In this document: piece by piece, positions 1 through 64,000 of the stretch
Layout of the letters: each line of letters begins with the position of its first letter
Position numbering within the stretch: the stretch's first letter is position 1
Source of the DNA: Niveispirillum cyanobacteriorum
Lineage (GTDB): Bacteria > Pseudomonadota > Alphaproteobacteria > Azospirillales > Azospirillaceae
NCBI RefSeq assembly: GCF_002868735.1
Contig: NZ_CP025611.1
Location: 62,001 to 126,000, forward strand
Direction of reading: 5' to 3'
Length of the DNA stretch: 64,000 nt
The notes under the pieces: model-generated
The model's database searches: none
What the model saw: the letters and a program-made list of their open reading frames with translations, nothing else
What the model was told of the DNA's origin: nothing
Translations under genes and position numbers: made by a program

Positions 1-412
1 CATCCTCCAGCATCTTGATGGCGACCGCCGTGCCCGACAGTGCCATCACGAAGCCCATGACGATGGCGCGCGGCCAGGGCCAGCCCAGCAGCAGGCCGGC
101 CAGCCCGGTGACCAGCAGCGACAGGCCGATCTGACAGGCGACTGCCGCCAGCGCCACCTTCCACACCGCCTGGAACGCCTTTACTGACAGTTCCATGCCG
201 ACCAGGAACAGCAGCATCAGCACGCCCAGCTCCGCCAGTGCGCTGATGCTTTCCGACGGGGAGACAAGACCGAAGCCGCCCGGCCCCAGCACGATGCCCG
301 CCACGATATAGCCGACGATGGCCGGCTGTTTCAGCCGCGAAAGGGCCAGCCCGCACAGCAGCGCGACGGACATAACGATGGCGATGCCGGTCAGATCAAA
401 ATGATGCTGCAA
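1..412 (-). CDS. Kef-type cation:proton antiporter (CPA2 family), N-terminal part only
   Basis: This is the first ~137 residues of a membrane antiporter that runs off the left edge of the window. Translation gives a hydrophobic series with the Kef/CPA2 signatures LKQPAIVGYIVAGIVLGPGG, ELGVLMLLFLVGMELS and FVMALSGTAVAIKMLED. Family members exchange K+ or Na+ for H+ across the inner membrane, and larger ones add a TrkA-N domain, which cannot be seen here. I chose a TTG start at 410-412, preceded by AGGA about 8 bases upstream; this gives an N-terminus (MQHHFDLTGIAIV) typical of the family. An in-frame ATG at 371-373 is possible but would cut into the first helix. Confidence 0.85.
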   Translation of the reverse strand, partial: MQHHFDLTGIAIVMSVALLCGLALSRLKQPAIVGYIVAGIVLGPGGFGLVSPSESISALAELGVLMLLFLVGMELSVKAFQAVWKVALAAVACQIGLSLLVTGLAGLLLGWPWPRAIVMGFVMALSGTAVAIKMLED

Positions 413-557
413 GGGTTTTTCCTGGTCTCCGGTTGGTCAGGGCACCGGCACAGTTTCCCAACCATGGCGCTGCATCGCAACCACCAATCACCGCAGACAG
501 GTCCAATCGTCACAGGTCGCAGAGGGGCGCCCCGCAGGGCCGGGGGATGGGTTCCCG

Positions 558-600
558 GTCACCTGCGGGGCGGCTCGTCACCCGTGCCTCCACAGGTGAC
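558..600. repeat. Inverted repeat GTCACCTG/CAGGTGAC downstream of the VOC gene
   Basis: Perfect 8-bp arms (558-565 and 593-600) are separated by 27 bases, in the gap between the VOC gene stop (608) and the antiporter start (412). It may be a weak terminator for the minus-strand ECF/VOC unit or an operator for the antiporter. There is no T tract, so the role is uncertain. Confidence 0.3.
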
Positions 601-607
601 GGTCGGA

Positions 608-1072
608 TCAGCAGCCGTTGGTGACAACCGCACCGGGCTTGCTGGGTGTGGAGAAGGCCCAGAGATGGCCGTAAGGGTCACGGACCTGACCGTAACGGTC
701 GCCCCAGAACATGTCGGCGGGCTTCATCGCCTCCGTGGCGCCGGCGGCCACCGCCTGGGCGAAAGCCGCGTCGATATCGGGCACCGCCATGTGCAGCGTT
801 ACGGGCGGACGCTTTGGATATTCGGTGGGCTGACCGCCGCAATATTCAGGGAAATCGTCACACATCATGATGGTGCCGCCATTCATGATGGTGCCGCCAT
901 TGATGATCAACTGGGCATGCAGCAGCCGCTTGCCATCCTCCGCCGGCATTTCCATGACCTTCGTGGCGCCGAAGGCCTTGATATAGAACTCAATGGCTTC
1001 ACGCGCGCCATTGACCACCAGATGCGGGATTACGCCGGGGATGTTGTGCGCGTATTCGGGCTTGTCGGTCAC
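608..1072 (-). CDS. VOC (glyoxalase/PhnB-like) family protein
   Basis: A 154-residue single-module vicinal oxygen chelate protein of the PhnB-like group. The start contains the typical GVIPHLVVNGAREAIEFYIKAFG, and the end has the RYGQVRDPYGHLWAF signature of the domain. Such proteins bind a metal or small molecule; the substrate is unknown. I prefer the GTG start at 1070-1072 because GGAGGAAACC sits directly before it; an ATG at 1082-1084 adds four residues. It lies 82 bases downstream of the ECF42-type sigma gene on the same strand, and VOC proteins are common in ECF42 operons, so it is probably part of the regulon. It carries a six-residue tandem duplication (NGGTIM twice), noted separately. 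Confidence 0.85.
   Translation of the reverse strand: MTDKPEYAHNIPGVIPHLVVNGAREAIEFYIKAFGATKVMEMPAEDGKRLLHAQLIINGGTIMNGGTIMMCDDFPEYCGGQPTEYPKRPPVTLHMAVPDIDAAFAQAVAAGATEAMKPADMFWGDRYGQVRDPYGHLWAFSTPSKPGAVVTNGC
866..901. repeat. 18-bp perfect tandem duplication inside the VOC gene
   Basis: The 18-mer at 866-883 is repeated exactly at 884-901. It is in frame and encodes NGGTIM twice in a row in the VOC protein, in the strand just before the conserved MMCDDFPE segment. This looks like a recent slippage event or an assembly artefact. Confidence 0.85.
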
Positions 1073-1154
1073 GGTTTCCTCCATGGGTTGGGAAGGGGTG
1101 ATAGCCCAAGGACGAAACACCCGTGCCCGTCCCGACAAGACATCTCAAAAAAAT

Positions 1155-2402
1155 TCACGGACCCTGCAAACCGTCCAGAATCTGGCGGATATGGGCGGCT
1201 TCCGCCGGGCTGTGGGCCAGCGCGATGGCACGGCCAAAGGCATCGCGCGCCTCCGCCATACGGCCCAGTTGCTTCAGCAATCCCCCGCGCAGCCCATGGA
1301 AATGGAAATAGCCGGACAGACGGTCGCCCAGCGGCTCCACCATGGCCAGGGCGGCCTCCGGCCCCCGCGCCTTTGATACCGCGACGGCGCGGTTCAGGGT
1401 GATGACGGGGGAGGGGGATAGGTTTTCCAACCCGCCATAGAGCAGGTCGATCTGCGCCCAGTCGGTTTCGGCAGCGGTGGCGGCGCGGGCATGCAAGGCC
1501 GCGATGGCCGCCTGTATCTGATAGGGGCCGGACCGGCGGTGGCGCACGGCCTTGTCCAGCAAGGCCAGTCCCTCATTGATGGCGGCGCGGTGCCACAGGG
1601 TGCGGTCCTGATCCTCCAGCAGGATCACCGACCCGTCGGGGGCAAAGCGGGCGGGGCGGCGGGCATGCTGCAACAGCATCAGGGCCAGCAGCCCCATCAC
1701 TTCCGGTTCCGCCGGGAACAGGCGCAGCAGCAGGCGGCCCAGGCGGATCGCCTCCTCGCACAGGGGCGCGCGGGCCGGCTGTTCGTCGGCACTGGCGGAA
1801 TAGCCTTCGTTGAAGACCAGATAGACCATGGCGGCCACAGGCCCCAGCCGTTCTGGCCGGTCGGCCGCACCCGGCGCCTCAAACGCCACCGGGTTGGTGG
1901 CAATGCGGGCCTTGGCGCGGGTGATACGCTGTTCCATGGCGCTGTCGCCGACCAGGAAGGCGCGGGCAATCTGCTTCACCGACAGGCCCGACACGATCCG
2001 CAGGGCCAGTGCGATCTGCTGTGTCGCTGGCAGGTCGGGATGGCAGCAGATGAACAGCAGGCGCAGGACATCGTCGCGGTAATCCGCCTCGTCCAGCCGC
2101 CCCACCATCTCCGCCTCCCGGTCCGACAGATCGGACAAAGGCGCGTCATCGTCGGGCAGAGCGACATGGCGGGAGCGCACGCGGGTCTGGTCGATGCCGG
2201 CATTGCGGCCCACCATGATCAGCCAGGCGGCACTGTCGCGCGGCGGCCCGTTCTTTGGCCAGGAGGACAGGGCGCGCAAGGCGGCCTCCTGAAACGCCTC
2301 CTCCGCCAGATCGAGATCGCGGAAATAGCGCAGCAGTGCCCCCACCGCCTGGGGCCTGGCTGCCGCCAGGGCGGCGTTGATCCAGCCTATGTCCGTGCTC
2401 AT
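1155..2402 (-). CDS. RNA polymerase sigma factor, ECF42 type (sigma-2/sigma-4 plus long C-terminal TPR-like domain)
   Basis: A 415-residue sigma factor, about twice the length of a simple ECF sigma. Sigma-2 lies at roughly residues 10-80 (DLAEEAFQEAALRALSSWP, then AAWLIMVGRNAGIDQTR), sigma-4 at roughly 105-165 (LSVKQIARAFLVGDSAMEQR), and a helical C-terminal extension covers ~180-415 (VYLVFNEGYSAS, then LNRAVAVSKARGPEAAL). This layout is that of ECF42-type factors, which have no anti-sigma factor and are thought to be controlled through the C-terminal domain. The ATG overlaps the stop of the upstream YCII/DGPF gene by 4 bases (ATGA), so the two are translationally coupled. The DGPF partner is the hallmark neighbour of this class. 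The signal it answers is unknown. Confidence 0.92.
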   Translation of the reverse strand: MSTDIGWINAALAAARPQAVGALLRYFRDLDLAEEAFQEAALRALSSWPKNGPPRDSAAWLIMVGRNAGIDQTRVRSRHVALPDDDAPLSDLSDREAEMVGRLDEADYRDDVLRLLFICCHPDLPATQQIALALRIVSGLSVKQIARAFLVGDSAMEQRITRAKARIATNPVAFEAPGAADRPERLGPVAAMVYLVFNEGYSASADEQPARAPLCEEAIRLGRLLLRLFPAEPEVMGLLALMLLQHARRPARFAPDGSVILLEDQDRTLWHRAAINEGLALLDKAVRHRRSGPYQIQAAIAALHARAATAAETDWAQIDLLYGGLENLSPSPVITLNRAVAVSKARGPEAALAMVEPLGDRLSGYFHFHGLRGGLLKQLGRMAEARDAFGRAIALAHSPAEAAHIRQILDGLQGP

Positions 2403-2776
2403 GGTGACAACGGCCCCCCCGGCATGAACAGGGCCACGGGCCGGATCTCATAACAGCCCTTGCCCGGATTGGCGGCGGCCAGCTCCCGCGCCTTGTCCAG
2501 CGCCTCCTCCAGCCCCTCGCAATCGACAATGTAGAAGCCCAGAAGCTGTTCCTTGGTTTCCGCAAACGGGCCGTCCAGGATCAGTGGCTCCTCCTTGCCC
2601 TTGCGCAGGGTGGCCGCGGCGGTCGTCGGCATCAGCCGGGCGACGGGACCCAGCTTGCCCTTCTCCGCCCAGCCCTGCTGCACCTTGCCCAGCCGGTCCA
2701 TGACAATGGCATCTTCTTCCGGCGTCCAGGCGCCGACATAGTCTTCCTCATTATAGCACAGAATGGCGTACAGCAT
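2399..2776 (-). CDS. YCII-related (DGPF) family protein, partner of the ECF42 sigma factor
   Basis: A 125-residue protein of the YciI/DGPF family. The diagnostic motif LDGPFAETKEQLLGFYI is at residues 67-83, and the N-terminus MLYAILCYNEED is typical. The function of the family is not established; it is the standard companion of ECF42 sigma factors and may act with the sigma C-terminal domain. I chose the ATG at 2774-2776 because GGAGG lies about 8 bases upstream (GGGAGGCCCGATC-ATG). It is the first gene of the minus-strand unit DGPF-sigma-VOC, whose promoter must lie in 2777-2977. Confidence 0.9.
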   Translation of the reverse strand: MLYAILCYNEEDYVGAWTPEEDAIVMDRLGKVQQGWAEKGKLGPVARLMPTTAAATLRKGKEEPLILDGPFAETKEQLLGFYIVDCEGLEEALDKARELAAANPGKGCYEIRPVALFMPGGPLSP

Positions 2777-2977
2777 GATCGGGCCTCCCTTCATCTTCAT
2801 AGGACGGGCGAGTATGCCGCGTGCCGACAGGCGTGTTCAGAAAAATTCATCACCGGCACTGTCCCCGATGGGCGGATAGGCCCGATATCACCGCTTCACC
2901 CGCCGAACCATCGGGCTTGATGGTTTTGGCCGGACCGGCACGACGGGTTCCGGCGACAATCACGAACGGGTAAGGCC

Positions 2978-4027
2978 ATGATCCAGGAAGCGATGTTCAA
3001 GTCCCTCAGCCGGCGGTCGATCTTTTCCGGCATGGCCGGGATGGGCGCCATGGCCGCGTCGGTCCCCGCCTTCGGCGCGCCCCCGCTGACCAAGGGCAAT
3101 CTTCGCCCCCTGGATGTGATGGACCCGAAAGAGAACCTGTACGGGTTCGGCAAGATGTGGGGCACGCTGGGGTCGAAGGCGGTGCTGTCGGGCTATCAGG
3201 GCGTGCAGTACGCCATTGTCGGCGACAAGCGGGCGGTGCCGCTATTCGGCTATTGCGGGTTCGGCAATAACCGCAACATTGTGCAGCCGGACGGGTCGCT
3301 GAAGGTGCTGGGCAAGGAATGCGGGTACTTCACCGATCTGGCGACGGGCGAGATCATTGATCATTGGGACAATCCCTGGACCGGAGAGCGGGTGGAAGTC
3401 TTCCCGTTCCTGAACGACCGCTGGCGCGGCACCCTGACCCTGGAACAGAAGGTTTTCCGGGTGGGCGATAGCGAGACGGTCAATAACGACAATGGTACCA
3501 AGGGCCAGAAGGGCAAACCCTTCCTGCTGCCCTGGCAGCGCATCGGCGACCAGTATCTGCTGAGCTGGGATTACGCCCATGAATACACCAACCCGGTGAC
3601 GCCCGAAGGCTGGCCCAAGGCGTCCACAGGCAAGCGCGTCAACCCGTCCGAACATTTCACCATCTTCACGCCGGCGGCAGAGATTGACGATCGGTCCCTG
3701 CCGTCGGCCCGCTTCACCGCCGGCTTCATGCGACAGGCCCCCTGGTGGCCCTGGATGCGCATGGGGCAGAGCGGGGTGCATGGCGTGCTGATGGGCCGCA
3801 TGCACAGTTACAAGATCACCGGCACGGTGGAGGATATCCCCAAGGCGGTTTTGAAGCGGGTGGAGCGCGAGCGGCCTGACCTTCTGGAAGAGCCGACCGA
3901 CGGCCCGGATGAGGGCGTGCGCGGCACCCTGGAAGCCTATGCCGAGGATGTGCCGCCGGAGGTGCCGGGTTATGTCTCGCCGATGGCTGAAAAGCGCAAG
4001 CAGATGCTGAAGGAACAGGGCAAGTAG
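2978..4027 (+). CDS. DUF1838 family protein, Tat-exported
   Basis: A 349-residue exported protein of unknown function. A twin-arginine signal (SRRSIFSGMAGMGAMAASVP) covers about residues 11-30, with cleavage likely near AFGA. The mature part matches the DUF1838 family, with a region rich in aromatic residues (GKECGYFTDLATGEIIDHW, NPWTGERVEVFPF). No catalytic motif is known. The ATG at 2978 is taken as the start; an ATG at 2993 follows AGGAAGCG closely and is an alternative that keeps the signal peptide. It is transcribed alone, divergent from the ECF42 unit and convergent with the MscS gene. Confidence 0.8.
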   Translation: MIQEAMFKSLSRRSIFSGMAGMGAMAASVPAFGAPPLTKGNLRPLDVMDPKENLYGFGKMWGTLGSKAVLSGYQGVQYAIVGDKRAVPLFGYCGFGNNRNIVQPDGSLKVLGKECGYFTDLATGEIIDHWDNPWTGERVEVFPFLNDRWRGTLTLEQKVFRVGDSETVNNDNGTKGQKGKPFLLPWQRIGDQYLLSWDYAHEYTNPVTPEGWPKASTGKRVNPSEHFTIFTPAAEIDDRSLPSARFTAGFMRQAPWWPWMRMGQSGVHGVLMGRMHSYKITGTVEDIPKAVLKRVERERPDLLEEPTDGPDEGVRGTLEAYAEDVPPEVPGYVSPMAEKRKQMLKEQGK

Positions 4028-4038
4028 AGGGGTGGGGG

Positions 4039-4059
4039 GGGGGAGGCGAACCCTCCCCC
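4039..4059. terminator. G/C-rich hairpin between convergent genes
   Basis: GGGGGAGG (4039-4046) pairs with CCTCCCCC (4052-4059) around a 5-base loop, between the DUF1838 stop (4027) and the stop of the MscS gene (4073). There is no clear T tract on either side, so it is a probable rather than certain shared terminator. Confidence 0.5.
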
Positions 4060-4072
4060 GATTGCCTGGCTC

Positions 4073-5341
4073 TCACGCCCTTTCGTTGGCAGCACGTAGG
4101 GGTGGGGGCAGGGCGAAGCTGGCGCTGACCTGCTGCAGGTCCGCCCCGCTGGGGCTCTGGAATACACGCAGTCCGAATTCTGGCAGGATGGCCAGCAGAT
4201 GGTCGAAGATATCGGCCTGGATCGCCTCGTAATCGGCCCAGGCGACGGTGTTGGTGAAGCAATAGATCTCCATCGGCAGGCCTTCCGATGCCGGGGCCAT
4301 TTGGCGGACCAGCAGGGTCATGTTCTGGTGGATGCCGGGATGGTGCCGCAGATAATTTTGAAGATAGGCGCGGAAGGTGCCCAGGTTGGTCAGGCGGCGG
4401 GCATTGTACTGATCGCCCTCATCCAGTCGGCCATTCCACTGCGCCAGTTCCTTCTCCTTGTCGCCCAGATAGTCTGCCAGCACCCGGAACCGGCGCAGCT
4501 TCACCGCCTCCTGGGCAGTCAGGAACCGCACGCTGGTCTGGTCCAGGAACAGAGAGCGCTTGATACGGCGCCCACCGGATTCCTGCATGCCGCGCCAGTT
4601 CTTGAACGGTTCGGAAATCAGCTTGCGGGTGGGCAGGGTGGTGATGGTCTTGTCCCAGTTCTGGACCTTCACCGTATGCAGCGCGATGTCGATGACGTCG
4701 CCATCGGCATTCATCTGCGGCATCTCGATCCAGTCACCCACGCGCAGCATGTCACCCGATGAGATTTGCACGCTGGCCACCAGCGACAGCAGCGTATCCT
4801 GAAACACCAGCATCAGGACGGCGGCCAGCGCGCCGACGCCCGACAGCAGGATCAGCGGCGACCGGTCCATAAGGGCGGCAATGGCCAACACGGCGGCAAT
4901 GGCGAACACCACCAGCTTCACCAACTGCACATAGCCCTTGATGGGTTTGCGATGTGCGTCCGGCCGGCGGCCATAAACGACGATGACAATGTTGAGCAGG
5001 GCGCTGACCGCCATGGCGAGCGTCAGGATGACGAAGGCTGCACAGACATTGCGCACGACCAGGACCAGGGCGTCGGGCAAACCGGGGATCAGGTTGATCC
5101 CCGCCATGATCACCAGGGCCGGCATAACATTGGCCAGACGCGGGATCAGCCGCTGCTGCGCCAGCACCTCATCATTTCCATAGCGCGTCATCGACAGGCC
5201 GCGCCGGATCAGACCGAGTACCAGTTTCTTCACAACAGAATTGGTGATCCAAGCGGATAATACCAGAACGATCAGGCCACCACCCATACGTAGTGATTCG
5301 TCGTTCTGGGCTAAAAAATTATGAATATAATCCGGCAGCAT
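4073..5341 (-). CDS. Mechanosensitive ion channel, MscS family (YbdG-like)
   Basis: A 422-residue inner-membrane protein. It has about five hydrophobic segments in the first 180 residues, then the MscS pore and beta domain: LLLSGVGALAAVLMLVFQDT (~164-183), SSGDMLRVGDWIEM (~194-207) and the KVQNWDKTITTLPTRKLI strand (~225-242), ending in a long cytoplasmic cage. Length and the DWIEM/PTRKLISEPFKNWRGM block fit the YbdG/MscM subgroup (E. coli YbdG is 415 residues). Such channels release solutes on osmotic downshift. The gene stands alone, divergent from lepA with 289 bases between them. Confidence 0.9.
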   Translation of the reverse strand: MLPDYIHNFLAQNDESLRMGGGLIVLVLSAWITNSVVKKLVLGLIRRGLSMTRYGNDEVLAQQRLIPRLANVMPALVIMAGINLIPGLPDALVLVVRNVCAAFVILTLAMAVSALLNIVIVVYGRRPDAHRKPIKGYVQLVKLVVFAIAAVLAIAALMDRSPLILLSGVGALAAVLMLVFQDTLLSLVASVQISSGDMLRVGDWIEMPQMNADGDVIDIALHTVKVQNWDKTITTLPTRKLISEPFKNWRGMQESGGRRIKRSLFLDQTSVRFLTAQEAVKLRRFRVLADYLGDKEKELAQWNGRLDEGDQYNARRLTNLGTFRAYLQNYLRHHPGIHQNMTLLVRQMAPASEGLPMEIYCFTNTVAWADYEAIQADIFDHLLAILPEFGLRVFQSPSGADLQQVSASFALPPPLRAANERA

Positions 5342-5630
5342 GGATATTCCTTTCCAATTTTAATTGTCGATGATGTCCGTTATCGTGCGGATCAGTCAAC
5401 GCCTGGAGGGAAGTCTATGGGGATATAGGAAGAAATCCTGTAGAATTAACCCCTTTTGTTCAATTTGGTGTCATGCATCGTTTCTGTGTAGGGGCATGTT
5501 GTGGAGGGGAGGGGGTGGTTGGGTGCTTTGCACACCACCCCTGTCCCCTATCGGCCCGCAGGGTCATTGCCTTCCGCCCCCCATGACCCTATCTTGCGCC
5601 GCAAATCTCTATTCTGGTGCGCGCCTGTCC
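5342..5630. other. Divergent intergenic region between the MscS gene and lepA
   Basis: These 289 bases hold no convincing gene. The first half is A+T-richer than the surroundings and probably carries the promoters of both genes. The lepA frame stays open upstream to 5364, but that stretch (many Cys, Trp and Gly) does not resemble any LepA N-terminus. Confidence 0.5.
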
Positions 5631-7433
5631 ATGACCGACCTGTCGAAGATCCGTAACTTCTCCATCATCGCCCATATCGACCATGGCAAGTCGACGCTGG
5701 CCGACCGTCTGATCGAATTCTGCGGCGCCATCGAGGCGCGGGACATGAAGGCGCAGCTGCTCGACAATATGGATATCGAGCGGGAGCGCGGGATCACCAT
5801 CAAGGCGCAGACCGTGCGCCTGGAATACAAGGCCAAGGATGGCGAGACCTATCAGCTGAACCTGATGGATACGCCGGGCCATGTCGACTTCGCTTATGAG
5901 GTCTCGCGTTCGCTGGCGGCCTGTGAAGGCTCGCTGCTGGTGGTCGATGCGTCCCAGGGTGTGGAGGCGCAGACGCTGGCCAATGTCTATCAGGCGCTGG
6001 ATGCCAATCACGAGATCGTGCCCATCCTGAACAAGGTGGACCTGCCGGCGGCCGATGTGCCGCGCGTGAAGGCGCAGATTGAGGATGTGATCGGGCTGGA
6101 CGCGTCGGACGCGGTAGAGATTTCGGCCAAGACCGGCCTGAATATCGAAGGCGTGCTGGAAGCCATCGTCACCCGCCTGCCGCCGCCCAAGGGCGACAAG
6201 GATGCGCCCCTGCAGGCCCTGATCGTCGATAGCTGGTACGATGCCTATCTGGGCGTCGTCATTCTGGTCCGCGTGGTCAATGGCGAGTTGAAGCTGGGCC
6301 AGAAGGTGCGCTTCATGGCCACGGGTGCCACGCGTGAGCTGGACCGCGTTGGTATCTTCACGCCAAAGAAGATCGCGCTGGAGAAACTGGGTCCGGGCGA
6401 GATGGGCTTTGTGACCGCCGCCATCAAGGATATCCGCGACACCAAGGTTGGCGATACGATCACCGAGGAGCGGCGTCTGGCACCTGCCGCCCTGGCGGGG
6501 TTTAAGCCCTCCATTCCCGTGGTATTCTGCGGCCTGTTCCCGTCGGATGCAGCGGAGTTCGAGCATCTGCGCGATAGCCTGGGCAGGCTGGCGCTGAACG
6601 ACGCGTCCTTCCAGTACGAGACCGAAAGCTCGGCGGCGCTGGGCTTCGGTTTCCGCTGCGGCTTCCTGGGCCTGCTGCATCTGGAGATCATTCAGGAACG
6701 GCTGGAGCGTGAATTTGATCTGGACCTGATCACCACGGCCCCGTCGGTCGTCTACAAGATGCACATGACCGACGGCAAGGTGATCGAGATGCACAACCCG
6801 GCGGACATGCCGGACGTGGTGCGCATCGACCATATCGAGGAGCCGTGGATCAAGGCCACGATCATGCTGCCCGATGAATATCTGGGCGGTGTGCTGCAGC
6901 TTTGCACCGAACGGCGCGGCGTGCAGAAGGACCTGACCTATGTCGGTGGCCGGGCGATGATCGTCTATGAGCTGCCGCTGAACGAAGTCGTGTTCGATTT
7001 CTATGACCGGCTGAAGTCTATCAGCCGCGGCTATGCCAGCTTCGATTATCAGCTGGAGGAGTATCGCGAGGGCGATCTGGTCAAGATGTCGATCCTGGTC
7101 AATTCCGAACCGGTGGACGCCCTGTCCATGATCGTGCACCGCAGCCAAGCCGAATATCGCGGTCGCCAGCTGTGTGAGCGGTTGAAGGACCTGATCCCCC
7201 GCCACCTGTTCAAGATCCCGATCCAGGCGGCCATCGGCGGCAAGGTCGTGGCGCGCGAGACCATCGCCGCCATGCGCAAGGACGTGCTGGCCAAATGCTA
7301 TGGCGGTGACATCAGCCGTAAGCGCAAGCTGCTGGACAAGCAGAAGGAAGGCAAGAAGCGCATGCGGCAGTTCGGCGAAGTCGAAATCCCGCAGAGCGCC
7401 TTCATCGCCGCGCTGAAGATGGGAGATAATTGA
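5631..7433 (+). CDS. lepA: Elongation factor 4 (LepA), back-translocating ribosomal GTPase
   Basis: A 600-residue translational GTPase of normal LepA length. The start [20 protein letters not shown] contains G1 (AHIDHGKS, residues 14-21); G2 is in [14 protein letters not shown]3 is DTPGHVDF, and G4 is NKVDLP. Domain 2, domain 3 ([20 protein letters not shown]), the EF-G V-like domain and the LepA-specific C-terminal domain ([20 protein letters not shown]) all follow. LepA binds ribosomes and assists translation and ribosome assembly under ionic stress. The ATG at 5631 is chosen by family alignment although the ribosome binding site before it is weak. A strong terminator follows directly. Confidence 0.97.
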
Positions 7434-7457
7434 GGCTGGCCGACAGGCTGGAACGGT

Positions 7458-7488
7458 AAAGGGGCGGGCCTTCGGGCCCGCCCCTTTT
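7458..7488 (+). terminator. Rho-independent terminator of lepA
   Basis: The stem AAAGGGGCGGGCC (7458-7470) pairs with GGCCCGCCCCTTT (7475-7487) around a TTCG tetraloop, followed by a short T tract. It is 25 bases after the lepA stop and forms a perfect 13-bp stem. Confidence 0.92.
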
Positions 7489-7669
7489 GCATTCGGGCTA
7501 CCCCCGATGCTGCCGTGAAAGTGCCATGGATGGACGGACAAAATGGGTTGCGCCGCCGCCTTTCTGCCTTATTATCATATTATTCGATTGTTCCACGGGG
7601 GCGCTGCTTGTCACAGCCTGTTGCCGGATCGGTCCGGTAAGCTGTGCTTGATTGATGAGAGGGATGGGC

Positions 7670-8512
7670 ATGCGGACAAAGGCCGGTCTATTGGCGATAT
7701 TTTCGCTGCTCTCCTCGGTGCCGGCCCTGGCGGAGGCCACGCAGCCCACCATCTTTGCTATCCGTTTCAACGGCATTGCCGCCCCATCGACACAGTACGC
7801 CGCTGGCTCGTTGCCCAGCCTGCCCGCCGCCATTGTGACGGAGGCTCCCCTGGTTGCATCCGACCCGGCGGAGGGACGCAAGGCCATGATGGCGACCCTG
7901 ACCGACTGGATCGGTCGGATTTATGATGGCGCGCTGTCCCGTTTTACCGGAGACGCGCCGCCCGTCGCCGGGTCCACCCCCATCCGTGTCGCTGCCGACC
8001 CCCGCACCTATCAGATGGCGGGCGTGGCCGCCGATGCGCAGTTGCGCGCCCTGGGTTTGGACAGCAAGGTCGGCATGCGCATGGGGACCGAAGGAATGCG
8101 CCAGTCCCTGCGCCTGACGCGTGGATGTGAACAGACCTGGCTGCCCAATTCCGTTTCCGGGGACATGGCCGGTGGATTCGGTGCCCTGACGGGTAGCGTG
8201 CAGGGGAGTTGGGGCACCGCCTGCACCGCCGGGCAAAAGGGCTGGCGTGTCACGGCGGGCATGGTGGCGCTGGGCACTGAAAATGCCGGCCCCAATCTGG
8301 GCATGGAATACCGTCCGCGCGTCGGCAGCCTTGTTTCCGATCTCACCGGCCTGACGGCGATGAAGGCGCAGGTGGCGGATACGGGCGGTAGTGTGGGACT
8401 GGAGGCACCATTCCCCATTATCAAGATTGACCGCATGAAGCTGAATGCCGACATGAGCTGGTCACACGACGGCACCACCGCCTTGAAGCTGGCAACCAAG
8501 CTGCGGTTCTGA
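7670..8512 (+). CDS. Secreted protein of unknown function
   Basis: A 280-residue protein that I do not recognise. A Sec signal peptide (MRTKAGLLAIFSLLSSVPALAEA) is clear. The mature part contains few charged clusters, one possible disulfide pair (RGCEQTW and GTACTAGQ) and alternating polar/hydrophobic strands near the end, and it finishes with ALKLATKLRF; a terminal Phe after alternating residues is common in outer-membrane beta proteins, so a surface location is possible but unproven. The start at 7670 has GAGAGGG 6 bases upstream; ATG at 7664 and TTG at 7652 are in frame but fit that site less well. It is transcribed alone. Confidence 0.6.
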   Translation: MRTKAGLLAIFSLLSSVPALAEATQPTIFAIRFNGIAAPSTQYAAGSLPSLPAAIVTEAPLVASDPAEGRKAMMATLTDWIGRIYDGALSRFTGDAPPVAGSTPIRVAADPRTYQMAGVAADAQLRALGLDSKVGMRMGTEGMRQSLRLTRGCEQTWLPNSVSGDMAGGFGALTGSVQGSWGTACTAGQKGWRVTAGMVALGTENAGPNLGMEYRPRVGSLVSDLTGLTAMKAQVADTGGSVGLEAPFPIIKIDRMKLNADMSWSHDGTTALKLATKLRF

Positions 8513-8607
8513 ATGGCAAGCCGCGGGCACCGTTGAATTTCTGATCACCGACGGGTGGTTTGCGGCTACTCTGCCCGCAAATCCCATCCGGGCGATCAGG
8601 CAGACGC

Positions 8608-9396
8608 ATGTCCATTCATCAGCGCGCGTTTACAGCGATCAGTGCGATCATGGCCAAGCGCGGGGCCACCGAAGGCGCGATGAGTGACGTTTTCGAATTC
8701 CTGCTGCATTACCGCTGCCTGCTGATCAACAATACCATTATCAAGCAAGGGGGTGGCCGTGTGCATGGCGGGCCGTTTGCGGGCATGATCCTGCACGACC
8801 CGGTGAACCGTATGCAGGCGCCCCAGCTGCTGGGCTGTTACGAGGGGGAGTTGCACGAGATTGTTCAGGCGATCCCCGATGCCGGGTACCAGCACCTGAT
8901 CAATATCGGCTGCGGCGAAGGCTATTACGCTATCGGTATCAAACGCATGGCCCCGCAGATCGAGGTCTGGGCCCATGACATTGATCCCGAAGCACAGCGC
9001 AAGTGCAGGGAGGCAGCAGCCCTGAATGGGGTCGATATCCATGTCGGTGGGATTTTCGATCCACAGAGTTTTGCCCAGCATGCGGGATATCGCACGCTGG
9101 TGTGGTGCGATGTTGAAGGGGCCGAGGAGATGCTGCTGGACCCCGCGCGCTATCCTGCCTTGGCCGGCATGGACATCCTGGTGGAACTGCATTCGACGGA
9201 TGCTGGCCACACACGCGACAGCGTGCCGGCGCGGTTTGGTGATACCCACGATATCGAAATCCTTCAGCCTCGTGGTTATGCCTTTGACATGCCCGACTGG
9301 CTACGGGATGGCAGCCAGTTGAACCAGCTGCTGGCCCGGCTGGAATGGCGCGGGTCTGCGACACCCTGGGCCATGATGCGCGCACGGGGCACATGA
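8608..9396 (+). CDS. Class I SAM-dependent methyltransferase (FkbM-like)
   Basis: A 262-residue protein with a SAM-binding motif I, LINIGCGEGYYAIGIKR (~residues 96-112), an acidic strand-2 end (VWAHDIDPEA) and WCDVEGAEEMLL, which resembles the DVEGAE motif of FkbM-type methyltransferases. The C-terminal half (LVELHSTDAG) also fits that family. The substrate is unknown; sugars or polyketides are usual for the family. The ATG at 8608 is the first Met consistent with a compact N-terminus, although no strong ribosome binding site is seen. There is no partner gene in the same operon. Confidence 0.7.
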   Translation: MSIHQRAFTAISAIMAKRGATEGAMSDVFEFLLHYRCLLINNTIIKQGGGRVHGGPFAGMILHDPVNRMQAPQLLGCYEGELHEIVQAIPDAGYQHLINIGCGEGYYAIGIKRMAPQIEVWAHDIDPEAQRKCREAAALNGVDIHVGGIFDPQSFAQHAGYRTLVWCDVEGAEEMLLDPARYPALAGMDILVELHSTDAGHTRDSVPARFGDTHDIEILQPRGYAFDMPDWLRDGSQLNQLLARLEWRGSATPWAMMRARGT

Positions 9397-9558
9397 CGCG
9401 CATGCGCAAATAGACGGATGTGACACGGAGTATTGGCGTCCGCGTCTGTTTCCGTTTTGGCGTATGCATGGTGCAATAATTCTGTCGCGCAACCTAAACC
9501 ACCCTGTCACGCAGGACGGTTACAGCCCGCCTCAAAGTTTTCATCTTGAGGGGGCATC

Positions 9559-12057
9559 ATGAAATTCTCATACCGTGCCGCATTGCTGGCCAGTGCGCTG
9601 TCAGTCGCGTCGCTGCCGGCCCTGGCGCAGACCGCGACCAGTGTCACGCTGAATGGCAGCACCTTCACGAACCAGGGTCTGCAGGGCGTGGGGCGCCTGT
9701 CGGCCAGCCTTCGTGACAAGTTCGGGGAGACGTTCGGGTCCATGTCGGCCATGCAGATCGATCTGCATAGCTGGCGCCGCAATGCCGACGGTTCCTATGC
9801 CGGCACGCTCTACGCGCTGCCCGACCGTGGGTACAATGTGGCGGCCACCACGAATTACATCCCCCGCTACAATGTCTTATCGCTGACCTTCAACCCGTAC
9901 ACGGGTACGGCGGCAGCCCCGCAGACGCAGATTGGCCTGACGCTGACCGACACGGTGCAGTTCACCGATGACAAGGGCACGCCGTTCAGCGGCTTGGACC
10001 CGGCCACGACGGGCACGGGCCTCACCTATCGCCCGGCGGCCAATGGCCTGCCCAACCTGCCGCTGACCGGCACGGGCCGTCTGGCGCTCGACCCCGAAGG
10101 TTTCGTGCGCGCCGCCGATGGCACCATCTGGGTCAGCGATGAATACGGTCCTTACATTTATCACTTCACGGGTGACGGCAAGCTGCTGTCGGCCATCGCG
10201 CCGCCCGCCAGCCTGCTGCCGCAGCGTAATGGCGCCCTGAATTTCGGGGCAGCGGAATCGACACCGGCCAATCCAACGCGTGGTCGCCAGAATAACCAGG
10301 GACTGGAAGGCCTGTCGCTGTCGCCCGATGGTAAGACCCTATGGGTGGCGTTGCAGTCGGCGGCCATTCAGGACCTGAATGCCAGCAGCACCAATACCAG
10401 CCGCCGCAACACCCGCCTGCTGTCCTATGACATTTCCAACAGCGCGTCGCCCGTGCTGAAGAGTGAGTATGTCATCCAGCTGCCGATGTATAACAACAAC
10501 GGCACGCCGGGCGGCACCCTGAACCGCGTGGCAGCGCAGTCGGAACTGCTGGCGCTCAACAATACGCAATTCCTGCTGCTGTCGCGCGACGGCAATGGCT
10601 ATGGCAGCGGGGCCACGCCCAACAGCAGCCCCACCAGCTTCTATCGCCGTATCGACCTGATCGACGTGACGGGCGCCACCAACATTGCCGGCACCGCCTA
10701 TGATACCGGCACCTCCATCGCCCCAAATGGTGTGCTGGTTGCCGCCATCACGCCGGTGCAGTTTGCCAGCTTCGTCGACATGAATGACGCGGCCCAGTTG
10801 GCCAAGTTCGGTCTGGTGAACGGCGCCACCAACAATGTGAATTGCCGCACGCAGTGCCTGTCGGAAAAGTGGGAGGCGTTGGCCCTGGTCCCGGCCCTGG
10901 ACGCCGCCAAGCTGGATGACTTCTTCCTGTTCGTGGGCAACGACAATGATTTCGTCACCCAGAACGGTTTCCAGGTGGGCCAAGCCTATAAGGACGCGTC
11001 GGGGGTCGAGAATGACACCATGCTGCTGGCCTACCGCCTGACGCTGCCCACCTATGTCGATCCGATGGCCACCGAAAGCCAGGCGCTGACCGGTCCCGCC
11101 ATCGGTCAGGCGTTGGGTGAAAGCGCGCTGGCCGCCAACGCCGCCGCGTCCGCCGATCTGACGGGCCGCACCCAGGCTATCCGCGCCGGTCTGGCCGCCC
11201 GCTCGGAAGGCAGCTTTGAGCTGGCCGCCGGTGGCAACTGGGGTGCCCTGGCCCGTGATGATCAGGATGGCGAGCGCCTGTCGAAGCCGGAAAGCTGGTC
11301 GGCGGGGATCGCCGGTGACTATGCCGTGTCCGGCATGGTGCGTATCGGTCTGGCGCTTAACTATGCCGATACGGATGGCAAGTTCGGGAACCTCGGCGGG
11401 GCCAAGGTCACGGCCTGGGGTGTCGGCCCCTACGCCACCCTGGCGCTGCCGGGTGGCTTCTATGCCGATGCCAGCTACCGCTATACCGACCTGAAGATCG
11501 AAGATATCCGCCGCAATACCTTCGCCTATAACCTGACCGCCAATGGCGAGACGGAGGGCAAGGGCCATCATGTGGGCGTGGAGTTCGGCTCCGTCGCGAC
11601 GACCGGTTCCCTGCGCTATGGCCCCATCGTCAGCTTCAATTATGACCGGGTAGAGCTGGATGCCTGGAACGAGACGGGCGCCCTGCACCTGAACCTGGAC
11701 CATTCCGATCTGGCCGAACAGCAGCTGCTGTTCAATATTGCCGGCCAGGTATCGACCCAGATCAATCTGGGCAATGGCCGCATGGCCGTGCCGGAACTGC
11801 GTGTTGGCTATCAGGAAGACCTGATCAAGGATGACGGCCAGACTTACACGACCGTCCTTTCCAACCGCCGCACCAGCAGCCTGGCCACCAACACGGCCAT
11901 CCTGCCCGATCCGCAGGGCGATGGGTTCCGCGTCGGCCTGGGTCTGTCGCTATCGGTGGCTGACAATGCCGGCCTGTATCTGTCGGGCGACACGCTGTTT
12001 GTGGAGGATGACAAGCCCGACTACACGGTCGGTGCCGGTCTGCGTGTCGGTTTCTAA
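9559..12057 (+). CDS. Esterase-like/phytase-like passenger fused to an autotransporter beta-domain
   Basis: An 832-residue surface protein. Residues 1-23 are a Sec signal peptide (MKFSYRAALLASALSVASLP followed by ALA). Residues ~30-520 match the esterase-like phytase fold, a beta-propeller-like domain, with YALPDRGYNVAAT, RLALDPEGFVRAADGTIWVSDEYGPYI, NNQGLEGLSLSPDGKTLWVA and SEKWEALALV. A helical linker lies at ~520-548, and ~548-832 form a 12-strand type autotransporter barrel (ELAAGGNWGAL, YADASYRYTDL) ending in AGLRVGF with the terminal Phe needed for BAM insertion. It is probably a type Va secreted phosphatase or esterase displayed on the cell surface. GAGGGGGC precedes the ATG. It is monocistronic with a terminator behind it. 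Confidence 0.88.
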   Translation: MKFSYRAALLASALSVASLPALAQTATSVTLNGSTFTNQGLQGVGRLSASLRDKFGETFGSMSAMQIDLHSWRRNADGSYAGTLYALPDRGYNVAATTNYIPRYNVLSLTFNPYTGTAAAPQTQIGLTLTDTVQFTDDKGTPFSGLDPATTGTGLTYRPAANGLPNLPLTGTGRLALDPEGFVRAADGTIWVSDEYGPYIYHFTGDGKLLSAIAPPASLLPQRNGALNFGAAESTPANPTRGRQNNQGLEGLSLSPDGKTLWVALQSAAIQDLNASSTNTSRRNTRLLSYDISNSASPVLKSEYVIQLPMYNNNGTPGGTLNRVAAQSELLALNNTQFLLLSRDGNGYGSGATPNSSPTSFYRRIDLIDVTGATNIAGTAYDTGTSIAPNGVLVAAITPVQFASFVDMNDAAQLAKFGLVNGATNNVNCRTQCLSEKWEALALVPALDAAKLDDFFLFVGNDNDFVTQNGFQVGQAYKDASGVENDTMLLAYRLTLPTYVDPMATESQALTGPAIGQALGESALAANAAASADLTGRTQAIRAGLAARSEGSFELAAGGNWGALARDDQDGERLSKPESWSAGIAGDYAVSGMVRIGLALNYADTDGKFGNLGGAKVTAWGVGPYATLALPGGFYADASYRYTDLKIEDIRRNTFAYNLTANGETEGKGHHVGVEFGSVATTGSLRYGPIVSFNYDRVELDAWNETGALHLNLDHSDLAEQQLLFNIAGQVSTQINLGNGRMAVPELRVGYQEDLIKDDGQTYTTVLSNRRTSSLATNTAILPDPQGDGFRVGLGLSLSVADNAGLYLSGDTLFVEDDKPDYTVGAGLRVGF

Positions 12058-12085
12058 GACCAGAACTGAGTTTAGGGCGGAAGGG

Positions 12086-12113
12086 AAAAGGGGGCGTGCG
12101 ACCGCCCCCTTTT
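12086..12113. terminator. Bidirectional terminator between the autotransporter gene and pncB
   Basis: AAAAGGGGGC (12086-12095) pairs with GCCCCCTTTT (12104-12113) around an 8-base loop. The A tract on one side and T tract on the other let it serve both the plus-strand gene ending at 12057 and the minus-strand gene ending at 12115. Confidence 0.9.
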
Positions 12114-12114
12114 T

Positions 12115-13242
12115 CTATTTACGCAACAAAAACTCCCGCCCCACCTTCACCCGCTTCACCCCGTCATATTCGACAATGTCGGTGGTGGCATAGGTCTCCG
12201 ACCATTTGTCGGGCAGGTAGCTGCCGGTGCCGATCACGTCGATGGGGGCGCCCGCATCGGCCATGATGCGGCATTTTTCCGGGCTGAAGCCGCTGGACGC
12301 CACGATCTTGACCTTGGGGAATCCTGCCGCGTCCAGTTGTTCGCGCAGATAATGGATGGCAGCCGCCGAAACGCCGGCCCCGATCAGGTGGCGCAGTTCG
12401 CTTTCATCCCGGTAGCCCCGAATGCTGTGCGGTGCGTGGCGTTCCAGCACGGCGTAGCTGGTGGGCGGGTCCAGCCCCTCCAGGAAGCGTCCGCCCGGCG
12501 TGTCGATGCGCAAGGACAAGTCGCCCGCCGCCGCCATGTCGGGGAAGCGGTGGCAGACAGCCAGCGCGTCCGTCACCTCCCGTCCGAAATAATCGACCAG
12601 GACGGTCATGGGCTGACCGGGGAAGGTCTCTGCATACATTTCCGCCGCGCGCACGGTGGACCCGGCATAGCCGATCAGGGCATGGGGCATCGTACCCAGA
12701 CCCCGCTCGCGGCCAAAGTAATGGGCGGTGGCGTCGGTGGCATTGCCAATGAAACCCACGGCCCCGTCACGCCGCCGGGCGCGGGCGGACCCGACAGAGG
12801 CCGCATAGGCCATGATCTCTGCCATCTCCGTTCCGGCACAATGGCGGGCATCCATGGCCAGGAACGCCACCTTGGGCAGTCCGGCGCACATCATGTAGGC
12901 GTTGTAGGCGGCCACACAGGCAGGACCCAGCTTCATCAGGAACAGGGTCTCCAGTTCCGCCATCTGGCTGAACGGGCCGGTGATCCACATCATGGGCTCA
13001 CCCGCCCCCACCCATTTCGTTTCCTCATAATTCAGCTGGATATTGGGCGTGAAGCCGCGTTCCGCCGCCACTTCCCGTAGCCAGTCCAGCGCCAGACGCG
13101 GCGCGAACACCACGGGGCGGCGCATGAACACAGCATAGGTGACCTTCTGATCGCCGAATTTTTCCACAATCGCGCGGGTGCGCTGGAAATAGACGTCGGT
13201 CCAGTGGGCGACGGCATCGGCGGCGGGGGGCGTTTTGGTCAT
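12115..13242 (-). CDS. pncB: Nicotinate phosphoribosyltransferase
   Basis: A 375-residue enzyme of the NAPRTase family: nicotinate + PRPP + ATP gives nicotinate mononucleotide, the entry of the Preiss-Handler route to NAD. Visible signatures are FLAMDARHCAGTEMAEIMAY with the family His, VGFIGNATDATAHYFG, PHALIGYAGS, TVLVDYFGREVTD and, near the end, IVASSGFSPEKCRIMADAG and IDVIGTGSYLPDKWSETYAT, which form the phosphoribosyl-binding barrel. It is slightly short for the family. I chose the ATG at 13240-13242, with AGGA about 11 bases upstream. The neighbours are divergent genes and give no operon context. NAD kinase lies elsewhere in the window (43300-44073). Confidence 0.88.
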   Translation of the reverse strand: MTKTPPAADAVAHWTDVYFQRTRAIVEKFGDQKVTYAVFMRRPVVFAPRLALDWLREVAAERGFTPNIQLNYEETKWVGAGEPMMWITGPFSQMAELETLFLMKLGPACVAAYNAYMMCAGLPKVAFLAMDARHCAGTEMAEIMAYAASVGSARARRRDGAVGFIGNATDATAHYFGRERGLGTMPHALIGYAGSTVRAAEMYAETFPGQPMTVLVDYFGREVTDALAVCHRFPDMAAAGDLSLRIDTPGGRFLEGLDPPTSYAVLERHAPHSIRGYRDESELRHLIGAGVSAAAIHYLREQLDAAGFPKVKIVASSGFSPEKCRIMADAGAPIDVIGTGSYLPDKWSETYATTDIVEYDGVKRVKVGREFLLRK

Positions 13243-13417
13243 GCAGCAAGCATCCTGAAAGGGCTGGCGATGATAAGCCGATCCCGCCCCCAACTGGCAA
13301 GAGATGCAAGCCGGTCGCACTTTTGTTTTTGTGCAGGGCGCAGGGTTAGCCCTATCGGGTCGTAACAGGGTGCGTGGTCAAACGCCATCAACCAACAACA
13401 AGTTTAGGCAGCGATCC

Positions 13418-13873
13418 ATGACACTCACCCTGAAAATCAATGGTCAGAACCATCCGCTGGATATTGATCCCGACACGCCCTTGCTCTGGGCGCTGCGGGA
13501 CAATCTGGGCCTGACGGGCACCAAATATGGTTGCGGTATTGGGCAATGCGGTGCTTGTACCGTGCATGTGGATGGGCAGCCGGTACGATCCTGTGCCCTG
13601 CCGGTGGAAAGCTGCGCCGGTCAGGCGGTGATCACCATCGAAGGTCTGTCGCCCGACCGCAGCCACGCAGTTCAGCGAGCCTGGATAGAAGGGCAGGTGC
13701 CGCAATGCGGGTACTGCCAGTCGGGCATGATCATGGCTGCCACGGCCCTGCTGAAGGAGAATCCCAAGCCCACTGACGCCGATATCGATGCCGCCATCAC
13801 CAACCTTTGCCGTTGCGGCACCTATCCGCGTGTGCGCGCCGCCATCAAGGCGGCTGCCGGCATTTCGGCGTGA
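13418..13873 (+). CDS. [2Fe-2S] subunit of a xanthine-dehydrogenase-family molybdenum hydroxylase (IorA-like)
   Basis: A 151-residue electron-transfer subunit. The plant-type ferredoxin cluster is held by C39, C44, C47 and C59 ([21 protein letters not shown]), the second [2Fe-2S] cluster by C97, C100, C131 and C133 ([18 protein letters not shown]). Proteins of this type (IorA, CoxS, aldehyde dehydrogenase small subunits) pass electrons from the molybdenum centre of the large subunit to an acceptor. The large subunit gene starts 9 bases downstream. There is no signal peptide, so it would be exported with the Tat-carrying partner, as in related enzymes. Confidence 0.93.
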
Positions 13874-13882
13874 GAGGGGGCA

Positions 13883-16054
13883 ATGATGGGTACAATGGAA
13901 TTGTCGCGCCGCGGTTTCCTGTTGCTGTCGGCGGGCACGGGTTTCACCTTGGGTTTCGGTGCACTACCGGCGCAGGGCATGCCGTCACCGGGCTTCGGTC
14001 CCTGGATCCGTATCGCACCCGACGGGGTGGTAACCGCACTCAGCAATATCAGCGATATTGGTCAGGGCACACATACGGGTCTAGCGCAGGCGGTAGCGGA
14101 GGAACTGGCCGTTCCGTTTGCATCCGTGCGGGTGGAAATGGCGCCTGTGGAGAAGGCCTTTTTCAACCAGGGCAACAAGAAATACGCCGTCTATAGCAGC
14201 ATTGGGCTACGCACCAACCTGCGTCCGCTGAGGATGGCAGCGGCCGGGGCGCGGCAGATGTTGGCTGAGGCGGCAGCCATACGCTTTGGCGTGCCCGTGG
14301 ATCAGGTGGTGATGCATGAAGGCACAGCATCGCACGCGCCAACTCGTCGGTCGCTGCCCTATTCCGCCCTGCTGGCCGATGCCGTCAAGCTGACGCCCCC
14401 GACAGAGCCAAAGCTGACGCCGCGTACCGAATGGAAGGTGCTGGGCCAGTCACTGCCGCGGTTGGATATTCCCGCCAAGGTGGATGGCAGCACGGTTTAT
14501 GGCCTGGATGTAAATCTGCCCGGCATGCTGACGGCGGTCGTTACCCACGCTCCCACCTTCGGCGGCGTGTTGCTGTCGGTGGACGAAGCGCCGGCCCTGG
14601 TGGTGCGCGGGGTGCGCAAGGTGTTGCGTCTCCCGGGTGCCCTGGCGGTTGTTGGCGATGGCTATTGGCCCGCCGCCAAAGGGCTGGCCGCGCTGTCGCC
14701 AGAATGGGGACCGGGACCGAATGCCGCCATCGATAGCGAAACCCTGTCCCGGCAGCTGCGCGATGCTGCTATGGCGGGCCAGGGCTATAGCTTTCCGGTG
14801 ACGGAGATGCAGGGCACCAACATCACCGCCACCGCGCAGGCCCTGGCGGGTGCCGCCCATGTCGTGGATACGCTGTATGAAGTGCCGTTCCTGGCCCATG
14901 CCACGATGGAGCCGATGCATTGCACCATCCAACTGCGCCCCGCCGCCGCCGAGATCTGGCTGTCGACCCAGACGCAAAGCGATACGCAGGCCGCCCTGGC
15001 CAGGCTGCTGGGGCTGGAGCCGGAGCAGGTGATTGTGAACGGCATGCCCGCCGGTGGCGGCTTTGGGCGTCGGTTGGAGCATGATTTCGTGTTGCAGGCC
15101 GGACATCTGGCCAAGGCGTTGGCCGCCGATGGCATCACGGCGCCAGTCAAGATGATCTGGCCACGGGAAACCGATATGCGGTCAGGCTATTTCCGTCCCG
15201 CCGTGGCGGCGCGCGTGCGGCTGGCGCTGGGTGCCGACGGGATGCCCATGGGCCTGCGTTGCGACAATGCCAACCCGTCGCTGCTGCAGCATACCGGTCT
15301 GATTTTCGCGGTCGGGCGGTCGGCAGGCGACTGGACAGTCGGCATGGGGGTGGTGCGGCAATCCTATGTGATACCGGCCCTGCACTTGACCTGGACCCGT
15401 GTCGATCCTGGTGTTCCTGTCGGGTTCTGGCGGTCGGTCGGATCGTCGCAGAATTGCATGTTCATGGAGACGACCATTGATCAGGCAGCCCGGCATCTGG
15501 GGGCTGACCCGGTTGCCTATCGCCGCCGGCTGTTGGTGGGAAAGGACCGGGCGCTGACATTCATGAATCGCCTGACAGAGGCGGCCGGCTGGGGCCGACC
15601 GTTGCCTGCTGGTCATGCGTTGGGCTTTGCCATGGGGGAGGCGAACAACTCCATCTCGGGCCATGTCGTGGAACTATCGATCCCTGAACCGGGCAAGTTC
15701 CGTCTGCACCGCATCTGGGTCGGCATTGATCCCGGTGTGGTGGCCAATCCACAGGCAGTGGAAGCCCAGGTGATGGGCGGTACCATCTTCGGCCTGTCTG
15801 CGGCACTGACAGGGGAAATCACCTTGAAGGACGGGATGGTCGAACAGTCGAATTTCGACACCTATCCCCTGGTCGCGCTGGCGCAGGTGCCGCCGATGGA
15901 GGTTCTGGTCATTGGCAACAATACCGCCGCTGGCGGGGTGGGGGAGGAAGGGGTGCCCTCCATTGCCCCCGCCATCGCCAACGCCCTGTTTGCGCTGACC
16001 GGAACGCCGATCACCCGACTGCCGCTGACGCGGGCCGGGTGGGCGATGGTGTAG
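13883..16054 (+). CDS. Molybdopterin-binding large subunit, xanthine dehydrogenase family (IorB/aldehyde oxidoreductase type), Tat-exported
   Basis: A 723-residue catalytic subunit. A twin-arginine signal is at residues 8-30 (SRRGFLLLSAGTGFTLGFG), so the holoenzyme works in the periplasm. Domain signatures are AKVDGSTVYGLDVNLPGM (~200), VVDTLYEVPFLAHATMEPMH, the cofactor loop GMPAGGGFGRRLEHDF (~387-402), and the C-terminal GGVGEEGVPSIAPAIANALF (~684) with the catalytic Glu of the family. Substrate could be an aldehyde or an N-heterocycle such as isoquinoline; sequence alone does not decide. GAGAGGGGG stands before the ATG. It forms a two-gene unit with the preceding iron-sulfur subunit; no cytochrome partner or XdhC-like maturation gene follows. 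Confidence 0.9.
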   Translation: MMGTMELSRRGFLLLSAGTGFTLGFGALPAQGMPSPGFGPWIRIAPDGVVTALSNISDIGQGTHTGLAQAVAEELAVPFASVRVEMAPVEKAFFNQGNKKYAVYSSIGLRTNLRPLRMAAAGARQMLAEAAAIRFGVPVDQVVMHEGTASHAPTRRSLPYSALLADAVKLTPPTEPKLTPRTEWKVLGQSLPRLDIPAKVDGSTVYGLDVNLPGMLTAVVTHAPTFGGVLLSVDEAPALVVRGVRKVLRLPGALAVVGDGYWPAAKGLAALSPEWGPGPNAAIDSETLSRQLRDAAMAGQGYSFPVTEMQGTNITATAQALAGAAHVVDTLYEVPFLAHATMEPMHCTIQLRPAAAEIWLSTQTQSDTQAALARLLGLEPEQVIVNGMPAGGGFGRRLEHDFVLQAGHLAKALAADGITAPVKMIWPRETDMRSGYFRPAVAARVRLALGADGMPMGLRCDNANPSLLQHTGLIFAVGRSAGDWTVGMGVVRQSYVIPALHLTWTRVDPGVPVGFWRSVGSSQNCMFMETTIDQAARHLGADPVAYRRRLLVGKDRALTFMNRLTEAAGWGRPLPAGHALGFAMGEANNSISGHVVELSIPEPGKFRLHRIWVGIDPGVVANPQAVEAQVMGGTIFGLSAALTGEITLKDGMVEQSNFDTYPLVALAQVPPMEVLVIGNNTAAGGVGEEGVPSIAPAIANALFALTGTPITRLPLTRAGWAMV

Positions 16055-16065
16055 GGTGAATATTA

Positions 16066-16087
16066 GTGAGGGCGTTTACGCCCTCAC
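16066..16087. terminator. Perfect hairpin at the convergent end of the Mo-hydroxylase and DUF1501 genes
   Basis: GTGAGGGCG (16066-16074) pairs with CGCCCTCAC (16079-16087) around TTTA. The right arm lies inside the last codons of the minus-strand DUF1501 gene and the loop includes part of its TAA stop. A shared terminator is likely, but no T tract follows on either strand. Confidence 0.6.
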
Positions 16088-17266
16088 CAGTTCCGGCAGT
16101 GCACGGACGGATTTGGCCTCTGGGAAAACATAGCGGTCGATATCCGCCGCCGGCAGTCCCAGATGGCCGACAAGCACACCCTTCAGCAGGGCGCGCATGT
16201 CGGTGGTAGGGGCCAGGTCGCGGCCTTCAAACAGCTTGTCATCGCGCAGACCCGGCCAGTCGCCCAGCACCCGCCCCCCGTTCAGCGCACCGCCGGCCAG
16301 CAGGGCCACGCCTGCCGTGCCATGGTCGGTACCGCCGGTGCCATTGGGGCGGATGGTGCGACCGAATTCGGTGACCACGGCGATCAGGGTCTGATCCCAG
16401 ACAGCCTGCATGCTGGTCCGCAGGGCTACCATGGTTTCGGCGAGTTGGCCCAGGGCGTTGGGCAGGCGGCCCTGCAACGTCCCCTGGCCGACATGCGTGT
16501 CCCAGCCGGACAGTTCCAGCGTGGCGATGCGCGGCCCGGCGGGGTCGGACAGCATACGGCCCGCCGTTTCGGCCAGGATCAGGCGATCCTTGCCGCCATC
16601 CCGCTTCTTGTTGCCATCCATGCCATTGGCCATGTCGGCCACGCCCAGCCCGGCCATCAGGGCGGGGCCCAGCACGGGATCGTTGCTGTACAGGCCCGCC
16701 ACCCGGTCCATGAAATCCATGGTCGGTTCGGGCAGGGGTGACGGGGCCCAACTGGCCACCGGCACCGATCCGCGCAGGACCAGCGGCACCCCCTGGCCCA
16801 GCGACAGGCCCAGCCCCTTGCCCCCGCCATCCAGGCGGGCCAGGGCGCGGTTCAGCCAGCCGCTGTCATCACCGGCCCGGATACCGCCGGTATCCAGCAG
16901 GTCCTGCGCATCAAAATGGCTGCGGTCGCGATAGGGGGTGGCGATGGCATGGACGGCCAGAAGCTGTTTCTGCCCCCACCATTCATGCAAGGGGGCCAGC
17001 ACCGGGTGCAGGCCGAAACGACCATCCAGGTCCAGAACCCCGCCTTCCTGACCGGGTTCGGCCAAGGCCAGCGTGCCGCGCACCGACCGGTAATCCGGAT
17101 CGGCATAGGGCACGACGGCACCCAACCCATCCATGGCCCCGCGCAGCACGATCAGCACAAGGCGCCGGTCGGTCCCCGCCGCCGCCAGCGACAGGCGCGG
17201 GGATGATGCCGCCAGCAAGCCGGCGGCCCCGGCGGTGGCGATGAAATGACGGCGATGCAGCATCAT
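16076..17266 (-). CDS. DUF1501 family protein, Tat-exported
   Basis: A 396-residue exported protein of the DUF1501 family, related in fold to sulfatases and alkaline phosphatases. The twin-arginine signal is MMLHRRHFIATAGAAGLLAA. Typical blocks are present: LVLIVLRGAMDGLGAVVPY near the N-terminus, LELSGWDTHVGQG, VVTEFGRTIRPNGTGGTDHG and ALLAGGALNGGRVLGDWPG. The substrate is unknown. It is the distal gene after DUF1800, its standard partner. The ATG at 17264-17266 follows GGAGGTGATC, an unusually complete match to the 16S rRNA tail. Confidence 0.9.
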   Translation of the reverse strand: MMLHRRHFIATAGAAGLLAASSPRLSLAAAGTDRRLVLIVLRGAMDGLGAVVPYADPDYRSVRGTLALAEPGQEGGVLDLDGRFGLHPVLAPLHEWWGQKQLLAVHAIATPYRDRSHFDAQDLLDTGGIRAGDDSGWLNRALARLDGGGKGLGLSLGQGVPLVLRGSVPVASWAPSPLPEPTMDFMDRVAGLYSNDPVLGPALMAGLGVADMANGMDGNKKRDGGKDRLILAETAGRMLSDPAGPRIATLELSGWDTHVGQGTLQGRLPNALGQLAETMVALRTSMQAVWDQTLIAVVTEFGRTIRPNGTGGTDHGTAGVALLAGGALNGGRVLGDWPGLRDDKLFEGRDLAPTTDMRALLKGVLVGHLGLPAADIDRYVFPEAKSVRALPELVRA

Positions 17267-17276
17267 GATCACCTCC
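17267..17276 (-). promoter_or_regulatory. Extended Shine-Dalgarno of the DUF1501 gene with the DUF1800 stop codon embedded
   Basis: The minus strand reads GGAGGTGATC-ATG, ten bases that match the complement of the 16S 3' tail. The TGA in it (17269-17271) is the stop codon of the upstream DUF1800 gene, so the terminating ribosome sits on the initiation site. This points to strict translational coupling. Confidence 0.8.
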
Positions 17277-18594
17277 GTTGAAAGGCGGGGGAAGACAGAA
17301 CCAGGCCCAGCGCCTCTGCCGGGCTTGGTGCGCGGGCCACGGCCTGGCGCAGGCCGTCATCCGCCAGATCGCCCAGCGCCGTATCGATAAAGCTTCTTGC
17401 ATCCAGCTTCGCGCCGACCCGCTGCCCGAAGGCCAGCGACCAGTCGATCCGGCGCAGGATGGCGTCCGGTCCGGTCCAGTCGGCGGCCTTGTCGGGCCAG
17501 CCGGCGGGTGAGGGGGCGGCAAAGGGCATCTGGCCCAGCAGGTTCATCGCATTGACGATCCGGTCGTCCGGTATCTCCGCCGCACTGGCGCGCAAGGTGG
17601 CAGTGATGAAATCATTGGGGCTGCGCATCTTGGCCAGCGGCTGCGCCCAGGCGGCATCCATCTTCACCAGCGTTGCCGTGACATGGGCCAGATCGCCCCG
17701 GCTATCGCGGAAGGCCTTGGCCAGCGCGGTGACGGCGGCGGGCGGCGGATTATCGGCGATGAAATGCCGGGCCAGCCTTTGCGCCACATGGTTGGCGGTG
17801 GCCGGGTGGGCGCACAGCATGTCGATGGCGGCGGCGGCCTCTGCGATCCCGCTTTCCGGGATGCGCTGACCCAGTAGGACCTTCTCCCCCGGCTGATGCC
17901 GGCGCGGGGCGAAGGTGGCGGTGCCGCGTTCTTCATCCAGGGTCCAGCCCGTCAGGACCAGGGCCATGGCGCGCACATCATCCTGATGGTAGCCGCCATC
18001 GACACCCAGCAGGTGCAGTTCCAGCGCCTCCCGCCCCAGATTCTCGTTCAGGCCCTTGTCGCGTTTCTGCCCGGCCTTGCTGTCCGGCCCGATCGACTGG
18101 GCATTGTCCAGATAGATCAGCATGGCCGGATGCAGGATGGCGGCCCGCGCCATGTCGCGGAAATTACCCAGGATATGAGGGCGGATGGCCTCATTCTCAT
18201 AGGCCAGCCCCAGGGGCGCGATCACCGGGCGTTGGGTCGATACCGTGAAATGGTTCGACCAGAACTGTACCAGCCGCTCCTGCAAGGGGGCATCGCTGCC
18301 GGCGGCCAGTCGTGTGCGGATCGCGATATCGGCGCGGTACTGCTCGCGCCCACGCTTCTTCGCCATCTCCTCCACTTCGCCTTTGGCCTTGCGCGCGGCG
18401 GCCATGTCGGCGACACGCGGGGCAGAGCCTTGATGGTCTGCAACGATGGCAGGAAGGGGGCGTGGTGTGAGCTGGCTTTCGACCCAGCCGCGCGGATCGG
18501 ATTTAACCCTGTCCAGGTCACCCGGTCCGGCACCAAAGCCGAAACGCGACAAGGCATGCGCGGCCAGGGTTCCTGGCGCGGTGGTCATCACCAT
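17269..18594 (-). CDS. DUF1800 family protein
   Basis: A 441-residue protein of the DUF1800 family. Signatures are HALSRFGFGAGPGDLDRV at the start, RLVQFWSNHFTVS, FRDMARAAILHPAMLIYLDN, NENLGREALELHLLGVDGGY and DDVRAMALVLTGW. The biochemical role is unknown; DUF1800 and DUF1501 genes travel together in many bacteria and are thought to act as a pair in the periplasm. No obvious signal peptide is visible here, so it may be co-exported with the Tat partner. AGGAGG lies 7 bases before the ATG at 18592-18594. It is 28 bases downstream of the heavy-metal-sensor-like gene and probably belongs to the ECF-sigma operon. Confidence 0.9.
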   Translation of the reverse strand: MVMTTAPGTLAAHALSRFGFGAGPGDLDRVKSDPRGWVESQLTPRPLPAIVADHQGSAPRVADMAAARKAKGEVEEMAKKRGREQYRADIAIRTRLAAGSDAPLQERLVQFWSNHFTVSTQRPVIAPLGLAYENEAIRPHILGNFRDMARAAILHPAMLIYLDNAQSIGPDSKAGQKRDKGLNENLGREALELHLLGVDGGYHQDDVRAMALVLTGWTLDEERGTATFAPRRHQPGEKVLLGQRIPESGIAEAAAAIDMLCAHPATANHVAQRLARHFIADNPPPAAVTALAKAFRDSRGDLAHVTATLVKMDAAWAQPLAKMRSPNDFITATLRASAAEIPDDRIVNAMNLLGQMPFAAPSPAGWPDKAADWTGPDAILRRIDWSLAFGQRVGAKLDARSFIDTALGDLADDGLRQAVARAPSPAEALGLVLSSPAFQRR

Positions 18595-18622
18595 GGTCAA
18601 TCCTCCTGACAGGAGTGGGTAA

Positions 18623-19105
18623 TCAGTTCCCCGGTGGCGGCGGCGGCGGATGGTGCGGCCCATCCTTGTCCGGCTTGCCCTTGCCCCCGCGCTGGGGCGG
18701 TGGGGGCAGAGTGCCGGCAGCCTGGGCCGCCGCCATCCGCTCAACAATCGTACGGTGCAGACGTTCCTGCGCCCGGCCTGTGACTTGGCGAAGGTCGGCC
18801 AGGGCTGCCTCAGCGGCGGCGGCATCGAAGGGGCGCTGGCGCAGCGTTTCGGTCACGGCGCGGCGGGCGGCGCGAAACGCCTCCATCTGCGCCTTCACTT
18901 CCTCATCCTTCGGGCGCATGGCCTGATCAATTTCCGGGCGCAGCGGCTCCGGCACCAGTCCCATCAGCCGTTCCACGCTGCTGGGCGGGCCACCACCAGC
19001 GCTCCCGCCGCGCAGCCAATGTCCGGCAAAGATGCCCAGCACGGCCAGATTGCCGGCGGCAGACAGTACCAGCAGGACGGACAGGATCAGGGTCGAGCGT
19101 TTCAT
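18623..19105 (-). CDS. Periplasmic heavy-metal-sensor-like protein (CnrX/CpxP/ZraP fold)
   Basis: A 160-residue membrane-anchored protein. It has one N-terminal helix (STLILSVLLVLSAAGNLAVL), then a helical periplasmic hairpin (RLMGLVPEPLRPEIDQAMRP, then VKAQMEAFRAARRAVTETLR, then AQERLHRTIVERMAA) and a disordered Pro/Gly/Lys/His-rich tail. This is the layout of the periplasmic heavy-metal sensor family (CnrX-type); the His-containing tail could bind metal. The ATG overlaps the stop of the anti-sigma-like gene by 4 bases (ATGA). In CnrYXH-like systems the periplasmic sensor controls an anti-sigma factor, and the same logic is inferred here. Confidence 0.82.
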   Translation of the reverse strand: MKRSTLILSVLLVLSAAGNLAVLGIFAGHWLRGGSAGGGPPSSVERLMGLVPEPLRPEIDQAMRPKDEEVKAQMEAFRAARRAVTETLRQRPFDAAAAEAALADLRQVTGRAQERLHRTIVERMAAAQAAGTLPPPPQRGGKGKPDKDGPHHPPPPPPGN

Positions 19106-19563
19106 TCCACATTCTCCGCATCGGCGGCATCAAGGTAGGGGGTATCTCCCAGCATGGAGACCAGATCCTCCCCCACCACCTGTTCGCCCGCCGTCGCCGT
19201 GGGCAGGGTCACCAGCTGACCGTAACCCAGCACAAAGCCAATCACGCCCGCCGCCGTCACTGTCGCCATGCCGGCGGTCCAGCGTCGCCAGCCGGCCAGA
19301 AGCAGGTGTGCCAGCGATGGAGCCGCGACGGTACGCGGATGATCCAGCGGGATATCCAGGATGGTCCGGCGCAGATCGGGGCTGGCGCCCGTCACAGGCA
19401 GATCGGCCAGCGCCGCCTCCAGAACCTGTTCTGCGGCCAGCAGGTCGCGCAGGTCCGCGTCCGCCGTCAGCGCCCGGTCGGCGGCAAGGCGCAGTGTGGC
19501 GGGCCAGCGTGACGGGTCGGCCCCGTACCGGTCCAGAAGATCAAGGAATTCGCGTTTCGTCAT
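19102..19563 (-). CDS. Probable membrane anti-sigma factor
   Basis: A 153-residue protein with a soluble N-terminal part (MTKREFLDLLDRYGADPSRW), which resembles the short cytoplasmic domain of ECF anti-sigma factors, one transmembrane helix at ~96-116 (TAGMATVTAAGVIGFVLGYG) and a short periplasmic tail. There is no zinc-finger HxxxCxxC motif. Position between the ECF sigma gene (41 bases upstream) and the periplasmic sensor gene (4-base overlap) supports the role. I chose the ATG at 19561-19563, with AGGTGG about 8 bases before it; an in-frame GTG at 19572 is less likely. Confidence 0.75.
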   Translation of the reverse strand: MTKREFLDLLDRYGADPSRWPATLRLAADRALTADADLRDLLAAEQVLEAALADLPVTGASPDLRRTILDIPLDHPRTVAAPSLAHLLLAGWRRWTAGMATVTAAGVIGFVLGYGQLVTLPTATAGEQVVGEDLVSMLGDTPYLDAADAENVE

Positions 19564-19603
19564 GGCAGCCACCTTTGGCCGGTCCGTTCACAAGAGATAT
19601 TCA

Positions 19604-20254
19604 TCATGTGCCCCATCCTGCCAGCTTTTCCCGCAACGCGCGGCGCGCGCGGACCAGCAGGCTTTCCAGGGCCTTGACGCTGACATCCAGCGCCTTGGCG
19701 GCCTCCGCATTCGACAGGCCGCCATCATATGTCAGCGTCACGGCGGCCCGCAGCCGGTCTGGCAGATCGGCGACGGCGGCGGCTACAGCCTGTCTTGTGC
19801 GCTGGTCCGACAGGGACCGTTCCTGGTCCATGCCGGGATCAACGGGATCGCCCGCCGCCTCCAGCGGTGCCATGGGGGTCCGGCGCGTCTGGTCCAGGCA
19901 CAGGTTTGTCGTGATCCGGTAGAACCAGGTGCCGAACCGCGCCGCCGTCGGATCGAACCGGTCCGCATGGCGCCAAAGCCGCAGGAACGCCTCCTGTGCC
20001 ACATCCTCGGCATCGGCCTGATTGTTCAGGATACGGCGGGCGATGGTGACCGTGCGGTCCAGATGGCGGTCGACCAGCAGACCATAGGCCCGCCGGTCGC
20101 CCGCCGCGACCTTTGTCACCAACGCCTCGTCCGGTTCGCCCGCATCATCCAAAATAACGTCCTGCCTGCCGCGCGCCAATGCGCCGGTCCCATCGGGGGG
20201 CGGCGCATCCGTCCCCACCACTCTACGTCTCGACAGGCTGGCCGTCATCGTCAT
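19604..20254 (-). CDS. RNA polymerase ECF sigma factor
   Basis: A 216-residue sigma-70 family ECF factor. Sigma-2 is at ~55-105 (VDRHLDRTVTIARRILNNQA, then DAEDVAQEAFLRLWRHADRF) with the FYRITTNLCLDQTRR extension, and sigma-4 at ~155-210 (AAVTLTYDGGLSNAEAAKAL, then VSVKALESLLVRARRALREK). The first ~40 residues are low-complexity and the true start could be internal. It is 14 bases downstream of the EF-hand gene and 40 upstream of the probable anti-sigma gene, so the four genes form one operon. It probably autoregulates that operon. Confidence 0.92.
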   Translation of the reverse strand: MTMTASLSRRRVVGTDAPPPDGTGALARGRQDVILDDAGEPDEALVTKVAAGDRRAYGLLVDRHLDRTVTIARRILNNQADAEDVAQEAFLRLWRHADRFDPTAARFGTWFYRITTNLCLDQTRRTPMAPLEAAGDPVDPGMDQERSLSDQRTRQAVAAAVADLPDRLRAAVTLTYDGGLSNAEAAKALDVSVKALESLLVRARRALREKLAGWGT

Positions 20255-20268
20255 AGCGGGACTTGCCG

Positions 20269-20685
20269 TTACTTGCCGTCGCGCTTATGGCCGCGATGGT
20301 CGTCATCACGCGCCGGCTTGAAGGCCGCGAATTCGGCAGCGGTCACGGTGCCGTCCTTGTCGGTGTCCATCTTATCGAACATTGCCAGTTCATGGTCCTG
20401 GCGGGCCTTTTCACGGGCAGCTTCGACTGCGGCGGGGAAGTCAGCCCGCTTTACCTTGCCGTCGCCATCCTTATCCAGCGCCTTGAAACGGTCAGCCTTG
20501 ATGGCAGCGCGCTCGGTATCGTCCAGCTTGCCATCCTTGTTGGTGTCATACTTGGCCAGCATCTCTGCCCGGCCCGGTCCACGGGGGCCGTCGGCGGGGC
20601 CCATCTGCTGGGCAAAGGCGGTCAGCGGGGTGGCCAGCAGGGCCGAAACGGCCAGGGCGGCAAAGGTGCGGTGGGTCATGGTCAT
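20269..20685 (-). CDS. Exported EF-hand calcium-binding protein
   Basis: A 138-residue periplasmic protein. After a Sec signal peptide (HRTFAALAVSALLATPLTAFA) come three canonical EF-hand loops: DTNKDGKLDDTE (47-58), DKDGDGKVKRAD (71-82) and DTDKDGTVTAAE (107-118). It should bind Ca2+ (or a similar divalent ion) in the periplasm. It heads the operon with the ECF sigma factor, the anti-sigma factor and a metal-sensor-like protein, so it may be either the signal-binding component or the main product of the response. ATG 20685 and ATG 20679 are both possible; AGGA is 7 bases from the second, GGAG 9 bases from the first. Confidence 0.9.
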   Translation of the reverse strand: MTMTHRTFAALAVSALLATPLTAFAQQMGPADGPRGPGRAEMLAKYDTNKDGKLDDTERAAIKADRFKALDKDGDGKVKRADFPAAVEAAREKARQDHELAMFDKMDTDKDGTVTAAEFAAFKPARDDDHRGHKRDGK

Positions 20686-20687
20686 AT

Positions 20688-20753
20688 CCTGAAACTCCGT
20701 TTGGGAATGGGGCCGCCGCGATTTCCTGCGGCGGGGAACAGGGGCGTTTCAGG
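20688..20753 (-). promoter_or_regulatory. Structured leader over the ribosome binding site of the EF-hand/ECF operon
   Basis: In the mRNA sense, CCTGAAAC (20753-20746) pairs perfectly with GTTTCAGG (20695-20688), and the loop holds a second perfect hairpin, CCGCCGC with GCGGCGG (20734-20728 and 20719-20713). The right outer arm covers the AGG of the Shine-Dalgarno just before the ATG. The fold would hide the site, a layout seen in thermosensors and riboswitches. No known class is recognised. Confidence 0.55.
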
Positions 20754-20952
20754 CGCCATATCGCCCTTGTTCAATCCTGATACGAACGGTGCCGGGGAAC
20801 CCTGCATTCTGACTTTTAGGAAAAAGATGTATTGCTAACGGATTAGTGATAATAACCGTATGTTAATGCTGTTGGTGGCGCGGGTCAGGGCAAGGATCTG
20901 CTCACCTTCAATTGGGGCAACCAAGGCGATGGCGCCGGCACAGGAGAGCAAG

Positions 20953-21774
20953 TTGAGGGGGGTCGTCTACGGGCGCAGCCTTGATTTCAGGCCGCAGCCG
21001 CCCGACCCGGATGTGCTGGGTTCGCCACTTAAACTGACCGATGTCGAGATTGTCAGGTTGCCGCAGAAGGGCTGGCGCGATCATCTGCGCCTGTTTCTGC
21101 AATCATCCGGCCTGACCTCTGTTCCCACCGTCGTCCGCTTGCGCTGGCAGGCGCATGAGGTGATCGACTGGCTGCAATCCTCGCTTCTGTCCAAAGGCCG
21201 GGGTAAGCGGGCCTCTGTCTCTCATCCGTTGCAGATGATGTCCGCCATCGAGTTCCTGATGGCGATGCCCGGTGAGTTGGAGGCGGAGCGGCGGATCATG
21301 CATACGCTGATCGGTCGCGCCCTGCTGGAATATCGCAAGCGGGTCAGCGCCAACCGCGAACGGCCCCTGAGCTTCACCAAGGAAGCGACCACGCATTTCT
21401 TCGCGGGCTTCAAAGAACAGCAGATGCTGGCCAAGACCAGCACGCCGGGGGAGCAGTTCGCGACTGTCCAGCGTATCTACAACAGCTACTATTTCTTCCG
21501 CGCCTACTACATTTTCGCCATCCTGGCCCGCGAGCCGGGGGATAGTGGCAGCAAGCTGTTTTCTAAATTCATGCGTGCCTGCTTCTTCATGTCCACCATT
21601 CAGGATGACGGGACCATCGCGCCGAAACCCTCCTATCGACAATTGCCGCCCAAGGAACATGTTGTGTTCCTGGCCAAGCGTGATGTGGCCCTGCAATCCC
21701 GTTTGCGGGAGGATGAGGCGCTGCGCAGTGAGTTGCAGAACATGTTGCGTTTCTTCCGGCCCCTGCGCGGCTGA
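20953..21774 (+). CDS. Conserved-looking hypothetical protein
   Basis: A 273-residue cytoplasmic protein that I do not recognise. It starts RGVVYGRSLDFRPQPPDPDV and is mostly helical with many Arg and aromatic residues (NSYYFFRAYYIFAILAREPG, KFMRACFFMSTIQDDG), and no membrane segment or signal peptide. I favour a TTG start at 20953 because GGAG stands six bases before it and the recognisable protein-like composition begins there; an ATG at 20929 and one at 20860 are in frame but lack good ribosome binding sites. It is divergent from the EF-hand operon, with no co-transcribed partner. Confidence 0.6.
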   Translation: MRGVVYGRSLDFRPQPPDPDVLGSPLKLTDVEIVRLPQKGWRDHLRLFLQSSGLTSVPTVVRLRWQAHEVIDWLQSSLLSKGRGKRASVSHPLQMMSAIEFLMAMPGELEAERRIMHTLIGRALLEYRKRVSANRERPLSFTKEATTHFFAGFKEQQMLAKTSTPGEQFATVQRIYNSYYFFRAYYIFAILAREPGDSGSKLFSKFMRACFFMSTIQDDGTIAPKPSYRQLPPKEHVVFLAKRDVALQSRLREDEALRSELQNMLRFFRPLRG

Positions 21775-21869
21775 AGCGGCTCTCTTGTCCTCCTGACAAA
21801 GGTGTGCTTTGCGGCCTCCGACATCGCTGTCACCATGCCGCCCTGACAATAGGGAGGAGAAAAGACAGC

Positions 21870-22610
21870 ATGCGTATCGCCGTCATTTCCGATGTTCACG
21901 GCAATCTGGGCGCTCTGACTGCCGTCCTGGCCGATATTGACCGGCAGGGCGTGGATCAGGTGGTGGATCTGGGCGACAAGCTGTCAGGCCCCCTGTACCC
22001 CGCCGAAACCGCCGACCTGATGAGGAGCCGCGACATCCTGCATATCGCCGGCAATCATGAACGCCAGTTGCTGGAACTGCCTGTTGCAAAGATGGGCATG
22101 TCGGATCGGCTGGCGCATGAGGCGCTGACGCCGGCGCACCGGGACTGGCTGACCAGCCTACCGGCACAGCGGGAGATGGCGGGCGGCGAGGTCTGGCTCT
22201 GCCATGGCACGCCCGCTTCAGACCTGATCTATTTCCTTGAGGAATTGGGCGACTGGGGCAGTCGCCCCGCCGCTGTCGCCCTGGTTGCCGAGCGGGCCGG
22301 GGACATCCAGGCGCCGGTTATCCTGTGCGGCCATTCCCATGTTCAACGCGGGGTGCGCCTGCCCGACGGGCGGCTGGTGGTCAATCCCGGTTCGGTGGGC
22401 TTGCAGGCCTACCTAGATGATTTCCGGTTCCCCCACCGCAATGAGATGGGCAGCCCGCACGCCCGTTATTGCCTGTTGGACCGGGCGCGCGGTACCTGGG
22501 CGGTGACCATGGTGGAGGTTGCTTATGACTGGGATGCCGCTGCCGATCTGGCGGCTTCCCGTGGTGCCGACGGCTGGGCCTTGTCCCTGCGCACGGGCCG
22601 GGCGGGGTGA
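21870..22610 (+). CDS. Calcineurin-like metallophosphoesterase (YfcE-type)
   Basis: A 246-residue phosphoesterase with all dimetal motifs: D-x-H (ISDVHGNLGALTAVL, residues ~7-10), GD (VVDLGDKLSGP), GNHE (HIAGNHERQ), a histidine in LCHGTP and the final GHSHVQ. Family members hydrolyse phosphodiesters or phosphomonoesters such as cyclic nucleotides; the substrate is not clear. The CDS follows GGAGGAG and is 67 bases upstream of a methyltransferase gene on the same strand, with which it may be co-transcribed. Confidence 0.9.
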   Translation: MRIAVISDVHGNLGALTAVLADIDRQGVDQVVDLGDKLSGPLYPAETADLMRSRDILHIAGNHERQLLELPVAKMGMSDRLAHEALTPAHRDWLTSLPAQREMAGGEVWLCHGTPASDLIYFLEELGDWGSRPAAVALVAERAGDIQAPVILCGHSHVQRGVRLPDGRLVVNPGSVGLQAYLDDFRFPHRNEMGSPHARYCLLDRARGTWAVTMVEVAYDWDAAADLAASRGADGWALSLRTGRAG

Positions 22611-22677
22611 TGACTTCCGGCGCGGCGGGGGATCGGATAGGCTGTCCGCCCACTCGACAGCAAGGATACGCCGCCGC

Positions 22678-23529
22678 ATGAACCCGCATGTGCCCGACAG
22701 CGACGGCAGTTATCTCTATTACGACAGCGACTACCCCTGGCCGGAGGATCTGGCGGCGGACCCGTCGCTGCACGCCTCTGCCCTGCGGCAGGGCATTTTG
22801 CATGACGTGCCGCATTATCTTGGTCTGGCCAACGAACTGGCCGCCCTGCTGGGCCGGGCGCCCAAACTGCTGGAACTGGCCTGCGGCACCGGCCGGCTGT
22901 CGATACCGCTGGCGCGGGAAGGTTTCTCGGTTGCAGGGCTGGACGCATCCCCCACAATGCTGGCGGGGCTTGCCCGCCGGCTGGAGCGCGAAGGACCGGA
23001 GGTCACGGCGCGGGTGACGGCTGCGCAGGGGGACCTGCTGCAACTAGACATGCCGGTGAAGGACCATGACTTGGTCATCATGGGCTTCAATATCCTGATG
23101 CTGCTAGCCGATTTTGAGGCACAGATCATCGCTCTGGAAAAGGTGCGCGATCACTTGGCACCGGGTGGCATTCTGGCGCTGGATGTGGTGAACCCGCTGG
23201 TCATGCCGCTGGGCGCCACCCAGGCGCCGGAGGTCAGCTACAGCCGGGTGAACCGACGCACCGGCAATCTCTATACGAAGTTCGCTCTGGTCGGCACCCT
23301 GGATGAACGGGAGGTGCAGCGCAATTACGGCTGGTATGATGAGGTGGTGCCCGGCGGCGCCGTCCGCCGCACCCATTACCATTTCGACTGGCGGCCCCTG
23401 TTCCGGTTCGAACTGGAACTGATGTTGCGCCTTACCGGGTTCAACCCGATCCGCGTGGATGGTGATTTCCAGGGGACGCCGTTCGATGTCGGCGCCGCCA
23501 AGATCGTGGTGGTAGCGCGGCGGGTGTGA
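22678..23529 (+). CDS. Class I SAM-dependent methyltransferase
   Basis: A 283-residue methyltransferase. Motif I is LLELACGTGRLSIPLAREGF (~residues 62-81), followed by the acidic VAGLDASPTML, the adenine-region motif AAQGDLLQLDMP and the motif LAPGGILALDVVNP. A C-terminal beta-rich region (YHFDWRPLFRFELELML) would form the substrate cap. The substrate is unknown. AAGGA lies 11 bases before the ATG. The stop is two bases from the stop of the convergent antiporter gene, with no room for a separate terminator. Confidence 0.85.
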   Translation: MNPHVPDSDGSYLYYDSDYPWPEDLAADPSLHASALRQGILHDVPHYLGLANELAALLGRAPKLLELACGTGRLSIPLAREGFSVAGLDASPTMLAGLARRLEREGPEVTARVTAAQGDLLQLDMPVKDHDLVIMGFNILMLLADFEAQIIALEKVRDHLAPGGILALDVVNPLVMPLGATQAPEVSYSRVNRRTGNLYTKFALVGTLDEREVQRNYGWYDEVVPGGAVRRTHYHFDWRPLFRFELELMLRLTGFNPIRVDGDFQGTPFDVGAAKIVVVARRV

Positions 23530-23530
23530 T

Positions 23531-26047
23531 TTACGCTGACAGCCGCTTTTCAATCGCCTGATCGATATGGGTCTTCATGTCCGGGTCGCTGCTGTAAAGG
23601 CGGTTGAATTCCCGCTTGTCCAGCAGGAGAAGCTGACAGTAGGCGATGGCCGTGACATCGGCATTGCGCGGCTGGTCCAGAACCAGGGCGATCTCCCCAA
23701 AGAAATCGCCGCTGCCCAGACGGATCGGTGTATCCAGCCCTGGCACATGCACCGCCACGGCCCCCGATGACACGAAATAGACCGTGTCGCCGCGTTCTCC
23801 CTTGCGGACGATGGTCTCCCCCGGAAAATAAAGCCGGGGGCGCAACAACCGTTCGATCCGCAGCAACCGGTCCGGTGGCAGGCCGGTGAACAGCGGCACG
23901 CGGCTGATCAACTCATGCGTGGCCAGCCCCAGGTCAAGCTTGGGCGGGCTGCTGACCTCCTGCCAGCGTTCCCGCAGGTCACGCTCCAGATCGTTCAGGA
24001 TTTCCCGGCTGATCAGCGCTTCCTCGAACAGCGACTGGGTAGAGCGTTCCTCCATGCGCAGGCCGGCGCGGATCAGGTATTGAGCCTGTACTGCATCCAG
24101 ATAGGCCGGATATTGCAGACGGATGGCGTCCAACGCCTCTTCCACCACCTTCACACGACCGGTCAGGCGGGCGCGGACCCCTTCTGCGGCTTGTTTGCCC
24201 AGCATAGGAACAAGCCGGTCGTTGGCAAACTGGTTCAGTTCCTGAAGGCAGAACCGCAGGGCCGTGAGCATGGCATAACGCTCAGTCAGCCGCGCCGACA
24301 CAGGCCGTTCCCACCCGAACCGACGATGCAGCCACAAGGCAGTGCGCAGTGCTCGTCCGGCCTTCAGCTGTTTGCCTGCCGCCTTTTCATAGGCTGTGGC
24401 ACCACCGGTTTTCAGGGCGTCCTGAAGGCGTCCGGCGGCGGCGGCCAAGGTTTGTACCGACAGGCGGGAGATCACACCGTCGCGGAAGTAGGAGAGGTAG
24501 CGCTGTTCCTCATACCGGGCCAGGGTGGATAGGCCGATAAACACCCGGTCATCCAGCGATAGCGGGCCATATTGGCTTTCCAGATCCAACTGCTCTTGCG
24601 CCAATTCGGCACCGCGTTCCAGCAGCGGATCCACCGCGTGCGCGACGTCCAGGCCGAACTGTTCGGCCACCTCTTCCAGATCGCGCCGTACATTGGAGAG
24701 TGACAGGCCGACTGCCCGGTTGCGCAGCGCCAGTTCCACGGGAGACAGACGATCCAACCGCAGCAGGCGGATCAAAGGGCGCAGCGTCGTGCCCTGGACA
24801 AACAGGGTGAACAGCACGAAACCCGTCACCACAACGGCCACATGTTCCTGAATATAGTCGGGTAGCGACTGATGCTCCGTCACCGCCAGTGCAAGGGCCA
24901 GCGATACCGCACCGCGCAGCCCACCCCAGGTCATGACAATGCGGTAGCGGTTGCTGATATGATCCGATGCACCGATCCAGTGCAGGGCCGGTAGGATGCC
25001 AAAAATCACCAGGGCGCGTGCCACCAGGGCGGCCACGATCAGGGCAACCAGCAGGGCGATATGGCTCCATTTCGCCTCCATCATGGTGGGGGGCACCAGC
25101 ATGGAGGCGAACAGGAAGATGAGGGAATTGGCCCAGAAGCCTAACTGGCTCCATACCTGTTCCAGGCCGGACCAGCTTTCGGGGCTGATACGGGTGCGCC
25201 CGGCAGACGCCATGACGAGGCCGGCCACGACCACGGCCACGACGCCCGATACATGCAGATAATGTTCGCCCAGGATGAAGGAGAGATAGGCTAAAGCCAC
25301 CGTCAGCGTGATCTCCGACAGGGTCTGGTTGCGCAGTGGAGTGACCACCAGCGCCGTCAGCCAGCCCAGCAGCCAGCCGACGGCCACCCCGCCCACGAAC
25401 TTGAACACGAAGTCGGATGCGGCGGCGACCAGATCGGGCTCCCCGCCCTGGGTCAGGATGCCCAGCAGCAGGGTGAACAGCACGATGGCGGCGGCGTCGT
25501 TGAACAGGCTTTCACCCTCGACCAGGATGGTCAGGCGGCGCGGCGCACCCAGGTCGCGGAAGATACTGACCACGGCGGCGGGGTCAGTAGTGGCGATGAT
25601 GCTGGCCAGCAGGAGGCACACGATAAGCGCCTTTTGCGTCGGCATACCGTGCCACACGCCCCAGACCCACCACATGGCCAGGCCGGCGACCAACGTACAG
25701 ACCAGGACGGCCACGATGGCCAGCAGCAGGATTGGCCCCAGATCATCCAGCATACGCCGGACATCCACGCCCAGCGCTGTTTCAAACAGAAGGATCGGTA
25801 GGAAAATATACAGGAAGGCGGCGGAGGTCAGTTCCACCTCGCCAACGGCATTGATGAAGGCCGTGACGGGGCCGGTCACCCCCTGTTCCACCCCGCCGCC
25901 CAAATGCAGCAGCAGCCCGATGCCCACCCCCAGGGCGGCCAGCACCACCGTGTAGGGCAGGCCCAGGCGCTTGGCCAGCGGCGGCAGCAGGCTGACCAGC
26001 CCCAGCAGGCCGGCAACAGCCAAAAGCGTGTTGATCAAAGTTTCCAT
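23531..26047 (-). CDS. CPA1-type Na+/H+ antiporter with C-terminal cyclic-nucleotide-binding domain
   Basis: An 838-residue membrane protein. Residues ~1-420 form the NhaP/CPA1 transporter with ATTDPAAVVSIFRDLG (~150) and LVEGESLFNDAAAIVLF (~173), the two signature motifs around the ion site. A long helical cytoplasmic region follows (~430-720), and ~735-835 is a cNMP-binding domain with FPGETIVRKGERGDTVYFVS and the phosphate-binding cassette FFGEIALVLDQPRNADV (~783-799), whose Gly, Glu and Arg are intact. The layout resembles plant SOS1-type and some bacterial antiporters. Na+ export gated by cAMP, cGMP or c-di-nucleotide is an inference. The ATG at 26045-26047 matches the family; no strong ribosome binding site is seen. 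Confidence 0.93.
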   Translation of the reverse strand: METLINTLLAVAGLLGLVSLLPPLAKRLGLPYTVVLAALGVGIGLLLHLGGGVEQGVTGPVTAFINAVGEVELTSAAFLYIFLPILLFETALGVDVRRMLDDLGPILLLAIVAVLVCTLVAGLAMWWVWGVWHGMPTQKALIVCLLLASIIATTDPAAVVSIFRDLGAPRRLTILVEGESLFNDAAAIVLFTLLLGILTQGGEPDLVAAASDFVFKFVGGVAVGWLLGWLTALVVTPLRNQTLSEITLTVALAYLSFILGEHYLHVSGVVAVVVAGLVMASAGRTRISPESWSGLEQVWSQLGFWANSLIFLFASMLVPPTMMEAKWSHIALLVALIVAALVARALVIFGILPALHWIGASDHISNRYRIVMTWGGLRGAVSLALALAVTEHQSLPDYIQEHVAVVVTGFVLFTLFVQGTTLRPLIRLLRLDRLSPVELALRNRAVGLSLSNVRRDLEEVAEQFGLDVAHAVDPLLERGAELAQEQLDLESQYGPLSLDDRVFIGLSTLARYEEQRYLSYFRDGVISRLSVQTLAAAAGRLQDALKTGGATAYEKAAGKQLKAGRALRTALWLHRRFGWERPVSARLTERYAMLTALRFCLQELNQFANDRLVPMLGKQAAEGVRARLTGRVKVVEEALDAIRLQYPAYLDAVQAQYLIRAGLRMEERSTQSLFEEALISREILNDLERDLRERWQEVSSPPKLDLGLATHELISRVPLFTGLPPDRLLRIERLLRPRLYFPGETIVRKGERGDTVYFVSSGAVAVHVPGLDTPIRLGSGDFFGEIALVLDQPRNADVTAIAYCQLLLLDKREFNRLYSSDPDMKTHIDQAIEKRLSA

Positions 26048-26195
26048 GGATACGGCACACGCGGCAGGGCGGGCAGGAATGGGCGGCAGAATGGCACGGA
26101 TGGAACGCCTTCCGCTAGCGTTCGGACCCGGCGTTGGCGGAAGGTCGCCCCTGCGCCATGCTTGCCGCTGCATGATGGTTAGCGTAAGTTAATTG

Positions 26196-26208
26196 CATTG
26201 ATTCAATG
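26196..26208. repeat. CATTGA-T-TCAATG palindrome in the divergent promoter region
   Basis: Two perfect 6-bp arms flank one base in the most A+T-rich part of the gap between the antiporter (start 26047, minus) and the REC/GGDEF/EAL gene (start 26301, plus). It is a candidate operator for one or both genes. The motif matches no regulator that I can name. Confidence 0.35.
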
Positions 26209-26300
26209 ATCTTGATGAAAAGAAGGCAGCCACTCCGGGGCGGAATCAGGCGGCCAAAGAGGACAGGGACGGTCGTCAGGCCGATCGGGGGGCGAGCGTA

Positions 26301-28547
26301 ATGGCGGATGACCTGCTGGACTTTGCGGCGGAACCGGCACCGGTGCCGGTAACCCCGTCGCTGCCGCCATGGCTGGTCCTGATCGTGGATGACGATCCGT
26401 CGGTTCATTCCGTCACGCGCCTTGCCCTGCGTGACATGGCCCATGCAGGCCGCAAGCTGCTGTTTCTTTCGGCCTATTCGGCGGCGGACGCGCGCCAGAT
26501 GCTGGCGGTCTATCCCGATATCGCCCTTATCCTGCTGGATGTGGTGATGGAGGCGGAGGATTCGGGCCTGCGTTTGGTCCGGACCGTGCGGGAGGAGATG
26601 GGAAACCACGATGTCCGCATCATTCTGCGCACAGGCCAGCCGGGACAGGCGCCGGAGCGTGAGGTGGTGGAGCGGTATGACATTAATGATTACCGTGCCA
26701 AGGATGAACTAACAGCGCGCCGTCTTTGGACCTCTGTCTATACGGCCCTGCGCGCCTATGAGCAGATCCGTGAACTGGATGATCACCGGGCCGGCCTGAC
26801 CCATGTGCTGGATGCCACGGCCCGGCTTTTTGGTGAACATGATCCCGAACGGCTGGCCCATGCCGCTGTAGAAGCGCTTGCCGCTGTGGCGGGGCAGGGG
26901 GCGGGTGTGCTTCTGGTCCGCTGCGACCGGCTGCCTGACGGCACGGCGGGAGAACCGCGTCTGCTGGCCGGAATTGGAGAGGGGGGGCTGGCCATGACGC
27001 CGGGCTTCCTTTCGCATCTGGTGCCGGCCGAGATCGGTCAGCAGGTGGCAGAGGCCCTCGCCTCTGGCGCACCGGAGCGGGGGAGCGGCTGGTTCGCGCT
27101 GTCCAGCGCCCTGTCCGGTGAGGCCGCCATCGTGCTGCACCTGTCGCGTCTGCCGCCGGGCCGGTATCCCGATGTGGGGACCTTGTCGCTGTTTGCACGC
27201 ACCGTCGCCGTCAGCCTGGAAAATTCCCGGCTGGTGGCGCAACTGTCCCAGGATCGCACCCATGACCGTGCCACCGGCCTTTTAAACCGCCTTGGCTTCA
27301 TCCAGGCTATCGAGGGGCGGTTGGCGCAAATGCAGGCGGGCAAGGCCGATGCCGTGGCCGTCGGCATTATCGACCTGCGCCATTTCCGCGATATCAACCA
27401 GGAACTGGGCGTGGCGGCCGGTGACCGGCTGCTGGTCAAGACGGCTAACCGCATTACGGCTGCCGCCGGCCCTGGCGCCATCTGTGGACGGACGGGGGCG
27501 GATCAGTTTGCCCTGCTGCTGCCGGGTGCGCCCATCCTGTCTGCCGCCCGCGACATGGTGCAGGCCGTGGTGACGGCGGTCAGCGAACCGGCGATCCTGG
27601 CGGGCCGGGAGGTGCATCCCATGTCCTCCCCCGGGCTTGCCTGGTGCAATTGCGGCGGGCGGCATGGGGAAGAATTGCTGGCCCGTGCGGAGGAGAGCAT
27701 GCAGGCCTCCAAACGTGCCTATGGCCGCCTGCAGGAGGTGGTGATCGGTGCCGACCGGGAGGAAGGCGGGCGCTTGGGCCTGACCATGGAATTGGGTACT
27801 GCCCTGAAGCAGGGGCAGTTCGAGCTTTATTACCAGCCCATCGTCGATGCCGCGACGCGGGAGGTGGTGGCCTTTGAGGCGCTGGTGCGCTGGAACCACC
27901 CGTCACGCGGGATCGTCATTCCTGCCGCTTTCATCCCGACGGCGGAGGAGACAGGCCTGATCGTGCCCATCGGCACCTGGGTGATGCGGGAGGCCGCGGT
28001 CCAGACGGCCGAATGGACCCGGCGCGCGGGCCGTCCCGTCTGGGTCTCCGTCAATATCTCCGCCGCCCAATTGTCGGAGCCTGGGTTCCTGGACAATGTG
28101 CGCAAGGTCATCGCTGACAGCGGCGTAGACCCGACCCTGCTGAAGCTGGAGGTTACCGAAAGCACCATCATTGGCGATCCGGCGCATGCGGCGGAAATCC
28201 TGACGGGCCTGCGTGACCTGGGCATCCGGCTCTGCATGGATGATTTCGGTACCGGCTATTCCAACCTGTCCTACCTGCAGACCTTGCCGTTCGACTTCCT
28301 GAAGGTGGACCGCGCCTTCGTGTCCAGCATGATTGACCGGTTCGAAAGCCGCACCATCCTGCGCACCATGCTGGCCCTGGCACAGCAGTTGGCGCTGGAG
28401 GTTGTGGCCGAAGGGGTGGAGACGGACGAACAGGCGGACGAGCTGTCACGCCTGGGCTGCGGCTTCTTGCAGGGCTATCTCTATGGCCGGCCCATGCCCG
28501 CATTGGATGCGGGCCATTTCATAGGGGTGGCGCCGGTGGGGGTGTGA
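26301..28547 (+). CDS. Response regulator with degenerate GGDEF and intact EAL domain (c-di-GMP phosphodiesterase)
   Basis: A 748-residue cytoplasmic signalling protein. An N-terminal receiver (LVLIVDDDPSVHSV, phosphoacceptor in ALILLDVVMEAEDSG, ~residues 77-80, KDEL as the Lys region) leads to a GAF-like DUF3369 domain (~160-305). The GGDEF domain has GRTGADQF (~396-403) in place of GGDEF, so cyclase activity is unlikely. The EAL domain is complete: AFEALVRW (~522), VSVNISAAQL, LKLEVTEST, MDDFGTGYSNL, DFLKVDRAF and EVVAEGVET. It should hydrolyse c-di-GMP under control of a kinase not encoded nearby. Its stop is one base from that of the next, convergent gene. Confidence 0.92.
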   Translation: MADDLLDFAAEPAPVPVTPSLPPWLVLIVDDDPSVHSVTRLALRDMAHAGRKLLFLSAYSAADARQMLAVYPDIALILLDVVMEAEDSGLRLVRTVREEMGNHDVRIILRTGQPGQAPEREVVERYDINDYRAKDELTARRLWTSVYTALRAYEQIRELDDHRAGLTHVLDATARLFGEHDPERLAHAAVEALAAVAGQGAGVLLVRCDRLPDGTAGEPRLLAGIGEGGLAMTPGFLSHLVPAEIGQQVAEALASGAPERGSGWFALSSALSGEAAIVLHLSRLPPGRYPDVGTLSLFARTVAVSLENSRLVAQLSQDRTHDRATGLLNRLGFIQAIEGRLAQMQAGKADAVAVGIIDLRHFRDINQELGVAAGDRLLVKTANRITAAAGPGAICGRTGADQFALLLPGAPILSAARDMVQAVVTAVSEPAILAGREVHPMSSPGLAWCNCGGRHGEELLARAEESMQASKRAYGRLQEVVIGADREEGGRLGLTMELGTALKQGQFELYYQPIVDAATREVVAFEALVRWNHPSRGIVIPAAFIPTAEETGLIVPIGTWVMREAAVQTAEWTRRAGRPVWVSVNISAAQLSEPGFLDNVRKVIADSGVDPTLLKLEVTESTIIGDPAHAAEILTGLRDLGIRLCMDDFGTGYSNLSYLQTLPFDFLKVDRAFVSSMIDRFESRTILRTMLALAQQLALEVVAEGVETDEQADELSRLGCGFLQGYLYGRPMPALDAGHFIGVAPVGV

Positions 28548-28548
28548 G

Positions 28549-30177
28549 TTAGCCCATGACCACGCGGTTTCGGCCTTCCATCTTGGCGGTGTAGAGGGCG
28601 CGGTCAGCACGGTTGAGCAGTTGATCCAGCCCTTCGCCCTCGGTCAGCATGGCGACGCCGACGCTGACGGTTAGCAGGCAGGGGTCCACCACGTCCGTTC
28701 CCATCCCCTCAACCGAGGCGCGCAGCCGTTCTGCGGCGGCCAAGGCACCCGCGATCCCCGTATCGCCCAGCAGGACGGCAAACTCCTCCCCACCGATACG
28801 GCCCATCACATCCTGGTCGCGCAGCGCCTGCCGACAGGCGCTGCGGAAGGCGATCAGGCTGGCATCGCCGGCGGCATGGCCGAACCGGTCATTGATCGAT
28901 TTGAAATGGTCGATATCCAGCATCAGCAGCGACAAGGGGGTGCCGGTCAGCCGGGAACGCGCCAGTTCGGCCTGCGCCTTGTCCAGAAAGGCGCGGCGAT
29001 TGGGCAGGCCGGTCAGGGCATCCACGGTGGCCAGTTCCCGAAAATGCGCCTCCAGCCGCGTCCGTTCCGCCACCTCCGCCTGCAGGCGCTGGTTCAGCTT
29101 CCTGAAACGCGCGGTGACAAGACTGACGGCCAGGGTGATACAGGCCAGCGCGGCAAAGGCCGCATAAAACCAGGTCAGGTCGGGTTGATGATCGGGGATA
29201 TAAAGAAAGCCGCGCAGATCGACATCGCCGGGCACCAGCCCTGCCGCCGCGAAACCCTGCGCGATATGCCGCCAGCGCCCCTCATGCATATAGCCGACCT
29301 CCACCATGTCGGCCATCATCAGACGCGCCATCTCATCCGCCTCGAACAGCAGGCGCTGCCGTTCCAGGCCGGGTGCATAGGTGCGCAGGATCAGGTCGAT
29401 GGCGGCATCCGGGTTTGACAGGGCTTCCCGCCAGCCGCGCAGGCTGGCCCGGCGGAAGGCCTCCACCACGGCGGGGTTCTCCCGCACCATGCGTTCGGAG
29501 GTGAAGATGGTGTCGCCATAGAAATCGATGCCCGCTGCGCGCGGGGAAAATACCTGATAGGGGATACCGGCCACGCGCAGATCATAGGGTTCGCTGGTCG
29601 TGTAGGCTGTGATGGCATCGACCTCCCCCTTGATCAGCGCCTCCACAGACCCGCTATGCGGCAGTACCGTCAGCTTGTCCTTTGGAACGCGTTCGACCGC
29701 CAAATAGGCCAGCAGTTCCTCCGCATGGGTTTCCAGCATCAGCCGGTGACCGGGCAGGGCATGGACATGCGGTGGACCTATATCGGTACGGGTCAGCAGG
29801 ACAAAGGGCGAATGCTGTAACAGGACGGCCATGGCCACCACAGGCCGGCCCTTCACCCGTTCCACCAGCAAGCCGGCGCTGCCCACGCCGAAATCGGCCT
29901 CGCCATTGGTGACGCGCTGGGCCGCGTCCATTGTCGGGCCCCCTTCCAGGATGCGGACATCCAGGCCGGCCTCCCGGTAATATCCCTTCTCCAGCGCGAT
30001 ATAGAATCCCGCCCCCTGGAACTGGTGTGTCCATTTGAGCTGTAGTCTTACGGGTGTCAGCAGGCCTTCGCCTGCCGCCTGGGCGAGAACCGGCGATACC
30101 CAGAACAGGGTGCAGAGCAGCAGGGCCAGAATTCGGCCCGCGACCGTCAGAAGGAAGGCATGCTTGGGTATGGGCAT
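28549..30177 (-). CDS. Diguanylate cyclase with periplasmic NMT1/THI5-like binding domain
   Basis: A 542-residue membrane receptor. A signal anchor (ILALLLCTLFWVSPVLA) is followed by a periplasmic binding-protein fold of the NMT1/THI5 (SsuA-like) type, residues ~40-330 (LQLKWTHQFQGAGFYIALEK, GEADFGVGSAGLL, ITAYTTSEPYDL). One membrane helix lies at ~335-355, a coiled-coil (LNQRLQAEVAERTRLEAHF) connects to a GGDEF domain with GGEEF at 462-466 and a product-inhibition I-site RDQD at 453-456. It should make c-di-GMP in response to a small ligand such as a pyrimidine, amine or sulfonate-like compound; the ligand is unknown. No transporter gene accompanies it, so the domain acts as a sensor. Confidence 0.9.
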   Translation of the reverse strand: MPIPKHAFLLTVAGRILALLLCTLFWVSPVLAQAAGEGLLTPVRLQLKWTHQFQGAGFYIALEKGYYREAGLDVRILEGGPTMDAAQRVTNGEADFGVGSAGLLVERVKGRPVVAMAVLLQHSPFVLLTRTDIGPPHVHALPGHRLMLETHAEELLAYLAVERVPKDKLTVLPHSGSVEALIKGEVDAITAYTTSEPYDLRVAGIPYQVFSPRAAGIDFYGDTIFTSERMVRENPAVVEAFRRASLRGWREALSNPDAAIDLILRTYAPGLERQRLLFEADEMARLMMADMVEVGYMHEGRWRHIAQGFAAAGLVPGDVDLRGFLYIPDHQPDLTWFYAAFAALACITLAVSLVTARFRKLNQRLQAEVAERTRLEAHFRELATVDALTGLPNRRAFLDKAQAELARSRLTGTPLSLLMLDIDHFKSINDRFGHAAGDASLIAFRSACRQALRDQDVMGRIGGEEFAVLLGDTGIAGALAAAERLRASVEGMGTDVVDPCLLTVSVGVAMLTEGEGLDQLLNRADRALYTAKMEGRNRVVMG

Positions 30178-30237
30178 TGCCGCGATCTTATGGGGCTTAC
30201 TTGGGCCAGATTACACCAATTCAGGTACCGGGCATGG

Positions 30238-30750
30238 TCAATCTCGCGGGTCGTCGATCAGGCCCGCCGGTTCCGGCTTGTCATCACCCTTGCCCATGAT
30301 CTCCGTTCCCCAATCGGCAATCAGCAGGCTGCGCCGTTCCTCCAGTTCCTTGATCTTCGCCTGGCTGCGCAGACTCATGATCGCGGCGACGATCTGGGGG
30401 ATGAAGAAGTACATCAGCCAGCCGATGGCCGCCGCGCCGAACATGATCAGCCAGGTGCCAGGATCGGCCAGCATCCGCAGCGTGACGGCCATTTCATGCC
30501 CGCGCTGCCACAGCCGGACGACGAAGGGCGCAATGCCGCACAGGTTCATGGCACCGACCGTCATAGCCGCCGATTTCTCCGGATCACGGTCGATCAGGTA
30601 GGCGACGAAGGTGGGCGCCAGCCCCGCCAGAACCAGCACACTGGTCGGCATCATCATCAGGCCCGCGGGGGCCAGCAACAGCAACAGCAACAGTGCGCCG
30701 CCGCCGCCGCTGCGCCGCTTGGGCGGGCGTTTGCCAAGAGACGTGCTCAT
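30238..30750 (-). CDS. Small membrane protein paired with the pseudokinase
   Basis: A 170-residue membrane protein of unknown function. A basic N-terminus (GKRPPKRRSGGGG) precedes about three hydrophobic segments (LLLLLLLAPAGLMMMPTSVL, VGAMNLCGIAPFVVRLW, WLIMFGAAAIGWLMYFFIPQ) and a charged C-terminal helix (LRSQAKIKELEERRSLLIAD) that would lie in the cytoplasm. The ATG overlaps the stop of the pseudokinase gene by 4 bases (ATGA), so both are made together. I know no characterised homologue. Confidence 0.72.
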   Translation of the reverse strand: MSTSLGKRPPKRRSGGGGALLLLLLLAPAGLMMMPTSVLVLAGLAPTFVAYLIDRDPEKSAAMTVGAMNLCGIAPFVVRLWQRGHEMAVTLRMLADPGTWLIMFGAAAIGWLMYFFIPQIVAAIMSLRSQAKIKELEERRSLLIADWGTEIMGKGDDKPEPAGLIDDPRD

Positions 30751-32819
30751 GCCAGCCTCAGCATGTACAGGACCGTGCCGATCATGGTCATGCCGGCAAC
30801 GATGGCGGTGACCACGGCGGCGATCTGTCTCCCAGTGCCATCTGCCAGGGCCGCCTTGTCATTGGCTGTGGATTTCAGTTTTTCGATCTGTCGTGTCAGA
30901 CCTTCATACTGCCGCATCGCGGCCAGGAAGCCCTTGTCGTCGGCGCGGATGGCATCGACATTATCGACGATGCGGACAATGGCATCCAGAACCCCGTCGC
31001 GCGCGACGTTGGTCACTTCCGCCTTCATGCGGTCGCGCGTCTCCCGGTTCTTGAAGCGCTTGAAGACCGGATCCATCAGCGAGACCAGCCAGCCGCATAG
31101 GTTGGGCAGACGGGCAGGACCGAACCGGTTCTGCACATCGGCCAGCACCGTGATCATGGCGATCATACGCCGCGCCGGATCATGCGGGTTCGACAAAGGC
31201 ACCAGCAGCCGGTCATTCAACTTCTTGTGATGCGTGGTGATATAGCCCAGCACATGCCGGTCCACCGGGTCGCGCCCCCGGTTCGGCTTCAGGGCGATCT
31301 GGTCCAGGGCGGACAGCAGCTCCGCCGGGCTCAACACATAATGGTCGCGCAGCTGCGGCGACAGGCAGGGGCAGGAGGGGCATAGCTCATAGACGATGCG
31401 TTCGATCCCGAACCCCATACCGACATGTTCCAACAGGGCGCGGTAGCCATCATAGGCCTGGACCATGGGCACATATTCAGGCCGGAAGTCGGCCTGGCAG
31501 TTCACCCAGAAATGAGGGAACTGTGCCAGCACGAATTCGGCGAAAGGCTGTACACCGCCATTCTGCCAGATGGCCTCCGCCAGCGCCGTGCCCAGACCGT
31601 CGGGCAGGACCGAGATGCCGCGATAGCGGATGGGCGATGGCGGGTCCAGTGCGATGGAGACGCGCGTGACCAGCTTATCCTCCTGGCTGGCGCCGCGTCC
31701 GCCAGCCCCGGCAGAGGCGATGGCGGTCTGCATGGCCTCGGCCCGCGCCTCATCCCCCACCGACCTGCGCACCCATTTCTCCACATCGCCGCGTTCGATC
31801 AGGGCGGCGGCGGCGGCACTGTGCCGGGTCAGCGACCGGGCCAGCGCCCGGCAATGCATCAGGTCCTCGCCCTGGAACTCAAAAGGCCGAGCACCACGGC
31901 GCGGCACCTGCGGCTGCTTGGGCGACATGCGCCGGCCTTGCAGCCAGAGGTCCAGGTCGGAGACGGACCAGCGCTGCTTGGGATCATCGATCATCAGGCC
32001 GCGCAGCGGCTCCACCAGGCTTTGCGGCAGGCGTACCTGGCTGGTCAGGGCCGGATAGGTGCCCTTGTCCATCTTCAGCTTCAGGATGCTTTCATCATCC
32101 AGATCGGCCAGCGGGTTGCGGCCCAGATAGAGCACCAGCAGCGTGACGCCCAGCGCGTAGAGATCATCGGCAACGGTGCCGGGGCCGCGCCCCGCCGGCT
32201 GCGCCATCCCGCGTTCAATGGTCTCCACCAGCAACGGTTGGCCATAGCCAACGGGTGTCGACAGGCAGTCGCCGATGGTGACGGTGGGGGAGGCGGGGTC
32301 CTTCTGGAACAGGTTGGTGGGCCTGATGGCACCACAGGTCATGCCGCGCGCATTCATTTCCCGCAGCGCGAACAGCAGCGTCGGCATCAGCGAACGGCTG
32401 ATCGTGTCGTCAGATATGGGTTCGCGCGTCTCGCCCATATCCTGCATGACCCGGCGCCCACCGGGTCGTTCATAGATCAGGACGAAACGCTTCTTGCCCT
32501 CCGGCGTCCAATCCACCGTGCCCCAGTCCATCAGGCGCAATACCGCCGGATTTTCAATGGCGCGGTAGGTGGCCATCATGTCGATGCGGGCCGGCACGGA
32601 CCGGTCGGTGACGATGGCAAAGACTTCCGTCTTGCGGTCCCGGCTCATCCGCGCCGCAAAGGCGGGGCCGCCCGCCGAATCGAGTGCCGGCAGGGCTGTG
32701 CCAGGCATGATCTCGCACCGTCCGCCCAGATCGACGGGCGACGATGGGACCATCATCTCCGCCCCACGGCGGGGCGGCGGCGGGGCGGGCTTCTCGTCAA
32801 GGTCGGCGCTGCTGGCCAT
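30747..32819 (-). CDS. Membrane-anchored protein-kinase-like protein, predicted pseudokinase
   Basis: A 690-residue protein. Residues ~45-295 have a Ser/Thr-kinase fold: VLRLMDWGTVDWTPEGKKRF, the catalytic-loop equivalent TCGAIRPTNLF (161-171), VTIGDCLSTP in place of DFG, and VADDLYALGVTLLVLYLG, then MIDDPKQRWSVSDLDLWLQG. The HRD Asp is Ala (A164) and the beta-3 lysine is not visible, though the Asn of the catalytic loop (N169) is kept; catalysis is therefore doubtful. Residues ~300-640 are novel and contain a Cys cluster CPSCPC (480-485). A coiled-coil precedes a single C-terminal membrane helix (~666-690). The ATG at 32817-32819 is chosen by composition. It is coupled by a 4-base overlap to the small membrane protein. 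Confidence 0.82.
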   Translation of the reverse strand: MASSADLDEKPAPPPPRRGAEMMVPSSPVDLGGRCEIMPGTALPALDSAGGPAFAARMSRDRKTEVFAIVTDRSVPARIDMMATYRAIENPAVLRLMDWGTVDWTPEGKKRFVLIYERPGGRRVMQDMGETREPISDDTISRSLMPTLLFALREMNARGMTCGAIRPTNLFQKDPASPTVTIGDCLSTPVGYGQPLLVETIERGMAQPAGRGPGTVADDLYALGVTLLVLYLGRNPLADLDDESILKLKMDKGTYPALTSQVRLPQSLVEPLRGLMIDDPKQRWSVSDLDLWLQGRRMSPKQPQVPRRGARPFEFQGEDLMHCRALARSLTRHSAAAAALIERGDVEKWVRRSVGDEARAEAMQTAIASAGAGGRGASQEDKLVTRVSIALDPPSPIRYRGISVLPDGLGTALAEAIWQNGGVQPFAEFVLAQFPHFWVNCQADFRPEYVPMVQAYDGYRALLEHVGMGFGIERIVYELCPSCPCLSPQLRDHYVLSPAELLSALDQIALKPNRGRDPVDRHVLGYITTHHKKLNDRLLVPLSNPHDPARRMIAMITVLADVQNRFGPARLPNLCGWLVSLMDPVFKRFKNRETRDRMKAEVTNVARDGVLDAIVRIVDNVDAIRADDKGFLAAMRQYEGLTRQIEKLKSTANDKAALADGTGRQIAAVVTAIVAGMTMIGTVLYMLRLA

Positions 32820-32985
32820 GATCGAAAGGGGCGCTCCGGTCGGATGATCGTAATGGCGGGTAAATGGTTCCGCGCGATCATCGCAAACCATGTGCGAATG
32901 CACAATGGCACGCGGTTGCATGCAGCCGAAAGAAACAGGCACCTGAACTTTGGCCTAATACGTCTATCCGGGGCCGATCCAACCA

Positions 32986-34317
32986 TCAATGCTTGTGGCG
33001 GAGGTCCAGGACCTGCTGTGCTGTCAGGGGGCGGTAGTAGAAGTATCCCTGGCCGTAATCGCATCCTGCATCGGCCAGCGCCACCAGTTGCACCAGATGC
33101 TCAACGCCCTCTACCACGGTCCGCATTCCCAGTTTGCCAGCCAGGTCGACAATGAACTGAACGACGGCTAGCTGCCGTTCATTCTCCACAACATTATCGA
33201 CGAAACTCTTGTCGATCTTCAGGGTCGTGGCGGGGCAATTGACCAGCAACGATAGGGCAGAATGGTCACGACCGAAATCATCAATAGCGATGCCGAAACC
33301 TTCTGAGGCAATAGCTTTGACCTGGGCCATCACCGCTTCGTTGCTCAACAGTCCCTCTGTGATTTCCAGCTCCAGCTTATCCCGGTCAAGGCCCAGGCGC
33401 CGGCATTCCTCAGTCAGAATTTCCAGGACGGAAGGGGCGCAATTATCTGGCTGAAGCTGAAGCGGGGAGACGTTGATGGACAAATGGATGCTCCGCCCCT
33501 GTTGCCGCCATAGGTGCTTCTGGCGCAGCGCTTCCCGCATCAGCCATTCGCCGATTGGAACGATGGTCTGGTTGCGTTCGGCCAGTGGTATGAATTCCGC
33601 CGGTGATACAGAACCGAATTCAGGGTGGCGCCAGCGCAGCAGCGCTTCCACCCCAAATACCTCTCCTGCCCGTATGTCGATCTTCGGCTGGTACACAAGC
33701 GACATACCGGACCCGCCACGTGCAAACCAGAGGCCGTCTTCCAACGCCCGCTGCCGCGCCAGTTTGCGGCGAAGATCATCAGCATACCAGCCGATCTGCC
33801 GGCTGCTGCGCTGTGCCTCTCGCCGGGCGGAGCGGGCCGCCATGACCAGCATGTCCATATTGTCGGCAGCGTCGATGAAGCTGGCCACACCACAGGACAA
33901 GGACAGGTGGCATGTGGTGTTGCCCACCCGCAATGGCGCCTCCAACAGGCGGATGATGCCCTCCACCTCCGCGTTGGCATCAGGCAGCAGGGCCGCGAAC
34001 CGTTCACTGTCGAACCGGGCCAGCAGCGCATTCTGACCGAAGGCTAATGTCATCCGGTCACGGATCGTCGCCAGCAGGATCAAGGCAGCATCATAGCCCA
34101 GGCGTGAAATCAACCCGTCATAATCGTTCAATTCCATATAGATCAAGATGGCGTTACCGCCGCCGGCTGACAGGGTCTTTAGCAGGCGATTACCTTCTGT
34201 CACGAACCCATGCTTGTTCAGCATTCCGGTCAGCGGATCGTGCAGCAGCGCCGGCGCCTGATAGGCGCAGGGGCAGCTCGCCAGCATTTCCGGCATCATA
34301 TCAAGACCTTGGATCAT
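32986..34317 (-). CDS. GGDEF(degenerate)-EAL protein, paralogue A
   Basis: A 443-residue cytoplasmic protein without a sensor domain. The GGDEF region begins DPLTGMLNKHGF (~28) but the active-site loop reads ARFDSERFAALLP (~99-111) and lacks GG and the Glu pair, so it is not a cyclase. The EAL domain keeps VEALLRWRHPEFG, LSINVSPLQL, LELEITEGLL and VVEGVEH, while the loop-6 motif is IDDFGRDHSALSLL instead of DDFGTGYSSL. Activity is uncertain, because loop 6 controls dimerisation and metal binding in EAL enzymes. I chose the ATG at 34315-34317. It follows its paralogue by ~100 bases and probably arose by tandem duplication. Confidence 0.85.
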   Translation of the reverse strand: MIQGLDMMPEMLASCPCAYQAPALLHDPLTGMLNKHGFVTEGNRLLKTLSAGGGNAILIYMELNDYDGLISRLGYDAALILLATIRDRMTLAFGQNALLARFDSERFAALLPDANAEVEGIIRLLEAPLRVGNTTCHLSLSCGVASFIDAADNMDMLVMAARSARREAQRSSRQIGWYADDLRRKLARQRALEDGLWFARGGSGMSLVYQPKIDIRAGEVFGVEALLRWRHPEFGSVSPAEFIPLAERNQTIVPIGEWLMREALRQKHLWRQQGRSIHLSINVSPLQLQPDNCAPSVLEILTEECRRLGLDRDKLELEITEGLLSNEAVMAQVKAIASEGFGIAIDDFGRDHSALSLLVNCPATTLKIDKSFVDNVVENERQLAVVQFIVDLAGKLGMRTVVEGVEHLVQLVALADAGCDYGQGYFYYRPLTAQQVLDLRHKH

Positions 34318-34362
34318 TTCTGAACCCCGTCGGTTCGGCATGATCAAGATTACTATAACTTT

Positions 34363-34370
34363 ATGGTTAA
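34363..34370 (-). promoter_or_regulatory. TTAACCAT site upstream of EAL paralogue A (CtrA-half-site-like)
   Basis: The minus strand reads TTAACCATAAAG, about 46 bases before the chosen start of paralogue A. TTAACCAT is the 8-mer half-site reported for CtrA in Caulobacter. A similar site lies upstream of paralogue B (35867-35874), and chpT is in the same window. Confidence 0.4.
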
Positions 34371-34418
34371 GCCATTTGTCCAGATGGTCAGGTTTCCAAG
34401 GTTCCGCCGGAGCGACAT

Positions 34419-35750
34419 TTATGCTGCCTGGCGCAGATCCAGAATCCGGCCCGCGCACATGGGACGGTAATAGAAATAGCCCTGGCCATAGTCACAGCCG
34501 GCCCCGGCGACCGCCACCAACTGGCGGATATGCTCAATCCCTTCCACCACCGTGCGCATGCCCAGATCATGGGCCAGTTCGGTGATGAAACGGATGATCG
34601 TCGCCTGACGCGGGTTGCGCAGGACATTGTCCACGAAGCTCTTGTCGATCTTCAACGTATTAGCCGGGCTTTCCACCAGCAGGGACAGGGCCGAATGGTC
34701 CCGCCCGAAATCGTCAATACCAATGGAAAAGCCCGCATCGGCCAACCGGCGTACTTGTACCATGGCACGCTCGTCTGTCAGCATGCCTTCGGTGATCTCC
34801 AGTTCCACCTTCCGGCGGTCCAGGTCCAGACGCGCACATTCATCGACCAGGATTTCCAGAACAGAGGCGTGGCTGGGTTCCACCAGCAACTGTACCGGCG
34901 AGATATTGATGGCCATGGAAAGGTCCATGCCATCCCGCCGCCAATCCGCCTGCTGGCGCAGCGATTCCCGGATCAGCCATTCGCCCAGCGGATTGATGGT
35001 GCGGGTCCGTTCGGCTACCGGTATGAACTCGGCTGGTGAGATGGCACCCAACTCCGGATGGGACCAGCGCATCAGCGCCTCCACCCCCGTCACGCGGCCA
35101 GAATGGATTTCGACCTTGGGCTGATAAAGCAGCGAGATGCCGGCGCCGGCCCGGCTGGCCCACAACCCATCCTCAATGGCGCGGCTTCGTGCCAGACGCT
35201 TGCGCAGGTCGCTGGCGAAGACGCTGACCGACCTGCCCGCATTGGCAGCGTCCCGCCGCGCAATGCGAGCGGCCACTACCAGCATATGCATATCGTCGGC
35301 GGCTTCGGGATAGGAAGCGACGCCGCAAGTGATGGACAGATGATAGGCATGGCCGCTAATGACCACCGGTGTTTCCAGCGTCCGGTTCAGGGCCTCCAGA
35401 CTGTCCCCCGCATCAGGCAACAGGGCCACGAAACGCTCACTGTCCAGACGTGCCAGCAGGACATCGTCACCAAAGGCCAGTTCCAGGCGCCGCCGCATGG
35501 CGTTTAGCAGTTCCAGCGCCTCCTCATATTCCATGCGGGAGACGATACCTTCGTAATTGTTCAATTCGATGAAGACGACATGCGGATGTTCTCCGGCCAG
35601 CACCATCATGGGTAGCAGGCGGTTTCCCTCGCGGATGAAGCCGTGTTTGTTCAGCAATCCCGTCAACGGGTCGCGCAGGGCGACAGGGGCCTGCGGCGCC
35701 ATGGCCGAGACGGTGTCGTCGCCTGCACGGAGGTAATGTACCCGTTGCAT
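34419..35750 (-). CDS. GGDEF(degenerate)-EAL protein, paralogue B
   Basis: A 443-residue protein from the chosen start, closely similar to paralogue A along its length: DPLTGLLNKHGF, ARLDSERFVALLP as a degenerate GGDEF loop, VEALMRWSHPELG, MAINISPVQL, VELEITEGML, IDDFGRDHSALSLL and GQGYFYYRP. Shared loss of GGDEF and the same loop-6 change argue that these were fixed before the duplication. Likely role: c-di-GMP phosphodiesterase or a c-di-GMP-binding effector. The ATG at 35748-35750 has CAGGG 5-9 bases upstream; ATGs at 35780 and 35798 are alternatives. Its upstream region (35799-36030) is A+T-rich with several TTAA motifs. Confidence 0.85.
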   Translation of the reverse strand: MQRVHYLRAGDDTVSAMAPQAPVALRDPLTGLLNKHGFIREGNRLLPMMVLAGEHPHVVFIELNNYEGIVSRMEYEEALELLNAMRRRLELAFGDDVLLARLDSERFVALLPDAGDSLEALNRTLETPVVISGHAYHLSITCGVASYPEAADDMHMLVVAARIARRDAANAGRSVSVFASDLRKRLARSRAIEDGLWASRAGAGISLLYQPKVEIHSGRVTGVEALMRWSHPELGAISPAEFIPVAERTRTINPLGEWLIRESLRQQADWRRDGMDLSMAINISPVQLLVEPSHASVLEILVDECARLDLDRRKVELEITEGMLTDERAMVQVRRLADAGFSIGIDDFGRDHSALSLLVESPANTLKIDKSFVDNVLRNPRQATIIRFITELAHDLGMRTVVEGIEHIRQLVAVAGAGCDYGQGYFYYRPMCAGRILDLRQAA

Positions 35751-35844
35751 CTGAACCCTGCCCATCATCTTGCAATCCATTGCAACATCATGGGGCAAGA
35801 TGATTATTTTGTCAGATGTGCAGAGGGATAGTTGATCATATCAA

Positions 35845-35874
35845 TTAATGAATTCTTCGTTAATCATTAACCAT
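35845..35874. promoter_or_regulatory. A+T-rich operator-like cluster upstream of EAL paralogue B
   Basis: TTAATGA (35845-35851) is the inverse of TCATTAA (35864-35870). TTAATCATTAA (35860-35870) is a palindrome around one C, and TTAACCAT (35867-35874) is a CtrA-half-site-like 8-mer. The spacing is not the canonical TTAA-N7-TTAA. The cluster is in the only strongly A+T-rich stretch of this area. Confidence 0.4.
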
Positions 35875-35978
35875 AAAATATTCAGTGAATATCCAATTGC
35901 CAACGGGATGAATACATACCTTTGGTGGGGGTGCTGGAAACCTGAGAAATCTTCCGGTGCAATATCTTACGGGCATTC

Positions 35979-36017
35979 GGGTGTCATCCTGCGCCCAAGA
36001 GAAACAGAATGACACCC
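35979..36017 (-). terminator. Weak terminator candidate after the NfeD gene
   Basis: GGGTGTCAT (35979-35987) pairs with ATGACACCC (36009-36017) around a 21-base loop, just beyond the NfeD stop on the minus strand. There is no T tract, and the loop is long. Confidence 0.35.
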
Positions 36018-36030
36018 AAGCCGTGTTTCC

Positions 36031-36471
36031 TTATGTGCCTTCTACCCGCAAGATGGCACCATCAACGCCCGTGACCCGCACGCGGCTGCCCTGTGGCATA
36101 TCGGTGGCGCCTGCGACGCGCCAGATGCCGTCGGCGACCCGGGCCCGGCCATAGCCGTTCACGATCGCTTCCTCCAGCGTCAGGACCTGTCCCAGATATT
36201 GCTCCCCTCGGCGGTTCAGGGTGCCCGACTGTGTATCGTCAGGGTCTCGCCGCGCCAACAGGCGTGACAGGAACCAAGCGAGCATCGCCAGCACGCCAAA
36301 CAGCACCAGTTCTGCAACCAGCCCGATATCGAAGACCAGCGCGACCACGCCAACAACGCCCGCGGCCCCGCCGATCCACAGCAATGCTGCCCCCGGAATG
36401 AACATTTCCAGTGCCGCCAGGACCAGCGCCAGGCACCACCAGTACCAGTAGAGAACGCGAAACCCTTCCAT
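36031..36471 (-). CDS. NfeD family membrane protein
   Basis: A 146-residue NfeD-like protein. Two to three membrane segments (RVLYWYWWCLALVLAALEMF, ALLWIGGAAGVVGVVALVF, ELVLFGVLAMLAWFLSRLLA) lead to a short OB-fold domain (RRGEQYLGQVLTLEEAIVNG, VRVTGVDGAILRVEGT). It lies 29 bases downstream of the QmcA-like gene on the same strand; NfeD and SPFH proteins are classic operon partners thought to organise membrane microdomains. The ATG at 36469-36471 follows AAGGAGGAAGCG; an in-frame TTG further upstream is not needed. Confidence 0.9.
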   Translation of the reverse strand: MEGFRVLYWYWWCLALVLAALEMFIPGAALLWIGGAAGVVGVVALVFDIGLVAELVLFGVLAMLAWFLSRLLARRDPDDTQSGTLNRRGEQYLGQVLTLEEAIVNGYGRARVADGIWRVAGATDMPQGSRVRVTGVDGAILRVEGT

Positions 36472-36500
36472 CGCTTCCTCCTTCAATCCGGTCAGATTTT

Positions 36501-37571
36501 TCAGGTGCCGCTACTGTCGCCCCAGGGCGACGGCTGCTGCTGCGCGGCTTTGATGGCGGCAACCTGTTCGGCGTTGGTTCCGTCGGTGGCGGGCAGGGCC
36601 GCCGCCGCGGGCTTGCGGGGCGGTTTGGATGCCGGTGGGATTGTGGGGCCGTTGCCGCCATCGCCCTTGAACGCATCCTTCGCCAGTTCGGCCAGACCGC
36701 CCAGCGAACTGATGATGCCGGTCGCCTCCATGGGCATGAAAAAGACCTTCTGGTTCGGGCTGTGTGCGAATTCCTTGAAGGTGGTCAGGTATTGTTGGGC
36801 CACAAAGTAATTGATGGCCTGGACATTGCCGCCCGCAATCGCGTCGGACACCATGCGGGTCGCGGCGGCCTCCGCCTCGGCCTCACGCTCACGCGCTTCG
36901 GCATCGCGGAAGGCGGCCTCACGGCGGCCCTCGGCCTCCAGGATGGCGGCCTGCTTCTGACCCTCTGCCTTCAGGATGGCGGATTGGCGCGCCCCTTCGG
37001 CTTCCAAGATCAGGGCGCGGCGGTCGCGTTCCGCCTTCATCTGACGGGCCATGCTGTCCACCAGATCACGCGGCGGCTGGATGTCGCGGATTTCGATGCG
37101 GGTGACCTTGATGCCCCAGGGCTGCGTCGCCTCGTCCACCACATGCAGCAACTGGGCATTGATGCGGTCGCGCTGGGACAGCAACTCATCCAGATCCATG
37201 GAGCCCATGACGGTGCGGATATTGGTCATGGTCAGGTTCAAGATGGCAATCTCAAGCTGGCTCACCTCATAGGCGGCCTTGGCGGCATCCAGTACCTGAT
37301 AGAAGACGACGCCGTCGACCTTCACCATGGCATTATCCTTGGTGATGACCTCCTGGCTGGGTACGTCCAGCACGATCTCCATCATGTTCATCTTTGCGCC
37401 GATGCTGTCGACGAAGGGCACAATGAAATGCAGGCCGGGGCGCAGGGTGTGCGTGTAACGCCCGAACCGTTCGATCGTGTATTCTTTACCTTGCGGGACT
37501 GTCTTGATGCCGGCAAAGGCCAGCAGGACGCCGAACAGGGCCACCACGCCCGCGAAAATCGCCAGTTCCAT
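36501..37571 (-). CDS. qmcA: SPFH/Band 7 family protein, QmcA-like
   Basis: A 356-residue stomatin/prohibitin-like membrane protein. An N-terminal membrane helix ([19 protein letters not shown]) precedes the SPFH domain ([60 protein letters not shown]), followed by an Ala/Glu-rich coiled-coil ([20 protein letters not shown]) and a Pro/Ala-rich tail. Such proteins oligomerise in the inner membrane and interact with FtsH or NfeD. GGGGGAAACC stands before the ATG at 37569-37571. Organised as an operon with the NfeD gene. Confidence 0.92.
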
Positions 37572-37764
37572 ATTCTGGTTTCCCCCTTGAACCCATGTCC
37601 CCAACATCGCATGTGGGATGGGGTAAAGGCGAGCGCAAGTGATCGGATACAACCATTAACCGATTTTGCGGAAGGGCCGTTTCCAGCCCGCCCTTGCCCC
37701 AGTCATCCAGCCGGCATAGCCTCCCGGCCATCGGTCTCTTTTTCGGATTATCAGGAGCCTTGCC

Positions 37765-38250
37765 ATGCGTCGCTTCCTTGCTGCTCTGCTGTTTCCCCTG
37801 GTGCTGGCCCTGCCTGCTGCGGCGCAGGAGGTCGTGGGGGAGTTCAGCAATGACTGGACCGGGAACGAGCTGGACATCACCGCCTTCCCCGATCCGGAAG
37901 TGAAGGGCATCACCTGTCACATCGTGGATTTCGACCGGTCCGTCTGGGACCGGCTGTCCAAGGGCAACTGGTTCGAGGATCCGTCCAACGCCTCCCTGGC
38001 CTGCCGGCAGACGGGTGCCATCAGCATCGGCGATATTGATCTGTCCAAGCGGGGTGAGGAGGTGTTCTCCGAACGCAAAAGCCTGGTTTTCAAGTCGATT
38101 GCGGTCCGCCGCATCTATGACAAGGCCAATGACACCCTGATCTATGTCGTTTACAGCCGGCAGGTGAAGGACGCGTCGGCCAAGATGTCGATCAGCACGG
38201 TCCCCCTGTTTGCCGCCAATCCGACCTGGGAGAAAGGCAAGCCCAAGTGA
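37765..38250 (+). CDS. creA: CreA family periplasmic protein
   Basis: A 161-residue protein of the CreA family. A Sec signal peptide (MRRFLAALLFPLVLALPAAA) is followed by the conserved blocks FSNDWTGNELDITAFPDPEV, GITCHIVDFDRSVWDRLSKG, ASLACRQTGAISIGDIDL and KSLVFKSIAVRRIYDKANDT, which cover nearly the whole E. coli protein. The function of CreA is unknown. AGGAG is 7 bases upstream of the ATG. The gene is transcribed alone; it is not near creBCD here. Confidence 0.93.
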   Translation: MRRFLAALLFPLVLALPAAAQEVVGEFSNDWTGNELDITAFPDPEVKGITCHIVDFDRSVWDRLSKGNWFEDPSNASLACRQTGAISIGDIDLSKRGEEVFSERKSLVFKSIAVRRIYDKANDTLIYVVYSRQVKDASAKMSISTVPLFAANPTWEKGKPK

Positions 38251-38408
38251 TCACACTGCCCGCGTCTCCCCGTGCTCCACGGCTTTCTTTTGGCAAAACC
38301 CTACAAATGGGTTAATACAAGGTTTATCTGAAGCACCGTTCGGTGGTATGTATCGCCTGTCCCAAAGGGACGATGCATACTCCAAAATGGGGACCGAGGG
38401 TCATGTGG

Positions 38409-40151
38409 ATGACGAGCCTTGTCGGGGGCGGCAAGGGTTCTGCCATTGGGCGCCGTTTGAATTTCGAGGTGCAGACCTTCAAGGCCGATCACTGGGTCAT
38501 TGAAGAGAGTCTGGCGACCGAGGAAGAAGCGCGGGCGCTGGCTACCAAGCTGTTGCCGAACCGCGACGGCGTGCGCATCATCCGCGACTTCGCGGGTGTT
38601 CCGGGGAAACCCGCAACGGAAACCATCATCTTCTCCGAAATGCGGGAAGCCAAGGGCAAGACCATTACGGTCCAGCCCGTGGATGACAGCCCCGTTTGCA
38701 CCGAAAGCAAGGATTATCTGGAGGCGGAAAGCCGCCAAACCATCTCCAAGCTGCTGCGGCAATATCTGGAAGACAAGGCGCTGACCGCATCCGAGCTGCT
38801 GTACAACGCGGCGGAGATGAAGCGCGCCATCAATTTCGAAAATCTGGTGCCTACCGCCGTGGGCCGTGTCGCCACCATTCAGGGCAAGGTGACGGGCCAG
38901 GATGTGCGCGAACGCCGCGATATCATCTATTCCAGCCTGACCGATCTGCGCGGCAAGGCCGAGGAAGCGCAGAAGCGCGCCAGTTTCAGTGTAAAGCAGG
39001 ACGGGTTCCGGGGTGCCCTGGACAAGGTTGAGACCCTGTGTAATGGCGATGTGGCCGAGGCCGATTATCTGTCCAAGGTCATCCTCTGCCGCGATCTGGT
39101 GCAGATCCGTAATCTGCTGGGCAAGGTGGAATGGCTGCTGGAAAGCGCCGGCGACGCCGCCCAGAACAAGGCCGCCCATATCCATATCATCGACACGCTG
39201 GTGGCCGATGCCAGTAGCTTCCAGTCGGTCATTCAGGACCTGCTGGGCCGGCAGCCGGACCTGGGCACGGCCTTGGGCCGCATGCTGGATATGGTGGAAG
39301 GCAAGTTTGAGCCGACCGAACGCGAAATGGCGCCGCCCATCGCCAAGGTGTTGAGCCAGTGGCTGGGCATGGGTCATGCGCCGCAGACCTGGCAGGTCGT
39401 GCTGGAAGCGTTCCTGCGTAGTCTGCGCGGCACGGCCCCTCTGTCGCGCGACCCAGAACGCAACCGTACCAGCTTCACCAATCTGGTGGCGCGCGTGATG
39501 ACCCCGACGGGTCTGTTCGGTGGCTCGCGGATGGCGGACGCCATCACCAATGGCTATCTGCGCTTCATCGAACAGGGCGGCGGTGAAGGCCGGCGCATGT
39601 CGATCGAAGGTGTGATGGGGCTGATGCCTGCCTGGCGCGACCGAACCCTGTATCTGGCTGAACTGGCCGGCGGGGATGTTGGACAGCGGGAGATGGATAC
39701 GGTGGTGGCGCGCCTGCGCAACTGTCTGTCCGTCGAGCGCGACGTGAACGGCATGGTCGGGTTGCAGGTGCCACTGAAGCCCAAGATGCAGGCCATGGCC
39801 TCGCTCTACACCGCTATCAATAATGCCAAACTGCCTGACGACGTGCGGCCTGCGATGGCCGACCGCATCGATGAGATGGTTGCCAGCTATATCTTGCAGG
39901 CCAAGGTGATCGAGCGGCTGGACGACCCGTCCGCCTCGCTGCGTATCCGCGCAACCAGATTGATGCAGTTCGCCGCCAACGACGTTCTGTCCAGTCCCAA
40001 GGCCCGTCGGATGGTGCGTGACCAGATTGTCGGCCTTTTGCGACAGCCCAATTTCGATGGCAAGTTCGTCGAGGGGCTGGCTACCCCGCAGGAACAGGCC
40101 AACGCGCTGCGGCAGTTCTACGGCCTGCTGCGTCAGGCGCAGTTCATGTGA
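38409..40151 (+). CDS. Large conserved-looking hypothetical protein
   Basis: A 580-residue, largely helical protein with no signal peptide or membrane span. I do not recognise a family. It begins MTSLVGGGKGSAIGRRLNFE with a short beta region (VQTFKADHWVIEESLATEEE, GKTITVQPVDDSP) that may be a small domain of ~100 residues, then ~470 residues of helices with repeated leucine/charged patterns (LVQIRNLLGKVEWLLESAGD, LLGRQPDLGTALGRMLDMVE). I chose the ATG at 38409, 8 bases behind GAGGG; an ATG at 38403 is too close to that site. It lies alone between creA and the convergent AbrB-like gene. Confidence 0.65.
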   Translation: MTSLVGGGKGSAIGRRLNFEVQTFKADHWVIEESLATEEEARALATKLLPNRDGVRIIRDFAGVPGKPATETIIFSEMREAKGKTITVQPVDDSPVCTESKDYLEAESRQTISKLLRQYLEDKALTASELLYNAAEMKRAINFENLVPTAVGRVATIQGKVTGQDVRERRDIIYSSLTDLRGKAEEAQKRASFSVKQDGFRGALDKVETLCNGDVAEADYLSKVILCRDLVQIRNLLGKVEWLLESAGDAAQNKAAHIHIIDTLVADASSFQSVIQDLLGRQPDLGTALGRMLDMVEGKFEPTEREMAPPIAKVLSQWLGMGHAPQTWQVVLEAFLRSLRGTAPLSRDPERNRTSFTNLVARVMTPTGLFGGSRMADAITNGYLRFIEQGGGEGRRMSIEGVMGLMPAWRDRTLYLAELAGGDVGQREMDTVVARLRNCLSVERDVNGMVGLQVPLKPKMQAMASLYTAINNAKLPDDVRPAMADRIDEMVASYILQAKVIERLDDPSASLRIRATRLMQFAANDVLSSPKARRMVRDQIVGLLRQPNFDGKFVEGLATPQEQANALRQFYGLLRQAQFM

Positions 40152-40160
40152 TTTGTTCCC

Positions 40161-41282
40161 TCAAACGCCGGTCGCCCGCCGCTCCTGCCACCGTCGCCAC
40201 AGGTGATAGGCGGCGGGGGCGAACAGGATGATCAGGACGATGCGGATGATGTGGTGTGTGGCGACAAAGGCCGCGTCCACATGCAGGGCCAGGGCCACCA
40301 AACTCATCTCCGCCAGGCCGCCGGGCGCATAGGCCAGGATCAGGCCCGCCAGATTCAGCCCCGTCAGCAGATGGACCAGCAGCGACAGGGCCAGCGTCAC
40401 CAGCAGCAGCACCAGCGTCAGCCCCGCCGCGATGCCGGCAGTGCGGGCGATACGCATCAGGGGCACCCGCTGAAACCGCCCGCCGATGGACGCCCCGATT
40501 ACCACCTGCGCGGCGGCGACCAGCAGGCCCGGCGGCTTCACGGCGGTCAGGCCGGCCAGATGCAACCCCGCTGACAGCAGCATGGGACCTACCAGGATCC
40601 CGGCGGGGATGCCCAGCTTCTGCGCCACCGGCGCGCCGATGAAGCACGCCGCAATGATGGCGTAATCGGTCAGGCTCAGTTCCCAGGGCCAGGGACCCAG
40701 CCCATGCAGGCTCCAGTCCCGGCCCGCCGGGTCATAGCCTGGCAGGGCCTGGAAAGCGAAGGGCACCGTCATCACGACCAACATGATCCGCAGGCTGTGC
40801 CCCAGCGCGATGGACCTGTCATCCCCGCCGGATGCGCCGCCCATCAGCACCATTTCCGTGAACCCGCCCGGCATGGCCGTGAAATAGGCGGTGGGCGGGT
40901 CATACCGGGCGAAGCGCCGCAGGTAGAAGGTACCGGCGGCGGCACCGATGATGATGTAAACAGCCATGAAGATCAGGCTGACCGACCATTCGCCCAGATG
41001 GCCCAGCAGGCTCGGGGTGAAGGAGGCACCCAGCATGATGCCCAGCACGATCACCAACCCATCGCGCAGCCGTGGCGGCACCATGGTCCGCACACCGCCC
41101 AAGGCGGCGATGGTGGTGGCCAGCATGGCCCCGATCATGAAGGCCAACGGCACGTGCAGCTTGAAACAGATCGCCCCGCCAGTGGTGCCCAGCACCATGG
41201 CGGTGGCAAAGGCGGGCCAGTCGAAGCGGCGGGCGCGCCGGGGTGGCGCTGAGGCCGGTTCCGTCTCGTGGGGTTCACTCAT
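40161..41282 (-). CDS. AbrB-type membrane protein (PF05145), not a DNA-binding AbrB
   Basis: A 373-residue integral membrane protein with about ten hydrophobic segments in two similar halves. The family repeat GGxxxxxLxxPLxFMIGAML appears as GAICFKLHVPLAFMIGAMLA in the first half and APVAQKLGIPAGILVGPMLL in the second, each followed by a GxxxG-rich helix. PF05145 proteins are often mislabelled AbrB regulators or ammonia monooxygenase; they are probably transporters of unknown substrate. The ATG overlaps the stop of the aspartoacylase-like gene by 4 bases, so the two are co-translated and the substrate may be an acylated amino acid or related compound. Confidence 0.85.
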   Translation of the reverse strand: MSEPHETEPASAPPRRARRFDWPAFATAMVLGTTGGAICFKLHVPLAFMIGAMLATTIAALGGVRTMVPPRLRDGLVIVLGIMLGASFTPSLLGHLGEWSVSLIFMAVYIIIGAAAGTFYLRRFARYDPPTAYFTAMPGGFTEMVLMGGASGGDDRSIALGHSLRIMLVVMTVPFAFQALPGYDPAGRDWSLHGLGPWPWELSLTDYAIIAACFIGAPVAQKLGIPAGILVGPMLLSAGLHLAGLTAVKPPGLLVAAAQVVIGASIGGRFQRVPLMRIARTAGIAAGLTLVLLLVTLALSLLVHLLTGLNLAGLILAYAPGGLAEMSLVALALHVDAAFVATHHIIRIVLIILFAPAAYHLWRRWQERRATGV

Positions 41283-42238
41283 ATCGCGAATCGGCCTAGC
41301 CTAACGGCGGTCTGCCCGCGTTCGGGGTGGCGCGACGGCATGATCATCACGCATTCATCATAGGGGGTGAGCAGCACCTTCTCGCCATCCGTGGCGAAGG
41401 GGGTGCCGGCCGCGGGGATGACATCCATGCCCTGATATTCCTTACGGAACCGGAAACGATCACTGCCTACCGTAACGGTTTCCGTCACCTCCACAAGCCG
41501 GGCGGGCGCCGGCTCGACGGATGGCAGCCATGGGGACAGCGCAGATGCCGGCACAATCCCTGAAAGCTGCAGGAAGCGCGCTGCCGTCTGTGTCGCCACC
41601 ACAGCGCTGTCCGGGTCCCAATGCTGCCCGCATTCGGCCAGCAGGGCGATAGGTCCCTGATCGCCCTGCGTGAAGCGCGGATGATCGATCAGGCGGCTGC
41701 CCCCGGCATGGCCACGGTCGGCCACCACGATGCCGGGCATCCCCAGCCGCCGCGCCAGATCTCGCCCGCGCGCGGAAGGGCCGCACAGCATCAGGGGAAT
41801 GCGGTCGGCCTGCATCGAATGCAGGTCCAGCAGCAGGTCCGCCCGGGCGAACAGCGGCCACAATTCCCGCGCCCGTCGCCGCTCCAGGCTGGGCCACCCC
41901 TCGGCCAGGGACGCGGGGGACCAGACGCGGTTCATATCCTCTTCCACATAACGCGACATGATCGGGAACTGTGGATCAAATTGTGCAAAGGCTTCCACAT
42001 TGGCAAAGGTGATGGAAAGCGATCCGTTTGTGGGGCGGATGCCCGCTTCCAGCAGCCTTATGCCCGCAATGGCGCCTGAATATTCATTGCCATGCATCAA
42101 GGCGTTGATCAGGACATGTGGACCGGGCCGTCCGCTGTCGAAATGATGGGCAAAGGGAATGTCTGAATTGCCTACCTGCCAGGGTATGATATCCGGCGGC
42201 TGAAGATCATCGGGTGACAAGGGATCGATACGCGCCAT
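41279..42238 (-). CDS. Succinylglutamate desuccinylase/aspartoacylase family metallopeptidase
   Basis: A 319-residue M14-like zinc hydrolase. The zinc ligands are visible as H49 and E52 (NALMHGNEYSGAIAGIRLLE) and H140 (LLLDLHSMQADRIPLM). Family members remove an acyl group from amino acids, such as N-acetylaspartate or succinylglutamate; the substrate here is unknown. It is coupled by a 4-base overlap to a membrane-protein gene and lies next to a divergent N-formylglutamate amidohydrolase gene, hinting at use of acylated amino acids. Confidence 0.9.
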   Translation of the reverse strand: MARIDPLSPDDLQPPDIIPWQVGNSDIPFAHHFDSGRPGPHVLINALMHGNEYSGAIAGIRLLEAGIRPTNGSLSITFANVEAFAQFDPQFPIMSRYVEEDMNRVWSPASLAEGWPSLERRRARELWPLFARADLLLDLHSMQADRIPLMLCGPSARGRDLARRLGMPGIVVADRGHAGGSRLIDHPRFTQGDQGPIALLAECGQHWDPDSAVVATQTAARFLQLSGIVPASALSPWLPSVEPAPARLVEVTETVTVGSDRFRFRKEYQGMDVIPAAGTPFATDGEKVLLTPYDECVMIMPSRHPERGQTAVRLGRFAI

Positions 42239-42433
42239 GGCCCCTCCCCATCGGGTGGTCCGTCACGCCATCTCCTGTAGTTGGCGTTCCGCCCCCAAAG
42301 GCAGGCATGTCTTCTGTGCTATCGACGCCGGCCCCGACCCCAAGGTATAGGTTCCAAGTCAATTCGATGAAAGGGCGGTTTCATTTCCGCAGGCCCTTCA
42401 TTGCTGATTTTCCGCAGCCGGAGACGGGGCCGA

Positions 42434-43294
42434 ATGAGTTTGGTGATCGATGATGTGGTCGTCCGGCATGATCCGGTCGGGCCCGCGGTCCCGCTGCTGT
42501 TCGACAGCCCGCATAGTGGTACCCGCTATCCGGCGGATTTCGATTTCACCTGCCCGTTCCCCCTGCTGCGCCAGGCGGAAGATACGCATGTGGATGAGCT
42601 GTTCTCTATGGTGCCCGACATGGGGGCCACCTTCATCTGTGCTCTGTTCCCCCGCTCCTACATCGATGTGAACCGGGCGCCCGACGATATCGATCCCGCC
42701 ATGCTGGATGGCGAATGGCCGGAACCCGTGAACCCGTCGCCCAAAAGCGTGGCGGGGATGGGGCTGGTCCGTCATCTCTGTCGGCCCGGCGTGCCCATGT
42801 ATGACGGACGCCTGCCGGTCGGTGCGGTTCAGGACCGGATTGAGAATTACTGGCGCCCCTATCACGAACTTCTGTCGGAAAGTCTGGACGCGCTGCATGG
42901 ACGGTTCGGCGCCGTCTATCACATCAATTGCCATTCCATGCCGTCCTTCGTGATCGGTCCGGACCGGCAATCGCCCGATTTCGTGATCGGCGACCGCGAC
43001 GGCACCACGTCGGAGGCGGGTTTCACCCGGCTGATCGTGGGCACCCTGCGCGGCATGGGCTACAATGTCCGCCTGAACGATCCCTATAAGGGCGTGGAAC
43101 TGGTCCGCCGCTATTCCTGCCCGCCGCGTGGCCGCAACTCCTTGCAGCTGGAAATCGACCGCCGGCTTTACATGGATGAAGAGACGCTGGAACCCCATGC
43201 CGGGTTCCAGGAACTGCGCGCCAATCTGGCGACGCTGGTCCGCGTCATGCGCGATTATGCGCTGGACCGAACGGGGCGCATGGCGGCGGAGTAG
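42434..43294 (+). CDS. N-formylglutamate amidohydrolase
   Basis: A 286-residue hydrolase of the N-formylglutamate deformylase family. The N-terminal motif LLFDSPHSGTRYPADF (H27) and YIDVNRAPDDID are diagnostic; VYHINCHSMP carries further metal or catalytic residues. The enzyme splits N-formylglutamate to formate and glutamate, the last step of one histidine breakdown route, but no hut genes are nearby. It is divergent from the aspartoacylase-like gene. I chose the ATG at 42434, with GGAGACGGGG upstream. The stop lies 6 bases from the convergent nadK stop. Confidence 0.9.
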   Translation: MSLVIDDVVVRHDPVGPAVPLLFDSPHSGTRYPADFDFTCPFPLLRQAEDTHVDELFSMVPDMGATFICALFPRSYIDVNRAPDDIDPAMLDGEWPEPVNPSPKSVAGMGLVRHLCRPGVPMYDGRLPVGAVQDRIENYWRPYHELLSESLDALHGRFGAVYHINCHSMPSFVIGPDRQSPDFVIGDRDGTTSEAGFTRLIVGTLRGMGYNVRLNDPYKGVELVRRYSCPPRGRNSLQLEIDRRLYMDEETLEPHAGFQELRANLATLVRVMRDYALDRTGRMAAE

Positions 43295-43299
43295 GGGGG

Positions 43300-44073
43300 C
43301 TACGGCGTGAACTGCTCCTTCAGGATGCGTTCCTCAAGCGCCATTTCCGGGTCGAACAGCAGGGTGCAGGCGACCTTGCGGTCCTCGCTGATCTCTACCC
43401 GCGCCACATCGCGCACTTCAGTGAAATCGGCCACGGCGCTGACGGGGCGCTTGGACGGTTCCAGCACGTCGAACTGAATGCGGGCCGTATGCGGCAGCAG
43501 GGCCCCGCGCCAGCGGCGGGGGCGAAAGGCGCTGATCGGCGTCAGGGCCAGGATATCGGCGCCCAGCGGCAGAATCGGGCCATGGGCCGAGAGGTTGTAG
43601 GCGGTGCTGCCGGCGGGTGTGGAGACCAGCGCCCCGTCGCAGGTCAGTTCCGGCATCCGTTCCCGCCCGTCCACCGTGACGCGCAGCTTGGCCGCCTGCC
43701 GCGTCTCACGCAGGAGGGAAACCTCGTTGAAAGCCAGACCCTCGATCTCTGCGCCTTCCCGCGTCATCGCCTTCATGCGCAGTGGATGCAGCACCACGCG
43801 CTGCGCCCGCATCAGACGGCGGGTCAGCCCATCCTCGCTGTAATCATTCAGCAGGAAACCGACGGAGCCGCGGTTCATGCCATAGACAGGCACGCCCCGG
43901 AACAGATAGCGGTGCAGGGTTTCCAGCAGGAAGCCGTCACCCCCCAGCGCCACGATGATCCCCGCCTCTTCCGGCGGAACACCGGCGTAGCGGACGGCAA
44001 GCCTGTCCCTGGCGGCGCGCGCATCCGGCGTATCGGCGGCGACGAAGGCAAGCGGCACGGGGGTCTGTGACAA
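43300..44073 (-). CDS. nadK: NAD kinase
   Basis: A 257-residue cytoplasmic enzyme: ATP + NAD+ gives ADP + NADP+. Motifs are the catalytic GGDG at 44-47 ([15 protein letters not shown]), [22 protein letters not shown] with the conserved NE, and [20 protein letters not shown]. The length is at the shorter end of bacterial NAD kinases, as usual in Alphaproteobacteria. It lies 57 bases downstream of moaA on the same strand and may be partly co-transcribed. Confidence 0.95.
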
Positions 44074-44130
44074 GGCGTTGTTCCCGGTATCACGGCAGAG
44101 ACGGACAGTACCCTATACGTGGGCAGCTTC

Positions 44131-45153
44131 TCAACCGCCGGTGACGCTCATATGCCGGCCCACGGCGGGGCCACGGTCGCGGCCGATGATGAAATCATGG
44201 CCCTTGGGCTTTCGCGTGATGGCGTCGCGGATGGCCTGATGCAGCATTGTGTCGTCTGTGCTGGCACGTAGCGGTGCTCGCAGGTCGGCCGCATCCTCCT
44301 GCCCCAGGCACATATACATCGTGCCGGTGCAGGTGACGCGGACCCGGTTGCAGGCCTCGCAGAAATTATGGGTCATGGGCGTGATGAAGCCCAGGCGGCA
44401 GCCCGTTTCCCGTACCGTGACATAACGGGCGGGGCCGCCGGTACGGTGGGTGCTGTCCACCAGGGTCCAGCGCTTTTCCAGATCGGCGCGCACATCGCGC
44501 AGCGACAAGAACTGTTCCTCGCGCACGGCCCCGCCGCCATTGCCATCCATATCGCCCAGCGGCATAACCTCGATCAAGGTCAGGTCAAAGCCCTTTTCCC
44601 CGCACCAGGCCAGCATAGGGTCCAGTTCCTGATCGTTGACGCCCTTCAGCGCCACGGCATTGATCTTGACCTCCAGCCCTGCCGCCCGCGCCGCCTCCAG
44701 CCCGTCCAGCACCTGGGCCAGCCGGCCCCAGCGGGTGATGGCGGCGAAACGGTCGGGGTCCAGCGTATCGACCGACACATTGATGCGGCGCACCCCGGCG
44801 GCGCGCAGATCGTCAGCATATTTGGCCAGCTGGCTGCCATTGGTGGTCAGCGTCAGCTCTTCCAGCGCGCCCGACGCCACATGGCGGCCCAGGCTGCGGA
44901 TCAGTTCCATGATGTTGCGGCGGACCAGCGGTTCCCCGCCCGTCAGGCGCAGCTTGCGCGTGCCCAGTGCTACGAAGGACGAACAGAGCCTGTCCAGTTC
45001 CTCCAGCGACAGGATGTCGGCCTTGGGCAGGAAGGCCATATCCTCCGACATGCAATAGACGCAGCGGAAGTCGCAGCGGTCCGTCACCGAGACGCGCACA
45101 TAGGTGATGGCGCGGCCAAACGGATCAATTAGTGGGGCGGGGGATATGGTCAT
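44131..45153 (-). CDS. moaA: GTP 3',8-cyclase (molybdenum cofactor biosynthesis protein A)
   Basis: A 340-residue radical-SAM enzyme for the first step of molybdopterin synthesis, turning GTP into 3',8-cyclo-GTP. The radical-SAM cluster is C27-x3-C31-x2-C34 ([10 protein letters not shown]), and the second 4Fe-4S cluster is the CX2CX13C motif in [31 protein letters not shown] binds SAM, and the protein ends in the conserved Gly-Gly (MSVTGG) needed for activity. The open frame continues far upstream into the AsmA gene, but homology starts at the ATG 45151-45153. The cofactor would serve the Mo-hydroxylase at 13.4-16 kb. Confidence 0.96.
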
Positions 45154-45297
45154 CGTCCGCTGGATATAGCGCCTATGGCGCGCCGCTCCAAGACCGACCC
45201 GCACGAAAGATGCTGTATTCGGCCTTGTTTTGGGCAAGTTGGGCTGCTTGACTGGCACGCAACAAGACCAACCCGCTCCGGAAGAGACGGACCAGAC

Positions 45298-47214
45298 ATG
45301 CGTAAGTTTGCTTTCATCCTGTCCCTGTTGCTGTTGTTGCCCATCGGGGCGGCGGTGGCGCTGCCGTTTCTGGTGCCCGTGGGCGCCATCGTGGCGGAAG
45401 TGGAAAGGCAGGTGGAGGCGGCGACAGGCCGCGCCCTGACCATCAAGGGCCGGGTCGATCTCTCCTATTTCCCGTCCATCGCCGTGACCGCTGACCAGGT
45501 GCATTTCGCCGGCATCCGCCAGGGTGAGGACCTGCTGGCGGTGGAGCAACTGGCGGTGCGCCTGCGCCTGATGCCGCTGCTGCGCGGCAAGGCGGAGGTG
45601 GAGAAATTCGTGCTGACGGCCCCCGTCATCGATCTGACGGTGGATAAGCAGGGCAAGCCCAACTGGGATGTCTCCCTGGCCGCCGCGCCGGCCCCTGCCG
45701 ATCATGCCAGCCCCGGCTTCATGTCCGACCTGTCGCTGGCTGAGGTGGAGATTGTCGATGGCCGTATGCGCTACACCGACGCCCGCACCGGCATGGTGCG
45801 GGAGGCGACGGATGTGGATGTCACCCTGTCCCTGCCAGACCTGGACGGTCCGCTGACCCTGGAGGCGGCACTGCTGCTGAACGGCACGCCCATTGCCCTG
45901 GACCTGGGGATCGAGCCGGTGCGCCCGCTTCTGTCAGGTGGCAAGGCCGGGATGGCGCTGCGTGTGGCGGGGGCTGGTACCGGGCTGGATGTGAAGGGGC
46001 AGGTGGAACGCCAGGGGGAGGCACCCTTGTCGCTGTCCGGTGATCTGTCGCTGACCGTCACGTCCCTGGCCGACCTGATCAAGGTGGCGACGGGGGCCGT
46101 GCCGTCTGACCTACCGGTCGATGACCTGACCATGACCGGCAAATTGTCGGGCACGCCGTCGCGTCTGGCCCTGGCCGGGCTGTCGGCCAAGGCGGGCGAC
46201 CTGACGGCCAATGGCAATCTGTCGGTGAAGCTGGATGGCCTGCGCCCGGCGCTGGGTGGCAGCCTGTCGCTGCCGAAGCTTGAACTGGATCGCTATCTGC
46301 CCGCCCCCGCTGCCGCCGACCCGGCGGCACCGGCGCCGGAGGTAGGCCCCGCCGGGTGGAGCAAGGAACGCATCGACCTGTCGGCCATGCGGAGTGCCGA
46401 TCTGGACATGACCCTGCAACTGGCGGGGCTGCTGGTGAAGGGGGTGGAGGTTGGGGCCACGACCCTGACCTTGAAACTGACCGACGGACGGCTGAACGCC
46501 GGTCTGGCCGACACGGCCCTGTTCGGCGGCACCATCGGCGGCAAGCTGACGCTGGATGCCGGGCGGCAGACGAATGCCCTGGCCGTGTTGGCGCATGCCA
46601 AGGGCGTGCAGGCCGAACCGCTGCTGACCCGTTTCGCCGGGTTTGACAAGCTGTCGGGCGCCACCGACGCCAATATCGATATCCGGGCCAGCGGCACCAA
46701 CCAGCAGGAACTGGTGGGCAGCCTGAATGGCGGCGGCAATGTCCTGTTCCTGAATGGGGCCGTGAAAGGCGTCAATCTGGCGCAGATCGTGCGCAGCGCC
46801 ATCGGTCATGGCAGTGCGGAGCCGCCGCAGACCGACTTTGCCGAAATGGGCGGCACCTTCACCCTGACCGATGGCATCGCCGCGACCGAGGATTTCCACC
46901 TTCTGGCCCCGCTGCTTCGCGTCACCGGAAAGGGAAATGTCAATCTGCCATCCAAGCGCGTGGACATGCGCCTGACGCCCAAGCTGGTGGGCAGCCTGGA
47001 AGGGCAGGGGACCACGCGCATCGATGTCGATGGCATCACGGTGCCGGTCCGTGTGCGCGGGTCCTTCGACAATCTCTCCTGGACTCCCGACCTTTCCTCC
47101 TCCGTCAAGGCTGCCCTGAAGGACCCAAAGAAGGCACAGGATGCGCTGGAAAAGCTGAAGACCAAGGATGGGGCGAAGGGCCTGCTGAAGGGATTGTTGG
47201 GTAAGAAGCAGTAG
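45298..47214 (+). CDS. AsmA family protein
   Basis: A 638-residue protein with an N-terminal membrane helix ([20 protein letters not shown]) and a long periplasmic body rich in beta-strands, typical of the AsmA/TamB-like superfamily: [49 protein letters not shown]-like segments and a C-terminal region [20 protein letters not shown] that closes the AsmA C-terminal domain. Members influence lipid or outer-membrane assembly and may form lipid-transport bridges. I chose the ATG at 45298, after GGAAGAGACGG. It is divergent from moaA and followed by a strong hairpin shared with asd. Confidence 0.9.
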
Positions 47215-47220
47215 GGATTG

Positions 47221-47258
47221 ATCGGGTGTGGTGAGGGTTAACCCGCACCACACCCGAT
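47221..47258. terminator. Nested perfect palindrome between asmA-like gene and asd
   Basis: ATCGGGTGTGGTG (47221-47233) pairs with CACCACACCCGAT (47246-47258), and the loop itself contains the palindrome GGGTTAACCC (47235-47244). With one A/G mismatch the two parts form one long, almost continuous stem. It lies 3-7 bases from both convergent stops, so it is most likely a bidirectional terminator, although no T tract follows. Confidence 0.7.
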
Positions 47259-47261
47259 CCC

Positions 47262-48314
47262 TTACCCGACCAGCCGCTGCAGGATCTGCACGGCGTTCAG
47301 GGCAGCACCCTTCAGCAACTGATCGCCCGCGAGGAACAGGGCGATGGAGCGGCCGGACGGGTCGCCAACGTCGCGGCGGATACGACCGACCAGCACATCA
47401 CCCTGGCCCGACGCCTCGTTCGGCATCGGGAAATGGTTGGCCTCGATATCATCGACAATCCGCACGCCGGGCGCGTCGCGCAGGATGGCGCGCACCTCGT
47501 CCGGGCTCACCACCTCGTCAAACTCCACCGTCACCGCCATGGAATGGGCGCGCAGGACGGGCACGCGGACGCAGGTGATGGAGATGTGAAGGTCTGGGCG
47601 GCGCATGATCTTGCGCGTCTCCTCGATCACCTTCTCTTCCTCGCCATTGTAGCCCGTCTGCGGATTGACGTCGGCATTGTGGGAGAAGACGTTGAAGGCG
47701 TAGGGGTGCTTCAGCACCTTCGGCGCATAATGTTCGCCGGCCAGATAGGCGGCGGTGGAGAGGCGCAGCTCCTCCATGGCCGCAGCACCCGCACCGCTGG
47801 CCGCCTGATAGGTGGCGATATTCACGCGGCGGATAGTGTGGCGGGCGTTCAGTGGGGCCAGCGGGACGGTGGCGATGATGGCAACGCAGTTGGGATTGGC
47901 GATAATGCCGGGCTGCGCCGGGATCACGTCCAGGTTCACCTCCGGCACGACCAGCGGAATGGCCTCATCCATGCGGAAGGCGGATGAATTGTCGATGACG
48001 ACGGCACCGGCGGCCACGGCCTTGGGCCCGAATGCCTTCGAAATCCCGCTGCCGGCGGAGAACAGGGCGTAATCGATGCCCTGGAAGCTGTTATCGGTCA
48101 GTTCCTCGATCACCAGTTCGCCACCGGCGAAGGGTACGCGCTGACCGGCGGAGCGCTTGGACGCCAGCAGCCGCACGGTCGACAGGTTTAGGCCCGACTT
48201 TTCCAGGCATTCACGGATTTCGACGCCCACGGCACCGGTGGCACCAACAACGGCAACGGAAATGGCCTGCTTAGCGGCTTCGTTCAGGTTTTCGGGGGCA
48301 ACGCGGATATTCAT
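47262..48314 (-). CDS. asd: Aspartate-semialdehyde dehydrogenase
   Basis: A 350-residue NADP-dependent enzyme that makes aspartate-4-semialdehyde from aspartyl phosphate, the branch point for lysine, threonine, methionine and diaminopimelate. The Rossmann motif is VAVVGATGAVG (20-30); the catalytic Cys is C143 (NPNCVAII), and the catalytic His lies in SITCVRVPVLRAHSMA. The length and the sequence of motifs are those of the usual bacterial form. AAGGAATAGGG precedes the ATG. It is transcribed alone from a 350-base upstream region. Confidence 0.97.
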   Translation of the reverse strand: MNIRVAPENLNEAAKQAISVAVVGATGAVGVEIRECLEKSGLNLSTVRLLASKRSAGQRVPFAGGELVIEELTDNSFQGIDYALFSAGSGISKAFGPKAVAAGAVVIDNSSAFRMDEAIPLVVPEVNLDVIPAQPGIIANPNCVAIIATVPLAPLNARHTIRRVNIATYQAASGAGAAAMEELRLSTAAYLAGEHYAPKVLKHPYAFNVFSHNADVNPQTGYNGEEEKVIEETRKIMRRPDLHISITCVRVPVLRAHSMAVTVEFDEVVSPDEVRAILRDAPGVRIVDDIEANHFPMPNEASGQGDVLVGRIRRDVGDPSGRSIALFLAGDQLLKGAALNAVQILQRLVG

Positions 48315-48665
48315 GGACCCTATTCCTTGGCATCGTCTGTGCCGGAGACAGGGTCTGGTCCACCATGGGCCGCCCCGTCCGTTCCCGGCGGGGCATCTGG
48401 CTTCTGTCGTTCGCGTCAGGCCGCGCGCATGACAAAAAGCCCGCCCCGCAGGGTGGTCTTTTTAGTCATGGTGGTAGTGGTCTGGGTGCGCTTTGACATG
48501 GGCTTGACGATGCCGTTCGGGCAGCCTTGTGTAAACCCGCTGCCGGCGCGCGGGGTCCTTGCGTCAGCCGCATGGCACACTGTTTCCAGACTATTTGTTG
48601 CGGTTTTCTGCGGACGGTGGGACTATATAGCCGAGAGTGATTGTACCTGAAGGGTGCGTGTTTAG
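48315..48665. other. Divergent intergenic region between asd and a small hypothetical gene
   Basis: These 351 bases hold no supported gene. A plus-strand frame at 48327-48650 contains a hydrophobic stretch (RRVVFLVMVVVVWVRF) but has no ribosome binding site or protein-like ends. A TATATA at 48624-48629 may be part of the promoter of the gene at 48666. Confidence 0.45.
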
Positions 48666-49025
48666 ATGTCCGTGGAATTGACCGACCCCAAAACCTTGGA
48701 AGCGATTGGGATTCTCGCTGGTGCTCTTGACGATGTCACAGGGCCGGAGCGTCTGGAATGCCTGATGGCTGCCAACGCGTTGCGTCAGGTTGTGGAAACC
48801 CGGTCAGAAAATGCGCTGGTTTTCGCGCAGCAGGCCTTTGAGTCCCTGGATGAGGATGTGCGTCGCCGCGTGGAGAATGAGGCCACGACCCACGCCATCA
48901 AGGTTGTTGAGCAGGCCAAGAAGAAGCCGAACCCCCGCATGGTGCGCGCGCAGCGCCCGAAGGCCAGCGGCAGCTTCCTGGACGCCCTGAATGGTGGTCA
49001 GTTGAAGACCGAGCGGAAGTGGTAA
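48666..49025 (+). CDS. Small hypothetical protein
   Basis: A 119-residue soluble helical protein that I do not recognise. The first ~85 residues are acidic and helical (MSVELTDPKTLEAIGILAGA, RLECLMAANALRQVVETRSE), the last ~35 are basic and probably disordered (AKKKPNPRMVRAQRPKASGS). Such a split of an acidic head and a basic tail can occur in small nucleic-acid- or ribosome-associated proteins, but I have no direct evidence. It stands alone and is followed by a strong terminator, which supports a real short transcript. Confidence 0.65.
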   Translation: MSVELTDPKTLEAIGILAGALDDVTGPERLECLMAANALRQVVETRSENALVFAQQAFESLDEDVRRRVENEATTHAIKVVEQAKKKPNPRMVRAQRPKASGSFLDALNGGQLKTERKW

Positions 49026-49060
49026 GCGGCGGCTTTGTCCCGCTTATCTAGCTTGCGATG

Positions 49061-49088
49061 AAGGCGCCCTGGACCGGGCGCCTTTTTT
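49061..49088 (+). terminator. Rho-independent terminator after the 119-residue hypothetical gene
   Basis: AAGGCGCCC (49061-49069) pairs with GGGCGCCTT (49076-49084) around a 6-base loop, followed by a run of six T. A textbook terminator. Confidence 0.92.
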
Positions 49089-49142
49089 GTGGTTTGATTG
49101 AGAACAAACAAGGTACAAAATCAAAAAGACGGGGGGATCGCC

Positions 49143-49649
49143 ATGGCTGATGCCGGTATTGTACCCATCATCAATCTGGACAGTCTCAATCCCGACGGCT
49201 TCCCGCCCGAGCATGGGCCCAAGGGGGAGACGGCGGAACGGTTCGCACCACTGATCGCCCGCATCGGTCCCTTGATCGGCGCGCGCCATCTGGGTTGCAT
49301 GCTGACGGTGCTGCCGCCCGGCAAACGCGCCTTTCCCTTTCATAACCATCGGGTGAACGAGGAACTGTTCATCATCCTGGACGGGACGGGGATCTTGCGC
49401 CTCGGTGATGGCCAGCATCCGCTGCGGGCGGGCGACATCGTCTCCTGCCCGCCGGGCGATGCCTCGACCGCGCATCAGATCATCAATGATGGGGATGTGG
49501 ATCTGCGCTATCTGGGCATCAGCACCATGATGTCGCCCGACATCGTGGATTATCCCGACAGCGGCAAGATCGGCATCTCGCATGTCGGCAGCGGTATGCG
49601 CATGATCACACGGCCCGGTGCCGCTGTGAATTACTGGGAGGATGAGTGA
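49143..49649 (+). CDS. Cupin-domain protein
   Basis: A 168-residue single-domain cupin. Motif 1 is FPFHNHRVNEELFIILDGTG, with the His and Glu metal ligands, and motif 2 is DIVSCPPGDASTAHQIIN. The end (YLGISTMMSPDIVDYPDSGK) resembles cupins that bind sugar-like ligands or act as isomerases, but the substrate is not known. GGGGGG stands 5-10 bases before the ATG. It is convergent with the DUF3553 gene, only 3 bases between the two stops. Confidence 0.88.
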   Translation: MADAGIVPIINLDSLNPDGFPPEHGPKGETAERFAPLIARIGPLIGARHLGCMLTVLPPGKRAFPFHNHRVNEELFIILDGTGILRLGDGQHPLRAGDIVSCPPGDASTAHQIINDGDVDLRYLGISTMMSPDIVDYPDSGKIGISHVGSGMRMITRPGAAVNYWEDE

Positions 49650-49652
49650 GGG

Positions 49653-49835
49653 TCACCCTTCCTCGTCCGGGTCCACGATGTTCAGCGATATGGCGGCTGC
49701 ATTGATCAGCAGCTTGCCGGCATGTTCAAAATTCACCGTTACCCGCTGGCCCACCACCGACTGCACCTGGCCCAATCCCCAGTCGGGCTGCGACGGGTGG
49801 CGAACAAAAATGCCGGGGGCCAGGATGTCGGACAT
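49653..49835 (-). CDS. DUF3553 family protein
   Basis: A 60-residue protein matching the small DUF3553 family across its length: LAPGIFVRHPSQPDWGLGQV, then QSVVGQRVTVNFEHAGKLLI. The fold resembles a short SH3-like or CarD-N/UvrD-tail beta barrel, which suggests a protein- or nucleic-acid-binding role by analogy only. It is convergent with the cupin gene and divergent from chpT. Confidence 0.88.
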   Translation of the reverse strand: MSDILAPGIFVRHPSQPDWGLGQVQSVVGQRVTVNFEHAGKLLINAAAISLNIVDPDEEG

Positions 49836-49939
49836 TTGAATGGTTTCCAGTTGGGTGGAGCCAGCCTATCCTACCCGCCAGTGACATGGCACGCCATCCC
49901 CGGCGGGGGAGGGGCTGTGCCCCAGCGCTGAGGATGCGG

Positions 49940-50557
49940 ATGAGCTTGGGAATTCGGGCCGTGGAGCTGCTCTGCTCCCGCCTGTGCCATGATCTGGTGG
50001 GACCGGTCGGGGCCATCAATAATGGTGTCGAACTGCTGGATGAAGGCGGTGACAGCGGCGGCGAGGCGCTGGACCTGATCGCCGACAGTGCGGAGACTGC
50101 CGCCGCCCGCCTGCGGCTCTATCGCGTGGCGCTGGGTGCGGCGGGCGGGCAGTCGCTGTCGGCTGGTGATGCCCGCGCGGCTCTGGAAGGTTGGTTCCGG
50201 GGCGGCAAGGTCCGGCTGGAATGGACCGCCACGCCGCTCGATCCGGCGCCAGGCCTGTTGAAAACCGCCCTGCTGGCCGCCCTGCTGGCGGAAGAGGCGT
50301 TACCGCGTGGCGGTTCGGTTCGGGTGACGGGTGACGATAGCGGCATCCGGGTCGTGGCCACCGGCACCGGCTGCGCGCTGCGTCCGGAAATGGTGCCGGC
50401 CCTGGCCGGACAGGTCGCGGAGACGGAGCTTGGACCCCGCTCCGTCCTCTCCCACGCCACTCCCCTTTTGGCCAGGGCTTATGGATTGTCATTTGGCGTG
50501 GAAAATCCCGCCTTAGGAGGGGAGGTACAGTTCCGAATCCGGGCTGGCCAGGAGTGA
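49940..50557 (+). CDS. chpT: Histidine phosphotransferase, ChpT family
   Basis: A 205-residue homodimeric phosphotransferase with the ChpT H-box LLCSRLCHDLVGPVGAINNG (phospho-His H17), a long helical hairpin and a degenerate ATPase-like C-terminal domain (GGSVRVTGDDSGIRVVATGT) without nucleotide-binding boxes. In Caulobacter and relatives ChpT passes phosphate from CckA to CtrA and CpdR. I chose the ATG at 49940, with AGGA 5 bases upstream; the ATG at 49934 directly follows GAGG and is less likely. It lies ~310 bases before cheA on the same strand, so cross-talk with chemotaxis is possible but unproven. Confidence 0.85.
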   Translation: MSLGIRAVELLCSRLCHDLVGPVGAINNGVELLDEGGDSGGEALDLIADSAETAAARLRLYRVALGAAGGQSLSAGDARAALEGWFRGGKVRLEWTATPLDPAPGLLKTALLAALLAEEALPRGGSVRVTGDDSGIRVVATGTGCALRPEMVPALAGQVAETELGPRSVLSHATPLLARAYGLSFGVENPALGGEVQFRIRAGQE

Positions 50558-50866
50558 TTTTCCCTTCGGATCAGGGGCGATGATGCGCTTTGCCAACTGT
50601 TCAACCACACCGGGAGCGGGGCCGGGGTGGCTTGTTCCGGGGCGTGTCATATCCTAATGGCCGAACCTAACCGAAAAGAGGTAATGTTCCCCTTGCCAAA
50701 GCCATGTCCGACAGGCCATCAATTCCCACACGAGACACCAATTTTAACCGAATTCCGACACTCTTCATTGGCCGACGGTCGGCCGGGCGCGTACAAGGGT
50801 TCTTCATCGGACTGAAGACCGGCGTATGACGCGGAAACTGGGATTTCCCGAAACGGGGCGTGGACC
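50558..50866. other. Intergenic region upstream of the che operon, with a palindrome
   Basis: These 309 bases contain no supported gene. GGCCGAC-G-GTCGGCC (50770-50784) is a perfect palindrome ~80 bases before cheA and may be an operator. A short A-rich part (GAACCTAACCGAAAAGAGGTAATG, cut in the middle here for description) around 50664-50690 may hold the promoter. No sigma-54 or sigma-28 consensus was convincing. Confidence 0.4.
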
Positions 50867-53578
50867 ATGGATGATCTGCTGAGTGAATTCCTCACTGAGA
50901 CCAATGAGAACCTCGCCGTCCTCGACGTCGAGCTGGTGAAGCTGGAGCAGAACCCCAACGATCCGGGGCTGTTGTCGAACATCTTCCGTCTGGTTCACAC
51001 GATCAAGGGCACCTGCGGCTTCCTGGGGCTGCCCCGGCTGGAATCGGTGGCGCATGCCGGCGAGAATGTGCTGGGCAAGTTCCGCGATGGCGAGCTGCAT
51101 GTTTCCCCCTATGCCGTGTCGCTGATTCTCGAATCGCTGGACACGATCAAGGGGATCCTTTCCGTTCTGGAAGCGACCGAGGCGGAGCCGCCGGGTGGCG
51201 ATCAGGATCTGATCGACCGGCTGAACGCCATGGCCGAGGGCAAGGAAGTGCCGAAGGCCGGTGCTGCCGCCGCACCCGCCCCGGTTGCTGCCGCGCCGGA
51301 GAACGATCCCGAAGAGCTGTTTACGCCTGTCCCGGCGCATCTGACGCATACGCTGGCCCCCGCTGCACCGCCGCCCCCGCCGCCGCCGACCCCGGCCCCT
51401 GTGGCCAAGGTGGAAGCGCCGGCCCCCGTGGTAGAGGCTGCTGCCCCGCCGCCGGCACCGCCGCCTCCCCCACCGCCCCGCGCCGAGCCGCAGGAAGATG
51501 TGCGTGGCGAGTCCAAGGAAAGTGCGCTCGCCCAGCAGACTATCCGCGTGCATGTGGACCTGCTGGAAAACCTGATGACCATGGTTTCCGAGCTGGTGCT
51601 GACCCGTAACCAGCTGCTGCAGATTCTGCGCTCGCAGAAGGACAGCGAGTTTGCGGCCCCCTTGCAGCGCCTTAACCATGTGACGTCGGAGCTGCAGGAA
51701 GGCGTCATGAAGACGCGCATGCAGCCCATCGGCAATGCCTGGGCAAAGCTGCCGCGTCTGGTCCGCGATCTCAGCCACGAACTTCACAAGAAGATCGAGC
51801 TGCAGATGCTGGGTGCAGAGACGGAACTGGACCGTCAGGTCCTGGAACTGATCAAGGACCCGCTGACCCACATGGTCCGCAATTCCGGCGACCATGGCCT
51901 TGAAATCCCCGCCGACCGCGTTGCCGCCGGCAAGTCGGAAACGGGCCGCATCACCCTGAACGCCTATCACGAGGGCGGTCACATCATCATCGAGATCGCG
52001 GACGATGGCCGCGGCCTCGCGCTGTCCAAGATCAAGGCCAAGATTATCCAGAACGGTCTGGCGACCGAGTCGGAACTGGCCCAGATGTCGGATCAGCAGA
52101 TCCAGCAGTTCATCTTCAAGCCCGGCTTCTCCACCGCCGCCAAGGTCACTTCCGTGTCGGGCCGTGGCGTGGGCATGGATGTGGTGAAGACCAACATCGA
52201 GAAGATCGGCGGCACCATCGAGATGCGGTCGGTCGAAGGCCGTGGCACGACCTTCACCATCAAGATCCCGCTGACGCTGGCCATCGTCTCTGCCCTGATC
52301 GTTGAGTGCGCGTCCGAACGCTTCGCCGTCCCGCAGATCAGCGTCATCGAACTGGTGCGCGCTGCAAGCGACAGCGAGCACAAGATCGAGCGCATCAACG
52401 GCGCCCCGGTCCTGCGCCTGCGCAACCGTCTGCTGCCGCTGGTCAGCCTGCAGAACCTGCTGAAGCTGGGTGTGGCCGAGGATGACGACAAGCGCGAGAC
52501 GTTCATCGTCGTCAGCCAGGTCGGTAATTACACGTTCGGCATCATCGTCGACCGCGTCTTCGACACCGAAGAAATCGTGGTGAAGCCGGTGGCGCCGATC
52601 CTGCGTCATATCGAGCTGTTCTCCGGCAACACGATCCTGGGCGATGGCTCGGTGATCATGATCCTGGACCCCAACGGCATCGCAACTGCCTCCGGCTCCA
52701 TGGGCGGCACTGCCGACAATGCCCAGACCGCCGCGCAGGAAGTGGCGAAGTCCGCCCGCCGCGAGGACGACAAGATGGCCCTGCTGCTGTTCAGCGCTGG
52801 GGAGGGCGGTCCGAAGGCCGTGCCGTTGTCGCTGGTCGCCCGCCTGGAGGATGTCGACCTCAATCTGGTCGAACTGTCCAATGGCGAGCCGGTGGTGCAG
52901 TACCGTGGCAAGCTTATGCCGCTGGTGCCGATCGATCCCAACTGGAAGATCACACGCGACAAGCGCCAGCCCGTGGTGGTGTTCGCCGATGGCGACCGGT
53001 CCATGGGTCTGGTCGTGGACGAGATCGTCGACATCGTCGAGGATCGCCTGCAGGTCGAGTTGGGGACGGAACGGCAGGGCTTCCTGGGCTCCGCCATCAT
53101 CGCCAACAAGGCGACCGACGTCATCGATGCCGGCTTCTACCTGACCCGGGCCTTCAAGGACTGGTTCGGCAACGCCCATGAAAGCTTTGAGGACGAGCGC
53201 CAGCATCGCGTGCTGCTGGTCGATGACAGCCCGTTCTTCCGCAACCTGTTGACGCCGCTGCTGACCGTTTCCGGTTACGACGTGACGGCTGTCGAAAGTG
53301 CCGACGAGGCGCTCGCGCTTAGCGAGTCGGGCGAGGAATTCGATGTCATCGTCTCCGACATCGAAATGCCGGGCATGAGCGGTCTGGATTTTGCCCAGGC
53401 GGTCCGTGCGTCGGCCCGCTGGTCCGGGACGCCGATGGTGGCCTTGTCCAGCCATGCCGCCCCGCGCGATCTGGAGCGTGGCCGTCAGGCCGGCTTCAAT
53501 GATTACGTTGCCAAGTTCGACCGTGAGGCTCTCCTCCTCACCCTGCAGCAGACCATTGCCGAGAAAGGTGCCGCATGA
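50867..53578 (+). CDS. cheA: Hybrid chemotaxis histidine kinase CheA with C-terminal receiver (CheAY)
   Basis: A 903-residue kinase. Domains: HPt (1-105, phospho-His H44 in FRLVHTIKGTCGFLGL), a Pro/Ala-rich linker (~125-215) in place of a clear P2 domain, dimerisation helices (~218-285), HATPase (~290-480, THMVRNSGDHGLE, IADDGRGLAL, GRGVGMDVVKTN), a first CheW-like domain (~480-610), a second CheW-like domain (~625-765), and a receiver (~780-900, HRVLLVDDSPFFRN, phosphoacceptor in VIVSDIEMPGMSG). This fusion matches CheAY of the Rhodospirillum centenum/Azospirillum lineage. It receives chemoreceptor signals and phosphorylates CheY and CheB; the attached receiver may act as phosphate sink. It overlaps cheW by 4 bases. 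Confidence 0.96.
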   Translation: MDDLLSEFLTETNENLAVLDVELVKLEQNPNDPGLLSNIFRLVHTIKGTCGFLGLPRLESVAHAGENVLGKFRDGELHVSPYAVSLILESLDTIKGILSVLEATEAEPPGGDQDLIDRLNAMAEGKEVPKAGAAAAPAPVAAAPENDPEELFTPVPAHLTHTLAPAAPPPPPPPTPAPVAKVEAPAPVVEAAAPPPAPPPPPPPRAEPQEDVRGESKESALAQQTIRVHVDLLENLMTMVSELVLTRNQLLQILRSQKDSEFAAPLQRLNHVTSELQEGVMKTRMQPIGNAWAKLPRLVRDLSHELHKKIELQMLGAETELDRQVLELIKDPLTHMVRNSGDHGLEIPADRVAAGKSETGRITLNAYHEGGHIIIEIADDGRGLALSKIKAKIIQNGLATESELAQMSDQQIQQFIFKPGFSTAAKVTSVSGRGVGMDVVKTNIEKIGGTIEMRSVEGRGTTFTIKIPLTLAIVSALIVECASERFAVPQISVIELVRAASDSEHKIERINGAPVLRLRNRLLPLVSLQNLLKLGVAEDDDKRETFIVVSQVGNYTFGIIVDRVFDTEEIVVKPVAPILRHIELFSGNTILGDGSVIMILDPNGIATASGSMGGTADNAQTAAQEVAKSARREDDKMALLLFSAGEGGPKAVPLSLVARLEDVDLNLVELSNGEPVVQYRGKLMPLVPIDPNWKITRDKRQPVVVFADGDRSMGLVVDEIVDIVEDRLQVELGTERQGFLGSAIIANKATDVIDAGFYLTRAFKDWFGNAHESFEDERQHRVLLVDDSPFFRNLLTPLLTVSGYDVTAVESADEALALSESGEEFDVIVSDIEMPGMSGLDFAQAVRASARWSGTPMVALSSHAAPRDLERGRQAGFNDYVAKFDREALLLTLQQTIAEKGAA

Positions 53579-54072
53579 GTGCCCGTCTCCCCGCCGTTAA
53601 AAAGGCCGGTTCCCAGGAAATCGCTACCGTGAAGAACGAGGATTTCGTCACGGCGACCATCGCGAACCAGCTGTTCGGCATCCCGGTGCTGCAGGTTCAG
53701 GACGTCCTGGGTCCGCAGAAAATCACCCGCATTCCGCTGGCCCCGCCAGAGGTTGCCGGTTCGCTGAACCTGCGCGGTCGTATCGTCACCGCCATTGATG
53801 TCCGTCTGCGTCTGGGCCTTCCGCCCCGTCCGGCCGATGGCAAGCCGGTGATGAGCATCGTGGTGGACCATAAGGGGGAGCTGTATTCCCTGATGGTCGA
53901 CAATGTCGGTGAGGTGCTTTCGCTGTCCTCGGATGACTTCGAACGTCATCCGGCGACCCTTGATCCGCGCTGGCGGGAGATCTCTACGGGTATTTATCGC
54001 CTGAAAGAGACCCTGCTTGTCGTTCTCGATGTCTCAAAGCTGCTGAACTTTGCTAACATCGAAGCGGCCTAA
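53575..54072 (+). CDS. cheW: Chemotaxis coupling protein CheW
   Basis: A 165-residue CheW that links chemoreceptors to CheA. The domain runs from DFVTATIANQLFGIPVLQVQ to ETLLVVLDVSKLL and shows the usual two-barrel pattern: PPEVAGSLNLRGRIVTAIDV and VDHKGELYSLMVDNVGEVLS. A short basic N-terminal extension (RLPAVKKAGSQEIATVKNED) is present. The ATG overlaps the cheA stop by 4 bases, so the two are co-translated. Confidence 0.96.
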   Translation: MSARLPAVKKAGSQEIATVKNEDFVTATIANQLFGIPVLQVQDVLGPQKITRIPLAPPEVAGSLNLRGRIVTAIDVRLRLGLPPRPADGKPVMSIVVDHKGELYSLMVDNVGEVLSLSSDDFERHPATLDPRWREISTGIYRLKETLLVVLDVSKLLNFANIEAA

Positions 54073-54099
54073 CCCGCTCCCGGCAATCGAGGTCCGTTG

Positions 54100-54465
54100 A
54101 TGAAGTCCTGTCTGGTCGTCGATGACAGCCGCGTTGTCCGCAAGGTGGCGCGCAAGATTCTGGAAGAACTCAGCTTCTCCTGCGATGAAGCCGAGGATGG
54201 CAAGCAGGCCATGGAATATTGCGCCAAGCGGATGCCTGACGCGATCCTGCTGGACTGGAACATGCCGGTGATGACCGGTATCGAGTTCCTGCGCCGGCTG
54301 CGCAAGATGACGGGCGGGGACACCCCGAGGGTCGTTTTCTGCACCACGGAAAACGATCTCGCCCATATCCAGGAAGCCCTGTCGGCCGGTGCGAATGAGT
54401 ACATCATGAAGCCGTTCGACAGCGACATCATACAAACCAAGTTCCAGCAGGTTGGCCTCCTCTGA
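54100..54465 (+). CDS. cheY: Chemotaxis response regulator CheY
   Basis: A 121-residue single receiver domain. The acidic pair is D8/D9, the phosphoacceptor D52 (LLDWNMPVMTG), with the switch Thr/Ser region CTTEND and K104 (IMKPFDSD). When phosphorylated by CheA it binds the flagellar motor or, in a non-flagellar Che system, another output. I chose the ATG at 54100 with GAGG 7 bases upstream; a TTG directly before it is not a better start. It lies 27 bases after cheW. Confidence 0.95.
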   Translation: MKSCLVVDDSRVVRKVARKILEELSFSCDEAEDGKQAMEYCAKRMPDAILLDWNMPVMTGIEFLRRLRKMTGGDTPRVVFCTTENDLAHIQEALSAGANEYIMKPFDSDIIQTKFQQVGLL

Positions 54466-54486
54466 GGCTGTCCGGGATTGCAGGCA

Positions 54487-55701
54487 ATGAACGAGCTTCC
54501 CGGAAAGACGGCGCCGGCCACGGCACCGACCGGAACAGAGCCCTACCGGGTCATGGTGGTGGATGACAGTGCCGTCATCCGCGGCCTGCTGACCCGTTCG
54601 CTGGAGGGCGACCCGGAGGTGAAGGTGGTCGCCTCCGTCGCCAATGGGCAGATGGCGATCAACACGCTTCAGCGGCAGACCATCGACGTTATCGTGCTGG
54701 ATATCGAGATGCCGGTGCTGGACGGGCTGTCGGCCCTGCCGCACCTGCTGAATGTCGATCCGCACGTCAAGATCGTCATGGCATCGACCCTGACGGCCAA
54801 GAACGCAGATATCAGCCTGCGCGCGCTGAAGGCCGGTGCGGCGGATTACATCCCGAAACCGTCATCCACGCGCGAACTCACCAGCGCCGATGATTTCAAA
54901 CGGGAACTGACGGAAAAGGTGAAGGCCCTGGGCATGGCGGCCCGCAAGGCCGATCCGCGCAAGGGCCAGCCTGCTGCGGCCCCGGCCACGCCGGGCGCAT
55001 CGCCCATTCCACGTCCCGCTCCTGTCGGCAATGTCGCACCGACCACCAGCTTCACGCTGGCCACGCCCATCCGGCCCAAGCCGGAGCCGGGGCCGGTCAC
55101 GCTGCGTCCGCTGCCGGATTTCCGGCCCGACATCCTGGCCATCGGCAGTTCAACGGGGGGGCCCCAGGCCCTGTTCGAGGTGCTGAGCCACCTGAAGGAT
55201 GTGAAGCAGCCGATCCTGATCACCCAGCACATGCCAGCCACCTTCACCACCATCCTGGCCGAGCACATCACCCGCCAATGCGGCGTGCAGTGCGCGGAGG
55301 CCAAGGAAGGCGAAGTGATCGTGGGTGGCCGCGCCTATGTGGCGCCGGGTGATTTCCATATGCTGGTGGTTCAGAAGAACGGGCAGAATTGTCTGACCCT
55401 GACCAAGGATCCGCCGGAGAATTTTTGCCGTCCGGCCGTGGACCCTATGCTGCGCAGCATCGTCCGGGCCTATGGCAAGCGGGTATTGGTAACCATTCTG
55501 ACCGGCATGGGGCATGACGGGCAGCGTGGTTCCGAAGTGGTTGTCCAGGCCGGCGGTGCCGTGCTTGGGCAGGATGAACCTTCCTCGGTGGTGTGGGGCA
55601 TGCCGGGGGCGGTGGCGAACGCGGGGCTGTGTAGTGCCGTCTTGCCATTGAAGGAAATCGGGCCTTACATTCGTAAGATCGCATTGAGGCAGGCAGCATG
55701 A
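54487..55701 (+). CDS. cheB: Chemotaxis methylesterase/glutaminase CheB
   Basis: A 404-residue two-domain protein. The receiver (~20-140) has VMVVDDSAV and the phosphoacceptor D72 (VLDIEMPVLDG). After a Pro/Ala-rich linker (~150-215) comes the methylesterase with the catalytic triad: Ser in ILAIGSSTGGPQALF (~220), His in ILITQHMPATFT and Asp in TILTGMGHDGQRG. It removes methyl groups from receptor glutamates when phosphorylated by CheA. The linker is longer than in E. coli CheB. Its stop overlaps the cheR start by 4 bases. Confidence 0.96.
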   Translation: MNELPGKTAPATAPTGTEPYRVMVVDDSAVIRGLLTRSLEGDPEVKVVASVANGQMAINTLQRQTIDVIVLDIEMPVLDGLSALPHLLNVDPHVKIVMASTLTAKNADISLRALKAGAADYIPKPSSTRELTSADDFKRELTEKVKALGMAARKADPRKGQPAAAPATPGASPIPRPAPVGNVAPTTSFTLATPIRPKPEPGPVTLRPLPDFRPDILAIGSSTGGPQALFEVLSHLKDVKQPILITQHMPATFTTILAEHITRQCGVQCAEAKEGEVIVGGRAYVAPGDFHMLVVQKNGQNCLTLTKDPPENFCRPAVDPMLRSIVRAYGKRVLVTILTGMGHDGQRGSEVVVQAGGAVLGQDEPSSVVWGMPGAVANAGLCSAVLPLKEIGPYIRKIALRQAA

Positions 55702-56510
55702 AGGTCGAAGATTTCGATATGTTCTGCACCCTGCTGAGGCAGCGGTCGGGTCTGGTCCTGACCCCCGACAAGGCCTATCTGCTGGAAAGCCGGTTGATGC
55801 CGGTTGCCCGCAAATGGAGTCTGAAAGGGCTGGATGAACTGGCCGCCGCTGTGCGCAGCAAGCGGGATGAGGCGTTGCTCCGCGACATCACGGAGGCAAT
55901 GACCACGAACGAAAGTTCGTTCTTCCGCGATCAGAAGCCATTTGACCAGTTCAAGGCGGTGGTGCTGCCGGCGTTGCTGGCCAGCCGTGCCGCCAAGCGG
56001 ACGATCCGCATCTGGTCCGCCGCCTGCTCGTCCGGCCAGGAAGCCTATTCGCTTTCCATGCTGCTGAACGAGGAAGGGGCGAAGCTGGCTGGCTGGCGGA
56101 TCGAGATCATCGGCACCGACCTGTCGGGCGAAATGGTCAACAAGGCCAAGGCCGGCCTCTACACCCAGTTCGAGGTGCAGCGCGGCCTGCCCATCACTCA
56201 CTTGGTGAAGTATTTCAAGCAGGTGGGCGATAAGTGGCAACTGAACGACGAGATCCGCAATAAGGTCCAGTTCCGCGAATATAACCTGCTGACTGACCTG
56301 ACCCCGCTTGGCCAGTTTGATGTCATCTTCTGCCGCAACGTCCTGATCTACTTTGATCAGCCGACCAAGGGCAAGGTGCTGGAAGCCATGGCAAAGCTGC
56401 TGCCGCCGGATGGCGTGCTTTATCTTGGCGGTGCCGAAACGGTGCTGGGCATTACGGAAAAGTTCAAGCCGATGGAAGGCCAGCGCGGCCTTTACATCCT
56501 GGCCAAGTAA
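55698..56510 (+). CDS. cheR: Chemotaxis protein methyltransferase CheR
   Basis: A 270-residue SAM-dependent methyltransferase for chemoreceptor glutamates. It has the N-terminal helical domain (FDMFCTLLRQRSGLVLTPDK, ESRLMPVARKWSL), TNESSFFRDQKPFDQF, the SAM motif IWSAACSSGQEAYSLSML, the acidic IIGTDLSGEMVNKA and FDVIFCRNVLIYFD. The length and motifs are complete. The ATG lies within the cheB stop (4-base overlap). It is the last core gene of the A-W-Y-B-R operon; no receptor (MCP) or CheD gene follows. Confidence 0.96.
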   Translation: MKVEDFDMFCTLLRQRSGLVLTPDKAYLLESRLMPVARKWSLKGLDELAAAVRSKRDEALLRDITEAMTTNESSFFRDQKPFDQFKAVVLPALLASRAAKRTIRIWSAACSSGQEAYSLSMLLNEEGAKLAGWRIEIIGTDLSGEMVNKAKAGLYTQFEVQRGLPITHLVKYFKQVGDKWQLNDEIRNKVQFREYNLLTDLTPLGQFDVIFCRNVLIYFDQPTKGKVLEAMAKLLPPDGVLYLGGAETVLGITEKFKPMEGQRGLYILAK

Positions 56511-56511
56511 C

Positions 56512-56862
56512 ATGCCGGACCGCCGCGCCCTGGTGGAAGACGAACTTGTCTTCTATCGACAGGCGCGGGCCGGCGGGGATATTGCTGCCGCCTGGGCCGC
56601 ACTGGAACGCGCCCATATCCTGGGCCAGATGGATTGGTGGCAGCACGCCCGCGTGCATCTTCTGATGCTGGGCCTGGGGCTTGCCATAGGTGACTTGCGG
56701 GAAATCGGGGGACAATTGTTCCGGCTTGTCCTTGCCGTACCTGGCTCCGTCACGGGGAAGGCGCCACCTGGAAACAGTGGTCGCTCCAACATCTCGGCGT
56801 TCCTGCCACAGCCGATTGCGCCCGATCTGGCCGCCAAGCTGAATGGCCACCCATCCCCATAA
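56512..56862 (+). CDS. DUF3703 family protein
   Basis: A 116-residue soluble protein of the DUF3703 family. The core is DELVFYRQARAGGDIAAAWA, LERAHILGQMDWWQHARVH, MLGLGLAIGDLREIGGQLFR and VPGSVTGKAPPGNSGRSN. His, Trp and Asn residues in these blocks suggest a binding site, but no function is known. It starts one base after the cheR stop and is therefore probably transcribed with the che operon, which is unusual and may be coincidental. Confidence 0.88.
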   Translation: MPDRRALVEDELVFYRQARAGGDIAAAWAALERAHILGQMDWWQHARVHLLMLGLGLAIGDLREIGGQLFRLVLAVPGSVTGKAPPGNSGRSNISAFLPQPIAPDLAAKLNGHPSP

Positions 56863-56958
56863 AGCCGATCCTATCCCCCTGCGCGCATTCCTTTGCCGCC
56901 GCAATTTGTTAGGCTGTTAAAGGTTAATCCTTTCAAGCCTTCCGCAACGGTTCACCCC

Positions 56959-57714
56959 ATGCGCCGGCATTTTATGCTGCCCCTGATCTGCATGCTGTTT
57001 CTGTCCTGTGCTCACGCGGCGCGGGCGGAAAAGGTGCGGTTTGGCCTGCGGGAGGCGGCGCCCCTGGTGGAAACGGCGCCGGACGGGAAACTGCGCGGGC
57101 TGGAGTATGAACTGCTGTCCGCCATCTTCACCGCCGCCGGGATGGAGACGGAGCCCTATATCGGTTCCAATGCCCGTCTGGCCCTGGCGGCGGGGGAGGG
57201 GACGATTGATGGTTTCGCGCCCGTTGTGGGTTCGCCGCCGGACGGACTGACCCTGACCGACAGCTACATCACCTATCGCAACGTGGCGATCACCCTGATA
57301 TCGCGCAATATTCAGCTTGAAGCGCCCGGCGATCTGAAGGGGCTGCGGGTGCTGGCCTTTCAGCGGGCGTCCAAGGTGCTGGGCCCTGAATTTGCCGCAA
57401 CCGTGGCACAGTCCGAGGATTACCGGGAGGAGCCCGTGCAGGCACTGCAGGCCAAAGGGCTGCTTTTCGGTCGCTATGATGTGTTGGTCGGCGAGTCGCG
57501 GGTGCTGCAATATCATATCGCGCAGGTGCTGGCGGCGGGCGGTGATCCTGTTCGCAGCCTGCCCATTGTGGAACACCGGCTGTTCCCGCCCAACTTCTAC
57601 TGTGCGGCCTTCCGCGACCCGGCCCTGGCGGCCCGGTTCAACGACGCGTTGCGCCGGGTAAAGACCGACGGCACCTATGACGCCATCATGGCGCGTTACG
57701 ACGCCACGCAATAG
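56959..57714 (+). CDS. Periplasmic amino-acid-type solute-binding protein
   Basis: A 251-residue exported protein. A signal peptide (MLPLICMLFLSCAHAARAE) is followed by the SBP_bac_3 fold: VRFGLREAAPLVETAPDGKL, GLEYELLSAIFTAAGMETEP, DGFAPVVGSPPDGLTLTDSY and, at the end, RRVKTDGTYDAIMARYD. Ligand unknown; polar amino acids are usual. No permease or ATPase gene accompanies it, so it may serve as a stand-alone sensor or scavenger. The start ATG at 56959 has no strong ribosome binding site. The end overlaps the convergent gene by 19 bases. Confidence 0.82.
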   Translation: MRRHFMLPLICMLFLSCAHAARAEKVRFGLREAAPLVETAPDGKLRGLEYELLSAIFTAAGMETEPYIGSNARLALAAGEGTIDGFAPVVGSPPDGLTLTDSYITYRNVAITLISRNIQLEAPGDLKGLRVLAFQRASKVLGPEFAATVAQSEDYREEPVQALQAKGLLFGRYDVLVGESRVLQYHIAQVLAAGGDPVRSLPIVEHRLFPPNFYCAAFRDPALAARFNDALRRVKTDGTYDAIMARYDATQ

Positions 57715-58493
57715 GCGCGGTCGATCCGTACGGCGCGGACGCGGTTGATGATGGACCAGCCGTTGGACAGTTCACCCACCGGCGCCACCGTCCAGTCCCA
57801 CTCCATTTCCCCCACCGGCAGGTCGGCCCCGAATAACGGGTCCTCCATCTCCGTCACCCGCCCGTCGGGATCGATGACCCGCCGCTGCACATCGCCGATC
57901 AGCAGGGTCGGGCAGTCAAATCCACGCAGATGGTCGATATGGGCCCTGATGATGGCGCGGGCATAGGCCGGCAGGTCGGTGTTGGGCCAGCGCTTGTCCA
58001 CCTGGCGAAGCGGCACCAGCGGCAATTGCGAGATCAGATTGGCCGATATCACCAGCCCGACATCGCCATCATCCTGACAGACGGTACAGGACGGGGTGGG
58101 GGGGGCCAGCGTACCGTCATTGGCGAGGGCGATTGCCACCCCCGTCAGATCGTAATCCAGCAGTTCGATGGCCGCATGACGGCGGGCCAACTGACGCGCA
58201 GCGGGTGGATGAGCGATATCGACGAGAAGCACGCGCCGGAACCGTGACAACAGTTCCGCCATGGGCAGATCCAGACAGGGGCCAGCGCCCAGGATCACCG
58301 CGGTGTCACGATCCGCCGGAGCCTCTGCCATGGCGGTCAGGATGCGCCGCCGCGAGCTTTCCTGATGCGGGGCCCAGGCGGCTGCGCAACGGGCCGCACG
58401 CCCAACGCAGGCAACGGCGGCATAGCGGTATCCCAGCCGCACGAAGGCAGGCGCGCAGCGCGTGCGCAGGCTGATCAGGAACTCGCGAAGCAT
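57696..58493 (-). CDS. Rossmann-fold protein, possible methyltransferase-like
   Basis: A 265-residue protein. The segment TAVILGAGPCLDLPMAELLS (~residues 65-84) followed by RVLLVDIAHP is a dinucleotide- or SAM-binding motif I/II pair, and VGLVISANLISQLPLVPLRQ resembles a motif-IV region. A methyltransferase is the most likely reading, but the catalytic residues cannot be assigned. The ATG at 58491-58493 follows GGGTGGCG. It converges with, and overlaps by 19 bases, the binding-protein gene. Confidence 0.6.
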   Translation of the reverse strand: MLREFLISLRTRCAPAFVRLGYRYAAVACVGRAARCAAAWAPHQESSRRRILTAMAEAPADRDTAVILGAGPCLDLPMAELLSRFRRVLLVDIAHPPAARQLARRHAAIELLDYDLTGVAIALANDGTLAPPTPSCTVCQDDGDVGLVISANLISQLPLVPLRQVDKRWPNTDLPAYARAIIRAHIDHLRGFDCPTLLIGDVQRRVIDPDGRVTEMEDPLFGADLPVGEMEWDWTVAPVGELSNGWSIINRVRAVRIDRAYCVAS

Positions 58494-58580
58494 CGCCACC
58501 CGGCGCCAATGAAAAAGGTCCGCCCCGGACAACCGGAACGGACCCGTCACATAGCACAACCTGAGGTCCAGACTGTATCC

Positions 58581-59240
58581 TTACTTCGTCGCAGCCGTCT
58601 GGATACGCTGGCGCAGCGCCTCCAGCAGGGCTTCGAACTTGCCGCCATTGCTTTCGATCAGGCTGGCGAATTCCGACCGCTGCGTCACGCTCATCGACAC
58701 GTTCTCTACGATCACGTCGATGATCTTGAAGCTGCCATCCTTGGAACGCACCCGCCAGGATACGTTCACGGGGGGCTGGCCGTTGGGGCGCAGCACCTGC
58801 GAGCTGACGACGGCGTCATTGTCGCCCGAGGCCTGGGCCCCACCAACCTTGAACTTCTCGCCCGCATACTGGCTGAAGCGTTCGGCATAGACCTCCACGA
58901 TCATCTGCTCGAACAGGGTCTGGTATTCCTTCTTCTGGGCGTCGGTGGCGACGTTCCAGTAACGGCCCAGCACGAAGCGGCTGATCGTGTTGATGTCGAA
59001 ATTCTGGTTCAGCAGGTCGCGGAACACGGCCTTCGCCTGATCCTTGCTGACCTTCGGGTCGGCCAGGGTGGCAATGGCCTTGTCGCCCAGCCCCTGCACG
59101 AAGTCGGCGGAGGCCTGGCCCTTGGCGGCTTGGGCCTGCACGGCGGTGGGGGCCAGAACCGGCACCGCGACGGCGGCGACACCGGCCAGCATCCAGAATG
59201 CGGCAGCGGCCAGCGGCGAACGGCGGTTTTGGGTCTGCAT
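58581..59240 (-). CDS. MlaC/Ttg2D family phospholipid-binding protein
   Basis: A 219-residue periplasmic protein. A Sec signal peptide (AAAAFWMLAGVAAVAVPVLA, cleavage near VQAQA) precedes the MlaC domain: FVQGLGDKAIATLADPKVSK, FDINTISRFVLGRYWNVATD, QKKEYQTLFEQMIVEVYAER and IIDVIVENVSMSVTQRSEFA. MlaC proteins shuttle phospholipids between outer-membrane and inner-membrane complexes. Here no mlaFED or hopanoid genes are nearby, so it is an orphan component; HpnM of hopanoid clusters is a close alternative. I chose the ATG at 59238-59240; a GTG two codons upstream (59246) has a better ribosome binding site and is possible. Confidence 0.88.
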   Translation of the reverse strand: MQTQNRRSPLAAAAFWMLAGVAAVAVPVLAPTAVQAQAAKGQASADFVQGLGDKAIATLADPKVSKDQAKAVFRDLLNQNFDINTISRFVLGRYWNVATDAQKKEYQTLFEQMIVEVYAERFSQYAGEKFKVGGAQASGDNDAVVSSQVLRPNGQPPVNVSWRVRSKDGSFKIIDVIVENVSMSVTQRSEFASLIESNGGKFEALLEALRQRIQTAATK

Positions 59241-59333
59241 GGTCACGTCATCATTCCTTTTTGCACTGGCGTCATCATTTCCGGTGGCCGGGCCATCGGC
59301 AGTGACGCGCATCACGTCCGGTTATCCATGGCA

Positions 59334-59348
59334 TTAACCATTTGTTAT
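59334..59348 (+). promoter_or_regulatory. TTAA-N7-TTAT, CtrA-binding-site-like
   Basis: TTAACCAT (59334-59341) is followed so that TTAA is spaced by 7 bases from TTAT (59345-59348), one base off the CtrA consensus TTAA-N7-TTAA. It lies between the MlaC-like gene (start 59240) and the ArsR-methyltransferase gene. No experimental support. Confidence 0.4.
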
Positions 59349-59467
59349 GCTCATGAATAGCCGGCAATTGCGTCCGATCTGCGGCGCAAAAGCCATATCG
59401 CGATGGCATTGTCGTTGTGAACCGCGTTCGGCGCGGGGCCGATACGTTCGCTGCGCCGTATCGGGTC

Positions 59468-59496
59468 TTGCATAGACATAAAGATATCTTTATATC
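59468..59496 (+). promoter_or_regulatory. Promoter with embedded 16-bp operator palindrome of the ArsR-methyltransferase/metF operon
   Basis: TTGCAT (59468-59473), a 17-base spacer and TATATC (59491-59496) form a plausible sigma-70 promoter. The spacer and -10 box are covered by the perfect palindrome ATAAAGATATCTTTAT (59478-59493). ArsR-family dimers bind such A+T-rich inverted repeats, so the operator most likely serves autoregulation by the gene starting at 59527. Confidence 0.7.
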
Positions 59497-59526
59497 TTGA
59501 TCCGAACAAGAGGCGGGTCAGGTCGC

Positions 59527-60492
59527 ATGGAATTCCTGTTGAATGCGCTGAAGGCAGCGGCGGAGCCGACGCGGTTGCGGCTGCTTTCGCTCTGCGCCCA
59601 TGGCGAACTGACCGTGACGGAGCTTACCCAGATCCTGGGGCAAAGCCAGCCGCGCGTGTCCCGCCACCTGAAGCTTCTGTGCGAGGCGGGGCTGCTGGAG
59701 CGGTTCCGTGAGGGTATTTGGGCCTATTACCGCCTGGCCGAGCGCGGGCCGGTCGCGGAACTGGCCCGCACCCTGGTCGATGCCATACCCGGCGATGATG
59801 AGGGGCTGGGGCTGGACCTGGAACGTCTGGACCTGATCAAGCAGGGGCGGCGGCAGGCAGCGGACAAGTATTTCAGCGAGAATGCCGCCCGCTGGCACGA
59901 GATGCGCGGCCTGCATGTGCCGGAGCGGGATGTGGAGGCGGCCTTGCAGTCGCTGCTGCCGGCGACCGGCGTGGAGGATCTCCTGGATGTCGGCACCGGT
60001 ACGGGCCGCATACTGGAACTGTTCGGGGAGCGGATTTCGCGTGGCCTGGGCATCGACGCCTCGCGCGAGATGCTGGCTGTTGCCCGCGTCAACCTGGAAC
60101 AGGCGGGCCTGCGTCATTGTCAGGTGCGGTTGGGCGATATGTATCAACTGTCCCTGGCCGGGCAGAGCCAGGATGCCGTGATCTTCCATCAGGTGCTGCA
60201 TTATGCCGAAGAACCCGCTGATGCGCTGGCCGAGGCGGCGCGGGTCCTGCGCCCTGGCGGCACGATGCTGGTGGTCGATTTCGCCCGCCATGATCTTGAA
60301 TATCTGCGTGAACAGCACGCGCATCGCCGCTTGGGCTTCACCGATGATGAAGTCTGCGGCTGGCTGCGCCGGGCCGGCATGCGCCCCGATCCCGTCGTCA
60401 CCCTGCCGGGTGATCCCCTTACTGTCTGCATCTGGCGGGCCACCCGTACCGATGCCCCTGCCACGCGGTCCCGTCCGCTGGCCGTCGCCTGA
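59527..60492 (+). CDS. ArsR-family regulator fused to a SAM-dependent methyltransferase domain
   Basis: A 321-residue two-domain protein. Residues 1-90 are an ArsR winged helix (LNALKAAAEPTRLRLLSLCA, TELTQILGQSQPRVSRHLKL) without the metal-binding CxC motif. Residues ~135-300 are a class I methyltransferase: DLLDVGTGTGRILELFGE, GLGIDASREMLAVAR, and LRPGGTMLVVDFARHDLEYL. The domain probably senses SAM or S-adenosylhomocysteine rather than methylating a substrate; ArsR-type SAH sensors (SahR) regulating methionine and SAM recycling are known in Proteobacteria. It heads an operon with metF 11 bases downstream. The ATG at 59527 is the first reasonable start. Confidence 0.9.
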   Translation: MEFLLNALKAAAEPTRLRLLSLCAHGELTVTELTQILGQSQPRVSRHLKLLCEAGLLERFREGIWAYYRLAERGPVAELARTLVDAIPGDDEGLGLDLERLDLIKQGRRQAADKYFSENAARWHEMRGLHVPERDVEAALQSLLPATGVEDLLDVGTGTGRILELFGERISRGLGIDASREMLAVARVNLEQAGLRHCQVRLGDMYQLSLAGQSQDAVIFHQVLHYAEEPADALAEAARVLRPGGTMLVVDFARHDLEYLREQHAHRRLGFTDDEVCGWLRRAGMRPDPVVTLPGDPLTVCIWRATRTDAPATRSRPLAVA

Positions 60493-60503
60493 AGGATAGT
60501 CCC

Positions 60504-61439
60504 ATGAGCCTGAGCGCCCTGATGGATGCCGCCGCCAACCCGGCCCCGTTGATCACCGCCCCCGGCGACCTGACCGTCAGTTTCGAATTCTTCCCGCCCA
60601 AGACGGAGAAGATGCATGAGAATCTGTGGACGGCGATCCGCCGGCTGGCGCCGTTGAACCCGGCCTTCATGTCGGTCACCTATGGCGCCGGTGGATCGAC
60701 GCGGGAACGTACCCATGCCACCGTGACGGGTATCCAGGCTGAAACCGGCATTCCCGCCGCCGCCCACCTGACTTGCGTGGCGGCGACTAGGGAAGAGATC
60801 GACGAGATCGCGCGCAACTACTGGGACGCCGGCATCCGCCATATCGTGGCCCTGCGCGGCGATCCACCGCCGCGCGCTGATGGCACCGGCGGCCTGGGTG
60901 GTCGCGGGTATGAGCCGCATCCCGGCGGCTATGCCTATGCCGCCGATCTTGTGGCCGGTCTGAAGCGTATCGGCGATTTCGACATCTCCGTCGCCTGTTT
61001 TCCGGAAGTCCATCCGGAAGCACCGAGCGCCCAGATCGATTTGGACAATCTGAAGCGCAAGGTCGATGCCGGGGCCAACCGCGCCATCAGCCAGTTCTTC
61101 TTCGATGTCGACGCCTTCCTGCGCTTTCGTGACAAGGCCGCAGCATCCGGCATCCATGTGCCCATGGTGCCCGGCATCCTGCCGATCTTGAATTTTACCA
61201 AGGCGGCGGAGATGGGGGAGAAGTGCAACACCGCCATCCCCGCTTGGATGCGCGACCTGTTCGACGGGCTGGACGAGGCGCCGGAGACGCGGCATCTGGT
61301 GGCGGCGACGGTCGCCATTGAACAGTGCCGCTATCTGGAAAAGCATGGTGTGAAGCAGTTCCACTTCTACACCATGAACCGCGCTGACCTGACGGTGGCC
61401 ATCTGCCACATGCTGGGTGTTCGTGCGGCGAAAGGGTGA
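60504..61439 (+). CDS. metF: 5,10-methylenetetrahydrofolate reductase
   Basis: A 311-residue FAD enzyme reducing 5,10-methylene-THF to 5-methyl-THF for methionine synthesis. Signatures: SFEFFPPKTEKMHENLW, MSVTYGAGGSTRERT, AAHLTCVAATREEIDEI, HIVALRGDPP, SVACFPEVHPEAPS, GANRAISQFFFDV and VPMVPGILPILNF. Length matches MetF. It is co-transcribed with the ArsR-methyltransferase regulator, AAGGATAGTCCC preceding the ATG. Its stop codon is inside a hairpin shared with the convergent operon. Confidence 0.97.
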   Translation: MSLSALMDAAANPAPLITAPGDLTVSFEFFPPKTEKMHENLWTAIRRLAPLNPAFMSVTYGAGGSTRERTHATVTGIQAETGIPAAAHLTCVAATREEIDEIARNYWDAGIRHIVALRGDPPPRADGTGGLGGRGYEPHPGGYAYAADLVAGLKRIGDFDISVACFPEVHPEAPSAQIDLDNLKRKVDAGANRAISQFFFDVDAFLRFRDKAAASGIHVPMVPGILPILNFTKAAEMGEKCNTAIPAWMRDLFDGLDEAPETRHLVAATVAIEQCRYLEKHGVKQFHFYTMNRADLTVAICHMLGVRAAKG

Positions 61440-61455
61440 GCGCGTTCGCGCTCAC
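61436..61455. terminator. Perfect hairpin spanning the metF stop and the convergent stop
   Basis: GTGAGCGCG (61436-61444) pairs with CGCGCTCAC (61447-61455). The TGA of metF (61437-61439) lies in the left arm, and the stop of the minus-strand gene (61452-61454) in the right arm. It is a symmetrical, probably bidirectional, terminator without T tract. Confidence 0.65.
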
Positions 61456-62057
61456 TCCGCCGGCGGCAGATACAAGTCCTGATAAAAGCCCGTGGTCTCC
61501 ACCACAACGGTTACCGGCGTATCGCCTCGATTACGGAAGTACCAGCCATGAGTGCCGGTGAAGGGGGCCGTGAAGGCTCCCTGGGCGCTGTCCAGATCCT
61601 TGGCTTTCCAATAGCTGGAAAACTCGCCTTCCTTGGCGTTGGGCGGTTCGCCATGCATGTCGAACCTCACCTGCCCGCCCGTGGCCTGCCAGCGGAAGAT
61701 GAAGTGATCTCCCTGCGCCATATGGGCCTTCACCTCCGCCCCGGAATGGGGTGCCAGGATCAATTCTTGGCGGTCGCTGCGCATGGCGGTGGATTTCGCG
61801 ATGTCCGCCGGTGTTGGGGTGCCGGGGGCCACCGACGCGGCGATGGGCGCGGTGGGTACCGGTTCCGCCGCCTCACCGCCGCTACCCGCCAGCTTGGTCA
61901 GGCCCAGGGCGCCACCGGCCCCCGTCGGGTCGATCCCATATTCGGCCGGCAGCACGAACAGGGTCAGCACCAGGGCGGATGCGGCCACGGCCCCCAGACC
62001 GGCGCGAAGCAGGGCGCGCGGTGAGGCCTGATACGGTGTGATGCTCATATCGGTCAT
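61452..62057 (-). CDS. Transmembrane anchor protein of the HupE/DUF4198 operon
   Basis: A 201-residue protein with one membrane helix (AGLGAVAASALVLTLFVLPA, ~19-38), a Gly/Ala/Pro-rich linker and a periplasmic beta domain (QELILAPHSGAEVKAHMAQG, DHFIFRWQATGGQVRFDMHG, GTHGWYFRNRGDTPVTVVVE). His and acidic residues could bind metal. Similar proteins are named transmembrane anchor proteins and are found beside HupE/UreJ genes; no function is known. GGGGAGCAACG precedes the ATG. It is the last gene of a four-gene minus-strand operon. Confidence 0.8.
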   Translation of the reverse strand: MTDMSITPYQASPRALLRAGLGAVAASALVLTLFVLPAEYGIDPTGAGGALGLTKLAGSGGEAAEPVPTAPIAASVAPGTPTPADIAKSTAMRSDRQELILAPHSGAEVKAHMAQGDHFIFRWQATGGQVRFDMHGEPPNAKEGEFSSYWKAKDLDSAQGAFTAPFTGTHGWYFRNRGDTPVTVVVETTGFYQDLYLPPAE

Positions 62058-62068
62058 CGTTGCTCCCC

Positions 62069-62812
62069 TCAGGTGGATTGGGTGGTGTAGCCGGCCAGCT
62101 GATAGCCCACCAGCGTCAGGCCGGCCGCCATCAAAGCGCCGTTAGCCAGCAGGACGGAACGGTTGAAGCTGCGCGTCGTGCGCCAGACATTCATGGCGAT
62201 CAGGATCAGGCACAGGGCCATGAACTGCCCGATCTCCACCCCGACATTGAAACTGACCAGATTGGCCAGCAGCCCGTCGGGCGACAGCGACAGTTCCTGC
62301 AGCTTGGTGGCCAGACCGAATCCGTGGAAAAAGCCGAAGATCAGCACGGCAGCCTTGGTATTGGGCTGAAACCCCAACCAAGTCTTGAAGGCCCCCAGAT
62401 TGTCCAGCGCCTTGTAGACCACCGACAGGCCAATGATGGCATCGATGATATAGGCATCGGCCCTGATATCGGCCAGCACGCCCAGCAGCAGCGTGGTGGA
62501 ATGACCGACCGCGAACAGGGTGACGTAAGCGGCGACGTCACGCAGCCGGTAGAGGAAAAAGATCACGCCCACTAGGAACAGCAGATGATCGTAGCCGGTG
62601 ACCATATGCTTGGCGCCCAGATAGATATAGGGGATGACATGCACACCCTTCGCATCCTCAATGAAGGAGCGATCTTCCTCTGACACGCCATGGGCCATGG
62701 CATGGGGCGCCCAAACCAGCAGGGCTAGGATCACCAGCCAGGGCAGGGCGGCGACAAGAAGGGGGACGGCGCGGCCGCCCCCGTTGGTCAATGACAAGGG
62801 GAGCAGCCGCAT
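62069..62812 (-). CDS. HupE/UreJ-family membrane protein, probable metal transporter
   Basis: A 247-residue membrane protein with about seven hydrophobic segments. It carries the family blocks YIYLGAKHMVTGYDHLLFLV (His and Asp ligands), LFAVGHSTTLLLGVLAD and FGFFHGFGLATKLQELSLSP. HupE/UreJ proteins import Ni2+ or Co2+; the histidine pattern here is similar. No hydrogenase or urease genes are in this window. It lies 13 bases downstream of the small periplasmic protein gene and 11 bases upstream of the anchor-protein gene. Confidence 0.88.
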   Translation of the reverse strand: MRLLPLSLTNGGGRAVPLLVAALPWLVILALLVWAPHAMAHGVSEEDRSFIEDAKGVHVIPYIYLGAKHMVTGYDHLLFLVGVIFFLYRLRDVAAYVTLFAVGHSTTLLLGVLADIRADAYIIDAIIGLSVVYKALDNLGAFKTWLGFQPNTKAAVLIFGFFHGFGLATKLQELSLSPDGLLANLVSFNVGVEIGQFMALCLILIAMNVWRTTRSFNRSVLLANGALMAAGLTLVGYQLAGYTTQST

Positions 62813-62825
62813 CGTCCCGCCCCCG

Positions 62826-63206
62826 TCACTTGACGGTGAAGGACAGGATGGAGCGGGCCTGGCTGGCCTTGTTGACCACCATCACCGCCACCTTGGCCCC
62901 ACTGGTCAGCTTCACGCCCGGCGCGTCGAAGCGGTTGCCGGCCGCGGGCGTCAGGTTGACCTGACGCTTCCCGCCCGCGTCCATGATGGTCATGGTGGCG
63001 GTAAGGTCGGCGCTGGCGACGGGTTCATCCTCCTCGCTGACATAAATGCTTGCGGCATCGGCGCCGGCCACCAGCTCGATCAGCGTTTCGCCCGTCATCT
63101 GGACGATGCCGCCATGCTTTGGCGTGGTGTCGCCATGGGCCAGGGCGGCCAGCGGCGACAGGGTCAGGGTGGCGGCCAGCGCCAGCCGGATCATCGGGTG
63201 CTTCAT
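62826..63206 (-). CDS. Small periplasmic protein of the HupE/DUF4198 operon
   Basis: A 126-residue exported protein. A signal peptide (MIRLALAATLTLSPLAALA) is followed by AHGDTTPKHGGIVQMTGETL, in which two His residues near the new N-terminus look like metal ligands, and by an immunoglobulin-like beta domain. It resembles small copper- or nickel-binding periplasmic proteins, but no family could be named with certainty. The ATG at 63204-63206 has AAGGA 8 bases upstream. Confidence 0.75.
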   Translation of the reverse strand: MKHPMIRLALAATLTLSPLAALAHGDTTPKHGGIVQMTGETLIELVAGADAASIYVSEEDEPVASADLTATMTIMDAGGKRQVNLTPAAGNRFDAPGVKLTSGAKVAVMVVNKASQARSILSFTVK

Positions 63207-63217
63207 ATGCAAAATCC

Positions 63218-63961
63218 TTATTCCGGGGCGTGCGGCAGCACGAAGGACAGGGTCGCCAGATACTCGATATGGTCGATCTGCTTGGGATTGTCCGACGGGC
63301 CGACATAGGTGGCAGCAAGCACGTTCAGGCCCTGGTTGCGCACCTTGATGGTGGCGACGCCGTCCTTGTCGGTCTTCACCGGCTCCTGATCGGGATCGTT
63401 TACGAAATCATGCTTCAGGGCCGCATCCTTGACGGGCTTGCCCTTGTACAGCACGCGCACCTTCAGCGGCTTGCCCATCTCCACCGGCAGGGTCTTGTCC
63501 ACTGGCACGATCTGCAGCACCTGCTCCGGCAGCGCGGGGATGGGGCTGTTGGGGGTACCGGTCAGGTGGACGGCATATTTCATGGTGCGTTCGGCAACGA
63601 CCGCATCGGGCACGGTATCGCGCCCGCCCTTGACCCATTTGCCATCCGGCGTGCGGGACCAGAGACCATTATCCATGATGGCGGCAAAGGCGACGGTCGG
63701 CGCCTCGCTGTCCACCACAACGATGGGGCCGGCGACGCGCAGGGTGGCACCAACGGGCGCCCAATCGGCGTCATAGCCATAGGTGCCGGTCACCAGACCC
63801 AGCCGCTTCACCACATCCAGGTCGTCGGCGCCGACGCCATAGATCAGGGCCGTCTGCTTGGCTCGCTGCGCGAACCAGATGCCATGGGCCTGTGCCGCCA
63901 TGCCACCACCCAGCGCCGTCACGGCAAGGATGGCGGCCACAAGATGCTTCATCCGTTTCAT
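63218..63961 (-). CDS. DUF4198 family periplasmic protein
   Basis: A 247-residue exported protein. The signal peptide (HLVAAILAVTALGGGMAAQA) ends before HGIWFAQRAKQTALIYGVGA, the usual DUF4198 start with an N-terminal His. The rest is two beta domains: YGYDADWAPVGATLRVAGPI and PLKVRVLYKGKPVKDAALKH, then TDKDGVATIKVRNQGLNVLA. DUF4198 proteins (NikK-like) accompany nickel/cobalt transport systems. It is the first visible gene of the operon DUF4198-small protein-HupE-anchor; the genes upstream are outside the window. Confidence 0.88.
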   Translation of the reverse strand: MKRMKHLVAAILAVTALGGGMAAQAHGIWFAQRAKQTALIYGVGADDLDVVKRLGLVTGTYGYDADWAPVGATLRVAGPIVVVDSEAPTVAFAAIMDNGLWSRTPDGKWVKGGRDTVPDAVVAERTMKYAVHLTGTPNSPIPALPEQVLQIVPVDKTLPVEMGKPLKVRVLYKGKPVKDAALKHDFVNDPDQEPVKTDKDGVATIKVRNQGLNVLAATYVGPSDNPKQIDHIEYLATLSFVLPHAPE

Positions 63962-64000
63962 GTTCCCGTATCCCTGTTCTTTGGGGCTTATGGGAATAGC

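Follow-up and report, generated by a model that had tools for sequence, protein, structure and literature searches.

A two-gene unit of Alphaproteobacteria encoding a predicted membrane-tethered pseudokinase and a small membrane protein

The larger of two overlapping genes of Niveispirillum cyanobacteriorum encodes, judging by its predicted structure and by comparison with its homologues, a pseudokinase: a kinase fold is present, and the catalytic motifs have been lost across a conserved family. This gene, here called K, is accompanied by a gene for a small membrane protein, M, and the two were found together in roughly one in three of the alphaproteobacterial species that were sampled. Both genes lie in a 64,000-nucleotide stretch of DNA that was analyzed as a whole (the window). 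We give a probability of about one half to the proposal that the two products assemble into an ancient inner-membrane complex of Alphaproteobacteria, a scaffold or regulator that works without phosphotransfer and likely serves a cell-envelope process.

The gene pair, its distribution and its neighborhood

The 690- and 170-residue products that a first-pass annotation of the window had described as encoded with a 4-base overlap were both found in place (Table 1), an ATGA on the minus strand being common to the stop codon of K and the start codon of M. Each gene is present in one copy in its own genome. Outside the genus, alignable homology to K mostly begins past residue 20, and the ATG start was therefore preferred over an in-frame GTG at 32942, which would give a protein of 731 residues.

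Table 1. Features of the K-M region (positions are those of the window)
Feature	Position	Strand	Remarks
K	30747..32819	minus	690 aa, ATG at 32819, stop at 30747; predicted membrane-tethered pseudokinase
M	30238..30750	minus	170-aa membrane protein, partner gene of K
K residues 26-296, predicted protein-kinase-like fold	31932..32744	minus	AlphaFold and VIA
K residues 162-164 (CGA), HRD position	32328..32336	minus	catalytic Asp replaced by Ala (A164)
K residues 183-185 (GDC), DFG region	32265..32273	minus	DFG Asp assigned to D184
K residues 304-620, predicted helical domain (317 residues)	30960..31910	minus	no PDB match
K C485	31365..31367	minus	only invariant cysteine, 107/107 homologues
K residues 655-689, C-terminal helix with membrane segment 666-684	30753..30857	minus	model and hydropathy
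c-di-GMP proteins flanking K-M	26301-28547, 28549-30177, 32986-34458, 34419-35798		four, by Pfam
Other loci with c-di-GMP neighbors of K (13)			L067, L091-L094, L097, L102, L104, L106, L107, L112, L158, L206

Each gene matched 44 of 59 relatives, one K match (G057) being short and weak and one M match (G038) weak; both genes are present in every one of the 35 genomes from the family of N. cyanobacteriorum, its own included. In a sample of 289 genomes of the class, 104 were matched by K and 104 by M. After genomes with only weak matches were dropped (G041, G097, G099, G157 and G270 for K; G038, G043 and G176 for M), 99 and 101 genomes were left: 99 carried both genes and 188 neither, K never occurred by itself, and M did so in two genomes (G066, 84 percent complete, and G080, 75 percent). 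No p-value was assigned to this co-occurrence, since the genomes are related. Of 112 K places, 100 have M as the next gene downstream; small K fragments in G130 and G307 were left out of this count, pieces of split genes were included, and several of the 12 places lacking an adjacent M are contig ends or split genes. The pair had been proposed to be a two-gene unit that should be searched for across genomes, and it proved to be conserved, with M present in all 99 genomes that have a strong K match, and not local.

Among 161 K-M pairs with a gap of less than 400 bases, in which some genomes are represented twice and starts were set mechanically, 30 have a 4-base overlap. G168, G268 and G129 have second K copies, with no second M detected (loci L174 and L176 were inspected), and three extra M copies, away from K, are present in each of G048 and G180. 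These extra copies and the 12 places without an adjacent M argue against a reading of K and M as one complex. One of the extra M copies of G048 (L082, L083 and L084) lies just downstream of a gene for a 994-residue hybrid histidine kinase; G180 belongs to the same family as G048. Both genes are retained in G251 (99 percent complete), where they lie on different contigs, each 50 kb or more inside; linkage alone thus does not explain their co-retention there. The pair is also kept in small genomes of completeness 100 (G081, 1.4 Mb; G205, 1.6 Mb; G300, 1.7 Mb). When a profile of the K helical domain was run against 299 genomes from the phylum, eight matched, all of them Alphaproteobacteria, the share of other classes among the 299 not being given. 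One K locus (L143) is titled as an Anaerolineae MAG and is probably a misbinned contig.

The commonest gene order is hisZ-purA-K-M, and the breadth of this setting suggests that it is ancestral. Among the 116 K loci longer than 7 kb (some genomes twice), 54 have purA ahead of K on its own strand at a distance of at most 600 bases and 53 have hisZ upstream; in 41, a gene for a pseudouridine synthase follows downstream in the opposed orientation. When 177 K places were considered, a gene of the purA cluster was immediately upstream in 72, and M was the downstream gene in 166. In six loci (L151, L156, L157, L159, L222 and L226), K, M, TadE, TadF and TadG genes follow each other on one strand, the Tad genes being recognized by Pfam in L156 only and by BLAST clusters in the others; L222 and L226 also have purA and hisZ clusters upstream. 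The three Tad clusters were present in 6 of 185 loci, a count that divergent Tad genes could escape. Locus L157 is titled Micavibrio. In the 2.0 Mb genome G166, a tandem K-M-K-M array (L167:5500-12892) stands directly upstream of flhA.

Four c-di-GMP proteins adjoin the pair in the window, as had been noted from the sequence, and were all seen by Pfam. Such an island was not supported as the usual setting of the pair: hisZ-purA-K-M is commoner, and c-di-GMP neighbors were observed mainly in Niveispirillum and Nitrospirillum loci. BLAST clusters 11 and 29, which hold the four window proteins, have members no more than four genes from K in 13 other loci, a count that may miss other domain layouts; cluster 12 was counted in the same analysis. 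These loci come from Niveispirillum, Nitrospirillum, strain AAP38, 'Azospirillum sp. B4' and, for L206, one further genome, and two of them (L067 and L104) share a contig. The window protein at 28549-30177 has an NMT1/THI5-like domain fused to a GGDEF domain and is perhaps a ligand-sensing diguanylate cyclase. Further along, at 23531-26173, a sodium/proton exchanger with a C-terminal cyclic-nucleotide-binding domain is encoded. The host genome contains a single PF00069 match (G000:C1:364414-365058), which is located inside an open frame of 1747 residues and is not K; it therefore seems unlikely that K serves a network of conventional Ser/Thr kinases.

Predicted structure and residue conservation

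An AlphaFold model of the whole of K, prepared with an alignment of 43 homologues, had a mean pLDDT of 88.6 and a pTM of 0.83, with pLDDT block means of 83-97 between residues 31 and 290. The best VIA match of the kinase-like domain was WNK3 (5o21; Z 23.7, rmsd 2.7, 252 residues aligned), and the Z values of other WNK rows were within 1 of it. WNK is an active kinase. The kinase fold that the first-pass annotation had called recognizable is marginal when K of the window is taken alone (Pfam Pkinase, E 0.034, 14 bits, the gathering cut-off of 31.7 not being reached), while it is clear from the family, 38 of whose 43 members match Pfam Pkinase at E up to 0.1 (best E 3.7e-11), and from the model. 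We conclude that the domain has a predicted bilobal fold of the Hanks type.

The comparison of catalytic positions drew on 107 full-length homologues, no two identical but many close relatives of each other, taken from the window and from loci L062-L185. In the window protein, the replacement of the HRD Asp and the lack of a beta-3 Lys (FAIV, residues 67-70) were both seen as originally reported. The family agrees: the HRD Asp is present in 4 of 107 sequences (as HGD; L066, L068, L101 and L146), 20 different triplets occur at this position (HGA, CGA and HRA among them), and the beta-3 Lys is found in one sequence, the residues among the rows listed being V (49), I (47), L (4), T (2), K (1), M (1), A (1) and a gap (1). 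D184 was placed at the DFG Asp by its distance in sequence from the catalytic loop, the residue before it being Gly in 104/107; at 184 itself, an acid is present in 97/107 (Asp in 44, Glu in 53). An intact HRD/DFG set, the finding that would have spoken for kinase activity, did not appear when the catalytic loop was aligned, and no homologue has two or more of the beta-3 Lys, HRD Asp and DFG Asp (0/107). On these residues, the reading of K as an active Ser/Thr kinase was rejected. Among five Azospirillum plasmid records, two give the K homologue the name 'serine/threonine protein kinase', although no sequence among the 107 has the set of residues that the usual mechanism needs.

Other positions of the domain are strongly conserved. 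D219 and R283 are fixed in 107/107 sequences while the catalytic residues are lost, as would be expected of a fold that is kept without catalysis. The catalytic-loop Asn (N169) and R78 are each retained in 104/107, and A53 and A68 in 101 and 100, respectively. With N169, R78 and the acid at 184 kept, a point against the loss-of-catalysis reading, K may bind a nucleotide or metal.

When folded alone, the helical domain (residues 304-620) gave a pLDDT of 92.2 and a pTM of 0.87. A Foldseek search of the PDB returned no matches at E<=0.001, and none were obtained among viral models; the best VIA Z was only 5.0, PDB sequences gave one match at E 0.97, and the best Pfam E value in any of the 43 members was 0.015. 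The domain may represent a new fold, as judged against the PDB and viral models. Y477 is invariant (107/107), and G471 (106), E473 and D520 (105 each) and R474 (104) are nearly so; position 522 is His in 94 sequences and Gln in 12. The CPSCPC cluster that had been pointed out at residues 480-485 is present in the window protein, but it is not a family feature, as its last Cys alone is conserved. C480 and C483 are Cys in 13/107 sequences each, and a conserved metal site at the cluster was rejected, two of the three cysteines being kept in just 13/107. K ends in a long helix (621-653) followed by a helix with a hydrophobic segment, and the C-terminal membrane anchor suggested earlier was supported by hydropathy at 666-684.

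In M, hydropathy picked out two hydrophobic stretches, 22-53 and 99-125; a third and weaker stretch, around 61-78, was read by eye. This suggests a protein with approximately four membrane helices and both ends inside. Across 26 homologues, residues P46, N69, G72, A107, W147 and G148 do not vary. No family fitted M convincingly; a match to a piece of lysylphosphatidylglycerol synthase was seen in 1 of 26 members (E 0.0082, below the cut-off) and was rejected.

Proposed role and alternatives

In the proposed complex, M would sit in the membrane, with K tethered beside it through its C-terminal helix and the rest of K in the cytoplasm. The kinase-like domain would provide a docking surface, its phosphate transfer having been lost, the conserved helical domain would be the main working or binding module, and the pair would most likely scaffold or regulate a process of the cell envelope. 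We infer the physical complex, the cytoplasmic placement and the scaffold role; an envelope process is suggested by the membrane location and the broad retention of the pair. The conservation of the pair, retained even at a genome size of 1.4 Mb, points to some basic process that does not yet have a name. The earlier suggestion of an undescribed signaling module is putative, as none of the results reveals a signal. More tentatively, K and M could form a core, class-specific inner-membrane complex, made of a pseudokinase with an undescribed helical fold, whose retention in small genomes would reflect a basic envelope process; lineages without the pair would then manage that process in another way.

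Other roles for the two domains of K were considered. The kinase-like domain might bind a nucleotide and catalyze an unusual transfer, such as AMPylation of the SelO type or glutamylation of the SidJ type, or it might sense ATP. The retained N169, R78, A53, A68 and acid at 184 would fit, and DYD, POMK, SelO and SidJ provide precedents in the available part of PMC12599244; Table 1 of the same source has SelO and SidJ retaining the Lys of a VAIK-type motif, however, and the scarcity of both the beta-3 Lys and the HRD Asp in K, together with the lack of any sequence with two of the three canonical residues, makes this reading unlikely. We also regard it as quite unlikely that the helical domain is an enzyme or a ligand-binding domain (C485, Y477; E473, R474, D520) regulated by the pseudokinase. 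Its confidently predicted fold without a PDB match and its invariant or nearly invariant residues, G471 among them, speak for this possibility, but such residues may be structural, H522 is not fixed, and enzyme families gave no convincing match.

Readings that draw on the neighborhood appear weaker than the envelope scaffold. The Tad loci and the array upstream of flhA, which encodes FlhA, would suit a part for K and M in an appendage or secretion machine (a Tad pilus or flagellar export), as EssB has in type VII secretion; this is improbable given that the Tad clusters were found in just 6 of 185 loci and that the usual neighbors are hisZ, purA and the pseudouridine synthase gene. Most improbable, in our judgment, is that the pair is a component of c-di-GMP control: the four flanking proteins of the window and the recurrence of their clusters in 13 other loci are in its favor, while elsewhere the hisZ-purA setting is the commonest, and the host genome has 34 GGDEF matches.

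Comparison with known systems

Anti-phage defense kinases (MAD6, PD-T4-6, MkoA) were rejected as relatives, there being no match over most of a profile and PADLOC scores being 20.8 bits or less. The best PADLOC match of K was mad6 (E 3.7e-05, 20.8 bits, profile positions 234-306 of 659); all PADLOC matches except one (BrxA, E 0.024) fell in the kinase-like domain, and NCBIfam MADS6 scored 17.3 bits with K of the window, against a cut-off of 460. The class IV lanthionine synthetase LanL was likewise rejected (36.4 bits for K of the window against an NCBIfam cut-off of 650, residues 139-325 only); it is weakly matched by 43/43 family members, which we read as kinase-domain similarity. The statement that no described system has the K-M layout holds for the literature searched, in which no description of the pair was found; the kinase atlas PMC12233097 may already contain the family.

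Pseudokinase families named in the available part of PMC12599244 are ActPs1-3, GLW, CP1, DYD and DLHK. GLW pseudokinases are described there as having GLW in place of HRD and LLLL/W in place of the Lys motif; K differs, with no GLW among the 20 triplets of the 107 rows and with FAIV in the window protein. In the DYD family, as presented in the same part, the beta-3 Lys is replaced by Arg. K is like this family in keeping the catalytic-loop Asn, but its beta-3 position is mostly Val or Ile.

Closer in kind is EssB/YukC, a membrane pseudokinase that acts as a scaffold in type VII secretion b (available parts of PMC12599244 and PMC11217815). Both EssB/YukC and K are transmembrane proteins with a cytoplasmic pseudokinase domain, predicted in K, whose catalytic motifs are degraded, and EssB has a non-catalytic scaffold role. 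As far as these sources go, EssB/YukC belongs to Firmicutes and a T7SS locus, whereas K belongs to Alphaproteobacteria and has an unmatched large helical domain, a C-terminal anchor, the purA setting and the partner M. EssB was not among the structure and sequence matches listed for K, where canonical kinases fill the rows, and no T7SS genes were seen among the K neighbors scanned with Pfam. The MviN pseudokinase domain (ActPs3) is actinobacterial and belongs to a larger membrane-spanning protein that acts in peptidoglycan synthesis (available part of PMC12599244). It is, like K, a membrane-linked pseudokinase, its role being envelope control, while its actinobacterial origin and its architecture set it apart from K. 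By analogy with EssB/YukC and MviN (PMC12599244, in the part available), K would probably act as a scaffold, resembling them in kind, with any relation to EssB/YukC putative.
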